A program made the translations under genes and the position numbers. Below are positions 1-64,000 of a stretch of DNA of 64,000 nt, piece by piece (within the stretch, counting starts at the first letter, position 1; every line of letters starts with the position of its first letter). The stretch is from Streptomyces sp. NBC_01210. GTDB taxonomy: Bacteria; Actinomycetota; Actinomycetes; Streptomycetales; Streptomycetaceae. Location of the stretch: contig NZ_CP108549.1 in assembly GCF_036010325.1 (NCBI RefSeq), positions 2,480,001 to 2,544,000 of the forward strand, given 5' to 3'. The notes beneath the pieces are model-generated. The model ran no database searches. It was not told where the DNA came from and saw only the letters and a list, made by a program, of their open reading frames with translations.

Positions 1-437
1 AGGGCAATAACTTCGCCCTGGAGAGCCCGCTGACCGGCGCACAGTCCGTGCTGGACATGGTGGTCCAGAGCCACGAGGGCGTGGTCAAGGTCTTCCCGTC
101 GGTCTCCACGCGCCGGCCCGACGCCTCGATCGCGAACCTCCGCACCCAAGGTGCGTTCCTGATCGACGCGGACCGTGCGGCCGGCGCGACCCGCTGGATC
201 CGCATCCACAGCGAATCGGGCGCTCCGCTGGTGGTGGACCACGGAATGAAGGGCATGCTCTCGGTCCGCGACGAACACGACTGTCCCCTGCCCTGGCGGG
301 CCCTCACACCGACTCGCGCAGCCAGCCAACTCCCGCGCCACGCAACGGCGGTGATCACAACGAAGGGCACGCACCCGTCCCCACCGAGAGAGGTCCCACC
401 GCTGGGCACCTGGACGCGCTGGGGCCTGCCGCGCTGA
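1..437 (+). CDS. C-terminal end of a glycoside hydrolase-like protein (partial)
   Basis: The reading frame is open from the left edge (first complete codon at position 3) to a TGA at 435-437, so only the last ~144 residues are seen. The segment around residues 1-80 (GNNFALESPLTGAQSVLDMV, then a QSHEG motif, then KVFPSV) resembles the end of the (alpha/alpha)6 catalytic domain and the beta-rich tail of GH95-like alpha-L-fucosidases and related six-hairpin glycosidases, where a GNFGG...MLLQSH...LLPALP pattern is usual. The last ~45 residues are Pro/Thr-rich and look non-conserved. Catalytic residues lie outside the window, so substrate cannot be told. Assignment rests on a short motif only. Confidence 0.55.
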   Translation, partial: GNNFALESPLTGAQSVLDMVVQSHEGVVKVFPSVSTRRPDASIANLRTQGAFLIDADRAAGATRWIRIHSESGAPLVVDHGMKGMLSVRDEHDCPLPWRALTPTRAASQLPRHATAVITTKGTHPSPPREVPPLGTWTRWGLPR

Positions 438-535
438 GGGGCGGGGCGCCCAGAGGATTCTGCCCCCACCAGCGGCGAAGCCGCGCATCGATACACCGGG
501 AAGGGCGGGTCAGGGGAGCAACCCCCCGGCCTCAG

Positions 536-1009
536 CTACAGCGCCCGCCGCATCGCCCGATGCCCGATCCCCGCGTCCAAGAACTCCGCCCCGTACGCCA
601 CGTACCCCAGCCGCTCGTAGAACCCCACCGCCTGCGTCTGCGCATGCAGGTCCACCGACGCCAGCCCGCGCTCCCGCGCCGCCTCCTCGATGCCCCGCAC
701 CAGCGCCACGCCCACGCCGAGTCCCCGCGCCGCCTTGTTCACCGCGAGCCGGCCCAGCGAGCCCACCGAATCGTCGCCGCCGGTCCTGCCCGCCGCGGCC
801 GGGCCGTGCAGCAGGCGGCCCGTGCCCAGCGAGACCCCGTCCGCGCCGACCGCGAGGACATGCACGGTGGCCGCGTCCTCCGCGTCGAACGCGTCGTACT
901 CGATCTCCTCCGGCACCCCCTGCTCGACGACGAAGACCTCTTTCCGGACCGCGAAGCAGGCCTCACGGTCGGCCGGGCCGACCGCCTCCCGCACCAGGAA
1001 AACGCTCAC
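536..1009 (-). CDS. GNAT family N-acetyltransferase
   Basis: A 157-residue protein starting at GTG 1009, chosen because it overlaps the upstream pseudouridine synthase stop as GTGA, a common coupling in Streptomyces. The N-terminal [19 protein letters not shown] stretch and the later [20 protein letters not shown] acetyl-CoA loop, followed by a [20 protein letters not shown] segment, are typical of ElaA-like GNAT acetyltransferases. The acceptor substrate is not predictable. It is the last gene of the leftward run with the DksA-like gene, lspA and the pseudouridine synthase gene. Followed by a 98-bp gap with no clear terminator. Confidence 0.85.
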
Positions 1010-1947
1010 GCACTCTCCGCCGCGATCTTGTCCAGCGCCTCCTGCAGATCGTCCGGGTACGTGCTCCCGAACTCGACCCACTGCCCGTCCGACGGGTGCT
1101 CGAAGCCGAGCCGCACCGCGTGCAGCCACTGCCTGCCCAGTCCCAGCCGCTTCGCCAGCGTCGGGTCCGCGCCGTAGGTCAGATCGCCCACGCAGGGGTG
1201 CTTGTGCGCCGCCATGTGCACCCGGATCTGGTGCGTACGCCCCGTCTCCAGCTTGATGTCCAGCAGCGACGCCGCCCGGTACGCCTCGATCAGGTCGTAG
1301 TGCGTCACCGACGGCTTGCCCTCCGCCGTGACCGCCCACTTGTAGTCGTGGTTCGGGTGCCGGCCGATCGGCGCGTCGATCGTCCCGCTCATCGGGTCCG
1401 GGTGCCCCTGCACCAGCGCGTGGTACCGCTTGTCCACGACCCGGTCCCGGAACTGCGCCTTCAGCAGGGTGTACGCCCGCTCCGACTTGGCGACGACCAT
1501 CAGCCCGGACGTGCCGACGTCCAGCCGGTGCACGATCCCCTGCCGCTCCGCCGCACCCGACGTCGAGATCCGGTACCCGGCCGCCGCAAGACCGCCGATC
1601 ACCGTCGTCCCGGTCCAGCCCGGGCTCGGATGCGCGGCCACGCCCACCGGCTTCACGATCACGACGATGTCGTCGTCGTCGTGCACGATCTCCATGCCCT
1701 CGACCGGCTCGGCCACGATCTGCACCGGCGCGGGCGCCTGAGGCATCTCCACCTCGAGCCACGCGCCGCCGTGCACACGCTCGGACTTTGCGACGACCGA
1801 ACCGTCGACCTGCACCTTCCCGGCAGCTGCCAGTTCGGCCGCCTTCGTACGGGAGAACCCGAACATCCGGGAAATGGCGGCGTCGACGCGCTCGCCCTCA
1901 AGGCCATCGGGTACGGGCAGGGTGCGGATCTCGGGAACTGTACTCAC
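1006..1947 (-). CDS. rluD: RluA/RluD family 23S rRNA pseudouridine synthase
   Basis: A 313-residue protein with an N-terminal S4 RNA-binding domain (about residues 12-75, [15 protein letters not shown]) and the catalytic RluA-type motif [16 protein letters not shown] near residues 135-150; the Asp of HRLD is the conserved catalytic residue. It converts specific uridines in rRNA to pseudouridine; by family, large-subunit uridines, but the site is inferred. Start is GTG 1947, 17 bp after the lspA stop. The lspA-rluD order is conserved in many bacteria, and both are probably co-transcribed from the promoter before the DksA-like gene. Confidence 0.9.
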
Positions 1948-1964
1948 CCGACGAGTATGCCTTG

Positions 1965-2525
1965 TCAGTCCTTGTGGACTGTCCCGTCGGGGTCCAGCCC
2001 CCTGAAGGACAGGATCACAATCAGGAAGCCGCCGCAGACGATCGCGGAGTCGGCGAGGTTGAAGACGGCGAAGTGCGCGGGCGCGATGAAGTCGACGACC
2101 GCGCCCTTGAAGACGCCCGGCGCACGGAAGATCCGGTCGGTGAGATTGCCGAGCGCACCGCCCAGCAGCAACCCGAGGGCGATCGCCCAGGGCAGGCTGT
2201 AGAGCTTGCGCGCCAGCCGGGCGATCACGATGATCACCGTCGCCGCGATGCAGGTGAAGATCACGGTGAAGGCCTCGCCCATGCCGAAGGCCGCGCCGGG
2301 GTTCCGGATCGCCGCGAGCTTCAGCAGATCGCCGATGATCTTGATCGGCTCGTGGTGCTCCAGCTTGGCCACCACGAGCATCTTGCTGACGAGGTCGATC
2401 AGGTAGGCCACGACCGCCACGCCGAACAGCACAGCGATCTTGCGGCTGCTCTTGGGCTGCTCGGCGGGCGCCGCAGCCTCGTCGTCAACATCTGGCGTAC
2501 CGATGATGCGCTCCGCCTCTGCCAC
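1965..2525 (-). CDS. lspA: Lipoprotein signal peptidase (signal peptidase II)
   Basis: A 186-residue integral membrane aspartyl protease that removes signal peptides from prolipoproteins after diacylglyceryl modification. About 35 hydrophilic N-terminal residues precede four membrane segments. Family motifs are visible: NPGAAFGMG, the [15 protein letters not shown] helix, VVDFIAP carrying the first catalytic Asp (about residue 143), and FNLADSAI carrying the second (about residue 158). Start GTG 2525. Lies between the DksA-like gene and rluD in a leftward run. Confidence 0.95.
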
Positions 2526-2597
2526 GTGAGTCCCTCAACCTAGGTGCCTGACTGAGCACGAGGGTACGGCACACACATGCGCAGTCTCAGCCCGCGG

Positions 2598-3632
2598 TCA
2601 GCCCCGCCGCTCCTGCTTCTGCTTGTCCTCCACGCAGAGCGTGGCGCGTGGGAACGCCTGCATACGGGCCTTTCCGATCGGCTTGCCGCAGATCTCGCAG
2701 AGCCCGTACGTCCCCGCGTCGAGCCGTAGCAGGGCCCGCTCGGTCTGCTCCAGCATCTCCCGGGCGTTGGCGGCGAGCGACATCTCGTGCTCGCGCGTGA
2801 TGTTCTTTGTGCCGGTGTCGGCGTCGTCGTCGCCCGCACCGTCCCCGGAGTCCCGCATCAGCCCGGCCAGCGCCGCCTCCGAGGAGGTGAGCTCACTGTT
2901 CAGCCGAGTCACCTCGCTCTCCAGCTCGGCGCGCGCCTCGGCGACCTCTTCCGGGGTCCACGGGTCCTCGCCGGGCCGTACGGCGAGCTCCTCCGGCGGT
3001 GTCGCGGCCGCTGTACGGGCCGTGGGCATCGCTGTCGCGCTCTTGCCGGCAGCTGATGCCGCACCCGCGGTCTTCTTCGCTCCCACCGTTCTGGCTCCTG
3101 TCTGCTCGGCGGCCTGGGCCGCCCCCTTGGCCGCAGGTGCGGCCTTCTTGGCGGCCTTCTTGGCGGTCGCCCCGGCGGGCGCCGCCTTCCTGGCCGCGGC
3201 TTTCTTCGCAGGTGCCTTCTTCGCCGGCGCTGTCTGAGGCACCGATGCGGCCGTCTCCTGCACGGCAGTCGCCTTCTTCGCAGTCGTCTTGCTGGGGGTG
3301 GTCTTCTTCGCAGACGTCTTCTTGGCGGACGTCTTCCTGGCGGACGCTTTCCCGGCCGCGGCTTTCTTCCCGGTCGCCTTCTTCGCCGACGTCGTCTTCT
3401 CCGCGGGCGCCTCCTTGGCGGGTGCCTTACCCGCCGACGCCTTCTTCGTCACCGCTTTCTCCGCCGTCGCGGTCTTCTTCGCGGCCACGGTCTTCTTCGC
3501 GGCCCCCTCACCGGTACCTGCCGCGGCCTTCCTCGCGACGGCGTTGTTCTTCCCGCTCGTGTGCTTGGCCGCCGCCTCAGCGGCGGTGGATCGTGCGGAC
3601 GCCGACTTCTCGGCAGTCTTCTTCGCCACCAT
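2598..3632 (-). CDS. DksA/TraR-type zinc-finger protein with a long Lys/Ala-rich N-terminal tail
   Basis: A 344-residue protein. The ATG at 3632 is preferred because GAAGGGG lies 8 nt upstream. Residues 1 to about 210 are low-complexity AKKA/AKKT repeats, like the histone-H1-like tails on some actinobacterial nucleoid proteins. The C-terminal ~130 residues hold a coiled-coil ([20 protein letters not shown]) and a DksA/TraR zinc-finger block, [20 protein letters not shown] then RATLCVEDK. Three cysteines are present; the expected fourth is Asp (GAC codon), so zinc binding may be altered. Family members bind RNA polymerase. A promoter candidate is at 3682-3710. First gene of the leftward lspA run. 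Confidence 0.8.
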
Positions 3633-3925
3633 GGCCGCGGCCCCTTCACATACTGGGATCTTGCGCGCGAATCGTGCTGGGACGATAAATCGACCCCAGC
3701 TCCGCGGCAAACGGAGCACGCCGCCGGTCCGGCCCGCCCCGGCCGGGGCAAGACGAACCTGCATCCGTTGTGCCCAGCTCCCCGGCCGGTAATCCGCCGG
3801 CCGGGCGGAGCCGGAGTCCGCCGGCCCCCGTATGGCCATTCGGGTCAACCGCGCGGCCGCCGGCGAGCCGGGAGAAGACCCGGGGAAATGCGGTCGGCCC
3901 CCCGCCGTACGGGCCCGTACACTGG
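3633..3925. other. Divergent intergenic region before the T-box leader
   Basis: Non-coding stretch between the leftward DksA-like gene and the rightward ileS leader. It contains the minus-strand promoter described separately and, on the plus strand, a -10-like TACACT at 3918-3923 suitable for the ileS leader transcript. No convincing -35 is seen for it and no small gene with a ribosome site. Confidence 0.5.
3682..3710 (-). promoter_or_regulatory. Candidate promoter for the DksA-like gene
   Basis: On the minus strand a -35-like TTGCCG (3710-3705) and a -10-like TATCGT (3687-3682) are separated by exactly 17 bp, about 50 nt before the ATG at 3632. Matches the Streptomyces housekeeping-sigma pattern; not experimentally supported here. 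Confidence 0.5.
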
Positions 3926-3939
3926 GCGGAGCGAAAGGC

Positions 3940-4201
3940 GTGGATGGGGACGAGTAACTTCGTACGCAGCCATGAGCGACCCGGGGACGGTGAGAGCCCG
4001 GGGGCGAGCACGAGGTGAAGGATCACCCCTGAGCCGTCGGAAGAAAGTCCGCAGCACGACCGCGGGTGACTAGACCCGGCATCGCGACCCCAATGAGGGG
4101 GCTCACCGGCCACGGCCGGGGGCCAAGGAGGGTGGTACCGCGGGAGCTCGCGCTCTCGTCCCTCCGACGGAACAGACCCTGTCCGTTGGAGGAGCTCGTC
4201 G
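3940..4201 (+). promoter_or_regulatory. T-box leader controlling ileS at the translational level
   Basis: The near-invariant T-box sequence GGTGGTACCGCGG is at 4131-4143. An ATC codon at 4022-4024, in the region expected for the specifier, fits tRNA-Ile. GGAGGG (4127-4132) can pair with CCCTCC (4160-4165) to form the antisequestrator; alternatively CCTCCGACGG (4161-4170) pairs with CCGTTGGAGG (4183-4192), burying the Shine-Dalgarno GGAGGAG (4188-4194) just before ATG 4202. The two pairings share 4161-4165 and are mutually exclusive. No U-run follows, so control should be translational, as known for actinobacterial ileS T-boxes. Uncharged tRNA-Ile should free the ribosome site. Confidence 0.93.
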
Positions 4202-7339
<3,138 letters not shown>

Positions 7340-7436
7340 CGCCTTCCGCCTGCGGGGGGCCTGTTCCCCTACCCGCCCCTTATCCGCGGTGCCGAATTGC
7401 GGCTCCGCCGCGGGGGGGCAGGCCCCCCGCCCCGGA

Positions 7437-7565
7437 CGCCCTTCAGGCGTGTCCTCAATCGCCGGACGGGCTGGACTTTCCCGCCCGTCCGGCGGCAAAG
7501 TCCAGCCCCACCGACCGGACAATTCAGCCTCGCCGGCGATTAAAGCGCGGGCCCGGGGCGGAGCC
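7437..7565. repeat. Interspersed palindromic repeat (REP/RIT-like, Streptomyces type)
   Basis: Contains TCAATCGCCGGACGGGCTGG followed by its inverted form (CCGTCCGGCGG...CCAGCCCC) and CTCGCCGGCGATTAAAGCGC, then a CCGGGGCGGAGCCCCG core (7552-7567). The same core and the ATCGCCGG / CCGGCGAT arms recur at 58198-58270, in weaker form at 49250-49330, and inside ftsW at 16365-16428. Confidence 0.7.
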
Positions 7566-7567
7566 CC

Positions 7568-7690
7568 GAACCAAGCCCCGCCGACGATCGAAGCGCAGGA
7601 CCCGGGACAGAACCCCGAACCAAGCCCCGCCGACGATCGAAACGCAGGACCCGGGACAGAACCCCGAACCAAGCCCCGCCGACGATCAAG
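7568..7690. repeat. 49-bp tandem direct repeat, about 2.5 copies
   Basis: GAACCAAGCCCCGCCGACGA begins at 7568, 7617 and 7666, exactly 49 bp apart. Copies one and two are nearly identical over the full unit (one visible difference, AAGCGC versus AAACGC); the third breaks off after the first ~20 bp. The unit appears to derive from the flanking interspersed repeat. Confidence 0.85.
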
Positions 7691-7745
7691 GCGCGGGGGC
7701 TGGGGCGGAGCCCCACACGCGGCGGAGCCGCACGCAGGCACGACA

Positions 7746-7786
7746 AAGGGCCGGGCCCGGGACGTCATGTCCCGGGCCCGGCCCTT
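7746..7786. terminator. Bidirectional hairpin terminator between convergent ileS and divIVA
   Basis: An 18-bp perfect inverted repeat (7746-7763 with 7769-7786) around a 5-nt loop, all G/C except the ends, lies 41 bp from the divIVA stop. The A-A at its left edge and T-T at its right edge make it symmetrical, so it can end transcripts from both sides. Confidence 0.85.
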
Positions 7787-7826
7787 CAGCCTGCCGACGG
7801 CTACGCGCGATACGCGCGACCCGCCG

Positions 7827-8927
7827 TCAGTTGTCGTCCTCGTCGATCAGGAACCCGCGCATCGGCGACGGCGCCTGCTGCATCGGCTGCGGCGCCTGCG
7901 GCCGCACCGGTGCCATCGGCTGGGTCATCGCCGGCGACATCTGCTGCTGGCCGCCGTAGGACGGGCCACCGCCCATGGACGGGTTGCCACCCATCGGCTG
8001 TCCCATGGACTGACCCATCGACGGGTTGCCGCCCATGGTGTGACCCATCGCACCCGCACCGGCCGGAGCCATCGACGGGGACGGCGGCAGCGACGCGGTC
8101 GCGGGAGTCCGCGGCGGGGCCAGCGAGTCGTCCGCCTGGGTCTCCAGCTGACGCAGCTGGCTCTCCAGGTAGGACTTCAGCCGGGTCCGGTACTCGCGCT
8201 CGAAGCCTCGCAGGTCCTCGACCTTGCGCTCCAGCGTGGCACGCGCGGACTCCAGCGAGCCCATCGCGACGCGGTGCTTCTCCTGAGCGTCCCGCTCCAG
8301 CGCATCGGCCTTGGCACGGGCGTCGCGCTCCAGGCCCTCGGCGCGGCTGCGCGCCTCGCCGACGATCTTGTTGGCCTCGGAACGGGCCTCCGCGATCGCC
8401 TGGTCGGCGGTCTGCTGCGCCAGCGAGAGCACGCGCGCGGCGCTGTCGCCGCCGGGGCCCTGCTGCGGCATCTGCGGGCCGTGACCGCCCATGGGGCCGC
8501 CCATCGGGCCACCCATGGGACCGCCCTGCATCGGGCCGGGGCCCATCGGGCCGCCAGGACCCTGCGGGCCACCGTGGCTGGGGCCGGCGGGCAGCTGCGG
8601 GGCACCACCGGGCAGCTGGGGCGGACCCATCTGCGGGGGCTGCTGCTGGACCGGCGGTCCGGATATGGCGGCGGGCACCGGCGCACCCGGTCCACGGCCG
8701 TCCTGCGGCTCCGGCGGCTTGCGCATGCCCTGCTGCTGCTGGTTCTGCGCCGCCGCACGGGTCGCTGCGGCCAGCTTGGCGCGCAGGTCCTCGTTCTCAC
8801 GGAGCAGGCGGGTCAGCTCGGACTCGACCTCGTCGAGGAAGGCATCGACCTCGTCCTCGTCATAGCCTTCTCGGAGGCGGACGGTCGTGAACTGCTTGTT
8901 CCGCACGTCCTCGGGGCTCAGCGGCAT
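7827..8927 (-). CDS. divIVA: DivIVA/Wag31 polar growth scaffold protein
   Basis: A 366-residue cytoplasmic coiled-coil protein that marks negatively curved membrane at hyphal tips and directs apical wall growth. Start ATG 8927 is supported by AGAGGTGAAGAAGAG just upstream. Residues 1-60 form the membrane-targeting DivIVA domain (MPLSPEDVRNKQFTTVRLRE, then GYDEDEVDAFLDEVESELT). A Pro/Gln/Gly/Met-rich linker with repeats such as GGPMGGPMGG covers roughly 90-180, then a long coiled-coil (about 185-290) and a second Gly/Met/Pro-rich tail ending FLIDEDDN. This layout is that of Streptomyces DivIVA. Last gene of the leftward dcw cluster. Confidence 0.97.
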   Translation of the reverse strand: MPLSPEDVRNKQFTTVRLREGYDEDEVDAFLDEVESELTRLLRENEDLRAKLAAATRAAAQNQQQQGMRKPPEPQDGRGPGAPVPAAISGPPVQQQPPQMGPPQLPGGAPQLPAGPSHGGPQGPGGPMGPGPMQGGPMGGPMGGPMGGHGPQMPQQGPGGDSAARVLSLAQQTADQAIAEARSEANKIVGEARSRAEGLERDARAKADALERDAQEKHRVAMGSLESARATLERKVEDLRGFEREYRTRLKSYLESQLRQLETQADDSLAPPRTPATASLPPSPSMAPAGAGAMGHTMGGNPSMGQSMGQPMGGNPSMGGGPSYGGQQQMSPAMTQPMAPVRPQAPQPMQQAPSPMRGFLIDEDDN

Positions 8928-8976
8928 CTCTTCTTCACCTCTACGTAGTCGTCGGCAGTCGGCAAGACCGTATCGT

Positions 8977-9273
8977 TCACACGCTGCTCGCAAAGTTGTT
9001 CACGATGCTGATCAGGATGTAGACGATGATCATCAGAACGAAGAAGGACAGGTCGAGTGCCACGCCCCCGAGACGCAGCGGCGGAATGAACCGCCGCAAA
9101 AGCTTGAGCGGTGGATCGGTGACAGTGTAGGTGGCCTCCAGAACGACCACCATCGCCTTGCCGGGTTGCCATGAGCGGGCGAACTGGAAGACGTAGTCCA
9201 TGACCAGCCGGAAAATAAGCACAATGAGGAAGCACATCAGCGCGATGTAGACCACCTGTAGTGCGACGCCCAT
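8977..9273 (-). CDS. sepG: YggT/YlmG family membrane protein SepG
   Basis: A 98-residue integral membrane protein with two hydrophobic segments (about residues 4-30 and 70-95) around a conserved amphipathic region with DPPLKLLRRFIPPLRLGGVA, diagnostic of the YggT/YlmG family. In S. coelicolor the gene in this position is named sepG and has been reported to influence Z-ring placement and nucleoid compaction during sporulation. Start ATG 9273. Sits between sepF and divIVA, as in other Gram-positive ylm clusters. Confidence 0.93.
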   Translation of the reverse strand: MGVALQVVYIALMCFLIVLIFRLVMDYVFQFARSWQPGKAMVVVLEATYTVTDPPLKLLRRFIPPLRLGGVALDLSFFVLMIIVYILISIVNNFASSV

Positions 9274-9342
9274 CCCGCGCTTCCCTCTCCCCTGGCTCTC
9301 ATAATCCGGCCCTGCGGCCGGGTCGTTCCGGTGTCGTGTCTC

Positions 9343-9948
9343 TCAGCTCTGGTTGAAGAACCCGCCCTCTGCGATGCGGGCCTTGTCCTCCGCCGTGACA
9401 TCGACGTTAGCAGGCGACAACAGGAACACCTTCTGCGTCACCCGCTCAATGCTGCCATGCAAACCGAATACCAGTCCCGCGGCAAAGTCGACAAGTCGCT
9501 TCGCGTCTGTGTCGTCCATCTCCGTGAGGTTCATGATCACCGGGGTGCCCTCGCGGAAGTGTTCCCCGATGGTACGGGCCTCGTTGTAGGTCCGCGGGTG
9601 CAGCGTAGTGATGCGGTAGGGCTCCCGCTCGGACACAACCTTGGGCATGATCACCGGTGAGTTCTTCTCCAGACTCGGACGTTCAGGTGTGATGGATGCC
9701 ACGGGGGCGATTCGTGCCGGACGTCCGCTTTCAGCGGGAAGCGGAACCGGCTCGCGCTGCGCGGGCGGCTGCACCATCCTCACCGGCTCTTCCCGCTCCA
9801 CCTGGTGCGGGGGCTGGTGCCGCCGGTGATCCCGCTCGGGCTCCGGCTCGGGTTCGAAATCGTCGTCGGGATCGAAACCCCGGCCGTCGTAGCCATCGTC
9901 CTCCACGAGGCCGAGGTAGACCGCCATCTTGCGCATCGCGCCGGCCAT
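9343..9948 (-). CDS. sepF: Cell division protein SepF
   Basis: A 201-residue FtsZ-binding membrane anchor. ATG 9948 is preferred because GGAGGAC lies about 8 nt upstream and the N-terminus [18 protein letters not shown] is the amphipathic membrane-targeting helix of SepF. An acidic then Pro/His/Arg-rich disordered linker (about residues 20-105) leads to the C-terminal FtsZ-binding domain ([19 protein letters not shown], then [20 protein letters not shown]). Streptomyces has several SepF paralogs; this one is in the dcw position. Lies between ylmE and sepG. Confidence 0.95.
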
Positions 9949-10077
9949 TCTCTGAGTCCTCCGCTCTGTGGTGGATCGGATCGGCATCGTGACCAAGTGC
10001 CCGCGATCCACTCGGCCCGCCCGCTGTGTGGCGGGAATGACCATATTTTCTGCTGTGGTCCGACTTGCTTAGCGACG

Positions 10078-10797
10078 CTACCCGAGCCGGGGTCGGACTC
10101 CGAGTACCGCAGTGCCGACGCGTACATGTGTCGCTCCGACTGCCACGGCTTCTTCAAGGTCCGCACTCATCCCTGCTGACACCATGTTCGCAGCCGGATG
10201 CCCGGCGCGCAGGCTGGATGAGAATTCCACCAGCCGCTCGAACGCCGCCTGTTGCCGTCCCGCGTACGGTCCGGCGAGCGGCGCGACGGTCATCAGTCCG
10301 TCGAGCCGCAGCCCTGGTGATTCGGCCACCGCGGCGGCCAACTCCTCTATTCCGTCGGGCGCGACACCGCCCCGCTCCCCGCGCTCACCCGATTCCGCGT
10401 CGAGGGCGACCTGGATCAGGCAGCCGAGCTCACGCTCCGCCCGTACAGCTGCGACGGAGAGCGACGAGACGAGCTTGAGACGGTCGACGGACTGCACCAC
10501 ATCGGCATATCCCGCCACAGAACGGACCTTATTTGTCTGCAACTGTCCGACGAAGTGCCAGATGAGGTCCAGATCCGAGCAGGCCGCGGCCTTGGGGGCC
10601 GCCTCCTGGTCACGGTTCTCGGCGACATGGCGCACGCCGAGTTCATGCAGGAGCCGCACATCGCTCGCGGGGTAGGTCTTGGTGACCACGATGAGGGTCA
10701 CCTCCTCCCGCTTACGGCCGGCGGCCGCGCAGGCTGAGGCGATACGTTCCTCCACCATCGCCAGCCCCCTGGCGAGTTCGCTCTTACGGTCCGTCAT
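10078..10797 (-). CDS. ylmE: YggS/YlmE family pyridoxal phosphate homeostasis protein
   Basis: A 239-residue single-domain alanine-racemase-fold protein that binds PLP but lacks the second domain needed for catalysis; family members buffer PLP and affect amino acid balance. Visible motifs are TLIVVTKTYPASDV (PLP lysine in VTKT), HFVGQLQTNKVRSV, SMGMSADLE-like SAGMSADLEEAVAVGATHVR and the end VGTAVLG. Start ATG 10797, 22 bp after the ylmD stop. Conserved between ftsZ/ylmD and sepF. Confidence 0.93.
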   Translation of the reverse strand: MTDRKSELARGLAMVEERIASACAAAGRKREEVTLIVVTKTYPASDVRLLHELGVRHVAENRDQEAAPKAAACSDLDLIWHFVGQLQTNKVRSVAGYADVVQSVDRLKLVSSLSVAAVRAERELGCLIQVALDAESGERGERGGVAPDGIEELAAAVAESPGLRLDGLMTVAPLAGPYAGRQQAAFERLVEFSSSLRAGHPAANMVSAGMSADLEEAVAVGATHVRVGTAVLGVRPRLG

Positions 10798-10819
10798 TGC
10801 CGTCCGTCATTCCTGTCCG

Positions 10820-11563
10820 TCATTCCTGTCCGTCCAGCCAGACGTATCCGGCGAGCCGCCCGGTGGTGCGGTCGCGACGGTACGAGTAGTGGTCGCCCGA
10901 TTCCATTGTGCAGACCGGCGAAGCCTGCCGGTCCCCCACGCCGAGCGCTTCGAGCTGGGCATGGACTCCGGCGGTGACATCGACGGCCGGGGTGCCCCAG
11001 CTGGTCTCGGACCAGGCGGCCGGCTCGACCGCGGCCACTTCGGCCCGCATCTGCTCGGGAACTTCGTAGCAGCGTCCGCAGACGGCGGGTCCGGTACGGG
11101 CGATGATGCGGGCAGGCTCCGCGCCCAGCGTCTTCATCGCCTCGACGGCTGCGGGCACGATGCCCGCGACCATCCCGGGACGGCCCGCGTGCGCGGCGGC
11201 CACGACACCCGCGACCGGGTCGGCCAGCAGTACGGGGGTGCAGTCCGCGGTCAGTACGGCGAGGGCCAGCCCGCGCCGTGCGGTGACCAGACCGTCCACC
11301 GGCGGAGTCGGCCCGGCGGCCCACGGCCCGTCCACCTCCGCGACGTCCTTGCCGTGAACCTGGTTCATCCAGACGACCCGGTCCGGGTCGAGATCGAACG
11401 ACTTCGCCGCGATCTTGCGGTTGGTCAGTACGGCCGCGGGGTCGTCGCCGACCGCGCCGCCGAGGTTGAGCTCGTCGTACGGAACGGCGCTCACCCCGCC
11501 CCACCTGTCGGTGAAGGCGAAGTGCGCGCCGCTCGCGTGTATCGCGTCGTGCCGCACTGTCAC
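10820..11563 (-). CDS. ylmD: YlmD/PgeF multicopper-laccase-fold protein (peptidoglycan editing / purine nucleoside processing family)
   Basis: A 247-residue DUF152 protein. The family motif [20 protein letters not shown] is at residues 22-41, and the metal-ligand positions are in [20 protein letters not shown] and [13 protein letters not shown]. coli YfiH/PgeF removes L-Ser misincorporated in UDP-MurNAc-peptides; other members have purine nucleoside activities. Start GTG 11563 overlaps the ftsZ stop as GTGA, implying translational coupling to ftsZ. Confidence 0.92.
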
Positions 11564-12771
11564 TTCAAGAAGTCCGGAACGTCCAGCTCTTCGGCCTGGC
11601 TGTCCTGGTACGGGCGGGCCGGCGGAACCTGCGCGGACCCGGAGTTCAGGTCGTTCGCCACGGGAGCGGGCTCGGCCGGGGCCAGGGGCTCATCGCGCGC
11701 CGGTACGGTGCCGAGTCCGCCGGCCGCACGCTGGGTCTCCGTGCCACGGGACGAGGTCGCCGGCTCCTCGCGCTTGCCCGCACCGGCGCCGAGGACGTTG
11801 TCCCTGTCCCGGCGGGCCGGCGGCTGTCCGCCGTCGAAGCCGGCCGCGATGACCGTGACCCGTACCTCGTCGCCGAGAGCGTCGTCGATGACCGCGCCGA
11901 AGATGATGTTGGCCTCGGGGTGCGCGGCTTCGCTGACCAGCTGGGCGGCCTCGTTGATCTCGAAGAGGCCGAGGTCCGAGCCACCGGAAATGGAGAGCAG
12001 CACACCTCGGGCGCCGTCGATGGACGCCTCGAGCAGCGGCGAGGAGATCGCCATCTCGGCAGCGGCCACCGCGCGGTCGTCGCCGCGGGCCGAGCCGATG
12101 CCCATGAGCGCGGATCCGGCCTCGGACATCACGGACTTGACGTCGGCGAAGTCGAGGTTGATCAGACCGGGCGTGGTGATGAGGTCGGTGATCCCCTGGA
12201 CACCGGAGAGCAGTACCTGGTCCGCGGACTTGAACGCGTCCAGCACGCTGACCTGTCGGTCCGAGATGGACAGCAGCCGGTCGTTGGGGATGACGATGAG
12301 GGTGTCGACCTCTTCGCGGAGTTCGGCGATTCCGTCCTCCGCCTGGTTGGCGCGACGGCGGCCCTCGAAGGTGAACGGCCGGGTGACCACACCGATCGTC
12401 AGGGCGCCGAGCGTGCGCGCGATATTGGCGACGACGGGTGCGCCGCCGGTGCCGGTGCCGCCGCCTTCGCCGGCGGTGACGAAGACCATGTCGGCCCCCT
12501 TGAGGACCTCCTCGATCTCCTCGCGGTGATCCTCTGCCGCCTTACGACCGACTGCCGGATTCGCTCCGGCGCCGAGGCCTCGGGTGAGTTCGCGGCCGAC
12601 GTCGAGCTTGACGTCGGCGTCGCTCATCAACAGTGCTTGCGCATCAGTGTTGATGGCGATGAACTCGACGCCCTTGAGACCGACCTCGATCATTCGGTTG
12701 ATGGCATTGACACCACCGCCGCCGACACCGATGACCTTGATGACTGCGAGGTAGTTCTGCGGTGCTGCCAC
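11560..12771 (-). CDS. ftsZ: Cell division GTPase FtsZ
   Basis: A 403-residue tubulin homolog that polymerises into the cytokinetic ring. [17 protein letters not shown] begins near residue 12, the tubulin signature [10 protein letters not shown] is near residues 103-112, and the synergy-loop region [20 protein letters not shown] supplies the catalytic Asp. A ~75-residue Pro/Glu-rich linker leads to the C-terminal anchoring peptide LDVPDFLK, the partner site for SepF. ATG 12771 is followed by [13 protein letters not shown], the Streptomyces N-terminus. The 274-bp region upstream is promoter-rich, fitting separate vegetative and sporulation transcription known for Streptomyces ftsZ. Confidence 0.98.
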
Positions 12772-12865
12772 GTCGAAGGCCTCTCGCCTCGAGTTACGTG
12801 TCGTCGCTTCGCGGTTGCCGCGGCGCGACGACGGATGCCGATGGGACGGTCCGAACGCCGACCCA

Positions 12866-12890
12866 AACCCTAACGCTAAAGTTTAGGGTT
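12866..12890. promoter_or_regulatory. AACCCTAA / TTTAGGGTT inverted repeat in the ftsZ leader
   Basis: An A/T-containing inverted repeat, AACCCTAA then 8 nt then TTTAGGGTT, lies about 95-120 nt before the ftsZ ATG. It is well away from the sequence style of the neighbouring coding DNA. It may be an operator or a leader structure; the bound factor is unknown. Confidence 0.45.
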
Positions 12891-12925
12891 ACCAGTGTGT
12901 CTGCTTCTTGGACTCTCCGAACAGG

Positions 12926-12955
12926 ACACTAAGTCGACAAGTGGCGCACGTTCAA
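12926..12955 (-). promoter_or_regulatory. Candidate ftsZ promoter with overlapping GACAC motif
   Basis: On the minus strand TTGAAC (12955-12950) and TAGTGT (12931-12926) are separated by 18 bp, about 155 nt before the ftsZ start. The -10 overlaps GACAC (12925-12929 on the plus strand), the core recognised by the sporulation regulator WhiA in Streptomyces. Function is inferred. Confidence 0.5.
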
Positions 12956-13045
12956 CGAACACGCCGAACCTCCCGTTTTTCTTTTCACCCTATGTGATCA
13001 CCCATAGCGATGACCAACCAGGGTGCTGGCCAGCGCAAATGTGCG

Positions 13046-13852
13046 TCAACTCCCCGCTGCGGCAGGGGCGGTGGGAGCACTCACATCGAAGTGCCGGGCC
13101 TTCGGCGCGGCTTTCATCAGTGCGGTGAGTGCGCGCGCCTTGGCCTCCCCCTCCTCGGCGCTGCCCCAGACCACCGTACGGTCCCGGTTCAACTCCAGGG
13201 AGATGTAGTCGTATGAGCGCACTGTCACAACTCTGGTGTCCGCCGCGACTTCACCGGGGAGTTCACCCCTGACCCGTACCGCCTCCGCAAGGAGCCGGTC
13301 CATGCCGAAGCGCCGCAGACTCGGGGACTGTTCCACGGTCAATTCCAGTCGCGGAACAGCCTTGGGAGCCTTGTCCACCGTGGCGAACCGGACGCCCTTC
13401 GCGTCCACTTCGATGAACTTTGCGCCCTTTTCGATAAGCAGGATTGGCTTTCGCTCGGTCACATTCAGATCGATCCCGTCGGGCCATGACCGGACGACAT
13501 CAACCGAGTCGATACGGGGCAGCTTATGCCGCAGCCGGGTCTCAATGGCGTCCGTATCGACGGAAATCAGTGGCGCGCCGACCGGAACCGCCGCCGCGGC
13601 CAGCACCTCCTCCGGCGTCAGAACCTGGGTTCCGGTGGTCGTCACGCTCTCCACGCGCAGCCAGTCGGAGCCGTAGAGCACCCAGATTCCGGCCGCGGAG
13701 ACCAGCACCGAGGCAGCGACGATCAGCAGGAAACGGCGGCCGGGGATGCGCAGCCGGCGGCCAGGAGAGCCCTGGCCGCGCGGGCGGGCCGACCCCGCGT
13801 ACCCGCCGGGGGACTTGCCTGCCCCGCGTTCAGCGGTGGTCGGTCCGGCCAC
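13046..13852 (-). CDS. ftsQ: Cell division protein FtsQ (POTRA domain)
   Basis: A 268-residue single-pass membrane protein. About 38 basic cytoplasmic residues precede a membrane helix (FLLIVAASVLVSAAGIWVLY), then a POTRA domain (WLRVESVTTTGTQVLTPEEV ... VGAPLISVDTDAIETRLR ... IDSVDVVRSWPDGIDLNVTE) and the FtsQ beta domain. It links FtsL/DivIC-type partners to the septal synthase. Start GTG 13852, 15 bp after the murG stop. Upstream of the ftsZ promoter region, so ftsZ can also be read from cluster transcripts. Confidence 0.95.
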   Translation of the reverse strand: MAGPTTAERGAGKSPGGYAGSARPRGQGSPGRRLRIPGRRFLLIVAASVLVSAAGIWVLYGSDWLRVESVTTTGTQVLTPEEVLAAAAVPVGAPLISVDTDAIETRLRHKLPRIDSVDVVRSWPDGIDLNVTERKPILLIEKGAKFIEVDAKGVRFATVDKAPKAVPRLELTVEQSPSLRRFGMDRLLAEAVRVRGELPGEVAADTRVVTVRSYDYISLELNRDRTVVWGSAEEGEAKARALTALMKAAPKARHFDVSAPTAPAAAGS

Positions 13853-13867
13853 GCTCCCCTGCCCTTC

Positions 13868-14962
13868 TCACGCCCTGCGGTGTGCAGCGATCGCCTCGTA
13901 CACCATGCCGACGAGCAGGTCGTCGGCATCCCTGCGGCCGAACTCGGCGGCCGCACGGGACATCTCGTACAGCCGGTGCGGATCGGCGAGTACCGGAAGG
14001 ACGTTGCCCTGGACCCACTCGGGGGTCAGTTCGGCGTCGTCGACCAGCAGTCCGCCGCCGGCCTTCACCACCGGCTGAGCGTTCAGCCGCTGTTCGCCGT
14101 TGCCGATCGGCAGCGGTACGTATGCGGCGGGCAGCCCGACGGCGGAGAGTTCGGCGACGGTCATCGCGCCCGCGCGGCAGAGCATCATGTCGGCTGCGGC
14201 GTACGCGAGATCCATCCGGTCCACGTACGGTACCGGGATGTAGGGCGGCATACCGGGCATGTTGTCCACATGCGGCAGTTCGTTCTTCGGACCGACCGCG
14301 TGCAGGATCTGGATACCGGAGCGCTGCAGCACCGGAGCGATCTGCTGGATCACCTCGTTGAGGCGGCGGGCACCCTGCGAGCCGCCGGAGACCAGCAGCG
14401 TCGGCAGGTTGGGGTCGAGACCGAAGGCGGCACGAGCCTCGGGGCGCACCCGGGCGCGGTCGAGGGTGGCGATGGTGTGGCGCAGCGGGATGCCGATGTA
14501 GCGGGAGTTGCGCAGCTTGCTGTCCGGCGTGGCAACGGCGACCCCGGCCGCGTACCGCGAACCGATCTTGTTGGCCAGGCCCGGACGGGCGTTGGCCTCG
14601 TGCACGACGATCGGCACACCGAGCCGCTTGGCGGCCAGATAGCCGGGCAGCGCGACATAGCCGCCGAAGCCGACGACGCAGTCCGCCTTCGTACGCTCCA
14701 GGATCTGCTCGGCGGCCTTGATGGTGCCGCGCAGCCGTCCGGGGACGGTGATCAGCTCAGGGGTGGGCTTGCGCGGCAGCGGAACGGCGGGGATGAGCGC
14801 CAGCTCGTAACCCCGCTCGGGTACGAGCCTGGTCTCGAGCCCCTTCTCCGTGCCCAGGGCCGTGATTCCCACGGTCGGGTCCTGCCTGCGCAGGGCGTCC
14901 GCGAGGGCGAGCGCGGGCTCGATGTGGCCGGCGGTCCCCCCACCGGCGAGTACGACATGCAC
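13868..14962 (-). CDS. murG: UDP-GlcNAc:undecaprenyl-PP-MurNAc-pentapeptide transferase MurG
   Basis: A 364-residue GT28 glycosyltransferase making lipid II from lipid I at the inner membrane face. The N-terminal MHVVLAGGGTAGHIEPALAL glycine loop, the mid-protein VSGGSQGARRLNEVI, and the donor-binding AYAAADMMLCRAGAMTVAEL segment are diagnostic. Start GTG 14962, only 6 bp after the ftsW stop, so likely coupled. Confidence 0.96.
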   Translation of the reverse strand: MHVVLAGGGTAGHIEPALALADALRRQDPTVGITALGTEKGLETRLVPERGYELALIPAVPLPRKPTPELITVPGRLRGTIKAAEQILERTKADCVVGFGGYVALPGYLAAKRLGVPIVVHEANARPGLANKIGSRYAAGVAVATPDSKLRNSRYIGIPLRHTIATLDRARVRPEARAAFGLDPNLPTLLVSGGSQGARRLNEVIQQIAPVLQRSGIQILHAVGPKNELPHVDNMPGMPPYIPVPYVDRMDLAYAAADMMLCRAGAMTVAELSAVGLPAAYVPLPIGNGEQRLNAQPVVKAGGGLLVDDAELTPEWVQGNVLPVLADPHRLYEMSRAAAEFGRRDADDLLVGMVYEAIAAHRRA

Positions 14963-14968
14963 CGAAAT

Positions 14969-16483
14969 TCACCGCTCTCCGGACGGACGCTTCTTGACGC
15001 GCCGTCTCATCGTCTTCCATCTCACCCCGGGCCGCCGCATGGCCAGGGCCGCCTTCGCGGCGGGATCCTCTCGCGCGAAGGCGATCAGCAGCCCTACTGC
15101 GAACATGGTCGGCAGCAGGGCCGACCCTCCGTAGGAGAACAGCGGGAGCGGGACACCGGCGATCGGCAGCAGACCGAGCACCGCACCGATATTGACCACG
15201 GCCTGGGCCGTGATCCAGGTGGTCACACCTCCCGCTGCGTACCTCACGAAGGGGTCCTCCGTGCGTCCGGCCACGCGGATACCCGCATAGCCTAGAGCCG
15301 CGAAGAGGGCGAGCACCGACAGCGTCCCCGCCAGGCCCAGTTCCTCCCCGGCGATGGCGAAGATGAAATCGGTGTGCGGTTCGGGGAGTTGACCCCATTT
15401 TTCCACACTTGCACCGAGGCCGGAACCGAACCATCCGCCGGAGGCTAGAGCATAGATGCCGTGCACGGCCTGCCAGCACTCGCCTTGGGGGCCGAGGTCG
15501 ATGGCGCCGATGCAGGAGAGCCGTGACATGCGGTTCTCATTGGTCTTGATCAGCACGAAGCCGACGAAGCCGGCGATGCCGAGCACACCCGCGAAGAGCC
15601 GGGTCGGGGCTCCGGCCAGCCACAGCAGACCGAAGAGGATCGCCGTGAGGATGATCGCCGTACCCATGTCGCCGCCGAGCATGATCAGGCCGAGCAGCAG
15701 GAAGGCGACCGGGACGAGCGGCACCAGCATGTGCTTCCACTGGGTAAGCAGCCGCTTGTCCTGCTTGCGGGCGAGCAGATCGGCGCCCCAGAGAATCAGC
15801 GCCAGCTTGCCGAACTCACTGGGCTGGAGCTGGAACGGGCCGCCCAGATAGATCCAGTTCTGGTTGCCGTTGACCGCATGCCCTATCCCGGGGATCTGGA
15901 CGAGCGCCATCAGAAAGACGGTGCCCATCAGGAGCGGGTAGGACAGTGCCCGGTGGAGCTTGACCGGCATCCGTGAGGCGATCAGCAGCAGACAGGTGCC
16001 GAGTACGGCGGCGATGAACTGCTTGCGGAAGAAGTACGAGGCCGGGAGCGAGAGCTCGAGCGCCTTGATCATCGAGGCGGAGTAGACCATGACCAGGCCG
16101 AGCACGGTGATCAGGAGACTGCTGCCCAGGACCAGGTAGTACGCCGTCAGCGGCCGGTCCCAGGCCCGCTGCGCCTGCTCGTACAGCCGCCGTGGCCGCC
16201 TGCTCCGCGGCGGGCGCGACGCGCCGGGCCTGCGGCCTCCGCCACGGCCGACGGGCGGACGGCGGACGGCGCCCCCGGCGGCTCGGCTGCGCAGCGCGAG
16301 TCCGGCGTGGGCCGGCGCCGGGCCCGCGAGGGCAGGGACGGTCGTGGGCAGAAAGGCAGGCCCGAGCCCGATCGGGGCTCCGCCCCGGACCCCGAACCTG
16401 AAACGCCGGCGGGGCTGAATTTCAGCCGTGCGCTGCTTCGGGCGGGCCTCGCTCCGCGCGGCGGCGGTGTCATCGGCCGGCAT
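14969..16483 (-). CDS. ftsW: SEDS-family peptidoglycan polymerase FtsW
   Basis: A 504-residue polytopic protein (about ten membrane segments) that polymerises septal glycan with FtsI. Start ATG 16483 is supported by GGAGGGG about 10 nt upstream. Hallmarks: TVLGLVMVYSAS in the first helix, GHAVNGNQNWIYLGGPFQLQ, the PEPHTDFIFAIAGEELGL motif, and SYGGSALLPTMFAVGLL. The ~100-residue cytoplasmic N-terminus is unusually long and Arg/Gly/Pro-rich; residues about 20-40 are encoded by an interspersed palindromic repeat (16365-16428), suggesting the extension was lengthened by repeat insertion. Downstream start sites would still give a full catalytic core. Confidence 0.95.
   Translation of the reverse strand: MPADDTAAARSEARPKQRTAEIQPRRRFRFGVRGGAPIGLGPAFLPTTVPALAGPAPAHAGLALRSRAAGGAVRRPPVGRGGGRRPGASRPPRSRRPRRLYEQAQRAWDRPLTAYYLVLGSSLLITVLGLVMVYSASMIKALELSLPASYFFRKQFIAAVLGTCLLLIASRMPVKLHRALSYPLLMGTVFLMALVQIPGIGHAVNGNQNWIYLGGPFQLQPSEFGKLALILWGADLLARKQDKRLLTQWKHMLVPLVPVAFLLLGLIMLGGDMGTAIILTAILFGLLWLAGAPTRLFAGVLGIAGFVGFVLIKTNENRMSRLSCIGAIDLGPQGECWQAVHGIYALASGGWFGSGLGASVEKWGQLPEPHTDFIFAIAGEELGLAGTLSVLALFAALGYAGIRVAGRTEDPFVRYAAGGVTTWITAQAVVNIGAVLGLLPIAGVPLPLFSYGGSALLPTMFAVGLLIAFAREDPAAKAALAMRRPGVRWKTMRRRVKKRPSGER
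16365..16428. repeat. Interspersed palindromic repeat copy inside the ftsW coding sequence
   Basis: The 21-bp stretch 16373-16393 (CGGGGCTCCGCCCCGGAC then CCC) is an exact reverse complement of 58250-58270, an intergenic copy after trpEG. It continues with AAACGCCGGCGGGGCTGA, the same order of modules as the intergenic copies. The frame stays open through it. Confidence 0.75.
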
Positions 16484-16567
16484 GGTCGCTGTCCCCTCCA
16501 GTCGTGCCTGGCGCGGCTGCCGCGGTCCGGGGCGGCCCCGGCGCACGGCACGGCGCAGGGGTCGGGC

Positions 16568-17995
16568 TCAGGCGCGCTCGGCGGCGAGTGCGCGGACCGC
16601 GTCCGCGAACGCCTCGCCTCGCTTGTTGTAGTTGGCGAACATGTCCATCGAGGCGCAGGCCGGGGCCAGCAGAACCGTGTCCCCCGGCCGGGCGAGTCGT
16701 GCTGCTTCCCGGACCACCGCCGACATCGCCCCAGTGTCTGTCCGGTCGAGGTCGACGACTGGGACCTCGGGGGCGTGTCGCGCGAGGGCTTCACGGATGA
16801 GGGCTCGGTCCGCGCCGATCAGAACGACAGCGCGCAGTCGCTTTGCCGACTTCTCGACGAGTTCGTCGAAGCTCGCGCCCTTGGCCAGACCGCCCGCGAT
16901 CCACACGATCGGGTCATAGGCAGCCAGGGATGCCTCCGCGGCATGCGTGTTGGTGGCCTTGGAGTCATCGATGTACGAGACGCCGGCGACGTCGGCGACA
17001 TGCTCGATGCGGTGGGGGTCGGGGCGGAAGTTGCGCAGTCCGTCGCGTACGGCGGCGGGCGCGACGCCGAAGGCGCGGGCCAGCGCGGCAGCCGCGAGGG
17101 CGTTGGCGATGTTGTGCGGGGCCGGCGGATTGACGTCCGCGACCTCGGCGAGCTCCTGGGCCTGCTTCTGCCGGTTGTCGACGAAGGCGCGGTCGACCAG
17201 GAGGCCCTCGACGACTCCGAGTTGGGAGGGCCCCGGCGTACCGAGGGTGAAGCCGATGGCCCGGCAGCCCTCCTCCACGTCGGCCTCGCGCACCAGGTCC
17301 TCGGTGGCCTTGTCGGCGGCGTTGTAGACGCAGGCGACCGTGTTGCCTGCGTAGATACGGCCCTTGTCGGCGGCGTACGCCTCCATGGAGCCGTGCCAGT
17401 CGAGGTGGTCCGGCGCCAGGTTGAGCACGGCGGCGGAGTGGGCGCGCAACGAGGGCGCCCAGTGCAGCTGGTAGCTGGAGAGCTCGACGGCGAGTACGTC
17501 GTACGTCTCGTCGCCGAGGACCGCGTCCAGCAGCGATACGCCGATGTTGCCGACGGCCGCCGTGCGCAGGCCCGCGGCCTGAAGGATCGAGGCCAGCATC
17601 CGTACCGTCGTGGTCTTGCCGTTGGTGCCGGTGACCGTGAGCCACGGCGCTGCTTTTCTGCCGTCCCGCCCGCGCAGCCGCCAGGCCAGTTCGACGTCGC
17701 CCCAGACCTCGATGCCCGCCTCGGCGGCGGCCAGGAAGAGCGGCTTGTCCGGCTTCCAGCCGGGCGCGGTGACGATGAGCTCGGTGCCGGCGGGCAGCGT
17801 CGCGCCGTCGCCGAGGCGCACGGTGATTCCCTCCGCCTCCAGCTCGGCGGCCTGCGTACGGGAGCGCTCGTCGTCGCCGTCGTTGACGACCGTGACGACG
17901 GCGCCGAGGCCGTGCAGCACGCGGGCGGCAGGGATCCCGGAGACGCCGAGTCCCGCGACCGTGACCCGCTTGCCCTGCCAGTCCTGCGCACTCAC
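16568..17995 (-). CDS. murD: UDP-N-acetylmuramoyl-L-alanine:D-glutamate ligase MurD
   Basis: A 475-residue cytoplasmic Mur ligase adding D-Glu to UDP-MurNAc-L-Ala. Start GTG 17995 is chosen because it overlaps the mraY stop as GTGA and gives the Rossmann N-terminus VSAQDWQGKRVTVAGLGVSG. The ATP loop is VTGTNGKTTTVRM (about residue 115), and the family NIGVSLLD, HNIANALAAAALA and DDSKATNTHAA motifs follow. Between mraY and ftsW. Confidence 0.96.
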   Translation of the reverse strand: MSAQDWQGKRVTVAGLGVSGIPAARVLHGLGAVVTVVNDGDDERSRTQAAELEAEGITVRLGDGATLPAGTELIVTAPGWKPDKPLFLAAAEAGIEVWGDVELAWRLRGRDGRKAAPWLTVTGTNGKTTTVRMLASILQAAGLRTAAVGNIGVSLLDAVLGDETYDVLAVELSSYQLHWAPSLRAHSAAVLNLAPDHLDWHGSMEAYAADKGRIYAGNTVACVYNAADKATEDLVREADVEEGCRAIGFTLGTPGPSQLGVVEGLLVDRAFVDNRQKQAQELAEVADVNPPAPHNIANALAAAALARAFGVAPAAVRDGLRNFRPDPHRIEHVADVAGVSYIDDSKATNTHAAEASLAAYDPIVWIAGGLAKGASFDELVEKSAKRLRAVVLIGADRALIREALARHAPEVPVVDLDRTDTGAMSAVVREAARLARPGDTVLLAPACASMDMFANYNKRGEAFADAVRALAAERA

Positions 17996-19062
17996 TTGTC
18001 GGCCGCCCAGCCCGCGTAGAAGAGCCCCAGACCCACGATCACGCACATGCCCTGGATAATCCAGAAGCGGACCACGACAAGGACCTCGGACCACCCCTTG
18101 AGTTCGAAGTGGTGCTGGAGCGGAGCCATCCGGAAGACGCGCTTGCCGGTCATCTTGAAGGAACCGACCTGGATGACCACGGACATGGTGATCAGGACGA
18201 ACAGTCCGCCGAGAAGGGCCAGCAGGAGCTCCGTACGGGAGCAGATCGCCAGACCCGCGAGCGCGCCGCCGAGTGCGAGCGACCCCGTGTCACCCATGAA
18301 GATCTTGGCGGGCGAGGTGTTCCACCACAGGAAGCCGAAGCAGGAGCCCATCAGGGCGGAGGCGACGACCGCGAGATCGAGCGGATCCCGTACTTCGAAG
18401 CAGGCGTTGGGGTTGGTCAGCGTCACCGCGTTGGCGCAGGACTCCTGGAACTGCCAGAGCCCGATGAAGGTGTACGCGCCGAAGACCATCACCGACGCGC
18501 CGGTGGCCAGGCCGTCCAGACCGTCCGTCAGGTTCACGCCGTTGGACATCGCGAGAATCATGAACAGCGCCCAGACGACGAAGATCACCGGGCCGATCGA
18601 CCAGCCGAAGTCCGTGATGAAGGACAGCTTGGTGGATGCGGGGGTCTGGTGGCGACTGTCGGCGAACTGCAGTGACAGCACGGCGAAGGCGATGCCGACG
18701 ATCAGCTGTCCGGCCATCTTCGCCTTGGCCCGCAGACCGAGCGAGCGCTGCTTGACGATCTTGATGTAGTCGTCCAGGAAGCCGACCAGGCCCATGCCCG
18801 CCATCAGGAAGAGCACCAGCACACCCGAGAACGTCGGGTCCTCGCCGGTGATCACCTTGGCGAGGGCGTACGCGATGAGCGTGGCCATGATGAAGGAGAT
18901 GCCGCCCATGGTGGGCGTGCCCTTCTTGCTGCCGTGGCTGCGCGGGCCGTCGTCCCGGATGAACTGCCCGTATCCCTTGCGGGCCAGGAGTTTGATCAGC
19001 AGCGGAGTACCGACCAGGGTCAGGAAGAGCCCGATGGCCCCCGCGAAGAGGATCTGCCTCAT
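17992..19062 (-). CDS. mraY: Phospho-MurNAc-pentapeptide transferase MraY
   Basis: A 356-residue polytopic membrane enzyme transferring phospho-MurNAc-pentapeptide to undecaprenyl phosphate to give lipid I. Visible family features: GPRSHGSKKGTPTMGGISFI near residues 40-60, GFLDDYIKI (Mg-binding Asp pair), NLTDGLDGLATG, and the FMGDTGSLALGG motif followed by basic FRMAPLQHHFELKGW. Start ATG 19062 overlaps the murF stop by 4 bp. Confidence 0.97.
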   Translation of the reverse strand: MRQILFAGAIGLFLTLVGTPLLIKLLARKGYGQFIRDDGPRSHGSKKGTPTMGGISFIMATLIAYALAKVITGEDPTFSGVLVLFLMAGMGLVGFLDDYIKIVKQRSLGLRAKAKMAGQLIVGIAFAVLSLQFADSRHQTPASTKLSFITDFGWSIGPVIFVVWALFMILAMSNGVNLTDGLDGLATGASVMVFGAYTFIGLWQFQESCANAVTLTNPNACFEVRDPLDLAVVASALMGSCFGFLWWNTSPAKIFMGDTGSLALGGALAGLAICSRTELLLALLGGLFVLITMSVVIQVGSFKMTGKRVFRMAPLQHHFELKGWSEVLVVVRFWIIQGMCVIVGLGLFYAGWAADK

Positions 19063-20474
19063 CGGCCGGTGACCTCACCCTCGGTGGTGTTCTCGAGCAG
19101 TGCCTGGGCCACCCGCTCGAGCCCGACCGACCTGGAAGCCTTCACCAGCACGACGTCTCCCGGACGCAGCTCTCTGCGCAACAGGTCGACCGCCGCCTGC
19201 GCGTCGGACACGTGCACCGACTCCTCACCCCACGAACCCTCGTTATATGCGCCCAGTTGCAGCCAGGACGCTTCCCTGCCCCCGACTGCGACGAGCTTGC
19301 TGACGTTGAGCCGGACGACCAGCCGTCCGACAGCGTCGTGCTCGGCGAGCGCTTCGTCGCCGAGCTCGGCCATTTGGCCGAGCACCGCCCAGGTCCGCCG
19401 CCCCTGGCCCATGGCCGCGAGCGCACGCAGCGCCGCTCTCATGGACTCGGGGTTCGCGTTGTAGGCGTCATTGACGATCGTCACGCCGTCCGGACGCTCG
19501 GTGACCTCCATCCGCCAGCGGGAGAGGGTGCCCGCCTCGGAGAGCGCGCGGGCGATCTCATCGACGGACATGCCCAGCTCATGGGCGACGGCGGCCGCGG
19601 CGAGCGCGTTCGACACGTGGTGCTCACCGTACAGCCGCATGGTCACGTCGCTGCACCCGGAGGGTGTGTGGAGCCTGAAAGCGGGCTGTCCGTTGTCTGT
19701 GAGCCGGACATTCTCGGCACGTACGTCGGCGTCCTCGGCCTCTCCGAACAGGACCACACGGGCCTTGGTACGGGAGGCCATGGCGCGTACGAGACGGTCG
19801 TCGGCGTTGAGTACGGCGATGCCCCCCGCTGCCGCCGGGGGAAGGCATTCGATGATCTCCCCCTTGGCCTCGGCGATCTGCTCGCGGCCGCCGAACTCGC
19901 CGATGTGGGCGGTGCCGACGTTCAGTACGAGACCGACCTTCGGCGGGACCAGACTGGTGAGGTAGCGGATGTCGCCGATATAGCGGGCGCCCATTTCGAG
20001 GACGAGGTGCTCGGTGTCCTCGCCGGCTCGCAGCGCGGTCAGCGGCAGGCCGATCTCGTTGTTGAGATTGCCTGCCGGGTAGACGGTCGGGCCTTTGCGC
20101 TCGAGGAGTTGGGCGATCAGGTCCTTGGTGCTGGTCTTGCCGGCCGAGCCGGTGAGCGCGACCGTGGTGGTGCCGAGGCGTTCGACGACGGTGCGCGCGA
20201 GGGCGCCGAGCGCGGCGGTGACGTCCGGCACGACGATCGCGGGTACCCCGACGGGGCGGGTGGCCAGCACGGCCACCGCGCCCGCCGTCACGGCGCTCCG
20301 GGCGTAGTCGTGGCCGTCGACGTGCTCGCCGGCGAAGGCGGCGAAGAGACTGCCGGGCTGGACCGCGCGGGAGTCGATCACGACGGGACCGCTGATCCGT
20401 GTGGCCGGATCCGGTATGTCGTGCGACTGCCCGCCGACGATTTCGGCGATCTCGGCGAGAGAGAGGGCGATCAC
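19059..20474 (-). CDS. murF: UDP-MurNAc-tripeptide:D-Ala-D-Ala ligase MurF
   Basis: A 471-residue Mur ligase completing the cytoplasmic pentapeptide precursor. GTG 20474 is chosen because AGGGGTGA precedes it and the encoded VIALSLAEIAEIVGG matches family N-termini. ATP loop LTGSAGKTSTKDLIAQ near residue 110, NEIGLPLTAL, LEMGARYIGDIRYL, and NDAYNANPESMRAAL. Starts 4 nt after the murE stop. Confidence 0.96.
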   Translation of the reverse strand: MIALSLAEIAEIVGGQSHDIPDPATRISGPVVIDSRAVQPGSLFAAFAGEHVDGHDYARSAVTAGAVAVLATRPVGVPAIVVPDVTAALGALARTVVERLGTTTVALTGSAGKTSTKDLIAQLLERKGPTVYPAGNLNNEIGLPLTALRAGEDTEHLVLEMGARYIGDIRYLTSLVPPKVGLVLNVGTAHIGEFGGREQIAEAKGEIIECLPPAAAGGIAVLNADDRLVRAMASRTKARVVLFGEAEDADVRAENVRLTDNGQPAFRLHTPSGCSDVTMRLYGEHHVSNALAAAAVAHELGMSVDEIARALSEAGTLSRWRMEVTERPDGVTIVNDAYNANPESMRAALRALAAMGQGRRTWAVLGQMAELGDEALAEHDAVGRLVVRLNVSKLVAVGGREASWLQLGAYNEGSWGEESVHVSDAQAAVDLLRRELRPGDVVLVKASRSVGLERVAQALLENTTEGEVTGR

Positions 20475-20478
20475 TTGG

Positions 20479-22146
20479 TCACCCCTGACTGTTCTGGATA
20501 GCTGCGCGAAGTACCTGACGGTCGTCGAAGGGGCGGACCACTCCGGCGATGTCCTGGCCCTGCTCATGGCCCTTGCCGGCGATCAGCACGGTGTCACCGG
20601 GCTGCGCGCGGGCCACGGCCGCGGCGATGGCCGCGGCGCGGTCGGCCTCGACCAGGACGTCGCCGCGCTCGTGGATCGGCACCTCGGCGGCGCCCGCGAG
20701 CATGGCGGCGAGGATCGCGAGCGGGTCCTCGGACCGGGGGTTGTCGGAGGTCAGTACGGCGGTGTCGGCGAGGCGTGCGGCGGCGGCGCCCATCGGGCCG
20801 CGCTTGGTCTGGTCGCGGTCGCCGCCGCAGCCGAGCACGATGTGCACCTTGCCCTCGGTGACCTTGCGCAGGGACCGAAGGACCGATTCGACGGCGTCCG
20901 TCTTGTGGGCGTAGTCGACGACGGCGAGGTACGGCTGGCCCACGTCGACGCGCTCGAGGCGGCCCGGTACGCCGGGGACGGCGGCGATGCCGTCGGCGGC
21001 GGTCTGGGGGTCGAGGCCGGCGACGGCGAGGGTGACGACCGCCGCCAGGGTGTTGGCGACGTTGAACGGTCCGGGCAGCGGGGCCTCGGCGCGTACGCGC
21101 TCGCCCTTGGGGCCGACCGCGGTGAAAGTCGATCCGACGGCGCTGATTTCAACGCTCTCGGCCCGCCAGTCGGCGTCCGGGTGGCCCTCGGCGGAGAAGG
21201 TGGTGACCGGGACGGACGCCTCCTTGAGCAGCCTGCGGCCGTACTCGTCATCGAAGTTGACGACTGAGAGCCTGCTCCGCTTCGGCGTGAAGAGCTGCGC
21301 CTTCGCCTGGAAGTAGTCCTCCATGTCGGAGTGGAATTCCATGTGCTCCGGGCTGAGGTTGTTGAAGACGGCGACGTCGAAGACGCAGCCGTCGACCCGG
21401 CCGAGCACGAGGGCGTGGCTGGAGACCTCCATGGCGACCGAATCGACGCCGCGCTCGCGCATGACGGCGAACAGAGCCTGGAGGTCGGTGGCTTCGGGGG
21501 TGGTGCGCTCGGACTTGATGCGCTCCTCGCCGATCCGCATCTCGACCGTGCCGATCAGGCCGGTGGAGCGGCCCGCCGCCTTCAGCCCGCCCTCGACGAG
21601 GTACGCCGTGGTGGTCTTGCCGGAGGTGCCGGTGATGCCGATCTGGAGCAGGTCCTCGCCGGGACGGCCGTAGATCTCGGCGGCGAGTTCGCCCATGCGG
21701 CCGCGCGGGTTATCGGTGACCAGGACCGGCAGGCCGGTCTCGGCGGCGCGCTCGGCGCCGGTCGGGTCGGTGAGGATCGCGGCCGCCCCGAGGTCAGCGG
21801 CCTGCGCCACGAAGTCGGCGCCGTGGAGGCGGGCGCCGGGCAGGGCGGCGTACACGTCACCGGGGCGTACCGCCCGGGAGTCGTGGGTGATGCCGGTGAC
21901 CTCACCGGCGCCAGGGCTCTTCACACCCAGCCGGGCGGCCAGCTCCCCCAGGGGTGTCGGGCGGGGCCGGTCCGGTCGGGGCGCTCCCGGGTGTTTCGCG
22001 GGGGCGTCCGGCTCGGTGGTTCGGTACTGATCAGCGTGTGACACGGCGGTGAGCGTACCGGGCGCACCCGGCCCGGGGCGAAGTGAGGTGGCTGCTGCGG
22101 CGCGGTTCTCCGGCTGGTTCCCGGAATCGGAGGTGATGGTTGTCAC
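20479..22146 (-). CDS. murE: UDP-MurNAc-L-Ala-D-Glu:diaminopimelate ligase MurE
   Basis: GTG 22146 is favoured because CGGAGGAAC lies 7-8 nt upstream and it starts 16 bp after the ftsI stop, giving 555 residues. The first ~70 residues are Pro/Ala-rich and not conserved; a GTG about 40 codons further in is a possible alternative. The ATP loop ITGTSGKTTTAYLVEGG, the domain-2 NLSPEHMEFHSDMEDYFQAK, and the diaminopimelate-specificity motif LTSDNPRSEDP are clear. DNPR selects diaminopimelate over lysine, as expected for an LL-DAP wall. Confidence 0.95.
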   Translation of the reverse strand: MTTITSDSGNQPENRAAAATSLRPGPGAPGTLTAVSHADQYRTTEPDAPAKHPGAPRPDRPRPTPLGELAARLGVKSPGAGEVTGITHDSRAVRPGDVYAALPGARLHGADFVAQAADLGAAAILTDPTGAERAAETGLPVLVTDNPRGRMGELAAEIYGRPGEDLLQIGITGTSGKTTTAYLVEGGLKAAGRSTGLIGTVEMRIGEERIKSERTTPEATDLQALFAVMRERGVDSVAMEVSSHALVLGRVDGCVFDVAVFNNLSPEHMEFHSDMEDYFQAKAQLFTPKRSRLSVVNFDDEYGRRLLKEASVPVTTFSAEGHPDADWRAESVEISAVGSTFTAVGPKGERVRAEAPLPGPFNVANTLAAVVTLAVAGLDPQTAADGIAAVPGVPGRLERVDVGQPYLAVVDYAHKTDAVESVLRSLRKVTEGKVHIVLGCGGDRDQTKRGPMGAAAARLADTAVLTSDNPRSEDPLAILAAMLAGAAEVPIHERGDVLVEADRAAAIAAAVARAQPGDTVLIAGKGHEQGQDIAGVVRPFDDRQVLRAAIQNSQG

Positions 22147-22162
22147 TGGTTGTTCCTCCGGG

Positions 22163-24097
22163 TCACTCGCCGGGTTGGAAGGTGACGGGCAGCCGGGCGG
22201 GATCGCTGCCGGTCGGTGCGACCTGGAGGGTCTTGAGGGCGAACTCCATGACCTTCCGGTAGATCGGCCCGCAGATCTGGCCGCCGAAGTAGCTGCCCTT
22301 GGTGGGGTTCTGGATGGCGCAGTAGACGGTGATCCGCGGTTTGTCGGCGGGCGCGAAGCCGGCGAAGGAGGCGGTGTAGCCCTTGTAGCGGCCCAGTTCC
22401 GGGTCGACACGGTTGGCCGTTCCGGTCTTGCCCGCGACGCGGTAGCCGGGAATACGGCCCTTGGTGCCGGTGCCTTCCTCGTCACCGACGACCGACTCCA
22501 GCATGGTGGCCAGCGTCCTGGCGGTCTGCTCGCTGACCACCCGGGTCTTCTTGGGGGCGGGGGCCGGGGTGAAGCGCCCGTCGGGCCCCTTGGTGCCGCG
22601 GATCAGGGTGGGCTCGACGCGTACGCCGCCGTTGGCGATCGTCGAGTAGACGGAGGCCGCCTGCATGGCGTTGAGCGAGAGGCCCTGGCCGAAAGGGATC
22701 GTGTACTGCTGCGAGGTGGACCACTTCTGCGGCTTGGCGAGGATGCCGGGCGTCTCGCCCGGGTAGCCGATCCCGCTCGGGCTGCCCAGGCCGAATTTCC
22801 GCAGATAGGTGTAGAGCACCTGATTCGCCGCGGGCTGGGTCTTGCCGAGCTGGCCGGTCGCCAGGATCGTTCCGATGTTGCTGGACTTGGCCAGTACGCC
22901 GTTGAGCGTGAGGTTCCAGGTGGGGTGGTCGATGTCGTCCTTGAAGAGCCGGTCGCCGCGGTGCAGCCGGTTGGGGACGACGACATGGGTGCCGGGCGTG
23001 GCGGCCTTCTCCTCGAGGACGGCGGCCATCGACATCACCTTGGCGGTGGAGCCGGGTTCGTACGCGTCCTGGAGCGCGGCGTTGCCCATGGCCGCCGAAT
23101 TGGCCTGGGTGAGGTCGTTGGGGTCGAAGCCCGGCGCGTTGGCCATGGCGAGGACCTCGCCGGTCTGGGTGTTCTGCACTATCACGTAGCCGCGGTCGGC
23201 CTTGGACTTCTTCACCTGGTCGGCGATGGCCTGCTGGGCGGCCCACTGGATGTCGCGGTCGATGGTCAGCTCGATGTCGGAGCCGGGGACCGCGGGGACC
23301 TCGCGGGAGCCCGCGGTGGGCACCCGCCGGCCGCCGGACTGGGCGTAGGTGATCTGTCCGTCCTGGCCGGCGAGGACCTTCTCGAGCATCGACTCGACAC
23401 CGCCGCCTCCCTTGCCGTCACCGGTGACGTAGCCCAGTATCCCGGCGGCGAGATCGCCGTTCGGGTAGACGCGTTTGCTGCTCGGCTCCTGGAAGACGCC
23501 GCTCAGCACATTGGCACCGGGGCCTCCCTTGGACTTGTCGGCCCTTGCCTTCTCGGCGAAGACGCCCTTGAGGTCCTTGATCTGGTTCCAGACCTGGGGG
23601 GTCTGTCGGCGGGCCAGCACGGTGTACCGGGATTTGGGTGTCCTCAGCTTCTTCGCCAGCTCGGCGACGTCCTTGCCGAGGATCGGGGCGAGCAGTGCGG
23701 CCGCCTGTTCCGGAGCGTTGGGAGCCTTGCTCTCCTCGGGCGTGAACAGCTTCGGGTCGGCGGTGATGTCGTACGCGTCGACGCTGGTGGCCAGGGCGAT
23801 GCCGGCTCTGTCGGTGATCTCGCCGCGCTCCGCGGTGAGCTCATGGCTGAGGTAGCGATTCTTCTCCGCCTTGGCGGCGTACGCGCCGGCGTCGACGGCC
23901 TGCACCTGGAGCAGCCGGACGACGAAGGCCAGCATGACGAGCGTCAGGCCGAGGCTGACCAGCCGCAGCCGGGGGCGGGGGCTGCCGAGCCGGATCGGGC
24001 GGGGCGCCGGGCGCGGCCGCCGACGGGCCGCAGGACGTACGGACGGCCGCCGGGCGGGGCCCGGGACTCGGCGGCGCGGTGGTTCCTTGAGGGGCAC
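22163..24097 (-). CDS. ftsI: Septal transpeptidase FtsI (class B penicillin-binding protein)
   Basis: A 644-residue bitopic class B PBP cross-linking septal peptidoglycan in partnership with FtsW. The basic N-tail (residues 1-45) is followed by one membrane helix (LVSLGLTLVMLAFVVRLLQV), a dimerisation domain with RGEITDRAGIALATS, and the transpeptidase domain with YEPGSTAKVM (active Ser), SSN in AKSSNIGTI, and KTG in VAGKTGTANR. Start GTG 24097, 4 nt after the ftsL-like stop. Confidence 0.97.
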   Translation of the reverse strand: MPLKEPPRRRVPGPARRPSVRPAARRRPRPAPRPIRLGSPRPRLRLVSLGLTLVMLAFVVRLLQVQAVDAGAYAAKAEKNRYLSHELTAERGEITDRAGIALATSVDAYDITADPKLFTPEESKAPNAPEQAAALLAPILGKDVAELAKKLRTPKSRYTVLARRQTPQVWNQIKDLKGVFAEKARADKSKGGPGANVLSGVFQEPSSKRVYPNGDLAAGILGYVTGDGKGGGGVESMLEKVLAGQDGQITYAQSGGRRVPTAGSREVPAVPGSDIELTIDRDIQWAAQQAIADQVKKSKADRGYVIVQNTQTGEVLAMANAPGFDPNDLTQANSAAMGNAALQDAYEPGSTAKVMSMAAVLEEKAATPGTHVVVPNRLHRGDRLFKDDIDHPTWNLTLNGVLAKSSNIGTILATGQLGKTQPAANQVLYTYLRKFGLGSPSGIGYPGETPGILAKPQKWSTSQQYTIPFGQGLSLNAMQAASVYSTIANGGVRVEPTLIRGTKGPDGRFTPAPAPKKTRVVSEQTARTLATMLESVVGDEEGTGTKGRIPGYRVAGKTGTANRVDPELGRYKGYTASFAGFAPADKPRITVYCAIQNPTKGSYFGGQICGPIYRKVMEFALKTLQVAPTGSDPARLPVTFQPGE

Positions 24098-24101
24098 TGC
24101 G

Positions 24102-24851
24102 TCACCTGCCGGGGGTCGTCGGGGGCGGCTTCGCGGGTTCCTGCGACGGCTTGGCCGCGTTGGCGGGCGCGGGCTTGGCGGCCGGTTCGGGGGGCGCAGC
24201 GGGCGCTGGCGCGGCGGGCGCGGGGGGCGCGGGTTTGGCGGGCGATTCGGGGGGCGCGGCGGGCGCGGGGGGCGCGGGCTTGGCGGGCGCGGGCTTGGCG
24301 GCCGGTTCGGGGGGCACAGCGGGCGCGGACTGCCGCGCCTGCCTGGTCGGCGGGGCCGACGCGGAGGGGTGCGTGGCGGGAGCCTGGGCCGAGCGGGAGG
24401 CGGAGACGGACGGCGCTGGAGGGGCCGGGGGCGGCGGCGCCGGTTCCTGGATCTCCATCGGAGTCGGGTCCGGTCGGGGCTGCCCCGAGGCCTCTCGGGG
24501 CACCCCGCGGACCGTGCCGTCGGAGTTCAGGAAGGCGGGACTGCCGCCGGGCACCATGCCGAGCTCGCGGGCCCGCCGCTCGAGCGCGTCCGGGGCGGAG
24601 TGGTTGTCCACGTCCCGCTGCAGCGCCTGCTCCTCGTCGGTGAGCTCGGTGGTCTGCCTCTTGAGCTCGCTCAGCTTGAACGAGCCCTCGTTGAGGGCGG
24701 AGTTCAGCAGGAGCAGCGTGATCAGCCCGCCGCTGAGGAGGAGCACGACCAGCAGGACGAAGGGAGTACGGGCGGCGGTGCTCGGCCCCGACGGCATCAG
24801 CCGCGCGAGCCGCGCGGCCCGCCCCTTCAGCTGCTTGGCCGCTGAGCTCAC
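24102..24851 (-). CDS. ftsL: FtsL-like septum protein with a Pro/Ala-rich repeat tail
   Basis: A 249-residue bitopic protein. A basic N-terminus precedes one membrane helix ([21 protein letters not shown], about residues 29-50) and a short coiled-coil ([20 protein letters not shown]), then [15 protein letters not shown], the FtsL/DivIC pattern. From about residue 130 to the end there is a Pro/Ala/Lys tail made of near-repeats of [12 protein letters not shown]; such tails are external and probably span the wall. Length is about twice typical FtsL. GTG 24851 overlaps the rsmH stop as GTGA. Position between rsmH and ftsI supports the call. Confidence 0.85.
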
Positions 24852-25801
24852 ACGTCCTCCCGGATGCGCTGCGCTCCCCTGAACCGCGCGGGCGCCGCGC
24901 GGCGGTTCTCGGCGACCTCTGCCTCCGTCGGGAGTTCCGCGCCGCGGGTCAGCAGCTTGAGCCGCGGCTGGTACTGCTCGGGTACGACGGGCAGTCCGGG
25001 CGGTGCGGTGTTGGCCGCACCCGCCGCGAAGACCTGCTTGACCAGCCGGTCCTCGAGCGAGTGGTACGAGAGCACGGCGATCCGGCCGCCGACCGCGAGC
25101 GCTTGCACCGCGGCCGGGATGGCGCGCTCCAGAACGGTCAGTTCGCCGTTGACCTCGATACGCAGAGCCTGGAAGGTGCGCTTGGCGGGGTTGCCTCCGG
25201 TGCGCTTGGCGGCCTGCGGCAGCGCGTCGCGGATCAGCTCGACGAGCCGTGCGCTGTTCGAGAAGGGCTCCTTCTCCCGTTCCCGTACGACCGCCGAGAC
25301 GATCCGCTTGGCCTGCTTCTCCTCGCCGTACGAGCGCAGGATCCGCACCAGCTCGCCCGGCGGGTAGGTGTTGAGGACCTCGGCGGCGCTCATCCCGGTC
25401 GTCTGGTCCATGCGCATGTCGAGAGGGGCGTCCTGGGCATAGGCGAATCCGCGGTCCGCCTCGTCGAGCTGCATGGAGGAGACGCCGAGATCGAAGAGGA
25501 TGCCCTGGACCTTCGGGATCTTCAGGCGCTCAAGGACCTCGGGCAGCTCGTCGTAGACGGCGTGCACCAGGGTGGCCCGGTCACCGAACGGCGCGAGCCG
25601 CTCACCCGACAGCCGCAGCGCCTCCTTGTCGCGGTCGAGCGCGACAAGGTGCACCCCGGGGAACTGCGTGAGCAGGGCCTCGCTGTGTCCGCCGAGGCCG
25701 AGGGTGCAGTCGACGACGACCGCGCCCGGCCGGTCCAGCGCCGGGGCCAACAGGTCCAAGCACCGCTGGAGCATTACCGGGACGTGTCGGGTCTGGCTCA
25801 T
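24848..25801 (-). CDS. rsmH: 16S rRNA (cytosine-1402 N4) methyltransferase RsmH
   Basis: A 317-residue SAM-dependent methyltransferase. It begins [20 protein letters not shown], has the SAM loop [16 protein letters not shown] (about residues 28-43), [20 protein letters not shown] and the C-terminal [18 protein letters not shown], all diagnostic of MraW/RsmH. Methylates N4 of C1402 in 16S rRNA. First gene of the leftward dcw operon here; no mraZ precedes it. Confidence 0.97.
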
Positions 25802-25927
25802 GCGCCCTCTCAGGTCCTGCGCGGGCGTGCGTACTGCCGGGTCCCCGCCCGCTCAGAAGGGTCGTACATACGCCGCACACGCGGGGAAAACGTCAAACTT
25901 GCAGGATGTGTCCGTGAACTTCGCGTC

Positions 25928-25955
25928 ACTTTAGTCCACACATCTTTCCGGTCAA
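25928..25955 (-). promoter_or_regulatory. Candidate dcw operon promoter upstream of rsmH
   Basis: On the minus strand TTGACC (25955-25950) and TAAAGT (25933-25928) are 16 bp apart, about 125 nt before the rsmH ATG. This is the best vegetative-type promoter match in the region. Confidence 0.5.
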
Positions 25956-26118
25956 TCAACCGGCGGGCGCGTGGCGCGGGCGGGTGAGGACGGGTTCACG
26001 GACGCGGACACTTCACCCGTACGGACGCGGTCGCATCACACCTGTGGCTTACCTCACAACAAGCCTCATTGTTGTTCTTTGTCCCCTCTCACAGCAGGCT
26101 TCGACTGCCTGTGCGCAT

Positions 26119-26131
26119 TACCGTCGTCCTC
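26119..26131 (+). promoter_or_regulatory. Candidate leaderless promoter for the carbonic anhydrase gene
   Basis: TACCGT (26119-26124) ends 7 nt before ATG 26132 and no Shine-Dalgarno sequence lies between, so transcription should start at or beside the ATG. Confidence 0.45.
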
Positions 26132-26674
26132 ATGTCGACTTCCGCGCACCACTCCGCCGACGCAGCGCGTTCCAGCGGCACGGTCACCGATCGTCTTGTC
26201 CAGGCGAACCTGCGCTACGCCGCCGGCTTCCAGGACCCCGGGATGGATGCCCGTCCCGTGCTACGAGTGGCCGTGGTCGCCTGCATGGACGCCCGGCTCG
26301 ACCTGCACGACGCGCTCGGTCTGGAGCTGGGCGACTGCCACACGATCCGCAATGCGGGCGGCGTGGTCACGGACGATGTGATCCGGTCGCTGACCATCAG
26401 CCAGCGGGCGCTCGGCACGCGCAGCGTCATACTCATCCACCACACCAACTGTGGTCTGGAGAAGATCACCGAAGACTTCCGGCACGAGCTGGAGGACGAG
26501 GTCGGGCAGCGGCCGGCCTGGGCGGTCGAGGCGTTCCGGGACGTCGATCAGGACGTACGGCAGTCGATGCAGCGGGTGCGCACCTCGCCGTTCCTGCTGC
26601 ACACCGACGACGTGCGCGGCTTCGTCTTCGATGTGACGGAGGGTCTGTTGCGGGAGATCGACCCCGCAGTGTGA
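26132..26674 (+). CDS. Beta-class carbonic anhydrase
   Basis: A 180-residue beta-carbonic anhydrase interconverting CO2 and bicarbonate. The zinc ligands are visible as Cys in VVACMDARLD and the HxxC pair in IHHTNCGLE; the Asp-Arg dyad is in CMDAR, and RNAGGVVTDDVIRSL is the conserved following block. ATG 26132 has no ribosome-binding site but has TACCGT ending 7 nt upstream, which suggests a leaderless mRNA. Divergent from rsmH. Confidence 0.9.
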   Translation: MSTSAHHSADAARSSGTVTDRLVQANLRYAAGFQDPGMDARPVLRVAVVACMDARLDLHDALGLELGDCHTIRNAGGVVTDDVIRSLTISQRALGTRSVILIHHTNCGLEKITEDFRHELEDEVGQRPAWAVEAFRDVDQDVRQSMQRVRTSPFLLHTDDVRGFVFDVTEGLLREIDPAV

Positions 26675-26723
26675 CCAGTAGGACACCGGAGAAACCACAG
26701 CAAACTCGGCATATCCCACCCAC

Positions 26724-26732
26724 TTATCCACA
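26724..26732 (+). promoter_or_regulatory. Lone DnaA-box-like sequence
   Basis: TTATCCACA is a perfect match to the classical 9-mer DnaA box, in the leader region of the MoxR gene and close to the end of the carbonic anhydrase gene. A single box is not an origin; it could be chance or a DnaA-responsive site. Confidence 0.35.
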
Positions 26733-26875
26733 GGCGAGTGACACGACGCGGTAACGGCAACAAGAATGCGTGTGTGGCACCCTTCCGGAACCATCCGGAG
26801 AAGGTGTCCGTGTTTTGGGGTGGGCCGGGCCGTCCGAAGAGCAACCGGCCCGTAGAACGGGCCGAGGAGGGCCGG

Positions 26876-27922
26876 GTGACGACCTATGACGATCGAGCGA
26901 GCCTCACAGATCTGACCACCACAGCGGAGCGTGTCCGCAGGTCGGTGGAGGGTGTGATCGAGGGCAAGCCTGAGGTCGTACGGCTTTCGCTGACCGTGCT
27001 GCTCGCCGAGGGGCATCTGCTCATCGAAGATGTGCCGGGCGTGGGCAAGACAATGCTGGCCAAGGCGCTGGCGAGATCCATCGACTGTTCGGTGCGGCGT
27101 ATCCAGTTCACACCGGATCTGCTGCCGTCGGACATCACCGGTGTGTCGATCTTCGACCAGCAACGGCGGGACTTCGAGTTCAAGCCCGGCGCGATCTTCG
27201 CCCAGATCGTGATCGGCGACGAGATCAACCGCGCTTCGCCGAAGACCCAGTCGGCGCTGCTGGAGTCGATGGAGGAGCGCCAGGTCACCATCGACGGGCA
27301 CACGTACGAACTGCCCAGCCCCTTCATGGTGGTGGCCACCCAGAACCCGGTGGAGATGGAGGGCACCTACCCGCTGCCGGAGGCGCAGCGCGACCGCTTC
27401 ATGGCGCGGGTGTCGATCGGCTATCCCAGCGCGGACGCCGAACTGCAGATGCTCGATGTGCACGGCGGCATCTCGCCGCTGGACGATCTGCAGCCGGTGG
27501 CGCACGCCCACGACATCGTGAAGCTCATCGACGCGGTGCGTACGGTCCACGTCGCCGATTCCGTGCGGCGGTACGCCGTGGAGCTGGTGGCGGCCACCCG
27601 TAACCACCCGGACCTCAGACTCGGAGCGTCGCCGCGCGCCACGCTGCATCTGCTGCGCGCCGCGAAGGCCACGGCCGCGCTCAGCGGCCGTGACTACGCC
27701 CTGCCTGACGATGTCCAGTCGCTGGCGGTGCAGGTGCTGGCGCACCGGCTGCTGCCCACCGCGCAGGCGCAGTTGAACCGCCGTACGGCCGAGCAGGTCG
27801 TGCTGGAGATCATGCAGCGCATCCCCGTGCCCACGGCCGGGGGCTCGGAGAGCGGCTATGTGCCGGGCCGGCCGGTTCAGTCGCCGCTCTACGGCCAGCA
27901 GCCCGGCGCCCGGCGGTTGTGA
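26876..27922 (+). CDS. MoxR-family AAA+ ATPase
   Basis: A 348-residue MoxR ATPase, a chaperone-like protein usually acting on the products of adjacent genes. GTG 26876 is preferred for the GAGGAGG 6 nt upstream. Walker A is EDVPGVGKTMLAKAL (about residue 50), Walker B is IGDEINRASPKTQSALLE, then VVATQNPVEMEGTYPLPEAQ, all typical of the MoxR class. Stop overlaps the next start as TGATG. A potential hairpin with arms GGCCCGT and ACGGGCC lies just before its ribosome site. First gene of a MoxR-DUF58-transglutaminase operon, a widespread arrangement. Confidence 0.95.
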   Translation: MTTYDDRASLTDLTTTAERVRRSVEGVIEGKPEVVRLSLTVLLAEGHLLIEDVPGVGKTMLAKALARSIDCSVRRIQFTPDLLPSDITGVSIFDQQRRDFEFKPGAIFAQIVIGDEINRASPKTQSALLESMEERQVTIDGHTYELPSPFMVVATQNPVEMEGTYPLPEAQRDRFMARVSIGYPSADAELQMLDVHGGISPLDDLQPVAHAHDIVKLIDAVRTVHVADSVRRYAVELVAATRNHPDLRLGASPRATLHLLRAAKATAALSGRDYALPDDVQSLAVQVLAHRLLPTAQAQLNRRTAEQVVLEIMQRIPVPTAGGSESGYVPGRPVQSPLYGQQPGARRL

Positions 27923-29277
27923 TGTCGGCCGGGGCGCCCACCGCCGCGGAAGGCAACGACACGAGCGGGGTGCGGGCGGCCCTGGGCGGGCTGACCACGC
28001 GCGGTCGTTCCTTCCTCGCGGCGGGAGTGGCGGCAGCGGTGTGCGCGTACGTCCTGGGGCAGGGCGACCTGTTGCGGGTCGGACTGCTGCTCGCCGTGCT
28101 GCCGCTGGTCTGTGTGGCCGTGCTGTACCGCACGCGCTACCGGGTCGCGGGCAGCCGGCGTCTTTCGCCCTTGCGGGTGCCCGCCGGTTCCGAGGCGCGG
28201 GTGCATCTGCGGATGGACAACGTCTCGCGGTTGCCCACCGGGCTGCTGATGCTCCAGGACCATGTGCCCTACGTGCTGGGGCCACGGCCCCGGTTCGTCC
28301 TGGACCGGGTGGAGGCGGGCGGCCGGCGCGAGGTGTCGTACCGGGTGCGCTCGGATCTGCGCGGGCGCTATCCGCTCGGGCCGCTGCAGCTGCGACTGAG
28401 CGACCCGTTCGGGATGTGCGAGCTGACCCGCTCGTTCAGCGCGTACGACACCCTCACCGTCATTCCGCACACCGAGACGCTGCCTCCGGTGAAGCTGGCG
28501 GGCGAGGCCTCGGGGTACGGCGACGGGCGGCAGCGCTCGCTGGCGCTCGCGGGCGACGACGACATCATCCCGCGCAACTACCGCTACGGCGACGATCTTC
28601 GCCGGGTGCACTGGCGCTCCACCGCGCGCTACGGCGAGCTGATGGTGCGTCGCGAGGAGCAGCCGCAGCGCGCCAGATGCACGGTGCTGCTCGACACCCG
28701 GCGGCTCGCCTACCAGGGTGCCGGTCCCGACTCCGCCTTCGAGTGGGCGGTCTCGGGCGCGGCATCCGCGCTGGTGCACATGCTGGAACGGGGCTTCGCG
28801 GTCCGGCTGTTGACGGACACGGGGAACTCGGTGCCCGGTGAGGGCGCCGACGGCTTCGCCGGATCGACTCAGGAGTCCGCGGACTCCGCGGGTCTGATGA
28901 TGGACACGCTCGCGGTCGTCGACCACTCCGACGGGGCAGGGCTCTCGCGCTCGTACGACGTCCTGCGCGGCGGGAACGAAGGACTGCTGGTCGCCTTCTT
29001 CGGCGACCTGGACGAGGAGCAGGCGGCGGTCTCGGCCAGGATGCGGCAGCGCAGCGGCGCCGCCGTCGCGTTCGTCCTGGACAGCGGGACCTGGGTGACG
29101 AGCGGCGCGGTCGCCGGGGCGGTCGACGAGCGGCTGACGCAGCTGCGGGAGGCGGGCTGGACGGCGCTCGCCGTGTCGCCCGGGATGACGCTGTCCGAAC
29201 TGTGGCAGCAGGCGGGCCGGCAGCGCATCGCGTCTCCCGGTGGCAGCACGGACGGTTTCTCTGGGGGTTGGTCATGA
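27922..29277 (+). CDS. DUF58 domain membrane protein
   Basis: A 451-residue protein. Two hydrophobic segments (about residues 30-70: FLAAGVAAAVCAYVL and VGLLLAVLPLVCVAVL) are followed by a beta-rich region and the DUF58 core RNYRYGDDLRRVHWRSTARYGELMVRR near residue 220, then a vWA-like tail (VLLDTR). Members partner MoxR ATPases and transglutaminase-like proteins; the cellular substrate is unknown. ATG 27922 shares one base with the MoxR stop; its own stop overlaps the next ATG. Confidence 0.93.
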   Translation: MSAGAPTAAEGNDTSGVRAALGGLTTRGRSFLAAGVAAAVCAYVLGQGDLLRVGLLLAVLPLVCVAVLYRTRYRVAGSRRLSPLRVPAGSEARVHLRMDNVSRLPTGLLMLQDHVPYVLGPRPRFVLDRVEAGGRREVSYRVRSDLRGRYPLGPLQLRLSDPFGMCELTRSFSAYDTLTVIPHTETLPPVKLAGEASGYGDGRQRSLALAGDDDIIPRNYRYGDDLRRVHWRSTARYGELMVRREEQPQRARCTVLLDTRRLAYQGAGPDSAFEWAVSGAASALVHMLERGFAVRLLTDTGNSVPGEGADGFAGSTQESADSAGLMMDTLAVVDHSDGAGLSRSYDVLRGGNEGLLVAFFGDLDEEQAAVSARMRQRSGAAVAFVLDSGTWVTSGAVAGAVDERLTQLREAGWTALAVSPGMTLSELWQQAGRQRIASPGGSTDGFSGGWS

Positions 29278-31697
29278 GCGGTCGCGGACGTCTGGCACTC
29301 TGCGCCTTCGCCGCCACGCTGATGGCGGCGGGCGCGATGCTGCCGCTGGTCGAACCGGCCTCCTGGATGCTGCAGGCGGCGTTCCTGCTGGCGATCCAGA
29401 GCGGGGTGGGCGCGCTCGCCCGGCGGGTGCCGCTGGCCAGGCCGCTGACGGTGGCGGTGCAGGCGCTCGTCACGCTGCTGCTGATCACCGTGGTCTTCGC
29501 CCGGGGCCAGGCGATCCTTGGGCTGTTGCCGGGGCCCGAGGCAATCGAGCAGTTCGGCCAGTTGCTGAACGCGGGCGCCGAGGATGTCGGGCGGTACGCG
29601 ATCCCGGCGCCGGCGACCGACGGCATCAGGCTGATGGTGATCGGCGGCGTGTTGGTGATCGGCCTCGCGGTGGATGCCCTCGCGGTGACGTTCCGCAGTG
29701 CGGCCCCGGCCGGGCTACCGCTGCTGGCGCTCTACTCGGTGGCCGCGGGGCTCTCCGGCGGCGGCGCGAACTGGCTCTGGTTCCTGCTCGCGGCCACCGG
29801 ATATCTGGTGCTTCTGCTGGCCGAGGGCCGGGACCGGCTCTCCCAGTGGGGCCGGGTCTTCGGCGGCGCCGCTTCGGCACAGGGGCGTACCGCGGTCGGA
29901 TTCGACTCGGCGGGCGGCAATCCGCTGGCACCGGTCCGTACCGGTCGGCGTATCGGCGCGCTCGCGCTGGGCGTGGCGCTGGTGGTCCCGGCAGCGCTGC
30001 CGGCGCTGGACGGCGGGCTGCTGGGCAGCGCTGACGGCGGGGACGGAGCAGGCGCGGGCGGCGGCACCATCTCCGCGGTGAACCCGCTGGTCTCGCTGCA
30101 GGACAGCCTCAACCAGCCCGAGGACCGCGAGGTCATCCGGTACCGCACCAACGCGACGAACACACAGGACCTGTATCTGCGGATCGTCGCGCTGGACCAG
30201 TTCGACGGCACGGCGTGGAAGTCCTCCGAGCGCAAGGTCAAGGACGTACCGGACGAGCTGCCCCGGCCGGACGGGCTGAGTCCGTCGGTCAGCGCCACCG
30301 AGATCAGGACGAACATATCGGCCGCCGGCTCGTACAAGCAGAGCTGGCTGCCGCTCCCGTACCCGGCGACGAAGGTGGGGATCAAGGGCCGCTGGCGGTA
30401 CGAGCCCACCGGGCGGACCCTGGTCGGCGACCGTGGTCAGAACACCCGCGGTGCGCAGTACCAGGTCACCAGCCTTCTGGTGAACCCGAGGCCGGACCAG
30501 CTGGCCAAGGCGCCCGCGCCCCCGGCCGCGCTGCTGCGCGAGTACACCAAGGTGCCCGATGTGCTGCCCGCCGAGGTCGGGAAGACGGCGCGGAAGGTGA
30601 CGAAGGGTGCCACGAACGACTACGAGCGGGCCGTCAAGCTGCAGGACTGGTTCGCCGTGGACGGCGGCTTCACCTACGACACCGAGGTCCAGTCGGGTAC
30701 GGGTGTCTCCGCGATCACCCGCTTCCTGAGGCAGAAGAAGGGGTTCTGCGTCCACTTCTCGTTCTCGATGGCCGCGATGGCCAGGACGCTGGGCATACCG
30801 GCACGGGTCGCAGTGGGCTTCACTCCGGGCTCCCCGCGATCGGACGGCACCATGTCGGTCGGTCTGAAAGAGGCGCATGCCTGGCCCGAGCTGTACTTCG
30901 AGGGTGTGGGGTGGACGCGGTTCGAGCCGACCCCGAGCCGGGGCTCCGCGCCCGAGTACACGCGGGCGCAGTCGCCGTCCAGTAAGCCGTCCAACCCGAC
31001 GCAGCCCGGCGCCAGCAGTTCGCCGACGCCCTCCGCGGCGCCCTCCGCCTCGGACAACTGCACAGCGCAGGCGAAGCGGCTCGGCGAGTGCGGAGCGGCC
31101 GCGCCGCAGGACATCCTGCCGCCCGCCGACCCCGGGATCCCGCTGGGGACAGTGCTGGGCGTGAGTCTTGCCGTACTGGCGATGGTGGTGCTGCCGCTGC
31201 TGCCGATGCTCTGGCGGATGCGGGTGCGTGCGCGACGGCTCGGCTCCGGTGGGCGCACGCCCGCGGATGACGCGGCCCGGACGCTGGCGGCCTGGCAGGA
31301 GATCACCGATACGGCTTGGGACCACGGCATCCCGCCCGACGACTCGCAGACACAGCGCAAGGCGGCTGCGCGCATCGTCCGGCTGGGACAGCTGGAGGAC
31401 GAAGCGGCGGACGCGGTGCACCGGGTGGCCGGCGCGGTGGAGCAAGTGCTGTACGCCCCTGAGCCCCGGCCCGGTGCGGGGCTGGCCGATGACGCCGAGC
31501 TGATCCGGGCCGGGCTGGCCGACGCGGGGAGCCGGGGGACGCGGCTGCGGGCGCTGCTCGCGCCCCGTTCCGCCATTCGGGTGATGTGGGCGGTCTCGGC
31601 CCGCTGGGCGACGCTCACCGACCGGTGGGGCGTGCGCCGCTGGCGCCTGGACCGATGGGCGGGACTCCTGCGCCGCCCGTCCCGGCAACGAGGCTGA
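29274..31697 (+). CDS. TgpA-like membrane transglutaminase-domain protein
   Basis: An 807-residue protein. Six or seven N-terminal membrane helices (residues ~5-255) precede an extracytoplasmic region with a transglutaminase-like core: Cys in KKGFCVHFSFSMAAMARTLG, His in LKEAHAWPELYF, and VGWTRFEPTPS, where the third acid position is Glu instead of the usual Asp. A Ser/Pro linker, one more helix (LGVSLAVLAMVVLPLLPML) and a cytoplasmic DUF4129-like tail end the protein. Start ATG 29274 overlaps the DUF58 stop (ATGA). Probably acts at the cell envelope with the MoxR and DUF58 proteins. Confidence 0.92.
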   Translation: MSGRGRLALCAFAATLMAAGAMLPLVEPASWMLQAAFLLAIQSGVGALARRVPLARPLTVAVQALVTLLLITVVFARGQAILGLLPGPEAIEQFGQLLNAGAEDVGRYAIPAPATDGIRLMVIGGVLVIGLAVDALAVTFRSAAPAGLPLLALYSVAAGLSGGGANWLWFLLAATGYLVLLLAEGRDRLSQWGRVFGGAASAQGRTAVGFDSAGGNPLAPVRTGRRIGALALGVALVVPAALPALDGGLLGSADGGDGAGAGGGTISAVNPLVSLQDSLNQPEDREVIRYRTNATNTQDLYLRIVALDQFDGTAWKSSERKVKDVPDELPRPDGLSPSVSATEIRTNISAAGSYKQSWLPLPYPATKVGIKGRWRYEPTGRTLVGDRGQNTRGAQYQVTSLLVNPRPDQLAKAPAPPAALLREYTKVPDVLPAEVGKTARKVTKGATNDYERAVKLQDWFAVDGGFTYDTEVQSGTGVSAITRFLRQKKGFCVHFSFSMAAMARTLGIPARVAVGFTPGSPRSDGTMSVGLKEAHAWPELYFEGVGWTRFEPTPSRGSAPEYTRAQSPSSKPSNPTQPGASSSPTPSAAPSASDNCTAQAKRLGECGAAAPQDILPPADPGIPLGTVLGVSLAVLAMVVLPLLPMLWRMRVRARRLGSGGRTPADDAARTLAAWQEITDTAWDHGIPPDDSQTQRKAAARIVRLGQLEDEAADAVHRVAGAVEQVLYAPEPRPGAGLADDAELIRAGLADAGSRGTRLRALLAPRSAIRVMWAVSARWATLTDRWGVRRWRLDRWAGLLRRPSRQRG

Positions 31698-31717
31698 CAC
31701 CAGGCGGATACGAGTAC

Positions 31718-31755
31718 GGGTGAGGGGCGACGCTCAAGAGCGTCGCCCCTCACCC
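31718..31755 (+). terminator. Terminator of the MoxR operon
   Basis: An 18-nt inverted repeat (31718-31735 with 31738-31755, arms GGGTGAGGGGCGACGCTC and its complement) lies 20 nt after the transglutaminase stop; a T6 run follows at some distance (about 31775). Rho-independent type of the U-poor actinobacterial kind. Confidence 0.8.
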
Positions 31756-31788
31756 GTTCACCCGTACAGCAAGCTTTTTTATGAACCA

Positions 31789-31857
31789 GGACCGCGGCTC
31801 TGCTACTTCACTTCGAATTCCTCATTCGAATTCTTCACGTCGAAGAAGCCGCGGTGC
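31789..31857 (-). terminator. Imperfect hairpin after the DUF3040 gene
   Basis: ACCGCGGCTCTGCTACTTCA...GAATTC and GAATTC...GAAGCCGCGGT form a long imperfect inverted repeat immediately after the DUF3040 stop, with unusually low GC for the window. It likely terminates that gene against the convergent operon. Confidence 0.55.
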
Positions 31858-32259
31858 TCAGTGGCCGCCCTGTTCGTCGCGGCGACGCTGCCACCGCTGC
31901 TCGATCCGGTCCATCATCGACCTGCGCTGGCGGGGCTGGCGGCGAGCTGTTGCCGCCGTGTCCCCCAGGGTCTGTTGCTCACCCGGTTTGGGCGCCTTGC
32001 GCCAACCGGTGACCGCGAGAACCGCACAGCCGAGCATGACGAGAAACCCCACCACGCTGATCCAGATCTGCTGCGCGACCATTCCGGCCATGAGGAGCGC
32101 GATACCCACCAGGAAGCCTGCAACTGCCTGGTAAACCCGTCGCCGGGTGTACGTACGCAGCCCGCTTCCCTCAAGCGCTGTAGCGAACTTGGGATCTTCG
32201 GCGTACAGCGCTCGCTCCATCTGCTCGAGCATTCGCTGCTCGTGCTCCGAGAGCGGCAC
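31858..32259 (-). CDS. DUF3040 membrane protein
   Basis: A 133-residue protein with the DUF3040 opening MPLSEHEQRMLEQMERALYAEDPKFA, two membrane helices (about residues 42-85, AVAGFLVGIALLMAGMVA and WISVVGFLVMLGCAVLAV) and a basic Arg/Gln-rich C-terminal tail. GTG 32259 has TAGGAGGA 6-8 nt upstream. The family is actinobacterial, often near the dcw cluster; function unknown. A promoter candidate is listed separately. Confidence 0.9.
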   Translation of the reverse strand: MPLSEHEQRMLEQMERALYAEDPKFATALEGSGLRTYTRRRVYQAVAGFLVGIALLMAGMVAQQIWISVVGFLVMLGCAVLAVTGWRKAPKPGEQQTLGDTAATARRQPRQRRSMMDRIEQRWQRRRDEQGGH

Positions 32260-32310
32260 GGAGTCCTCCTAGTCGTCGGTCGCGGGGGGCGACCGGTATG
32301 CGGCCCTTTC

Positions 32311-32339
32311 AGGATAGGCAGGGAATCGCCCCCGTGAAA
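32311..32339 (-). promoter_or_regulatory. Candidate promoter of the DUF3040 gene
   Basis: Minus-strand TTTCAC (32339-32334) and TATCCT (32316-32311) are 17 bp apart, about 52 nt before the GTG start. The rest of the 250-bp gap (32260-32509) shows nothing else supportable. Confidence 0.5.
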
Positions 32340-32509
32340 CCCGCCCTCTACGCCAATTCGCCAGTCCGGGCCGCCATGCCGACTCGGGTGTCGAGGCGTA
32401 GATTCCCCAACCTCCGATCCGTCATGCCGGATGGTGTCCCCCGATCATACGGGGCTCGGGCCACGATCGGGGGGTCTGTGGCGTACTCCATGTGCGGCTG
32501 CGCCGCTGA

Positions 32510-33268
32510 TCAGCCCCGCTTCTCGCCCAGTACGTGGAGCTGGGTCGCGACCGCGTGAAAGGCCGGCAGCTCGGCGGCCGCCGCCTCCAGTTTGAGCAGC
32601 GCGTCCAGCGCGCCGGGCTCGGTGTCCACCAGGACGCCCGGGACCAGGTCGGCGAAGACCCGTACGCCGTGCACGGCACCGACCTCGGCACCGGCCGCAC
32701 TGACGAGCTCGGTGAGCTGCTCGGCGGTGAAGCGCCGGGGCACCGGGTCGCCGGCGCCCCAGCGGCCCGCGGGGTCGGTGAGCGCGGTGCGGGCCTCGGT
32801 GAAGTGCCCGGCCAGCGCCCTGGCCAGGACAGCCCCGCCGAGCCCGGCGGCAAGCAGGCTGAGCGCGCCGGAGGGCCGGAGCGCGTCCACAGCGTTCCGT
32901 ACGCCCTCGGCGGGGTCGTCCACGTACTCCAGGACTCCATGGCAGAGCACAGCGTCGTAGCCACCGCGCTCGACGACCTCGAAGAGACCGTGGATGTCGC
33001 CCTGGACCCCGCGGACCCGGTCGGCCACGCCGGCCTCGGCGGCCCGGCGCTCCAGCGCGAAGAGCGCGTTGGGGCTGGGGTCGACAACGGTGACGCGGTG
33101 CCCGAGCTTGGCCGTGGGCACGGCGAAGTTGCCGCTGCCGCCGCCGGTGTCGAGGACGTCCAGGGAGTCCGTCCCCGCCGCCTTGACCCGTCGGTCGAGG
33201 GCCTCCTTGAGGACCTCCCAGACCACGGCGGTACGGAGAGAGGCGCGGGGTCGCATCGGGTCCGACAC
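32510..33268 (-). CDS. Class I SAM-dependent methyltransferase
   Basis: A 252-residue Rossmann methyltransferase. SAM motif I is DVLDTGGGSGNFAVPTAKLG (about residues 38-57), the acidic ribose-binding position is in VTVVDPSP, and YDAVLCHGVLEYVDDP is the post-II region. GTG 33268 is chosen for GAGGAG 10 nt upstream; an ATG four codons later is an alternative. Resembles actinobacterial Ubie/SmtA-type proteins; the substrate is not predictable. Lies after the HEPN-protein gene on the same strand. Confidence 0.88.
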   Translation of the reverse strand: MSDPMRPRASLRTAVVWEVLKEALDRRVKAAGTDSLDVLDTGGGSGNFAVPTAKLGHRVTVVDPSPNALFALERRAAEAGVADRVRGVQGDIHGLFEVVERGGYDAVLCHGVLEYVDDPAEGVRNAVDALRPSGALSLLAAGLGGAVLARALAGHFTEARTALTDPAGRWGAGDPVPRRFTAEQLTELVSAAGAEVGAVHGVRVFADLVPGVLVDTEPGALDALLKLEAAAAELPAFHAVATQLHVLGEKRG

Positions 33269-33414
33269 GGCAGTTGACTCCTCGGACGGGTGCCGCCCCG
33301 GGCTGCGGGGCGTGAGGGGGCGGACGAACACGGTGAAGCGGTGAACAGGTTGAAGACGCAGTCCACCCTATTGCCTCCGTCGGGCGTCCCGGCCCTCCGT
33401 CTCGGCCCACGGCG

Positions 33415-33954
33415 TCACCCCACGGCGCCACCCCTCTCCGGTCGCTCCGTCCTGGGCTGGGGCAGCACCGGCTGCAGCACGAGCATCCGCTCGACCAGGC
33501 GCAGGAACATGGCCGCGTCGCGCAGCAGGTCGTCGGCGTCGCGGTTGCTCGCCGCGCCCTGTATGCCGGCCTCGGCGCGCGCCCTGCGACTGGCCCCCGA
33601 GGCGAACAGCACACTCCACTCGGACAGTTCCGGCGCTATCTCGGGCAGGACTTCCCAGGCGCTGCGGATCCGCTGCCTGCGGCGCTCGCTGGTCTCCGGG
33701 CGGCCACGGGCAGCGAGCACCGCGGCGGCGGTGCGCAGGGCGGCCAGATGGGCGGTGGCGTAACGCTCGTTCGGCGTTTCGAGAGTGGCGGCCTCGTCAA
33801 GGCCCGTACGGGCCTGGGCGAGCAGGTCGAGGGCGGCGGGCGGTGCCGAGGCCCGCCGCAGGACGGGGTGCACGTCGTTCGCCGGTCCGGTCAGTGAGGG
33901 GGCAGGGCCGGTGGCGCGGCGCCGGTGTGCGGCTGCGGCGTGGGAGCTGGCCAT
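33415..33954 (-). CDS. SAV_6107-family HEPN domain protein
   Basis: A 179-residue protein. ATG 33954 has AGGAGG 7 nt upstream. After a basic leader the protein is helical: AALDLLAQARTGLDEAATLE, then NERYATAHLAALRTAAAVLAARGRP, then EWSVLFASGASRRARAEAGI and a final helix. This matches the actinobacterial family annotated as SAV_6107-type HEPN. No clear RxxxxH catalytic RNase motif was noted, so nuclease activity should not be assumed. Function unknown. Confidence 0.8.
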   Translation of the reverse strand: MASSHAAAAHRRRATGPAPSLTGPANDVHPVLRRASAPPAALDLLAQARTGLDEAATLETPNERYATAHLAALRTAAAVLAARGRPETSERRRQRIRSAWEVLPEIAPELSEWSVLFASGASRRARAEAGIQGAASNRDADDLLRDAAMFLRLVERMLVLQPVLPQPRTERPERGGAVG

Positions 33955-34117
33955 GACGAACCTCCTGTCGTCGTGTGACGGCGCTGTGGCCGTATGTGTC
34001 CATCGTGAGGGGCACCACTGACAATTGCTCTGACCTGCCGCTTTGGCTCCTGGAGGTGGCATGCGGGCAGTGCCGTCTAGAGTGTGGTGAGGAGCATGTG
34101 GGAACCCCGGAGCGCTC

Positions 34118-34963
34118 ATGCGCGGACATCACAGCGACCCGTCCGACAATGCACAACTCCTGATCACCCTCGGGCGTCTCGTCGACCAGGCCCTGGAGCG
34201 GATGAAGCTTCAGCAGGCCAGGGTCGAGCTGGCCATGGCCCTGCAGCGGCACATGCTCCCGGCCGAGCTGCCGGAGCTGCCCGGCCTGCACATCGCGGCC
34301 CGGTACGCGCCCGCACGGGACGGGCTTGCCGTGGGCGGCGACTGGTACGACGCCTTCCTGATGATGGACGGCTCACTCGGGCTCTCGATAGGCGATGCGC
34401 AGGGCCACGATGTGGAGGCCGTCGCGTTCATGGGCCAGGTCCGCACCAGCCTGCGGGCCCTCGCCGAGGCGACGAGCAATCCGAGAGAAGTGCTGAGCCG
34501 CACCAACGACCTGCTGATCTCCATGGGCTTCGGCCTCTTCGCGACCTGCTGTTTCCTGCGCTTCGACCCGGTCAGCCGCGATCTCACCGTGTCCCGGGCC
34601 GGGCATGTCCCGATGGTCTGGGCCACCGCCGGCGGCCGCTCCGGCATCGCCCTCGACCGCGGCGGCCCGCCCCTGGGCGTCGTGCGGGGCGAGGTCTATC
34701 CGGTGACCCACCGGCGGCTGCTGGAGGCAGGGGTCCTCGTCCTGCTCACCGACGGGGTCGTGGAGGGGCCGCACTATCCGATGGAGGCAGGTCTGGCCGA
34801 GGTCCATCGGCTGGTGCGCGCGGGATTCGACGCCGACCCCGACGTGCTGGCCTCCGCCGTCGTCAAGGTGGCCGAGCGGACCGGTCACCGTGACGATGCC
34901 GCCGTCCTCGTCGTCCGCTACGACGGCCCGCCGGGGCCCGGCCCACCACTCCGCCCCGCCTGA
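34118..34963 (+). CDS. SpoIIE/RsbU-type PP2C serine phosphatase
   Basis: A 281-residue phosphatase lacking any sensory domain. A helical N-terminus (ERMKLQQARVELAMALQRHM) leads to the PP2C-SpoIIE domain: GGDWYDAF and GDAQGHDVEAVAFM supply metal-binding Asp residues, LLTDGVVEGP and RDDAAVLVVRY complete the set. Such enzymes dephosphorylate anti-anti-sigma factors in sigma-B-like switches. ATG 34118; a -10-like TAGAGT at 34078-34083 suggests its own promoter. Followed 33 nt later by the MASE1 protein, which might provide the missing input. Confidence 0.9.
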   Translation: MRGHHSDPSDNAQLLITLGRLVDQALERMKLQQARVELAMALQRHMLPAELPELPGLHIAARYAPARDGLAVGGDWYDAFLMMDGSLGLSIGDAQGHDVEAVAFMGQVRTSLRALAEATSNPREVLSRTNDLLISMGFGLFATCCFLRFDPVSRDLTVSRAGHVPMVWATAGGRSGIALDRGGPPLGVVRGEVYPVTHRRLLEAGVLVLLTDGVVEGPHYPMEAGLAEVHRLVRAGFDADPDVLASAVVKVAERTGHRDDAAVLVVRYDGPPGPGPPLRPA

Positions 34964-34996
34964 GTCGCCGCGGGCCCACCGGGAGCGCAGACTGCT

Positions 34997-35959
34997 GTGG
35001 TGCGCAAAGCGGAGATCGGCCGTTACGGGTCTGCTGCTCTGTGGATCCTCGCCGTCGCCGCCGCCTACTACGGGTCCGCCCGGCTGGGGCTTCTGCAGCA
35101 GCTGGTACGCGGTCAGGTCACGCCCCTGTGGCCGCCGACGGGGGTGGCCCTGGCCGGCCTGCTCGTCCTCGGTCTGCGGATCTGGCCGGGCATCGCGCTC
35201 GGCGCCTTCCTGGTCAATGCCTCCATCGGCCCTTCGCCCCTCGCCGTACTGGCCATCGTCGCCGGCAACACCCTGGCCCCGGTCTGCGCGTATCTGCTGC
35301 TGCGCCGGGCGGAGTTCCGCGACGAACTGGACCGGCTGCGGGACGTACTGGCACTGATCTTCCTCGGCGCGCTGGCCGGGATGGTGATCAGCTCGACCGT
35401 GGGGAGCGGTGTGCTCGTGCTGGCCGGGGCGCTGCAGGCGAGCAACTTCTGGCCGACGTGGTCGGTGTGGTGGACCGGTGACGCGATGGGGGTCCTTGTC
35501 GTCACTCCGTTTCTGCTTGTCCTCCGCAGGGCCCGGTGGCCGCGGAATGCCGGGCTCAGCCGCTGGATCGAGGCGGTGGCGCTGGCGCTGGGCACGCTCT
35601 TCGCGACGATTCTGGCGACGAGTACCACCAGTTCGGCCCTGCTCTTCCTGGTTTTTCCGTTCCTGATCTGGGCCGCCTTCCGCTTCCAGCTGGCCGGCGC
35701 CGCGCCGTGTGCGCTGGGGGTGTCGACGCTGGCGATCCTGGCCGCGGCCCGGGAGGCCGGCCCGTTCGCCGGTCAGGATCTGTTCGCCAGCATGGTCACG
35801 CTGCAGGCTTTCAACGGCACGACGGCGCTGATGGCCCTGCTGCTCGCGGCGGTCATCACCGAGCGGAACAAGACCCATGAGGAGCTCGCCCGGGTCTGCA
35901 CGCGGCTCGCCGAGATGGTGGCCTTTATCGAGCCGCGCTCGGATTCGAACGACGGCTGA
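34997..35959 (+). CDS. MASE1 domain integral membrane protein
   Basis: A 320-residue protein with about eight to nine membrane segments, matching the MASE1 sensory membrane domain (LWPPTGVALAGLLVLGLRIW, AFLVNASIGP, and WPTWSVWWTGDAMGVLVVTP). No GGDEF, histidine kinase or PAS domain follows; the protein stops about 45 residues after the last helix with a coiled segment TERNKTHEELARVCTRLAEM. So it looks like a stand-alone receptor. Start GTG 34997 or the adjacent GTG 35000. Located 33 nt after the SpoIIE-type phosphatase gene, probably co-transcribed. Confidence 0.88.
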   Translation: MVRKAEIGRYGSAALWILAVAAAYYGSARLGLLQQLVRGQVTPLWPPTGVALAGLLVLGLRIWPGIALGAFLVNASIGPSPLAVLAIVAGNTLAPVCAYLLLRRAEFRDELDRLRDVLALIFLGALAGMVISSTVGSGVLVLAGALQASNFWPTWSVWWTGDAMGVLVVTPFLLVLRRARWPRNAGLSRWIEAVALALGTLFATILATSTTSSALLFLVFPFLIWAAFRFQLAGAAPCALGVSTLAILAAAREAGPFAGQDLFASMVTLQAFNGTTALMALLLAAVITERNKTHEELARVCTRLAEMVAFIEPRSDSNDG

Positions 35960-35970
35960 CCGGCCGGGTT

Positions 35971-35999
35971 TTGCTTCTGTACAGGGTTCGGGATACTTT
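35971..35999 (+). promoter_or_regulatory. Promoter of the ABC/YhgE/TetR operon
   Basis: TTGCTT (35971-35976) and TACTTT (35994-35999) are exactly 17 bp apart. Transcription would start inside the inverted repeat at 36004-36017, so a repressor there should block initiation. Confidence 0.65.
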
Positions 36000-36003
36000 T
36001 TGC

Positions 36004-36017
36004 ACTGACCAGTCAGT
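36004..36017. promoter_or_regulatory. TetR-type operator ACTGAC-CA-GTCAGT
   Basis: A 6+2+6 inverted repeat placed 5 nt after the -10 hexamer. The TGACNNGTCA-like form is common for TetR-family repressors, and the operon's third gene encodes a TetR protein. Autoregulation is inferred. Confidence 0.65.
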
Positions 36018-36037
36018 TCAAAAAGCTTGGGGGGAAC

Positions 36038-36883
36038 ATGGACAGCCCTGTCAGCCCCGACGGCAGTCACGGGGCAGCCGTCACGGCCGAGGACTTCGGA
36101 CTCAAGGGCCCGCGCGGCTGGGCGTTCCGCTCGGTGAGCATCGAGGCGGAACCCGGCTCGCTCATCGCGATCGAAGGCCCGTCCGGCTCCGGCCGTACCT
36201 GTCTGCTGCTCGCGCTCACCGGCCGCATGCGCCCCACCGAGGGCCGCGGTGAGGTCGGCGGCCTGCAGCTGCCGCGGAAGATGGCCGCCGTACGCCGGAT
36301 CAGCGCACTGGGCCCGGTACCGGGCGTCAGCGAGCTCGACCCGGCGCTGACCGTCGCCGAGCATCTGCGCGAACGCGCTCTGCTGCAGCGCCGCTTCGAC
36401 GGCTCACTGCGCACCCTGCTGCGGCCCCGCGCCGAGCGTGCCGCCGCGGCCAGGAGCCGTATCGACGAGGCACTGGAGGCGGCGGGGCTGGACTTGGCCA
36501 CGCTCCCCAAGAAGGACCGCACGGCCGTACGCGACCTGGAGCGCCTTGATGCGCTGCGTCTGTCCGTCGCCCTCGCGCTGGTCGGCCGTCCACGCCTGCT
36601 CGCGGTCGACGACACCGATCTCAAACTCTCCGACGACGACCGGGCCGAGGCCTGGAAGCTGCTGCGCTCCGTCGCCGAGGGCGGTACGACCGTGCTCGCC
36701 GTCTGCAGCCAGGCCCCCGAGGGCACGACGGTGATCCGCACGGTCGCGGACACCGCTCCGAGGAGCGAGGACCCGACCGAGCCGACGCCCGAAGACAAGC
36801 ACGAACCGACGCCCGAAGACACAACCGAGGACACCACCGAGGAGGGGACGGCCGATGCGCTCGCCGAAACTGGCCGCGCTTGA
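36038..36883 (+). CDS. Degenerate ABC-type ATP-binding protein
   Basis: A 281-residue protein with an ABC ATPase-like fold. The Walker A region reads GPSGSGRTCLLL (near residue 48): the invariant Lys is Arg (codon CGT). No LSGGQ signature is visible at the expected place (LERLDALRLSVALAL), and Walker B is LLAVDDTDLKLSDDD with Asp in place of the catalytic Glu. The last ~45 residues are an acidic Thr/Glu/Pro repeat tail. It may bind but not hydrolyse ATP. ATG 36038 has GGGGGGAAC directly upstream. Its end overlaps the permease gene by 29 bp. Confidence 0.8.
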   Translation: MDSPVSPDGSHGAAVTAEDFGLKGPRGWAFRSVSIEAEPGSLIAIEGPSGSGRTCLLLALTGRMRPTEGRGEVGGLQLPRKMAAVRRISALGPVPGVSELDPALTVAEHLRERALLQRRFDGSLRTLLRPRAERAAAARSRIDEALEAAGLDLATLPKKDRTAVRDLERLDALRLSVALALVGRPRLLAVDDTDLKLSDDDRAEAWKLLRSVAEGGTTVLAVCSQAPEGTTVIRTVADTAPRSEDPTEPTPEDKHEPTPEDTTEDTTEEGTADALAETGRA

Positions 36884-38942
36884 GCTGAAGCGGTTCGGCA
36901 GGGGGAAACTGCCGCGCGCCGCGCTCGTCGCGATCCTGCTGCTGCCGCTGCTGTACGGCGCCCTGTACCTGTGGTCCTTCTGGGATCCGTACGGTCAGCT
37001 CGAACGTATACCCGTCGCGCTCGTCAACGACGACAAGGGAGCCACCGCTGCCGGCAAGAAGGTCGCGGCCGGCGACGAGATCACCAAGGGCCTGCTCGAG
37101 AGCAAGGTCTTCGAATGGCACGAGGTGAGCGCGACCGAGGCCCGCAAGGGTGTCGAGGACGGCACGTACTACCTCTCGCTGACCATGCCGCAGGACTTCA
37201 GCAAGCGCATCGCGTCCAGCTCCGGCGAGTCTCCCGAGACCGGCGCCCTTCAGGTGCGTACGAACGACGCCAACAACTACATCGTCGGGCAGATCTCGCG
37301 GACGGTCTTCTCCCAGGTCCGCACCGCCGCCTCGACCAACGCCTCCCGATCCTTCCTCGACCGGATCTTCATCTCCTTCTCCGACATCCATGACCAGACA
37401 GAGAAGGCCGCGAAGGGCGCCGACCAGCTCAAGGACGGGGTCGGCAAGGCGAAGAAGGGCTCCAAGGACCTCGCGGACGGGCTGAAGGACGCCAAGAACG
37501 GCAGCGGCAAACTGGCCGGCGGCCTCTCCAAGCTCAACAAGGGCGCGAGCGATCTCGAGACCGGATCCAAGCAGGTCTCCCAGGGCACCCAGAGGCTTGC
37601 CGACAGGGTCAACGGGATAGCCGCCGACGTCCGTCCGTACCTCAAGGACAACGGCAGGACGATCGGTGACACGGCCCGGCTGGTCGCCGACTCGTCCCAG
37701 GCGGTCCGCCACAATCTCGACATCCTCGTGAAGAGGGCCCCCGGCTCGGCCGTCCTCGCCCACAAGTCGGCCGACGAGCTGAGCGCGATCTACAAGACGC
37801 ACTGCGAGGACGCGCTGCTGCCCGACCCGACCGTCTGCCCCGCGCTGAAGCGCGCCAAGATCACGGCGGCCGATGTCGCCAAGATCGCCGACGACGTCAA
37901 CGCTCTGGTGAAGGACAACAAGGGCGAGCTGAAGAAGCTGGACGGCCACCTCGCCGATCTGCAGAAGAAGGCGACGGACCTCGCCAAGCGCTCACCGCGT
38001 CTCGACGAGGACCTGGAGTCGGCCGTCGGCCAGATCAATGAGCTCAACTCGGGCGCGAAGAAGGTCGCTCAGGGAGCGGACAAGCTGCACACCGGGCTGG
38101 GCAGCGCCAAGACGGGCTCCACCGATCTCGACACCGGCGTCGGCAAGCTCAAGAAGGGCGCCGGCAAACTGGACGGCGGGCTCTTCAAGCTCGCCGACGG
38201 TTCGACCGAGCTGGCCGGTGGACTGAACAGCGGCGTGGACAAGATCCCCGACTACGACAAGAAGGACCGCGACCAACGCACCGAGGTGATGGCCGACCCC
38301 GTGAAGCTGGCCGGCCAGTCCCTGCACAAGGCGCCCAACTACGGCACCGGCTTCGCTCCGTACTTCATCCCGCTCTCCCTCTGGGTGGGCTCGATGGTGG
38401 CGTACATGATCATCCAGCCGCTCAACCGGCGGGCACTCTCCGCGGGCACCTCCGCCTGGCGGATCGCGCTGGCCGGCTGGCTGCCCGTCGCCGCGATCGG
38501 TCTGCTGCAGGTCGGCGCGCTCATGTCCGTACTGCACTGGGGCCTCGGCCTGCAGATGGCGTACGCGGCCGGCACGATCGGCTTCCTCGCACTGGTGACC
38601 TGCTGCTTCGCTGCGATCATCCAGTGGCTGAACGCGCGCTTCGGAGCCGCGGGCCGGATCCTTGTACTGGCGTTGCTGATGCTCCAGCTGACCTCGGCCG
38701 GCGGCACCTACCCGGTGGAGACCAGTCCGGCGTTCTTCAACGCGATCCATCCCTACCTCCCGATGAGCTACGTCATCGACGCGCTGCGCAGGCTCATCAC
38801 GGGCGGCGGCCTCGGCCCGGTGTGGCAGGCCTGCGCGGTACTGGCCGCCTTCACCGCGGGCGCGATCGCGCTGACTGCCGTGTCCGCACGGCGCAAGCAG
38901 GTGTGGACACTGGACCGTCTGCACCCCGAGCTGAGTCTGTGA
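36855..38942 (+). CDS. YhgE/Pip-type ABC-2-like membrane protein
   Basis: A 695-residue membrane protein of the YhgE/phage-infection-protein type. One N-terminal helix (LVAILLLPLLYGALYLWSFW, residues 23-43) is followed by ~470 external residues containing two blocks of GAxxLxxGxxxxxxG heptad-like repeats (about residues 185-255 and 395-455), then five helices near the C-terminus typical of ABC-2 permeases. ATG 36855 has GAGGAGGGG upstream. A partner for the preceding degenerate ATPase and probably an exporter or envelope-remodelling protein; substrate unknown. Followed by the TetR gene with overlap or near-overlap. Confidence 0.88.
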   Translation: MRSPKLAALELKRFGRGKLPRAALVAILLLPLLYGALYLWSFWDPYGQLERIPVALVNDDKGATAAGKKVAAGDEITKGLLESKVFEWHEVSATEARKGVEDGTYYLSLTMPQDFSKRIASSSGESPETGALQVRTNDANNYIVGQISRTVFSQVRTAASTNASRSFLDRIFISFSDIHDQTEKAAKGADQLKDGVGKAKKGSKDLADGLKDAKNGSGKLAGGLSKLNKGASDLETGSKQVSQGTQRLADRVNGIAADVRPYLKDNGRTIGDTARLVADSSQAVRHNLDILVKRAPGSAVLAHKSADELSAIYKTHCEDALLPDPTVCPALKRAKITAADVAKIADDVNALVKDNKGELKKLDGHLADLQKKATDLAKRSPRLDEDLESAVGQINELNSGAKKVAQGADKLHTGLGSAKTGSTDLDTGVGKLKKGAGKLDGGLFKLADGSTELAGGLNSGVDKIPDYDKKDRDQRTEVMADPVKLAGQSLHKAPNYGTGFAPYFIPLSLWVGSMVAYMIIQPLNRRALSAGTSAWRIALAGWLPVAAIGLLQVGALMSVLHWGLGLQMAYAAGTIGFLALVTCCFAAIIQWLNARFGAAGRILVLALLMLQLTSAGGTYPVETSPAFFNAIHPYLPMSYVIDALRRLITGGGLGPVWQACAVLAAFTAGAIALTAVSARRKQVWTLDRLHPELSL

Positions 38943-38956
38943 GAGCGGCCGGACCT

Positions 38957-39589
38957 GTGAGAATCGACGCCATGGACGCCATGGACAGCACCAGCACCAG
39001 ACGCCGGGCGACCCGGGCAAAGCTCTACGAGGCCGCGGTGACGCTCATCGCCGAGCAGGGCTTCTCCGCCACCACGGTGGACGAGATCGCCGAACGCGCC
39101 GGGGTCGCCAAGGGCACGGTCTACTACAACTTCAAGAGCAAGACCGAGCTCTTCGAGGAGCTGCTGCGGTACGGCGTCGGGCTGTTGACCGCCTCGCTGC
39201 AGTCCGCCGCCGACGAGACGGCGGAGCGCGGCGGCACCAAGGTCGAGGCGCTGGACGCGATGATCAAGGCCGGTCTGGGCTTCATCGAGCGCTATCCGGC
39301 CTTCACCCAGCTGTACGTCGCCGAGCTGTGGCGCACCAACCGGGCCTGGCAGTCGACGCTTCTCGTCGTACGGCAGCAGGCGGTTGCCGTGGTCGAGACG
39401 GTCCTGCGGGAAGCCGTCGAGAGCGGCGAGCTGAGCGAGGAGATCGATGTGCCGCTGACAGCCGCCGCGTTGGTCGGGATGGTGCTGGTGGCGGCGCTGG
39501 ACTGGCAGGCGTTCCAGCCGGAACGCTCGCTCGAGGATGTGCACTCGGCGCTGTCGCGGCTGCTGCACGGCCGTGTGAGCGGCCGTTAG
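38957..39589 (+). CDS. TetR/AcrR family transcriptional regulator
   Basis: About 210 residues. The N-terminal TetR helix-turn-helix is clear: KLYEAAVTLIAEQGFSATTV then DEIAERAGVAKGTVYYNFKS. The ligand domain contains ELWRTNRAWQSTLLVVRQQA. Start is uncertain: GTG 38957 is used, but GTG 38939 (overlapping the permease stop as GTGA) and ATG 38972 or 38981 are in frame and none has a strong ribosome site. Third gene of the operon and likely represses it through the operator at 36004-36017. Followed by a strong terminator. Confidence 0.92.
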   Translation: MRIDAMDAMDSTSTRRRATRAKLYEAAVTLIAEQGFSATTVDEIAERAGVAKGTVYYNFKSKTELFEELLRYGVGLLTASLQSAADETAERGGTKVEALDAMIKAGLGFIERYPAFTQLYVAELWRTNRAWQSTLLVVRQQAVAVVETVLREAVESGELSEEIDVPLTAAALVGMVLVAALDWQAFQPERSLEDVHSALSRLLHGRVSGR

Positions 39590-39614
39590 GTCTTCCGTAC
39601 GAGGGCAGAAAAGT

Positions 39615-39659
39615 GCCGGTCCGGCGAGGCTCGATCCCCCCGAGCCCCGCCGGACCGGC
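39615..39659 (+). terminator. Terminator of the ABC/YhgE/TetR operon
   Basis: A 19-bp inverted repeat with one mismatch (39615-39633 with 39641-39659, arms beginning GCCGGTCCGGCG) and a 7-nt loop, 25 nt after the TetR stop. Confidence 0.8.
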
Positions 39660-39882
39660 GTTTCCCCCGTGTCCCCGTTTACCCCCGTGCCGGAGAACCC
39701 GTTTACCCCCGATTTTCCCCCGTGGTCACTGGGTACTCCGTCGTACTCCCCCGTTCCGTCCGGGGAGCCGCGCCGTTCCGCCGCCCCGTGTCGGCGGTGC
39801 CGGCGCCGCGCCCCTTCCGTGGTCTCCACTCTTCCTTCTGCGCAGGTGGAACCCCATCCGCGCGCGTACTCATCTCCCCCAC

Positions 39883-39898
39883 TAGGTACGGGTACTCA
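39883..39898. promoter_or_regulatory. MacR-box-like inverted repeat
   Basis: TAGGTACGGGTACTCA reads TGAGTACCCGTACCTA on the other strand, 14 of 16 positions matching the TGAGTACnnGTACTCA site reported for MacR of the S. coelicolor MacRS system. It is centred about 63 nt before the DUF4126 start, a usual activator position. A MacRS-like pair is encoded at 59479-61409. Confidence 0.45.
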
Positions 39899-39940
39899 GT
39901 CATCCGTGCTCATCCCCACCCGCGCGGGTCGAAGTCTGGT

Positions 39941-39953
39941 TACGATCGCGTCC
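39941..39953 (+). promoter_or_regulatory. Candidate leaderless promoter of the DUF4126 gene
   Basis: TACGAT (39941-39946) ends 7 nt before GTG 39954, with no ribosome-binding site between. Confidence 0.5.
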
Positions 39954-40571
39954 GTGTCCGTACTCCCTCTCGTCTTCACCAGCGGCTGGGCCAGCGGGAT
40001 CAACGCCTACGCGGTGGTCCTGTTGTTCGGCGTCTTCGGCGCGACCGGGCTCACCGACGAGGTGCCCGCGTCTCTGCAGCGCACCGATGTCCTGATCATT
40101 GCGGGCGTGCTGTTCCTCTGTGAGGCGGTTGCGGACAAAATCCCGTACGTCGACTCCATATGGGACACCGTGCACACCGTGCTCCGGCCGGTGGCGGGCG
40201 CGGTCGTGGCCGCACTGCTGGCCGGGGAGAACGGCTCGCTGCCGGAGCTCGCGGCGGCCGCCGTCGGCGGCTCGACCGCGCTGATGAGCCATCTGGTCAA
40301 GGCCGGCACCCGGATGGCGGTCAACACCTCGCCCGAGCCGTTCAGCAATATCGCGGTGAGCATGGCGGAGGATCTGGGCGTCGCCGGGATCATCACCTTC
40401 GCGCTCTTCCATCCGCTGGCGGCTGCCCTCATCGCCGGGACACTGCTCCTGCTGGGCATCGTGGTACTGGCCTTCCTCGCCACGAAGATCCGCCGTTTTC
40501 TGCGGCGCAGAGCACAGCGCCGCCAGGAGAAACGGCCGGTGGGCGCGGAAGCGTCCAGAGCGCCCTGGTGA
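39954..40571 (+). CDS. DUF4126 integral membrane protein
   Basis: A 205-residue membrane protein. GTG 39954 gives MSVLPLVFTSGWASGINAYA, the DUF4126 N-terminus with its SGINAY motif. Further segments: DVLIIAGVLFLCEAVADKIP, YVDSIWDTVHTVLRPVAGAVVAALL, a Gly/Ala helix ending ALMSHLVKAGTRMAVNTSPEPFSN, and a C-terminal helix before a basic tail (RRFLRRRAQRRQEKR). Function unknown. The mRNA looks leaderless. Upstream frame extension is rejected. Confidence 0.87.
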   Translation: MSVLPLVFTSGWASGINAYAVVLLFGVFGATGLTDEVPASLQRTDVLIIAGVLFLCEAVADKIPYVDSIWDTVHTVLRPVAGAVVAALLAGENGSLPELAAAAVGGSTALMSHLVKAGTRMAVNTSPEPFSNIAVSMAEDLGVAGIITFALFHPLAAALIAGTLLLLGIVVLAFLATKIRRFLRRRAQRRQEKRPVGAEASRAPW

Positions 40572-40608
40572 CCGGACCGCCCGGACGGGCCGCCGGGACG
40601 GACTGTCA

Positions 40609-42120
40609 GTGGTGGCCGATAAAGTCGCGGACATGGCACGGATTGCGGTGATCGGCGCCGGGATGGGCGCCATGGCGGCTGCCGCCCGGCTGGCCGTGGC
40701 AGGCCACCGGGTGACGGTGTACGAGCGGTCGGCGACTTACGGCGGCGCGGTGGGCCGGTTCGAGCGCGCGGGCTTCGTCTTCGACACCGGGCCCGGTCTG
40801 CTGCATCTGCCTGCCGTCTGGCGGGACTTGTTCGTCAAGACCGGCAAGGAACCGCTGGAGCAGTGCGTCGGGCTCGTCCAGGTGGACCCGGCGAGCCGGC
40901 ATCTCTTCGCCGACGGCACCGAGGTGTCCCTGCCGAACGCCTCGCGGGCCGGAGTCGTCTCCGCGCTCGAAGCCGCGCTGGGCGCGGGAGCGGGCGAGCG
41001 GTGGGGCACGTTCCTGGGCCGGGCCCGGGACGCCTGGGACCGTTCCCGGCGGCCGCTGCTCGAAGAGCCCCTGTGGACCGACTGGCAGGTGCTCGGCCGC
41101 GATCCCTATCGGGCGCCGCGGCAGCGCACGTTGCTGCGCAGCCGACAGGCGTCCACGGTCTCCGAGGTCGGCGCCTGGGAGCTGGCCGACCCGCGGCTGG
41201 CCGCGCTGCTCGAGGGTTACGCCCTCTCGTACGGCCTGGATCCCCGGCATGCCCCGGCGGGTGCCGCCCTGCTGCCGTACATGGAACAGACCTTCGGCAG
41301 TTGGTATGTCGAGGGCGGGATGCGGGAGCTGGCCCGCGCGGTCTACGAGCGGTGTCTGGCCCGGAAGGTGGACTTCGCCTTCGGGACCGAGGTGGCCCGC
41401 ATCGTCGAGAAGGACGGGCGGGCGGCGGGAGTCGAGCTCGTCGGCGGCACGGTCGCCGCGGCCGACCATGTGGTGGCGGGCATCGAGGCCGCCGATCTGG
41501 TCGGGCATGAGCTCTGGCAGGACGGAGACGTACGGCCCCAAGGGGGCGCCGGTGGTTCACAGTTGCCGGGCAGGTTCACCGTGCTGCTGGCGCTGCGCGG
41601 GGCGCGGCCCGCGTCGGCCGTCCACCGGAGTGTGGTGCACGCGCCCGACACCGGCGCGGAGGCTGCGGCCGTCTTCGGCGGCCGGACGGCCGAGCGGCCC
41701 ACCGTCACCGTGCTGCGACCGGACGATCCGCGTACCCGCCCGGACGAGGAGCACGAAGCGGTGACTCTCGCCGCGACCGTCGCGGCGCAGGGCGGCCCGG
41801 TCGACTGGACGGACGCGGCGCTGCGCGAACGGTACGCCGAGGTGCTCATCGACGCCGCGGGCGCGGCCGTGCCGGAGATACGCGAGCGCCTGCTGTGGCA
41901 CGAGATCCGTACGCCCGCGGAGACGGGTGCACTGTCCGCGCCCGCGCTCGCCGGGGACGGCGGGCGGTATCTGCACCCGGCGAACAGCACCCGGCTGCCC
42001 GGTCTGTATCTGGCGGGCGGCCGGGCGCACCCGGGCGGCGGACTGGCGCATGCCGGGATGTCGGGGGCGCTGGTGGCCGGCCTGATCGTGGAGGGGGCGG
42101 ACTTCCGCGGCTCTCAGTGA
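40609..42120 (+). CDS. Phytoene desaturase-like NAD(P)/FAD-dependent oxidoreductase
   Basis: Up to 503 residues; GTG 40609 or 40612 or ATG 40633 are possible starts. The FAD Rossmann motif is ARIAVIGAGMGAMAAAARLA then VTVYERSATYGGAVGRF, where phytoene desaturase-like proteins usually have YGG. The FAD-closing C-terminal motif is LPGLYLAGGRAHPGGGLAHAG. WYVEGGMRELARAVYERCLA is the family substrate-domain block. Isolated from carotenoid genes here, so a carotenoid role is not supported; it could be any of the broad CrtI-like group. Confidence 0.85.
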   Translation: MVADKVADMARIAVIGAGMGAMAAAARLAVAGHRVTVYERSATYGGAVGRFERAGFVFDTGPGLLHLPAVWRDLFVKTGKEPLEQCVGLVQVDPASRHLFADGTEVSLPNASRAGVVSALEAALGAGAGERWGTFLGRARDAWDRSRRPLLEEPLWTDWQVLGRDPYRAPRQRTLLRSRQASTVSEVGAWELADPRLAALLEGYALSYGLDPRHAPAGAALLPYMEQTFGSWYVEGGMRELARAVYERCLARKVDFAFGTEVARIVEKDGRAAGVELVGGTVAAADHVVAGIEAADLVGHELWQDGDVRPQGGAGGSQLPGRFTVLLALRGARPASAVHRSVVHAPDTGAEAAAVFGGRTAERPTVTVLRPDDPRTRPDEEHEAVTLAATVAAQGGPVDWTDAALRERYAEVLIDAAGAAVPEIRERLLWHEIRTPAETGALSAPALAGDGGRYLHPANSTRLPGLYLAGGRAHPGGGLAHAGMSGALVAGLIVEGADFRGSQ

Positions 42121-42135
42121 GCCGCCGCCGGTGCC

Positions 42136-42993
42136 TCAGTAGCGGTACTGCTGCTCGTTGTACCCGGGGTCGTAGCCGTACGGAGAAGGCTGCTCCTGCG
42201 GCATCGGCGGCGCCTGCTGCTCGCCCTCCCGCTGCTGCGGGACCCACACCCCGCCGGCCGGCGTCTCGCTGTACGGCTGCTGGGCGTACGGGTCGGCGTA
42301 CTGCTGCTGGCCGCCGTAACTGTCGTAGCTCTCGTACGCGTTGTACTGCTGGCCGCCGACATAGGGGTCGGAGTACGCGGCGTACGCCTGCTGCCCCGTC
42401 CCGTAGTCGTACTGCCCGGCGTATATGTCCTGGCCCGTCGGCTGCTGATCGTAACCGGAGCCGGTCGGCTGCTGACCGTAGCCGGAGTAGGTGTCGTAGC
42501 CCGTGCCGTACGTGGTGTAGTTCTGGCCCTGGTCCTGCTGCTCCGCCGCATAGGCGGCCTCGCTGTACACGCCGTACTGGCCGGTGTCGTCCGGCAGCGG
42601 CTGCGGCTCGTAGACGGCCTCGGGCTCAGGTTCCGCGGGAACAGGCTCATAGGCGAGGTCGGAGACCTCCAGTGTCGGCTCGCGCGAGGCGGCCGTGTCC
42701 TGATGGCCGCCGGACCTGCGCCGACGGCTCGCTCCCGGGCTGCCGCCGAGCGCCCAGCCGGTGGAGAAGCCCTTGCGGAAGGAGAGCGTGACATACGTCT
42801 GGCCGACGGCGAAGGCGATCGCGCCGAGCGCGATCACCACGACGGAGGGCATCAGTACGCCGAGCACCACGCACAGGAAGCCGGCGAAGGCGAGCAGCCG
42901 CCAGCGCAGCCGCGCCTTGTACTGCAGCAGCACCTCACCGAGCAGCCACAGCGCGACGATGCCGAACGCGATATAGAGGACCGTCCAGCCCAT
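42136..42993 (-). CDS. Membrane protein with a Tyr/Gln/Gly-rich disordered tail
   Basis: A 285-residue protein. Two or three N-terminal helices (MGWTVLYIAFGIVALWLLGE, LLAFAGFLCVVLGVLMPSVV, VIALGAIAFAVGQTYVTL) are followed from about residue 80 by a low-complexity tail dominated by Tyr, Gln, Gly, Asp and Pro (units such as YGQQPTGSGYDQQPTGQDIY). About one residue in six of the tail is Tyr. Such composition is prion-like or phase-separation-prone. No catalytic domain. Converges on the flavoprotein gene, 15 bp from its stop. Found as a conserved actinomycete membrane protein; function unknown. Confidence 0.8.
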   Translation of the reverse strand: MGWTVLYIAFGIVALWLLGEVLLQYKARLRWRLLAFAGFLCVVLGVLMPSVVVIALGAIAFAVGQTYVTLSFRKGFSTGWALGGSPGASRRRRSGGHQDTAASREPTLEVSDLAYEPVPAEPEPEAVYEPQPLPDDTGQYGVYSEAAYAAEQQDQGQNYTTYGTGYDTYSGYGQQPTGSGYDQQPTGQDIYAGQYDYGTGQQAYAAYSDPYVGGQQYNAYESYDSYGGQQQYADPYAQQPYSETPAGGVWVPQQREGEQQAPPMPQEQPSPYGYDPGYNEQQYRY

Positions 42994-43044
42994 GCCCGCC
43001 CCTCTCCTGCGGCCGCCGCTCCGGGTCGGAGTGGGTACGACCGA

Positions 43045-43962
43045 TCACGACTGCTCGTGCAGTCCGAGATTCTCGTAGATCTCGAGCGTCGCCGTGGAGT
43101 TGTTGAGTGTAATGAAGTGCAGACCGGGGACACCCTCGGAGAGCAACCCGGCGCAGAACTCCGTCGCGAACTCGATGCCAATGGAGCGTACAGCGGCGGG
43201 ATCGTCCTTGACGGAGAGGACCCTCTCTTTGAGCTCGGGCGGGAACGCGGCGTTGCTGAGCTGCGCGAACCGTTCGAGCTGCTTGACGCTGGTGACCGGC
43301 ATGATCTCCGGGATGATCGGGGTCGCGCAGCCCGCGGCCTCGACCCGGTCACGCAGCCGCAGATAGTCCTCGGGCTGGAAGAACATCTGCGTGATCGCGT
43401 AGTCGGCGCCGGCCCGGCACTTGTCGACGAAGTGCTGGATGTCGGTGTCCCAGTCCTCCGAACGCGGGTGCATCTCGGGGAAGGCCGCGACGCCGACGCA
43501 GAAGTCCCCGGACTCCTTGATCAGCTGTACGAGCTCGGCGGCGTACCGCACACCGTCGGGGTGCTTGACCCACTCGCCCATCGGGTCGCCGGGCGGGTCG
43601 CCACGGACGGCGAGGATGTTGCGGATCCCGGCATCGGCGTACTGCCCGATCATGTTGCGCAGCTCGGCCACGGAGTGGTTCACCGCGGTGAGGTGCGCGA
43701 CCGGGGTGAGCGTGGTGTCGGCGGCGATCTGCTGGGTGGCCTTGACCGTGCCGGCGCGCGTGGAGCCGCCTGCGCCGTAGGTCACCGAGACGAAGTTGGG
43801 GGCCACCGCTTCGACCCTGCGCAGCGCGTTCCAGAGGTTCCGCTCGCCCTTCTCGGTCTTGGGCGCCCAGAACTCGAAGGAGTACGAAGTTTTGCCGGTT
43901 GCAAGCAGCTCACGCACGGTTCGTGCGTGATCCGTCCTGGTCGAAGCTGTACCGAGGGCCAT
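43045..43962 (-). CDS. metF: 5,10-methylenetetrahydrofolate reductase
   Basis: A 305-residue TIM-barrel flavoenzyme reducing 5,10-CH2-THF to 5-CH3-THF for methionine synthesis. Motifs: [19 protein letters not shown] (catalytic Glu), [41 protein letters not shown] and [12 protein letters not shown] 43962 has no ribosome site; a good promoter places its -10 6 nt upstream, so the message is probably leaderless. Confidence 0.96.
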
Positions 43963-43968
43963 ACCCGC

Positions 43969-43997
43969 AGGTTAACCACGCCTCGCCGGTCACCCAA
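43969..43997 (-). promoter_or_regulatory. Leaderless-type promoter of metF
   Basis: Minus-strand TTGGGT (43997-43992), 17-bp spacer, TAACCT (43974-43969), then 6 nt to the ATG at 43962. Confidence 0.6.
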
Positions 43998-44051
43998 CCG
44001 CACGAGGGGAATATGCCGGATTTGTCGGCCTACTGTCCACCCCTCGGACAG

Positions 44052-44726
44052 TTACCCGATCCGCTCCCCCACGCGCTCCCCCACGCGCTCCCGCACGCGC
44101 TTCGCCAGCGCCGCTGTCGCCGCGGCCGGGTCGTCGGCCTCGGTGATGGCCCGTACGACGACGATCCTGCGCGCGCCCGCGTCCAGCACCTCGTCCAGAT
44201 TGCCGGCGTCGATCCCGCCGATCGCGAACCAGGGCCGGTCGGTCTCCAGCGCGGCTGTGTACCGCACCAGGCCCAGTCCCGGGGCATACCGTCCGGGCTT
44301 GGTCGGGGTGGGCCAGCAGGGGCCCGTGCAGAAGTAGTCCACGCCGGGCTCGGCGGTGGCCGTGTCCACCTCGGACTCGGCGTGCGTCGAGCGGCCTATG
44401 AGCACCTCGTCACCGAGGATCGCGCGAGCGGCCGGGACCGGCAGATCGCCCTGTCCCAGATGCAGCACGTCGGAGCCGATGGCGTGCGCCACATCCGCCC
44501 GGTCGTTCACGGCGAGCAGCCTGCCGTGTCTGCGGCAGGCGTCGGCGAAGAGCCGGAGGTGATCCAGTTCCTCACCGGCCTCCATGCCCTTGTCCCGCAG
44601 CTGCACGATGTCGACCCCGGAGGCGAGCACGGCGTCGAGGAACTCCGCGAGGTCACCCTGCTTCTTCCGGGCGTCCGTGCACAGATAGAGCCGGGCGTCG
44701 GACAGCAGCGCACGAGCCGTGGACAT
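44052..44726 (-). CDS. thiE: Thiamine phosphate synthase ThiE
   Basis: A 224-residue TIM-barrel enzyme joining HMP-PP and thiazole phosphate to thiamine phosphate. ATG 44726 has GGGGGGAAC 5 nt upstream. Motifs: [51 protein letters not shown], and [19 protein letters not shown]. The C-terminus carries short repeats ([15 protein letters not shown]) from tandem DNA repeats. Convergent-neighbour of thiOSG, with which it works, though no TPP riboswitch is seen before it. Confidence 0.95.
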
Positions 44727-44812
44727 GGTGGTTCCCCCCGGTGGGTCGGCGGTGTACGGGCAGGGCGGCACAGCCCCCGGCCCGCACACCGCGTGTTGTT
44801 GTCGTCAGGACG

Positions 44813-45178
44813 TCAGACGGCGAGCGCCTGGGCCCGGCGCTTCACCTCCGTGCCGCGATTCTCGCTGAGCGCCTGCGCGGGCGTGCCCGGCAGGCTCGGG
44901 TCGGCGGTGAAGAGCCATTCCAGCATCTCTTCGTCGGTGAAGCCGTCGTCCCTCAGGAGCGTCAGGGTCCCTGCGAGCCCCTTGACCACCTTGTCGCCGT
45001 CGATAAAGGCGGCAGGCACCTGAAGCGCCCGGTTCTCACCACGGCGTACGGCGATCAGCTGGCCTTCCTTGACCAGCTGCCGTACGCGTGTCACCTCGAC
45101 ATCGAGCATTTCCGCGATGTCAGGAAGGTGGAGCCAGGCGGGGACGAGAGCATCGATCTTTGCGTCAATCTCGGTCAC
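44813..45178 (-). CDS. Rv2175c-family DNA-binding protein
   Basis: A 121-residue protein with an N-terminal winged/HTH region (WLHLPDIAEMLDVEVTRVRQ then LVKEGQLIAVRRGENRALQV) and a C-terminal domain (GFTDEEMLEWLFTADPSLPG). It matches the actinobacterial Rv2175c family, a DNA-binding protein that in M. tuberculosis is phosphorylated by the neighbouring Ser/Thr kinase PknL. A PASTA kinase gene is 4.2 kb away here. Start GTG 45178. Confidence 0.85.
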   Translation of the reverse strand: MTEIDAKIDALVPAWLHLPDIAEMLDVEVTRVRQLVKEGQLIAVRRGENRALQVPAAFIDGDKVVKGLAGTLTLLRDDGFTDEEMLEWLFTADPSLPGTPAQALSENRGTEVKRRAQALAV

Positions 45179-45221
45179 AGGACAAGCGTGCCATCCCGGA
45201 CTGACAGTCGGTAGCCGGACC

Positions 45222-46457
45222 CTAGTCGGCCGCCGCCTTCAGAGGGACGGACGGGTCGGCGGCGCGCGCCGGATCCAGCCGGATTCCGGACAGGATGAGC
45301 TTGCGTCCTTGCGCCAGATCACGGGCTCTGCCGACGGCGAGAAGCGCGACCAGAGCGCCGTCCCGCAGCCAGAGCACCGACCAGGTCGCGCCTGCCGGAT
45401 CGCCGCGCCACACCATCGTGTCGGCGGCCTCATGATGGCCCGCGTACTGCACAAAGCGCCCGAACTGCTCGGACCAGAAGTACGGCACCGGGTCATAGAC
45501 CTCCGGTGGCTCCTGTCCCGGCGCGCCGCCGATGACATTGGCGGCGACCGTACGCGGCCCCTGCAGAGCGTTGTCCCAGTGGTGCACGAGCAGCCGCTCG
45601 CCGTAACGGCCGGACGGGAAGGAGGCGCAGTCCCCGACGGCGTACACATCGGGCAGCGAGGTGCGCAGATACGCGTCCGCGGTGATTGCGCCGTCCGGGC
45701 CGAGCGCGATGCCGGAGCCGGCGAGCCAGGCGGTGGCGGGCCGGGCGCCGATGCCGACGACCACGGCGCCCGCCGGAAGCTGCCGGCCGTCGGCCAGGAT
45801 CACCGCGCCGGGCTCGATGTCCGCCACGCGCGCGTGGGTGAGCAGTTCGACGCCGTACTCCGCGTACCAATCGGCCATCGGGCCGGCGACCTCGGCGGGC
45901 AGGGCTCCGGCCAGCGGGCGCCCGGCGGCCTCGACGACAGTGACCGTGCAGCCCGCCTCACGGGCGGCCGTCGCGAACTCCGCGCCGATCCAGCCCGCGC
46001 CGACGACCACTATGTCGTGCTGCTCCGTGAGAACGGGGCGCAGCCGCGCGGCGTCGTCGAGGGTACGCAGCAGATGGACGCCGGGTACGCCCACGGCGCC
46101 GGGCAGGGTGATCGGTTCCGCACCGCTGGCGATGACCAGGACGTCGTACGGGACCGGACCTGCCGCGGTGTCCAGCTCATGGGCCCCGGCGCGCACTCCG
46201 GTCACCTCGCAGCCCAGCCGCAGCTCGATGCCGAGTGCCTCGAAGTCGACGTCGAAGGCCGAGCCCTCCGCCTTGCCGAGCAGGATCGCCTTGGAGAGCG
46301 GAGGTCTGTCGTACGGCTGATGGGGCTCGGCGCCGATCAGGGTGACCGGGCCGGTGAAACCCTGCTCGCGCAGTGCCACCGCGGTCTGCACTCCGGCCAT
46401 TCCCGCGCCGACGACGACCACGCGCCGCTGCGTCTGTGCTGTCTGCTGCTCGCTCAC
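45222..46457 (-). CDS. Ferredoxin reductase-like FAD/NAD-dependent oxidoreductase
   Basis: A 411-residue flavoprotein of the BphA4/rubredoxin-reductase-like type. FAD loop RRVVVVGAGMAGVQTAVALR, the YDRPPLSKAIL motif, NAD loop DIVVVGAGWIGAEFATAARE, and the FAD-closing VYAVGDCASFPS. A C-terminal reductase dimerisation domain follows (VPYFWSEQFGRFVQYAGHHE). It should pass electrons from NAD(P)H to a ferredoxin, but no ferredoxin or oxygenase gene is adjacent. Start GTG 46457. Partner unknown. Confidence 0.9.
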   Translation of the reverse strand: MSEQQTAQTQRRVVVVGAGMAGVQTAVALREQGFTGPVTLIGAEPHQPYDRPPLSKAILLGKAEGSAFDVDFEALGIELRLGCEVTGVRAGAHELDTAAGPVPYDVLVIASGAEPITLPGAVGVPGVHLLRTLDDAARLRPVLTEQHDIVVVGAGWIGAEFATAAREAGCTVTVVEAAGRPLAGALPAEVAGPMADWYAEYGVELLTHARVADIEPGAVILADGRQLPAGAVVVGIGARPATAWLAGSGIALGPDGAITADAYLRTSLPDVYAVGDCASFPSGRYGERLLVHHWDNALQGPRTVAANVIGGAPGQEPPEVYDPVPYFWSEQFGRFVQYAGHHEAADTMVWRGDPAGATWSVLWLRDGALVALLAVGRARDLAQGRKLILSGIRLDPARAADPSVPLKAAAD

Positions 46458-46485
46458 CCGACAACCTTACGCATCTGACAGACCG

Positions 46486-46827
46486 TCAGGAAGGCAGCTG
46501 TTCGACGACGCTCGTCCCGCTGCCCTCCTGGGACTCCCATTCCCAGCTCTCCTCCAGCCGCAGCCGCCCGTCCTCGAGCTCCACGACGGTGGAGAGACAG
46601 TGCCCCGAGGACGTTCCGCCGTCCGCCTTCAGCTGCACATAACGGAAGTCGAGCCGGTCGCCCTCCCTGGTGCCCACAAGGTGGCCGCGGAGCACGTCGC
46701 CGCCCTCGTACTCGGCCCAGATCCGGCCTTCCTGCTCGTGGTACGTGAACCGGGTCCGGGTCCCCACCTGGCCCGGAGCCTGGTCTGCGACCGGGGAGAG
46801 CACGAGTCCGTCGAGCGACCTTGCCAC
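46486..46827 (-). CDS. Small conserved protein, beta-rich (unknown function)
   Basis: A 113-residue protein, start GTG 46827. Pattern: TRFTYHEQEGRIWAEYEGGD, RGHLVGTREGDRLDFRYVQL, GHCLSTVVELEDGRLRLEES and WEWESQEGSGTSVVEQ. It belongs to a widespread family of ~110-residue lipocalin-like proteins sometimes labelled N-acetylglutamate synthase, a label with no support in the sequence. Divergent from the thiamine operon; its start lies 14 bp from that promoter. Confidence 0.75.
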   Translation of the reverse strand: MARSLDGLVLSPVADQAPGQVGTRTRFTYHEQEGRIWAEYEGGDVLRGHLVGTREGDRLDFRYVQLKADGGTSSGHCLSTVVELEDGRLRLEESWEWESQEGSGTSVVEQLPS

Positions 46828-46840
46828 AGTGGCTGCTCCC

Positions 46841-46870
46841 TTACTGCGAGTTGGGGCCTGGGGTTAGGGT
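46841..46870 (+). promoter_or_regulatory. Promoter of the thiOSG operon
   Basis: TTACTG (46841-46846) and TAGGGT (46865-46870) with an 18-bp spacer, placing the transcript start just before the TPP riboswitch. Confidence 0.55.
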
Positions 46871-46884
46871 GGCCACCGTAAGGC

Positions 46885-46976
46885 ACTCGCGGGAGCCCGG
46901 ACGCACCGGGCTGAGAGGGAGGCTGGACGGCCTCCGACCGTACGAACCTGATCCGGGTCATGCCGGCGAAGGGAGG
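46885..46976 (+). promoter_or_regulatory. TPP riboswitch (THI element)
   Basis: Contains the conserved CTGAGAGGGA (46911-46920) and the downstream block GAACCTGATCCGGGTCATGC (46944-46963), followed by CGGCGAAGGGAGG, all core parts of the thiamine pyrophosphate aptamer. The purine-rich GAAGGGAGGGG at the 3' end doubles as the Shine-Dalgarno of thiO (ATG 46989), so ligand binding probably controls translation; no terminator hairpin with a U run lies between. Confidence 0.97.
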
Positions 46977-46988
46977 GGCTGGACGCCC

Positions 46989-48161
46989 ATGTCGCGTACC
47001 TCAGACGTCCTCGTTGTCGGGGGCGGAATCATCGGCCTGGTCACGGCCTGGCGTGCGGCGCAGCGAGGGCTGCGGGTCGCCGTCGCCGATCCGGAGCCCG
47101 GCGGCGGCGCTGCGCAGGTCGCGGCGGGCATGCTCGCCGCCGTCACCGAACTGCACTACGGCGAGCAGACGCTGCTCGGCCTCAATCTGGAGTCTGCGCG
47201 GCGCTATCCCGCCTTCGTCGCCGAGCTGGAGGAGGCGAGCGGACAGTCCGTCGGCTATCGCGCCTGTGGCACGCTCGCGGTCGCGCTCGACGCCGACGAC
47301 CGCGCGCACCTGCGTGAACTGCACGCCCTGCAGCGTCAGTCCGGTCTGGAGTCGGAGTGGCTGACGGGGCGCGAATGCCGCCGCCTGGAGCCGATGCTCG
47401 CGCCCGGCGTGCGCGGGGGCCTTCGGGTGGACGGCGACCACCAGGTCGATCCGCGGCGGCTGGCCGCGGCGCTGGTGGCGGCCTGCGAGCGGGCCGGGGT
47501 GGTCTTCCAGCGCGGCTGGGCGGAGCGGCTGTCAGTGGTACGGGACCGGGCGGCAGGAGCCGTACTGACGGACGGCAGTGAGCTCGCCGCGGACCAGGTG
47601 GTGCTGGCGTGCGGCAGTCTGAGCGGCAGGCTCGGCGGCGTACCGGAGGATGTACTGCCGCCGGTACGGCCGGTGAAGGGCCAGGTCCTGCGGCTGACCG
47701 TGCCGCGTGCGTACGCGCCGTTCCTCTCCCGGACCGTGCGGGCCGTGGTGCGCGGCAGTGACGTCTATCTGGTGCCGCGCGAGAACGGCGAGCTGGTCAT
47801 CGGGGCGACCAGCGAGGAGCTCGGCTGGGACACCACGGTGACGGCGGGCGGGGTGTACGAGCTGCTGCGCGACGCGCACGAGCTGGTGCCCGGCATCACC
47901 GAGCTGCCGCTCACCGAGACCCGCGCCGGGCTGCGCCCCGGCTCTCCCGACAATGCGCCGCTGCTGGGCCCGACCGCTCTGCCGGGCCTGCATCTGGCCA
48001 CCGGCCACCACCGCAACGGGGTGCTGCTCACACCCGTCACCGGCGATGTGATGGCCACGGTGCTGGTCACCGGCGCACTGCCGGACGAGGCCCGCGCCTT
48101 CACTCCTCGCCGCTTCTCCCCCGTACCTCAGGAGCAGCTACCTCAGGAGCAGCCCGCATGA
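46989..48161 (+). CDS. thiO: Glycine oxidase ThiO
   Basis: A 390-residue FAD-dependent glycine oxidase producing dehydroglycine for the thiazole moiety of thiamine. FAD loop SDVLVVGGGIIGLVTAWRAA, the family AAQVAAGMLAAVTELHYGE motif, VYLVPRENGELVIGATSEE, and the C-terminal LHLATGHHRNGVLLTPVTGD FAD closure. ATG 46989 lies 8 nt after the riboswitch SD. Stop overlaps thiS (ATGA). First gene of thiO-thiS-thiG. Confidence 0.95.
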   Translation: MSRTSDVLVVGGGIIGLVTAWRAAQRGLRVAVADPEPGGGAAQVAAGMLAAVTELHYGEQTLLGLNLESARRYPAFVAELEEASGQSVGYRACGTLAVALDADDRAHLRELHALQRQSGLESEWLTGRECRRLEPMLAPGVRGGLRVDGDHQVDPRRLAAALVAACERAGVVFQRGWAERLSVVRDRAAGAVLTDGSELAADQVVLACGSLSGRLGGVPEDVLPPVRPVKGQVLRLTVPRAYAPFLSRTVRAVVRGSDVYLVPRENGELVIGATSEELGWDTTVTAGGVYELLRDAHELVPGITELPLTETRAGLRPGSPDNAPLLGPTALPGLHLATGHHRNGVLLTPVTGDVMATVLVTGALPDEARAFTPRRFSPVPQEQLPQEQPA

Positions 48162-48382
48162 ACGTCCCCGTGTCCGTCACCATCACCGTCTCCGTCAACG
48201 GCGAGGCGCGCGAGTTCGCCACAGGCACCACGCTGGACGCCCTGGTCACGTCCCTCACCGCCGCCCCGTCCGGAGTCGCCGCCGCAGTCAACGAGACGGT
48301 CGTCCCGCGCAGCCGATGGGCCGGCACGCGCCTCGGCGACGGCGACCGTGTCGAAGTCCTCACCGCAGTGCAGGGAGGCTGA
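48158..48382 (+). CDS. thiS: Sulfur carrier protein ThiS
   Basis: A 74-residue ubiquitin-like sulfur carrier ending in the required Gly-Gly (LTAVQGG), which is adenylated and thiocarboxylated to give sulfur to ThiG. VNGEARE and VNETVVPRSRW fit the ThiS core. Start ATG 48158 overlaps the thiO stop; ThiG follows after 6 nt. Confidence 0.95.
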   Translation: MNVPVSVTITVSVNGEAREFATGTTLDALVTSLTAAPSGVAAAVNETVVPRSRWAGTRLGDGDRVEVLTAVQGG

Positions 48383-49183
<801 letters not shown>

Positions 49184-49249
49184 CCGCTGCGCGGAGCCGT
49201 TTCCCCATCCCGCCGTCCCCGTGACCCGGGCTGCACCGGACCCCGCTCC

Positions 49250-49335
49250 TCAAACGCCGGAGTGGCTGGAATCCGGTGATTGAGGACACGCCCGAAGGGC
49301 GTACCGGGGTCCGGCGAAGCCCCGGGAAGCGGGCG
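49250..49335. repeat. Diverged interspersed repeat between thiG and the kinase gene
   Basis: CTCAAACGCCGGAGTGGCTG...CCGGTGATTGAGGACACGCC followed by GGGGTCCGGCGAAGCCCCG is a weaker copy of the family at 7437-7565 and 58198-58270. It may serve as the thiG terminator. The rest of 49184-49417 shows only the kinase promoter. Confidence 0.55.
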
Positions 49336-49404
49336 CTGTCACAGCTCGGCTGCAGTACGGCCCCGGTCTCACCCCGGGGCGTCGGGGCTGTCCGTGGTGA
49401 CTCG

Positions 49405-49417
49405 TAGACTCTCCCGC
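49405..49417 (+). promoter_or_regulatory. Candidate leaderless promoter of the PASTA kinase gene
   Basis: TAGACT (49405-49410) ends 7 nt before GTG 49418 and no Shine-Dalgarno lies between them. Confidence 0.5.
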
Positions 49418-51376
49418 GTGGATACGAGCCTCAAGGACCCCCTCGTCGGGCATGTGCTCGACGGCCGCTACCGCGTCGACGCGCGCATCGCCGTCGGCGG
49501 GATGGCCACGGTCTACCGGGCCGTCGACACCCGGCTCGACCGGGTGCTCGCGCTCAAGGTGATGCACCCCGCCCTCGCCGCCGACGCCTCTTTCGTGGAG
49601 CGCTTCATCCGCGAGGCCAAGTCCGTGGCGCACCTCGCCCACCCCAATGTGGTGGGGGTCTTCGACCAGGGCGCCGAGGGTGCGTATGTCTATCTCGCGA
49701 TGGAGTACGTCGCGGGCTGCACGCTGCGCGACGTCCTGCGCGAGCGCGGGGCGCTCCAGCCGCGGGCCGCGCTCGACATCCTGGAGCCCGTGCTGGCCGC
49801 GCTCGGTGCCGCGCACCGGGCCGGTTTCGTGCACCGGGACATGAAGCCGGAGAACGTGCTGATAGGGGACGACGGCCGGGTCAAGGTCGCCGACTTCGGT
49901 CTGGTACGGACCGTGGGCTCCGTCACCAGCACCACCGGCACGGTGCTCGGCACGGTCTCCTATCTCGCTCCCGAGCAGATCGAGTACGGCACCGCCGACA
50001 CCCGCGCCGATGTGTACGCCTGCGGGGTCGTCCTCTACGAGATGCTCACCGGCACCAAGCCGCACTCCGGCGACACCCCCGCCCAGGTCCTCTTCCAGCA
50101 TCTGAACGAGGACGTTCCGGCGCCCTCCGCCCTCGTCCCCGGGCTCGCTGTCGAGCTCGACGAGCTGGTGGCGAGCGCCACCGCCCGTAACCCCGAGGTC
50201 CGCCCGCACGACGCGGTGGCGCTGCTCGCGCAGGTCCGCGAGGCCCGTGCGCCGCTCGGTGACAAGCAGCTGGACCTGGTGCCGCCGCAGGCGCACACCG
50301 AGGCGCAGGACCAGTCCGGGGAGCAGCGCTCGGACGGGGTCCCCGCCTCCGAGGACCGTACGAGCGTGATCCCGCGTGTGATCCCCCGCGAGGAGCCGGA
50401 GGAGCCGGAGGTCAACCGCACCACCCGGCTGGCGATGCCGCCCTCGGCGCCGCCGCAGCCCCCGCAGCATTCCCGTCGGCGCGCCGTCCCCAACCGCGGC
50501 GTCCTCGCGCTGATGGTCGCGCTGTTCCTGATCCTCGGTGTGGGCGCCGGCGTCTGGTACATCAACTCCGGGCAGTTCACCCGTGTCCCCGCCCTGATCG
50601 GCAAGACCGAGAAGGACGCCAGGCAGGAGCTGAAGAACGCCGGACTGGATGTGCGGAAGGTCCGCTTCGACTTCAGCGAGACAGTCAAGCGCGGCACGGT
50701 CATCAACAGCGACCCCGCGACCAACGAGCGCATCCGTGGCAACGGCTCGGTGACGATCGTCGTCTCGCGCGGCCCGGAGATCGTCAAGGTCCCCCAGCTC
50801 AAGGGCAAGCCGCTCGCCAAGGCCGAGCGTGAGCTGAAGAAGCTCGGTCTCGCGCCGGGAGTGGTGACCAAGGAGTTCAGCGAGGAGATCGCGCAGGGCT
50901 CGGTGATCAGCACGGACCCGGAGGCCGGGGCCGGGCGCAGCCCCGATTCCGCGGTCGCCCTCACCGTCAGCAAGGGCGCTCCGATCGAGGTCCCCGGTGT
51001 GACCGGCGATTCCCTGGATGCCGCCACCAGCGAGCTCGAAGGCGCCGGGTTCAAGGTCAAGGTCGCCTCCGCGCAGATCAACTCCCCGGAGGATGCGGGC
51101 TCCGTCGCCAAGCAGTCCGCGGCCGAGGGCACTCAGCTGGCCCGCGGTGACACGATCACTCTGACGGTCTCCAAGGGCCCGCGGATGATCGACGTGCCCG
51201 ATGTGGTCGGCAAGAAGGCCGACGAGGCCACGAGCAGGCTGAAGGCGGCGGGCTTCGAGGTCAAGGTCGAGAAGAGCTTCCCGTTCTTCGGCGACACGGT
51301 CGAGAGCCAGTCCGTCGAGGGCGGCGGCCAGGCCCCCGAAGGCAGCACGATCACCATCAAGACCGGGGGGCTGTAG
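49418..51376 (+). CDS. Membrane Ser/Thr protein kinase with four PASTA domains
   Basis: A 652-residue kinase. GTG 49418 gives VDTSLKDPLVGHVLDGRYRV; the open frame further upstream runs through a repeat and is rejected. Kinase domain about residues 14-275: VGGMATVYRAVD glycine loop, Lys in LALKVMHPAL, HRDMKPENVL catalytic loop, VADFGLVR. A ~85-residue acidic/Pro linker leads to one helix (GVLALMVALFLILGVGAGVW, about 365-385) and four extracellular PASTA repeats (starting FTRVPALIGK, VKVPQLKGK, IEVPGVTGD, IDVPDVVGK). Relative of PknB/PknL; PASTA repeats probably sense muropeptides. The nearby Rv2175c-like protein is a candidate substrate. Confidence 0.95.
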   Translation: MDTSLKDPLVGHVLDGRYRVDARIAVGGMATVYRAVDTRLDRVLALKVMHPALAADASFVERFIREAKSVAHLAHPNVVGVFDQGAEGAYVYLAMEYVAGCTLRDVLRERGALQPRAALDILEPVLAALGAAHRAGFVHRDMKPENVLIGDDGRVKVADFGLVRTVGSVTSTTGTVLGTVSYLAPEQIEYGTADTRADVYACGVVLYEMLTGTKPHSGDTPAQVLFQHLNEDVPAPSALVPGLAVELDELVASATARNPEVRPHDAVALLAQVREARAPLGDKQLDLVPPQAHTEAQDQSGEQRSDGVPASEDRTSVIPRVIPREEPEEPEVNRTTRLAMPPSAPPQPPQHSRRRAVPNRGVLALMVALFLILGVGAGVWYINSGQFTRVPALIGKTEKDARQELKNAGLDVRKVRFDFSETVKRGTVINSDPATNERIRGNGSVTIVVSRGPEIVKVPQLKGKPLAKAERELKKLGLAPGVVTKEFSEEIAQGSVISTDPEAGAGRSPDSAVALTVSKGAPIEVPGVTGDSLDAATSELEGAGFKVKVASAQINSPEDAGSVAKQSAAEGTQLARGDTITLTVSKGPRMIDVPDVVGKKADEATSRLKAAGFEVKVEKSFPFFGDTVESQSVEGGGQAPEGSTITIKTGGL

Positions 51377-51381
51377 TTCTG

Positions 51382-52230
51382 ATGCGCAACCCCGTCGGCG
51401 GCCATGTCCCCGTGGCCGGCGGGCTCGCCACGATCGGTCTCGGTTACGCCCGTGAGCTGGAGGCGGAGACCGTCCAGGTCTTCGTCGCCAATCCGCGCGG
51501 CTGGGCGACACCCACCGGAAACCCGGCGCAGGACGAGCAGTTCCGCGCCGAGTGCGCGGCCGAGGGGATCTCGGCGTACGTCCATGCGCCGTATCTGATC
51601 AACTTCGGCTCGCACACCGAGGCGACCGTCGAGAAGTCCGTGGAATCCCTGCGGCACTCGCTGCGCCGGGGCCGGGAGATCGGCGCGCTGGGTGTGGTGG
51701 TGCACACCGGCTCGGCGACCGGCGGCCGCTCCCGCGAGGTGGCGCTGGCGCAGGTACGGGAGCGGATGCTGCCGCTGCTCGATGAGCTGACACACGACGA
51801 CGACCCGTTCCTGCTGCTGGAATCAACGGCAGGACAGGGTTCCTCGCTCTGCTCGAGAACCTGGGACTTCGGCCCGTACTTCGAGGCGCTGGACTCTCAT
51901 CCCAAGCTGGGCGTCTGCCTGGACACCTGCCACATCTTCGCGGCGGGACACGATCTGACCGGCCCGCACGGGATGGCGCAGACTCTGGATCTGCTGGTGG
52001 ACACCGTCGGCGAGGGGCGACTGAAGCTGATCCACGCCAATGACTCCAAGGATGTGGCCGGCGCCCACAAGGACCGCCACGAGAACATTGGCTCGGGCCA
52101 TATCGGCGAGGAGCCGTTCCGGGAGCTGATGCTGCACCCGTCGACCGAGGGCATACCGCTGATCATCGAGACGCCCGGGGGCAAGGAGGGGCACGCGGCG
52201 GATGTGGTGCGGCTGAAGAAACTGCGCTGA
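51382..52230 (+). CDS. nfo: Deoxyribonuclease IV (endonuclease IV)
   Basis: A 282-residue zinc-dependent AP endonuclease of the AP2 TIM-barrel family, cutting 5' to abasic sites. Metal ligands are in YVHAPYLINFGSH, VVVHTGSATG, LLLESTAGQGSS, VCLDTCHIFAAGHDL, LIHANDSKD, DRHENIGSGHIG and IIETPGG, all the family motifs. Begins MRNPVGGHVPVAGGLATIGL. ATG 51382 is 5 nt after the kinase stop, so it may be read through from it. Confidence 0.95.
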   Translation: MRNPVGGHVPVAGGLATIGLGYARELEAETVQVFVANPRGWATPTGNPAQDEQFRAECAAEGISAYVHAPYLINFGSHTEATVEKSVESLRHSLRRGREIGALGVVVHTGSATGGRSREVALAQVRERMLPLLDELTHDDDPFLLLESTAGQGSSLCSRTWDFGPYFEALDSHPKLGVCLDTCHIFAAGHDLTGPHGMAQTLDLLVDTVGEGRLKLIHANDSKDVAGAHKDRHENIGSGHIGEEPFRELMLHPSTEGIPLIIETPGGKEGHAADVVRLKKLR

Positions 52231-52260
52231 GAAACTCCGCTGAGAGATCTCCATCCAGGA

Positions 52261-52277
52261 ATACCCCCTAGGGGTAT
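52261..52277. promoter_or_regulatory. CsoR-type operator upstream of the DUF4396 gene
   Basis: ATACCCCCTAGGGGTAT: 7-nt arms ATACCCC and GGGGTAT around CTA. This is the form of operators bound by CsoR-family copper sensors in actinobacteria. It lies 56 nt before the ATG of a His-rich membrane protein. No csoR gene is in the window. Confidence 0.7.
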
Positions 52278-52333
52278 GTGGTTGTCGCTGTCGACAGGAA
52301 CCAGGAACCGCTATCTGGCTTTGGGGGCTTCTC

Positions 52334-52855
52334 ATGCAGCGCGACACCCACACCGGACACGCTCACCACACAGAGCACGCTCACCACGCCCATGAAGAGC
52401 ACGCCCACGGCATCGGCACGGTCAGCTGGTCCATGGCAGCTCAGGCGACTCTCCACTGCCTCACCGGCTGCGCCATCGGCGAGGTCCTGGGCATGGTGCT
52501 GGGCACCGCGTTCGGCTGGGGCAATGTGCCGACGATGATCCTGGCGATCGTGCTGGCGTTCTTCTTCGGCTACTCACTCACGCTGCGCGGCGTCCTCAAG
52601 GCCGGCGTCGGCTTCAGCACCGCGGTCCGGGTCGCACTGGCCGCCGACACCCTGTCCATCGCCGTGATGGAGCTGATCGACAACGGCGTGATCGCGCTCT
52701 GGCCGGACGCCATGGACGCACAGCTCTCGGACACGCTGTTCTGGGGCGCCCTCGCCGCCTCGCTCGTCCTCGCCTTCGTGGTCACCACACCCGTCAACAA
52801 GTGGATGATCGGCCGCGGCAAGGGCCACGCGGTGGTCCACCAGTACCACCACTGA
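52334..52855 (+). CDS. DUF4396 membrane protein with a His-rich N-terminus
   Basis: A 173-residue protein. The first ~28 residues are extremely His-rich (HTGHAHHTEHAHHAHEEHAH), a likely metal-binding arm. Four helices follow: a first with ATLHCLTGCAIGEVLGMVLG, then TMILAIVLAFFFGYSLTL, then ALAADTLSIAVMELIDNGVI and ALAASLVLAFVVTTPVNKWM, typical DUF4396. ATG 52334 has GGGGG 7 nt upstream. With a CsoR-like operator upstream, a copper-related role is inferred. Cys pair in LHCLTGC could add metal ligands. Confidence 0.85.
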   Translation: MQRDTHTGHAHHTEHAHHAHEEHAHGIGTVSWSMAAQATLHCLTGCAIGEVLGMVLGTAFGWGNVPTMILAIVLAFFFGYSLTLRGVLKAGVGFSTAVRVALAADTLSIAVMELIDNGVIALWPDAMDAQLSDTLFWGALAASLVLAFVVTTPVNKWMIGRGKGHAVVHQYHH

Positions 52856-52868
52856 CCCGCACCAGGAC

Positions 52869-53501
52869 TCAGAGCTCGGGGCCGTGCCCGGGCTCTTCCT
52901 GGTACGAGTAGCGTTGCTCGCGCCACGGATCGCCGAGATTGTGATAGCCGCGCTCCTCCCAGAAGCCACGGCGATCGGCGGTCATGTACTCCACACCCCG
53001 GACCCACTTGGGCCCTTTCCAGGCATAGAGATGCGGGACGACCAGCCGCAGCGGAAAGCCGTGCTCGGCGGTGAGCAGCTCACCGTCCTTGTGGGTCGCG
53101 AAGATCGCGCGCTCCGAGACAAAGTCGGAGAGCCGGAGATTGGCGCTGTATCCGTACTCGGCCCAGACCATGACATGGGTGGCGTTCGGCGCCGGCGGCG
53201 CGAAGTCCATGAGCGTACGGGCGGACACCCCGCCCCATTCGGACCCCAGCATGCTGAACTTTGTCACGCAGTGCAGATCGGCGACGACGGTGGAGAAGGG
53301 CAGCGCCGAGAACTCCTCGTGGTTCCAGCAGTGTTTGTCGCCGTCCGCCGTGGCGCCGAAGACCCTGAACTCCCAGCGGTCCGGCTTGAACTTGGGTACG
53401 GGGCCATAGTGAGTGACCGGCCAGCCACGCTGCAGTCGCTGCCCCGGCGGAAGCTCGGACTCCTCTGATGCGCGGTATTCCCGGCTCTCCGGCTGACCCA
53501 T
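52869..53501 (-). CDS. Sulfite-oxidase-like molybdopterin-dependent oxidoreductase
   Basis: A 210-residue protein carrying the molybdopterin domain of the sulfite oxidase/YedY family: WPVTHYGPVPKFKPDRWEFR, then the Mo-ligand Cys in VVADLHCVTKFSMLGSEWGG, then VWAEYGYSANLRLSDF, and LVVPHLYAWKGPKWVRGVEY near the end. No signal peptide or heme domain, so cytoplasmic. ATG 53501 is used, with GAAGG close upstream; the frame upstream is not family-like. Convergent on the DUF4396 gene, divergent from bfr. Confidence 0.9.
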   Translation of the reverse strand: MGQPESREYRASEESELPPGQRLQRGWPVTHYGPVPKFKPDRWEFRVFGATADGDKHCWNHEEFSALPFSTVVADLHCVTKFSMLGSEWGGVSARTLMDFAPPAPNATHVMVWAEYGYSANLRLSDFVSERAIFATHKDGELLTAEHGFPLRLVVPHLYAWKGPKWVRGVEYMTADRRGFWEERGYHNLGDPWREQRYSYQEEPGHGPEL

Positions 53502-53660
53502 GCCTTCAATGGTGACAGACCGGGAAGGGTGGTCATGACCAGGTCCGAACCGATTCGGGCAACTCACACTAAGCGTGTACTTACTGGACGCTCCTCGACC
53601 GCGGTGCGAAGATTCGCGCACCTGCCCCAGTAGTCATTACGCGCGGAAGGAGCCTCTGCG

Positions 53661-54140
53661 ATGCAGGGCGACCACGAGGTCATCGAGTTCCTCAATGAGC
53701 AGCTGACCGCCGAATTGACCGCAATCAATCAGTACTTCCTGCATGCGAAGATGCAGGAGAACTTCGGCTGGACGAAGCTCGCCAAGTACACCCGGTCAGA
53801 GTCGTTCGACGAGATGCGGCACGCGGAAGTACTGACCGACCGGATCCTCTTCCTCGACGGCCTGCCGAACTACCAGCGCCTCTTCCATGTGCGCGTCGGC
53901 CAGACGGTCACCGAGATGTTCCAGGCCGACCGGCAGGTCGAGGTGGAGGCGATCGACCGCCTCAAACGCGGCATCGAGGTCATGCGCGGCAAGGGTGACA
54001 TCACGTCGGCGAACATCTTCGAGTCGATCCTGGCGGACGAGGAGCATCACATCGACTATCTCGACACCCAGCTGGAGCTGGTCGAGAAGCTCGGTGAAGC
54101 GCTCTACATCGCCCAGCTGATCGAGCAGCCGGAGAGCTGA
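53661..54140 (+). CDS. bfr: Bacterioferritin
   Basis: A 159-residue four-helix ferritin storing iron as a 24-mer with heme. MQGDHEVIEFLNEQLTAELT then AINQYFLHAKMQENFG, SFDEMRHAEVLTDRI (ferroxidase Glu/His and heme-ligand Met), and ILADEEHHIDYLDTQLEL give all the ferroxidase ligands. ATG 53661 has GGAAGGAG 8 nt upstream. Convergent with bfd after 14 bp, so its mRNA 3' end may overlap bfd. Confidence 0.97.
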   Translation: MQGDHEVIEFLNEQLTAELTAINQYFLHAKMQENFGWTKLAKYTRSESFDEMRHAEVLTDRILFLDGLPNYQRLFHVRVGQTVTEMFQADRQVEVEAIDRLKRGIEVMRGKGDITSANIFESILADEEHHIDYLDTQLELVEKLGEALYIAQLIEQPES

Positions 54141-54154
54141 GTCGCCCCGTAGGA

Positions 54155-54394
54155 CTAGGCAGCCTCGCTGAGCTCTGGGTCCACAGCGAGTACGGCGGCG
54201 GAGTCGCCCTGTTCGAGCAGCTCTCGGCGGGGGCATGCGCCCCGGCCGAGAATCCCCTGGATCCGGCGTACGCACGATCCGCAGTCGGTGCCGGCCTTGG
54301 AGACCGACGCAATCTGGCGGGGGGTGCAGGCACCGCCTTCCGCGTGCTCCTTGACCTGCTTCTCGGTGATGCCGAAGCATGAGCAGACGTACAC
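54155..54394 (-). CDS. bfd: Bacterioferritin-associated ferredoxin Bfd ([2Fe-2S])
   Basis: A 79-residue protein with the Fer2_BFD fold: CxC in MYVCSCFGIT and CxxC in GTDCGSCVRR, the four ligands of the [2Fe-2S] cluster. It donates electrons for iron release from bacterioferritin. GTG 54394 with AGGTGA 7 nt upstream. An iron box at 54444-54462 lies upstream, so it should be induced by iron limitation. Convergent with bfr. Confidence 0.95.
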   Translation of the reverse strand: MYVCSCFGITEKQVKEHAEGGACTPRQIASVSKAGTDCGSCVRRIQGILGRGACPRRELLEQGDSAAVLAVDPELSEAA

Positions 54395-54443
54395 GGCGGT
54401 TCACCTCCCCGGTCGGGATCGCTGGCGCCTTCCCGATGATCGG

Positions 54444-54462
54444 TGAGGCTAACCTAACCTTA
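54444..54462 (-). promoter_or_regulatory. IdeR/DmdR/DtxR iron box upstream of bfd
   Basis: Minus-strand TAAGGTTAGGTTAGCCTCA matches 15 of 19 positions of the DtxR-family consensus TTAGGTTAGGCTAACCTAA. It is 50 nt before the bfd GTG, at a promoter position. Confidence 0.8.
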
Positions 54463-54493
54463 CCCGCCGAGCCTGCTGCGCAAAAGTCCCGAA

Positions 54494-54540
54494 TACGAGT
54501 GTGGGGCGCGGATCACATCGATCCGCGCCCCACACTCGTA
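54494..54540 (-). terminator. Strong hairpin terminator of the DAHP synthase gene
   Basis: A 20-bp perfect inverted repeat (54494-54513 with 54521-54540) around a 7-nt loop, 8 nt after the DAHP synthase stop and before the bfd promoter. G/C-rich in its centre with A/T ends. Confidence 0.85.
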
Positions 54541-54547
54541 CATCGGA

Positions 54548-58178
<3,631 letters not shown>

Positions 58179-58197
58179 TTTGCCCCACCCCGCGTGT

Positions 58198-58270
58198 CCT
58201 CAATCGCCGGACGGGCTGACTTTGTCAGCCTCGCCGGCGATTGAGGCGCGGGGTCCGGGGCGGAGCCCCG
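58198..58270. repeat. Interspersed palindromic repeat acting as terminator between trpEG and pfkA
   Basis: CCTCAATCGCCGG...GGGCTGA and TCAGCC...CCGGCGATTGAGG form a ~22-bp imperfect hairpin (58198-58219 with 58225-58246) followed by the GGGGTCCGGGGCGGAGCCCC core. Between convergent trpEG and pfkA, it likely terminates both. Confidence 0.8.
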
Positions 58271-58305
58271 GTTACGGGAGGGGGCGGGTAGGGGAACAGC
58301 AACCG

Positions 58306-59334
58306 TCAGCCGAAGAAGACCCCGACCTCCTCGTACAGCTTCGGGTCGACCGTCTTCAGCTTGGCTGTGGCCTCCGCGATCGGTACCCGCACGATGTCCG
58401 TGCCCTGCAGCGCGACCATCTTGCCGAAGTCCCCGTCCCGCACCGCGTCGATCGCGTGCAGACCGAAGCGGGTGGCCAGCCAGCGGTCGAAGGCGCTCGG
58501 GGTGCCGCCGCGCTGGACATGGCCGAGGACGGTGGTGCGGGCCTCCTTGCCGGTACGCCGCTCGATCTCCTTGGCCAGCCACTCGCCGACGCCGGAGAGC
58601 CGGACATGGCCGAAGGAGTCGAGCGAGCCGTCCTTGAGGACCGCCTCGCCGTCCTTGGGCATGGCGCCCTCGGCGACCACGACGATCGGGGCGTAACTGG
58701 CCTTGAAACGCGAGTTCACCCAGGCGCAGACCTGGTCGACGTCGAAGCGCTGCTCCGGAATGAGGATGACATTGGCGCCGCCGGCCAGACCGGAGTGGAG
58801 CGCGATCCAGCCCGCGTGCCGCCCCATCACCTCGACGACCAGGACGCGCATATGTGATTCGGCGGTGGTGTGGAGCCGGTCGATCGCCTCGGTCGCGATG
58901 CCGACCGCCGTGTCGAAGCCGAAGGTGTAGTCGGTGGCGGACAGGTCGTTGTCGATGGTCTTGGGCACGCCGACGCAGTTGATGCCGTACTCGTCGTGGA
59001 GCCTCGCGGCGACGCCGAGGGTGTCCTCGCCGCCGATCGCGATCAGCGCGTCCACCTCACTCTTGGCGAGGTTGTCCTTGATCCGGCGGATGCCGTTCTC
59101 CGACTTGAGGGGGTTGGTGCGCGAAGAGCCGAGGATGGTGCCGCCGCGGGGCAGAATGCCGCGTACGGCCGGGATGTCGAGTGGAACCGTGTCGCCTTCG
59201 AGGGGCCCGCGCCAGCCGTCGCGATAGCCGACGAATTCGTACGCGTACTCCTGCACGCCCTTGCGGACGGCGCCACGGATGACCGCGTTGAGCCCGGGGC
59301 AGTCGCCGCCCCCGGTCAGTACTCCGACGCGCAT
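58306..59334 (-). CDS. pfkA: 6-phosphofructokinase
   Basis: A 342-residue glycolytic kinase of the PfkA family. ATG 59334 gives MRVGVLTGGGDCPGLNAVIR with GAAGGGAAG 6 nt upstream; an in-frame upstream extension lacks support. Motifs: GGTILGSSRTNP, the phosphoryl-donor loop AIGGEDTLG, VPKTIDNDL (catalytic TIDND), EVMGRHAGWIALHSGLA and VVVAEGA. The residue after GGE is Asp and the PKT Lys is present, a combination classically tied to PPi-dependent enzymes but also common in actinobacterial ATP-dependent ones, so the donor is uncertain. Confidence 0.93.
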   Translation of the reverse strand: MRVGVLTGGGDCPGLNAVIRGAVRKGVQEYAYEFVGYRDGWRGPLEGDTVPLDIPAVRGILPRGGTILGSSRTNPLKSENGIRRIKDNLAKSEVDALIAIGGEDTLGVAARLHDEYGINCVGVPKTIDNDLSATDYTFGFDTAVGIATEAIDRLHTTAESHMRVLVVEVMGRHAGWIALHSGLAGGANVILIPEQRFDVDQVCAWVNSRFKASYAPIVVVAEGAMPKDGEAVLKDGSLDSFGHVRLSGVGEWLAKEIERRTGKEARTTVLGHVQRGGTPSAFDRWLATRFGLHAIDAVRDGDFGKMVALQGTDIVRVPIAEATAKLKTVDPKLYEEVGVFFG

Positions 59335-59478
59335 GGAAACTTCCCTTCGCCTGGTGAGCCTTAGGACCGCCACGCTAATGGTGACGCAGGTCACTACGGG
59401 ATGGGACGAAGGGTCAATTCCTGTGCGCCACGTGGAGGTTGAAGTCCGGCTTTCACTCGTACGAGTAGGGGGCGGGGG

Positions 59479-60201
59479 TTACGCGTCGTCGAGGCCCCGC
59501 TCGATGGCGTACCGCACGAGCTCCACGCGGTTGTGCAACTGGAGCTTGCCGAGGGTGTTCTGGACGTGGTTCTGGACGGTGCGGTGCGAGATGACCAGAC
59601 GCTCGGCGATCTGCTTGTACGAGAGCCCCTTGGCGACCAGTCGCAGCACCTCGGTCTCGCGCTCGGTCAGCTGCGGGGCCTTCGGCTCGTCGGCGCCGGA
59701 CGCGGGTACGGGTTCGGAGGCGAGCCTGCGGTACTCACCGAGCACGAGGCCCGCGAGGCCCGGCGTGAAGACCGGATCGCCGACGGCGGTGCGCCGCACT
59801 GCGTCCGTCAGCTCGTCCGTGCTGGCCGACTTGAGCAGATATCCGGTGGCGCCGGACTTCACCGCTTCCAGTACGTCGCCGTGCTCACCGCTCGCGGAGA
59901 GGACCAGGACCCGCAGGGCGGGGCGGGAGCCGACGAGTTCCTTGCAGACCTGGACGCCCGGCATCCCGGGCAGATTGAGGTCGAGGACGAGAACATCGGG
60001 CGCGACGGCCTTGGCACGGCGCACCGCCTGCGGCCCGTCGCCCGCCGTCGCCACCACGTCGAACCCGGCCGCGGCAAGGTCGCGGGCGACCGCGTCCCGC
60101 CACATCGGGTGGTCGTCGACGACCATCACCCTGATCGTCTGCCGGTCCGTCTGCGGGTCCGTCTGCGGGTCCGTCCTGCCGCCCACCTGCTGGTTCGTCA
60201 T
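59479..60201 (-). CDS. macR: NarL/FixJ-type response regulator (MacR-like)
   Basis: A 240-residue response regulator. Receiver domain about residues 22-140: VMVVDDHPMWRDAVARDLAA, phospho-acceptor Asp in VLVLDLNLPGMPG, Lys in GYLLKSAS. LuxR-type HTH at the C-terminus: LTERETEVLRLVAKGLSYKQ then IAERLVISHRTVQNHVQNTL. A short Asp/Pro/Thr/Gln repeat (DPQTDPQTDRQT) precedes the receiver. ATG 60201 overlaps the kinase stop (ATGA). Position next to pfkA fits MacR of the MacRS system, reported in S. coelicolor to control morphogenetic membrane protein genes. Confidence 0.9.
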   Translation of the reverse strand: MTNQQVGGRTDPQTDPQTDRQTIRVMVVDDHPMWRDAVARDLAAAGFDVVATAGDGPQAVRRAKAVAPDVLVLDLNLPGMPGVQVCKELVGSRPALRVLVLSASGEHGDVLEAVKSGATGYLLKSASTDELTDAVRRTAVGDPVFTPGLAGLVLGEYRRLASEPVPASGADEPKAPQLTERETEVLRLVAKGLSYKQIAERLVISHRTVQNHVQNTLGKLQLHNRVELVRYAIERGLDDA

Positions 60202-61409
60202 TTCCCTGCCTTCCCCCGTGGAACCTTCAATTCGACTTCTGTGCCCTGGCCCGGCACCGAGATCAGCTCGGCCCTGCCGCCCAGATCCCGCAGCCGCCCG
60301 CGGATCGAGAGCGCGACACCGAGCCGCCCCTCCCCCTCGGCCTGCGCGAGCCTGCCCTCCGGGATGCCCGGGCCGTCGTCCCGTACCGTCACGATCACTT
60401 CTTCCGGCCAGTCCTCGACCAGGATCCAGGCCCGGGCTTCCTCGCCCGCATGTCTGCGGACATTGTCCAGTGCGGCACTGACAGCGGCCGCGAGCTCCGC
60501 CGCCGCGCCGGCCGGCAGCAGCACCGGGGCGCCCGGCTCCGAGAAGGTCACCTTCGACCCGGCGTGCCGGGCGAGCAGCGAGCGCAGATCGCGCAGTTCG
60601 GGCCCGTCGGGCGGATCGTCGTCGACGTCGACGGTACGGACCAGGGCACCGAGCGAGAAGTCCTCGGAGACGCGCGTGGCGGGCACCAGACCGCTGGAGA
60701 CCAGGGTGCGCAGGGCGACCTCCTGCTCCCCGGCCATTCTGCCCAGCTCTGCGGCCTCGCCGCCCAGTGCCGTGCCGCGCCGCTGCACCATCGCCAGCAC
60801 CTGGAGCACGCCGTCGTGGATGTCGCGGGCCAGCCGTTCCCGCTCGCGGGTCGCGGCCTCGATCTCCAGGGCGCGGGCGAGGGTGAGCTCGGAGGCGCGG
60901 GCGACCTCGACGACGTAACCGATGGCGATGGAGGCGACCCAGACCAGCAGGACGTTGTGGAAGGTGTCCCGGCTGGGGTGGCCGCGCTCGACGATATTGG
61001 CGACGGCGACGAACGAGGACGCGAAGCCCGCCCAGCGCCAACCGCCCTTGATGGCGAAGGCGAGGACGGATCCCGCGGTCCATATCGTCGGCAGGGTGGG
61101 GCCGTCGACGGTCTGTGCCTGGGCGTCGGCGAGCGGCGTGAGCATGATGCCGGTCAGCGCGATGGTGAGGTCGGCGACGAGGAAGCGTTTGGTGCAGCGG
61201 GTGGCGTTGGTGACCTTGGGGAGCGTGGCCAGCGTCCAGACGGCCATCACCGCGAGGACGGCGACCGCGACCCAGGGGTGCTCGAACTTACTGCGGGTGA
61301 AGACGAAGAGGAGCACCGCGTAGATCATCGTCAGTACGCGGTAGGCGGCGAGCGCACGCCACAGCGGCAGCTCGACCGACATCCGCACGACACGCTCGCG
61401 CTTGGCCAT
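60198..61409 (-). CDS. macS: Membrane sensor histidine kinase (MacS-like)
   Basis: A 403-residue NarL-group kinase. Five or six N-terminal helices (residues ~20-175) form the sensor; a dimerisation helix with the phospho-acceptor His in RERERLARDIHDGVLQVLAM (about residue 198) and a compact HATPase domain with DNVRRHAGE, VRDDGPGIPEGR and GRLGVALSIRGRLRDLGGRA follow. There is no PAS or extracytoplasmic loop, so the signal is probably membrane-borne. ATG 61409 has GGGGGG just upstream. Translationally coupled to the regulator. Confidence 0.9.
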   Translation of the reverse strand: MAKRERVVRMSVELPLWRALAAYRVLTMIYAVLLFVFTRSKFEHPWVAVAVLAVMAVWTLATLPKVTNATRCTKRFLVADLTIALTGIMLTPLADAQAQTVDGPTLPTIWTAGSVLAFAIKGGWRWAGFASSFVAVANIVERGHPSRDTFHNVLLVWVASIAIGYVVEVARASELTLARALEIEAATRERERLARDIHDGVLQVLAMVQRRGTALGGEAAELGRMAGEQEVALRTLVSSGLVPATRVSEDFSLGALVRTVDVDDDPPDGPELRDLRSLLARHAGSKVTFSEPGAPVLLPAGAAAELAAAVSAALDNVRRHAGEEARAWILVEDWPEEVIVTVRDDGPGIPEGRLAQAEGEGRLGVALSIRGRLRDLGGRAELISVPGQGTEVELKVPRGKAGK

Positions 61410-61438
61410 TTCCCCCCACCCCCGGACGGACGACGCGG

Positions 61439-62200
61439 CTACGCGGCCGGGCGTTCCGTCTTCCCTGCCTTGTTCGCCTTCGCCGCCGCCTTCTCGGCCT
61501 TCTCCGCCACCGCCTTCTCCTCCGCGAGCTGCCGCTTCGCGGCGGTCGCGTAGATGTCGACGTACTCCTGGCCCGAAAGCTTCATGATCTCGTACATGAC
61601 CTCGTCGGTCACCGAGCGGAGGATGAAGCGGTCGCTCTCCATGCCGTGGTAGCGGCTGAAGTCGAGCGGTTTGCCGATCCTGATCCCCGGGCGCATCAGC
61701 TTGGGTATCACCTTGCCGGGCGGCTGGATCTTCTCGGTGTCGATCATGGCGACCGGGATGACAGGAGCGCCGGTGGCGAGCGCCACGCGCGCGAGGCCGC
61801 CCGGCTTGCCGCGGTACAGGCGGCCGTCCGGCGAGCGGGTGCCCTCCGGGTAGATACCGAACAGACCGCCGCCCTCGATGACCTCTGTACCTGCCTTGAT
61901 CGCCGCCTCACCCGCGCCGCGGGCACCCGAACGGTCCACCGGGAGCTGTCCAACGCCCTTGAAGAAGGCGGCCGTGAGCTTGCCCTTCACGCCCGGCGAG
62001 GTGAAGTACTCCGCCTTGGCGATGAAGGTGACCTTGCGGTCCAGGACCGCCGGCAGGAAGAACGAGTCCGAGAAGGACAGGTGGTTGCTCGCGAGGATCG
62101 CCGGTCCCTCTGCGGGAATGTTCTCGAGGCCCTCCACCCAAGGCCTGAAGGCAAGCTTCAGCGAGCCCCCGAGGGAAAGCTTCATTGCGCCGTAGATCAA
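61439..62200 (-). CDS. PlsC-type 1-acylglycerol-3-phosphate acyltransferase
   Basis: A 253-residue acyltransferase. HX4D motif ASNHLSFSDSFFLP near residue 40, a conserved FIAKAEYF, GIYPEGTRSPDGRL and VIPVAMIDTEKIQPPG. It should acylate lysophosphatidic acid. The start appears to be TTG 62200, with AGGAGG exactly 8 nt upstream; ATG 62185 five codons later lacks a site. The last ~35 residues are an Ala/Lys-rich tail. Upstream of the divergent hydrolase. Confidence 0.92.
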   Translation of the reverse strand: MIYGAMKLSLGGSLKLAFRPWVEGLENIPAEGPAILASNHLSFSDSFFLPAVLDRKVTFIAKAEYFTSPGVKGKLTAAFFKGVGQLPVDRSGARGAGEAAIKAGTEVIEGGGLFGIYPEGTRSPDGRLYRGKPGGLARVALATGAPVIPVAMIDTEKIQPPGKVIPKLMRPGIRIGKPLDFSRYHGMESDRFILRSVTDEVMYEIMKLSGQEYVDIYATAAKRQLAEEKAVAEKAEKAAAKANKAGKTERPAA

Positions 62201-62403
62201 CTCGTATGCCTCCTGTGTGCTGTCGAACAGACCTTATCCCGGGGTGGGCCCGTGCTCCCCGCTCTGGGGGTGCCTACGGATCTGGTCGGTGTCAGTCCGG
62301 TCGCGTACGGTGAAGTACACCTTCAGACACTCACGCTGTGACCTACCGGGGCTGTCACATCAGCGGCTTCGCCGTGGGCCCCCAACCCCGAAAGGAGACC
62401 CCG

Positions 62404-63183
62404 GTGCCGGTCCTCCCTGGAGCCGAGCCGTTCCGCCACGAAGGCGGAGATGTCGGCGTCCTTCTCTGTCACGGCTTCACAGGTTCCCCGCAGTCGCTGC
62501 GTCCCTGGGCCGAGTATCTGGCGGAGCGCGGCCTCACGGTGTCCCTGCCGCTGCTGCCAGGGCACGGCACGCGCTGGCAGGACATGCAGGTCACCGGCTG
62601 GCAGGACTGGTACGCGGAGGTGGACCGCGAGCTGCGGGTACTGCAGGAGCGGTGCAGCCAGGTCTTCGTCTTCGGGCTCTCCATGGGCGGGGCGCTCACC
62701 CTGCGGCTCGCCGCGAAGCACGGTGACGCGGTCAGTGGAATCGTCGTGGTGAACCCGGCGAACAGGGTGCACGGCCTGTCGGCGTACGCCCTGCCGGTCG
62801 CCCGCCACTTCGTGCCTACGACAAAGGGTCTGACGAGCGATATCGCCCTGGCGGGCTCGGAGGAGGTCGGGTACGACCGGGTGCCGCTGCATGCCGCGCA
62901 CTCCCTGCGGAAGTTCCTCCGGCTGGTCGACGGCGAGCTGCCGCAGGTCACCCAGCCGATGGTGCTGCTGCACAGCCCGCAGGACCATGTGGTGCCGCCC
63001 GTCGACTCGGCCCGGATCCTCAGCCGGGTCTCGTCCACGGATGTTTCCGAGATCCTGCTGGAACAGAGCTACCACGTGGCGACGTTGGACCACGATGCGG
63101 AGCGGATTTTCGACGAGAGTTACGCGTTCATCGGCCGGCTCGCTCCGAGTGTCGGAAAGAAGGGGAGCACGACCGGTGGCTGA
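62404..63183 (+). CDS. Alpha/beta hydrolase (carboxylesterase / monoacylglycerol lipase type)
   Basis: A 259-residue alpha/beta hydrolase. GTG 62404 with AGGAGA 6-7 nt upstream is preferred. Oxyanion motif VLLCHGFTGSPQSLRPWAEY, nucleophile elbow VFGLSMGGALT (Ser near residue 97), acid in LLHSPQDHVVPP, His in QSYHVATLDHD. This set matches Est30-like carboxylesterases and bacterial monoacylglycerol lipases. Stop lies 8 nt inside the next gene; adjacent to the PlsC-type acyltransferase on the other strand, hinting at lipid metabolism. Confidence 0.88.
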   Translation: MPVLPGAEPFRHEGGDVGVLLCHGFTGSPQSLRPWAEYLAERGLTVSLPLLPGHGTRWQDMQVTGWQDWYAEVDRELRVLQERCSQVFVFGLSMGGALTLRLAAKHGDAVSGIVVVNPANRVHGLSAYALPVARHFVPTTKGLTSDIALAGSEEVGYDRVPLHAAHSLRKFLRLVDGELPQVTQPMVLLHSPQDHVVPPVDSARILSRVSSTDVSEILLEQSYHVATLDHDAERIFDESYAFIGRLAPSVGKKGSTTGG

Positions 63184-63754
63184 GCAGCACGATGCGGACC
63201 GCGAGCCGCAGCCGATAGACGAGGAGGCCGCCTGGGCGGCCATCGTCGCCGGGTACGGCGAGGAGCCGGCAGACCCGCCGGGCGCCAAGCCGTTCAAGTC
63301 GGTGGAGGGCCTCGCCAGGCTCGAGGCCGAGGTGAACGAGGCGCCCGACGATCCGGAGGACGAGTCCCCGGAGTCCGAGGCCGGGCCCGGCTCCGATGCG
63401 GACAGGCCCGCGCTGGGCAGCTCGATCACCTTCGCGCCCGGTGTCGGCGGCCCGCGCGACTACGGCGTGGCCGAGGCGAAGGACGACGACCTCGACGAGA
63501 GCGACGAGGGACACTTCGTACCGCCGGAGCCGCCGCCGCTGCCGGATGCGGATGTCACGGCCAAGTTCGCCTGGCTCGCGGTCGTCGGCGGCCCGGTGCT
63601 GATGCTGGTCGCCGTGCTGCTGCAGTGGGACATGACGTGGTGGCTGACCACGGTGTGCGTCGGCGGCTTCCTGGGCGGTTTCGCGACTCTGGTGGCGCGG
63701 ATGTCGCATGACGACGACGAGGACGACGACCCGGGCCGCGGCGCGGTCGTCTGA
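63176..63754 (+). CDS. Acidic membrane protein of unknown function
   Basis: A 192-residue protein, GTG 63176, with GGGGAG 8 nt upstream and 8 bp overlap with the hydrolase. The first ~125 residues are acidic and Pro-rich (DDPEDESPESEAGPGSDADR, DDDLDESDEGHFVPPEPPP), cytoplasmic. Two closely spaced helices follow (FAWLAVVGGPVLMLVAVLLQ and WWLTTVCVGGFLGGFATLVA), and a short DDDEDDD tail. Not recognised beyond a conserved actinomycete pattern. Translationally coupled to the hydrolase. Confidence 0.8.
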   Translation: MAEQHDADREPQPIDEEAAWAAIVAGYGEEPADPPGAKPFKSVEGLARLEAEVNEAPDDPEDESPESEAGPGSDADRPALGSSITFAPGVGGPRDYGVAEAKDDDLDESDEGHFVPPEPPPLPDADVTAKFAWLAVVGGPVLMLVAVLLQWDMTWWLTTVCVGGFLGGFATLVARMSHDDDEDDDPGRGAVV

Positions 63755-63756
63755 AT

Positions 63757-63829
63757 TTCCTTCTGCTGATTCCTTCTGGTTCCTTCTACTTCCTTCTGCC
63801 GATTGCTTCTGCTGATCTCTTTCTGCCGG
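63757..63829 (+). repeat. TTCCTTCTG tandem repeat, six degenerate units
   Basis: Units start at 63757, 63770, 63780, 63790, 63803 and 63816 (10- or 13-bp spacing), each a variant of TTCCTTCTGCTGA. The plus strand is strongly C/T-rich. It sits between convergent genes. Not an obvious hairpin. Confidence 0.75.
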
Positions 63830-63836
63830 CCACGGT

Positions 63837-64000
63837 TCAGACGGCATGCGCTCCGACCGCGGGGACGCGCAGCGCCGCCAGCACCGGCAGGTGGTCCGTC
63901 GCCGCGCGCAAGTCGGACCCGGTGATGCCCGGGATGTCCAACGGCACTCCGCAGCCCAGCACTTGGACGCCTTCGGTCGCGAGGATCGCGTCGATCCGCT
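63837..64000 (-). CDS. C-terminal end of an endonuclease/exonuclease/phosphatase-family protein (partial)
   Basis: The frame read leftward from the window edge gives 53 residues, RIDAILATEGVQVLGCGVPL then DIPGITGSDLRAATDHLPVL and AALRVPAVGAHAV, ending TGA at 63839-63837. The RIDAIL and final SDLRAATDHLPVLA (catalytic Asp-His of the fold, usually SDHLPV) are the C-terminal hallmarks of the EEP superfamily. The catalytic rest is outside the window. Confidence 0.75.
   Translation of the reverse strand, partial: RIDAILATEGVQVLGCGVPLDIPGITGSDLRAATDHLPVLAALRVPAVGAHAV

Follow-up and report, generated by a model that had tools for sequence, protein, structure and literature searches.

Accounts of bacterial copper defence usually name a sensor, the chaperone CopZ and the pump CopA. 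The 64,000 nucleotides of Streptomyces sp. NBC_01210 analysed here (the window; NZ_CP108549.1, positions 2,480,001 to 2,544,000) contain a gene for a membrane protein of the DUF4396 family that lies shortly behind a palindrome of the copper-repressor type, which raises the question of whether this protein belongs to the same defence. The original prediction had read the locus as a copper-handling membrane protein under a CsoR-type operator. In the literature searched we found no published function for DUF4396; the family occurs in one paper, whose accessible text mentions it in a genomic context next to a cluster for metal resistance (PMC7760498).

A CsoR-type palindrome precedes the DUF4396 gene

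The operator and the gene are placed as follows, the first called from sequence, genome count and conservation, the second from Pfam PF14342 and AlphaFold2.

52261..52277, no strand assigned: CsoR-type (type 2) operator ATACCCC-CTA-GGGGTAT, ATACCCCCTAGGGGTAT
52334..52855, + strand: DUF4396 membrane protein, candidate copper-handling protein of 173 aa with four predicted helices

The palindrome is separated by 56 nt (52278-52333) from the ATG at 52334, exactly as predicted. Type 2 operators are 5'-TAC-N9-GTA-3' inverted repeats with C/G tracts, from which CsoR is released by Cu(I); the streptomycete CsoR consensus is ATATACCCCTNAGGGGTATAT, and its TAC/GTA repeat is required for binding (Tan et al., PMC3902906, accessible text). 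Such a repeat, with its C/G tracts, is found at 52262-52276 (TACCCCCTAGGGGTA). The same source names in its available part three targets of Streptomyces lividans CsoR, csoR, copZA1 and copZA2, and the copZA2 operator (ATACCCCCTAGGGGTAA) differs from the window site solely at the last of these 17 bases. Being of the same operator type as this regulon, the window site belongs, as far as its sequence tells, within the S. lividans CsoR operator set. None of the three named targets is a DUF4396 gene, and the window gene would add a further kind of target. The available parts of PMC3902906 and PMC6414726 name no DUF4396 gene among Streptomyces CsoR targets; the latter lists SCO1044, SCO3280, SCO4137, SCO6710 and SCO7265 as further predicted targets, by locus number only.

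One PF02583 (CsoR-family) gene only is present in the host genome. The best match of its product is the S. lividans CsoR structure 4ADZ (E 2.1e-58), with the stretches YCID and RHC identical, and we take these stretches to contain the copper-binding Cys, His and Cys of CsoR. By this comparison the host protein is the orthologue of S. lividans CsoR and the host encodes a CsoR of the Cu(I) type. A similar site, TACCCACGAGGGGTA, precedes the host csoR gene itself.

When the 64-kb window was scanned with up to three mismatches allowed, a single match was returned, with 0 mismatches, against an expectation of 0.82 from shuffles. The 9.2-Mb genome has the exact pattern at two places only, and 0 times when the pattern is read backwards. 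The second place lies 93 nt 5' of the first ATG of a copZ-like ORF (HMA domain), which is followed by copA (E1-E2 ATPase); the original prediction had named this genome search as a check, and its outcome supports the prediction. In contrast, the looser pattern TACCCN5GGGTA is found at 6 genomic places versus 8 for its control, and since this is chance level genome-wide, the strength of the site rests on its conservation. Three of the looser palindromes, at C1:878859, 1946964 and 2116147 (L013-L015), lack full A/T flanks.

The site stays with the gene across the genus

Of 150 genomes sampled from the genus of the window, 105 contain a match to the protein (in G080 only a distant one, in G142 a broken copy); the other 45 have no match, so the protein is dispensable there. 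We scanned 117 same-genus copies, the window's own included, from 350 nt before to 60 nt after the start, and called a site where TAC-N9-GTA was present with at least 10 of its 12 fixed bases. The site is found upstream in 105 of the 117 copies at this threshold, in 105 also at 11 and in 98 at 12, where the frequency in the rest of these loci would give 0.7-0.9 of 117 copies (0.94 at threshold 10). The reversed control pattern was met twice in all loci together at threshold 10 and 0 times at higher thresholds. On these counts the link between operator and DUF4396 is not due to chance. Among the 12 copies that lack the site, one (L022) has the palindrome with a single changed arm base.

Nine loci with weak or broken matches (L133-L141) stand outside the 117, and so do four weak or partial match rows, three from G085 and one from G049. 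Of the nine, the broken copy L141 has a TACN9GTA site, and a scripted scan found no DUF4396 match in L135, L136, L138 and L139. No site was seen before L133, L134, L137, L140, L153, L159 and L160, the scan having reached little upstream DNA for all of these except L140 because it began inside longer ORFs.

Copies were called syntenic if the upstream TIM-barrel gene was found. The site accompanies 55 copies with this neighbour and 50 without it, L043 among the latter keeping the downstream neighbours. The two groups part on a tree: the best clade for syntenic copies comprises 54 tips and holds 53 of the 60 syntenic copies, and that for non-syntenic copies comprises 47 tips, all non-syntenic, out of 57. 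The flanks drift beyond about 10 bases on either side of the palindrome, which itself stays fixed. In the consensus of the 55 syntenic copies with the site, the palindrome lies between TTGnGG and TACGGT, 17 nt apart, a spacing that may be read as a promoter spacer; the window copy is weaker than this consensus at both promoter-like hexamers, and a promoter scan of it found none.

The palindrome might be the operator of a neighbouring gene, or a chance one, and DUF4396 unrelated to copper. The looser pattern, no commoner than its control, would suit such a reading, which has to explain why the site stays with DUF4396 under different upstream neighbours and in other classes, and why the nearest upstream gene, on the same strand, ends at 52230, before the site. 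Loci of other phyla bear on the same question.

CsoR-type sites and CueR-type boxes beyond the genus

In a second class of the phylum, 82 of the 299 genomes encode some form of DUF4396. In the named relatives, which are the best 80 of 562 loci, a CsoR-type site precedes the gene in 44, with actinobacterial examples in Rubrobacteraceae, Thermoleophilaceae, Lentzea and Mycolicibacterium; together with the 105 same-genus copies this shows the site to be conserved before DUF4396 in relatives, the absence of which the original prediction had named as refuting it. A contig labelled as a Bifidobacterium breve MAG (L232) carries a Thermoleophilia-like DUF4396 with a CsoR-type site, and its label is probably a binning error.

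Among the same best 80 of 562, 18 non-actinobacterial loci were chosen by hand from record titles, including Microvirga, Sinorhizobium, Brevundimonas and Nitrospirae MAGs. One of the 18 has a CsoR-type site. Seven of them have a CueR-type box (ACCTTCC-N7-GGAAGGT with no more than one mismatch) within 350 nt, where 0.26 would be expected from 6 matches elsewhere in the same loci and the reversed control gives 0; it lies within 350 nt in none of the 62 actinobacterial loci (best 80 of 562). Within 600 nt the box is present in 10 of the 18, the expectation of 0.26 covering 350 nt only. For comparison, the CueR signal is ACCTTCCC-(5)-TGGAAGGT and the HmrR signal almost identical (Permina et al., PMC1526738, accessible text). 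With CsoR-type sites in Actinomycetota and CueR-type boxes elsewhere, two unrelated copper regulators have apparently been placed before the same gene. The conservation within the genus and the CueR-type boxes that replace the site in 10 of the 18 loci of other phyla leave very little room for a chance palindrome or for the operator of a neighbouring gene, and the DUF4396 gene is very probably regulated by CsoR.

Copper genes as neighbours and as fusion partners

In the window, the gene is flanked by a TIM-barrel protein upstream and by molybdopterin-domain oxidoreductase, ferritin-like and BFD-like proteins downstream; copper-marker queries against the 64 kb gave no match, so this copy does not lie beside copA. 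Copper-gene neighbours are seldom seen in the genus (6 of 117 copies, flanks of about 1.5-3 kb). Among the named relatives (best 80 of 562), 28 have a CopA-, CsoR- or CopZ-like gene in the fetched flanks of up to 5 kb, a count in which some neighbours may serve other metals, since the CopA query would match other metal ATPases too. DUF305, which is also found in the copper-binding protein CopM (PMC11836926, accessible text), is in the fetched flanks of 23 of the best 80 of 562. Altogether, 64 of these best 80 of 562 have a CsoR-type site, a CueR-type box, a copper-gene neighbour or more than one of these; the other 16 show no such site, no such box and no CopA/CsoR/CopZ-like gene in the flank that was fetched.

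DUF4396 is also found in 33 plasmid records. We opened eight plasmid regions, two of them without annotation, and in one of the eight csoR-copZ-copA lie beside DUF4396. The order in this region, from a Kineococcus radiotolerans plasmid, is DUF305, a metal-sensitive (CsoR-type) regulator, an HMA protein, a heavy-metal ATPase and DUF4396, with a small hypothetical gene on the opposite strand just before DUF4396. On the Streptomyces plasmid pFRL6 (220292-234717, L171) the region holds a CopC-named gene, a cation transporter, DUF6153, DUF305, a glycosylhydrolase-named gene and DUF4396, and a cytochrome c oxidase assembly gene is present as well. DUF6153 and DUF305 precede DUF4396 on pFRL5 too (L172) and are possibly further copper genes.

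Fusions were sought in 52 loci (L259-L306 and four earlier ones), several of which are the same place twice and two of which have no DUF4396 match. CopA and DUF4396 share one ORF only in L212 (the same as L287) and L246, two Thermoleophilaceae MAG contigs. In the former (L212:2619-6449, on an 857-kb contig) an ORF of 1276 aa runs through HMA, E1-E2 ATPase, HAD hydrolase and DUF4396 and continues past the latter into a C-terminal extension; in L246 (70-2361) a contig-cut ORF of 763 aa joins ATPase, hydrolase and DUF4396 on a 3.3-kb contig that begins inside copA. A YtkA-like domain, considered for the C-terminal extensions of L164 and L212, was dropped as Pfam gave no match at E <= 0.001. In L288 and L192 (the same as L294) copA lies directly upstream of DUF4396 in another frame. 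No separate site was found at L212, L246, L288 or L192, and none is expected of a DUF4396 gene that shares an ORF or an operon with copA. DUF4396 very probably shares a regulon with CopA and CopZ, is adjacent to them in some genomes and is fused to CopA in two MAG contigs. It differs from CopA itself, a P1B ATPase with E1-E2 ATPase and HAD domains, in that Pfam finds no ATPase, HAD or HMA domain in the window protein, which is therefore a separate small protein and not a member of the P1B-ATPases. The CueR-type boxes, the copper-gene neighbours and the fusion agree with the central claim of the original prediction, and it is likely that the DUF4396 protein handles copper.

Handling could mean supply, that is, uptake or the passing of copper to membrane cuproenzymes. 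The development of Streptomyces needs copper (PMC6414726, accessible text), and the pFRL6 region combines a cytochrome c oxidase assembly gene with a CopC-named gene. We nevertheless consider supply very unlikely, because the neighbours, where present, are CopA-, CopZ- and CsoR-like genes (best 80 of 562) and because of the regulators. CueR targets are made under copper excess. The targets of CsoR, which is released by Cu(I), are made under copper excess as well (PMC3902906, accessible text), which argues against a role in supply.

Conserved residues of the predicted four-helix protein

DUF4396 (PF14342) is the only family over the Pfam cut-off, at 150.3 bits versus a cut-off of 27, with MadL below threshold (E 0.18). 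AlphaFold2, run with a 62-row alignment, gave a mean pLDDT of 85.3 and a pTM of 0.73, with low confidence at both ends; the predicted helices are residues 32-59, 64-89, 94-122 and 134-163, with a short one at 165-169. The model agrees with the four helices predicted earlier and places the pair Cys42 and Cys46 in the first of them. Within the gene we distinguish four elements, the first from translation, unstructured and of low confidence in the model, and the others with counts among the 58 rows of what we call the copper clade.

52334..52426, + strand: His-rich N-terminal arm (residues 1-31; ten of the first 28 are His)
52454..52483, + strand: H41-C42-x3-C46-x3-E50 in helix 1 (H41, C42 and E50 in 58/58)
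52646..52684, + strand: D105...M112-E113...D116-N117 in helix 3 (D105, M112 and E113 in 58/58; D116 and N117 in 57/58)
52823..52852, + strand: C-terminal tail G164-H165-x3-H169-x2-H172-H173 (G164 in 58, H165 in 56, H169 in 57 and H172 in 53 of 58)

The alignment (A4) retains 62 of 74 non-redundant rows, eight with doubtful starts or fragments and four plasmid rows being left out. The copper clade comprises 58 of the 62, at under about 78% identity, and is defined by L43 and C46, so that these two are invariant by construction. S108, P153 and N155 are also invariant in the 58 rows, and the tail pattern GHxxxHxxH is kept. By their spacing, C42, C46 and E50 are put on one face of helix 1, if it folds as predicted; on helix 3, D105, M112-E113 and D116 may line up as a stripe. 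The four remaining rows (L137, L153, L159, L160) all have H41 and C42, whereas D105 is found in two, M112 in one, E113 in one and E50 in none. HC alone is therefore not indicative of copper, PF14342 is broader than the copper clade, and the Pfam family may comprise two or more functional groups.

Mean charges per sequence over the 62 rows (K+R against D+E) are 1.95 and 0.23 for loop 2, 0.10 and 1.44 for loop 3 and 3.18 and 0.34 for the C-terminal tail. By the positive-inside rule, loop 2, the C-terminal tail and both protein ends are cytosolic. The C-terminus of CopA is cytosolic, and fusion of DUF4396 at that end agrees with such an orientation.

The arm was counted correctly in the original prediction (about ten His in 28 residues), which needs one correction here: across 117 same-genus copies, with starts chosen by script, the His count of the arm ranges from 0 to 24 (median 9), and some relatives, L149, L163 and L167 among them, have a short arm with few His. 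The number being so variable, the arm is helpful at most, and the conserved candidate ligands lie in the helices and the C-terminal tail. These observations bear on the possibility that the protein is a membrane-anchored buffer or store, whose His tails and helix thiols would hold excess copper until CopA removes it, with no transport. An arm with a median of nine His, a conserved His tail and induction through a repressor that answers to copper excess would all suit a store. A store would, however, have just two Cys and an arm that some relatives nearly dispense with, and it would have no need of the intramembrane acids and Met that are invariant in 58 rows; we regard it as rather unlikely. 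Csp proteins, which store copper in the cytosol, are soluble Cys-rich four-helix bundles, and the window protein, with two Cys and hydrophobic helices, is not one of them.

A fold search found no convincing relative, transporters included, which leaves a transport reading without structural support. A stand-alone secondary Cu(I) exporter independent of CopA, for instance a proton-coupled dimer, would nonetheless make sense of a four-helix protein that conserves Cys, Met, Glu and Asp inside the membrane, and of the 52 named copies (best 80 of 562) whose fetched flanks lack CopA-, CsoR- and CopZ-like genes. The CopA fusion and the K. radiotolerans plasmid order with CopZ and CopA point instead to a partner, and with no transporter among structural relatives at a convincing score such an exporter appears unlikely.

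A possible role beside CopA

The reading that we favour is that of a Cu(I)-binding four-helix membrane protein of the CsoR regulon that works with CopA in efflux. From the site and its conservation, the neighbours, the fusions and the conserved residues, all obtained by computation, we infer CsoR binding, Cu(I) binding and hand-over or transport in the following way. At low copper, apo-CsoR on the palindrome would block the promoter. A rise of cytosolic Cu(I) would load CsoR, which would leave the DNA, and the gene would be expressed together with csoR and copZ-copA. The product would span the inner membrane with four helices and keep both ends in the cytosol, where its His-rich tails may gather copper; intramembrane Cys42, Cys46 and Met112, with Glu50, Asp105 and Glu113, would bind Cu(I), and the protein would hand it to CopA or help to move it across the membrane. 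The explanation as a whole stands somewhat better than an even chance, and the part that makes the protein a partner of CopA on the efflux side is about equally or slightly less secure. The protein may conduct copper, hand it over or hold it.

A precedent for such a partnership is found in Mycobacterium. The PacL family, which we take to be DUF1490, differs from the window protein, for which a Pfam scan up to E 1 gives DUF4396 and sub-threshold MadL only and for which four helices are predicted. PacL proteins are small membrane partners and metallochaperones of P-type ATPases (PMC13043812, accessible text) and, as small membrane proteins tied to a metal ATPase and bearing a metal-binding tail, are the nearest precedent in mode of working.

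DUF4396 probably adds a new component to the copper system of CsoR/CueR, CopZ and CopA. More tentatively, and with somewhat less than an even chance in our estimate, the copper clade could be an unrecognised Cu(I)-conducting family: a four-helix bundle with a Cys-x3-Cys and Met site and conserved acids, which would receive Cu(I) from cytosolic His tails and, next to CopA, pass it on to the membrane or through it. The family would even have been fused to the pump in some Thermoleophilaceae, and would answer to CsoR in Actinomycetota and to a CueR-type regulator in Alphaproteobacteria. If the favoured explanation is true, a widespread family without an assigned function would join copper defence as a membrane component; the host genus is a model one, whose development is controlled by copper, the natural CopA fusion suggests the partner, and C42, C46, E50, D105, M112 and E113 are named residues for testing.

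DUF4396 proteins occur further afield. A relative with 53% identity is encoded at 37335-37769 of MT835530.1, a record labelled 'Bacteriophage sp.' from human faecal samples that may be a mis-assigned contig. Distant members (L133, L134, L137, L153, L159, L160 and L177) come from the window's genus, other Actinomycetota and a haloarchaeal plasmid, and the gene in L177 adjoins a formate/nitrite transporter gene.
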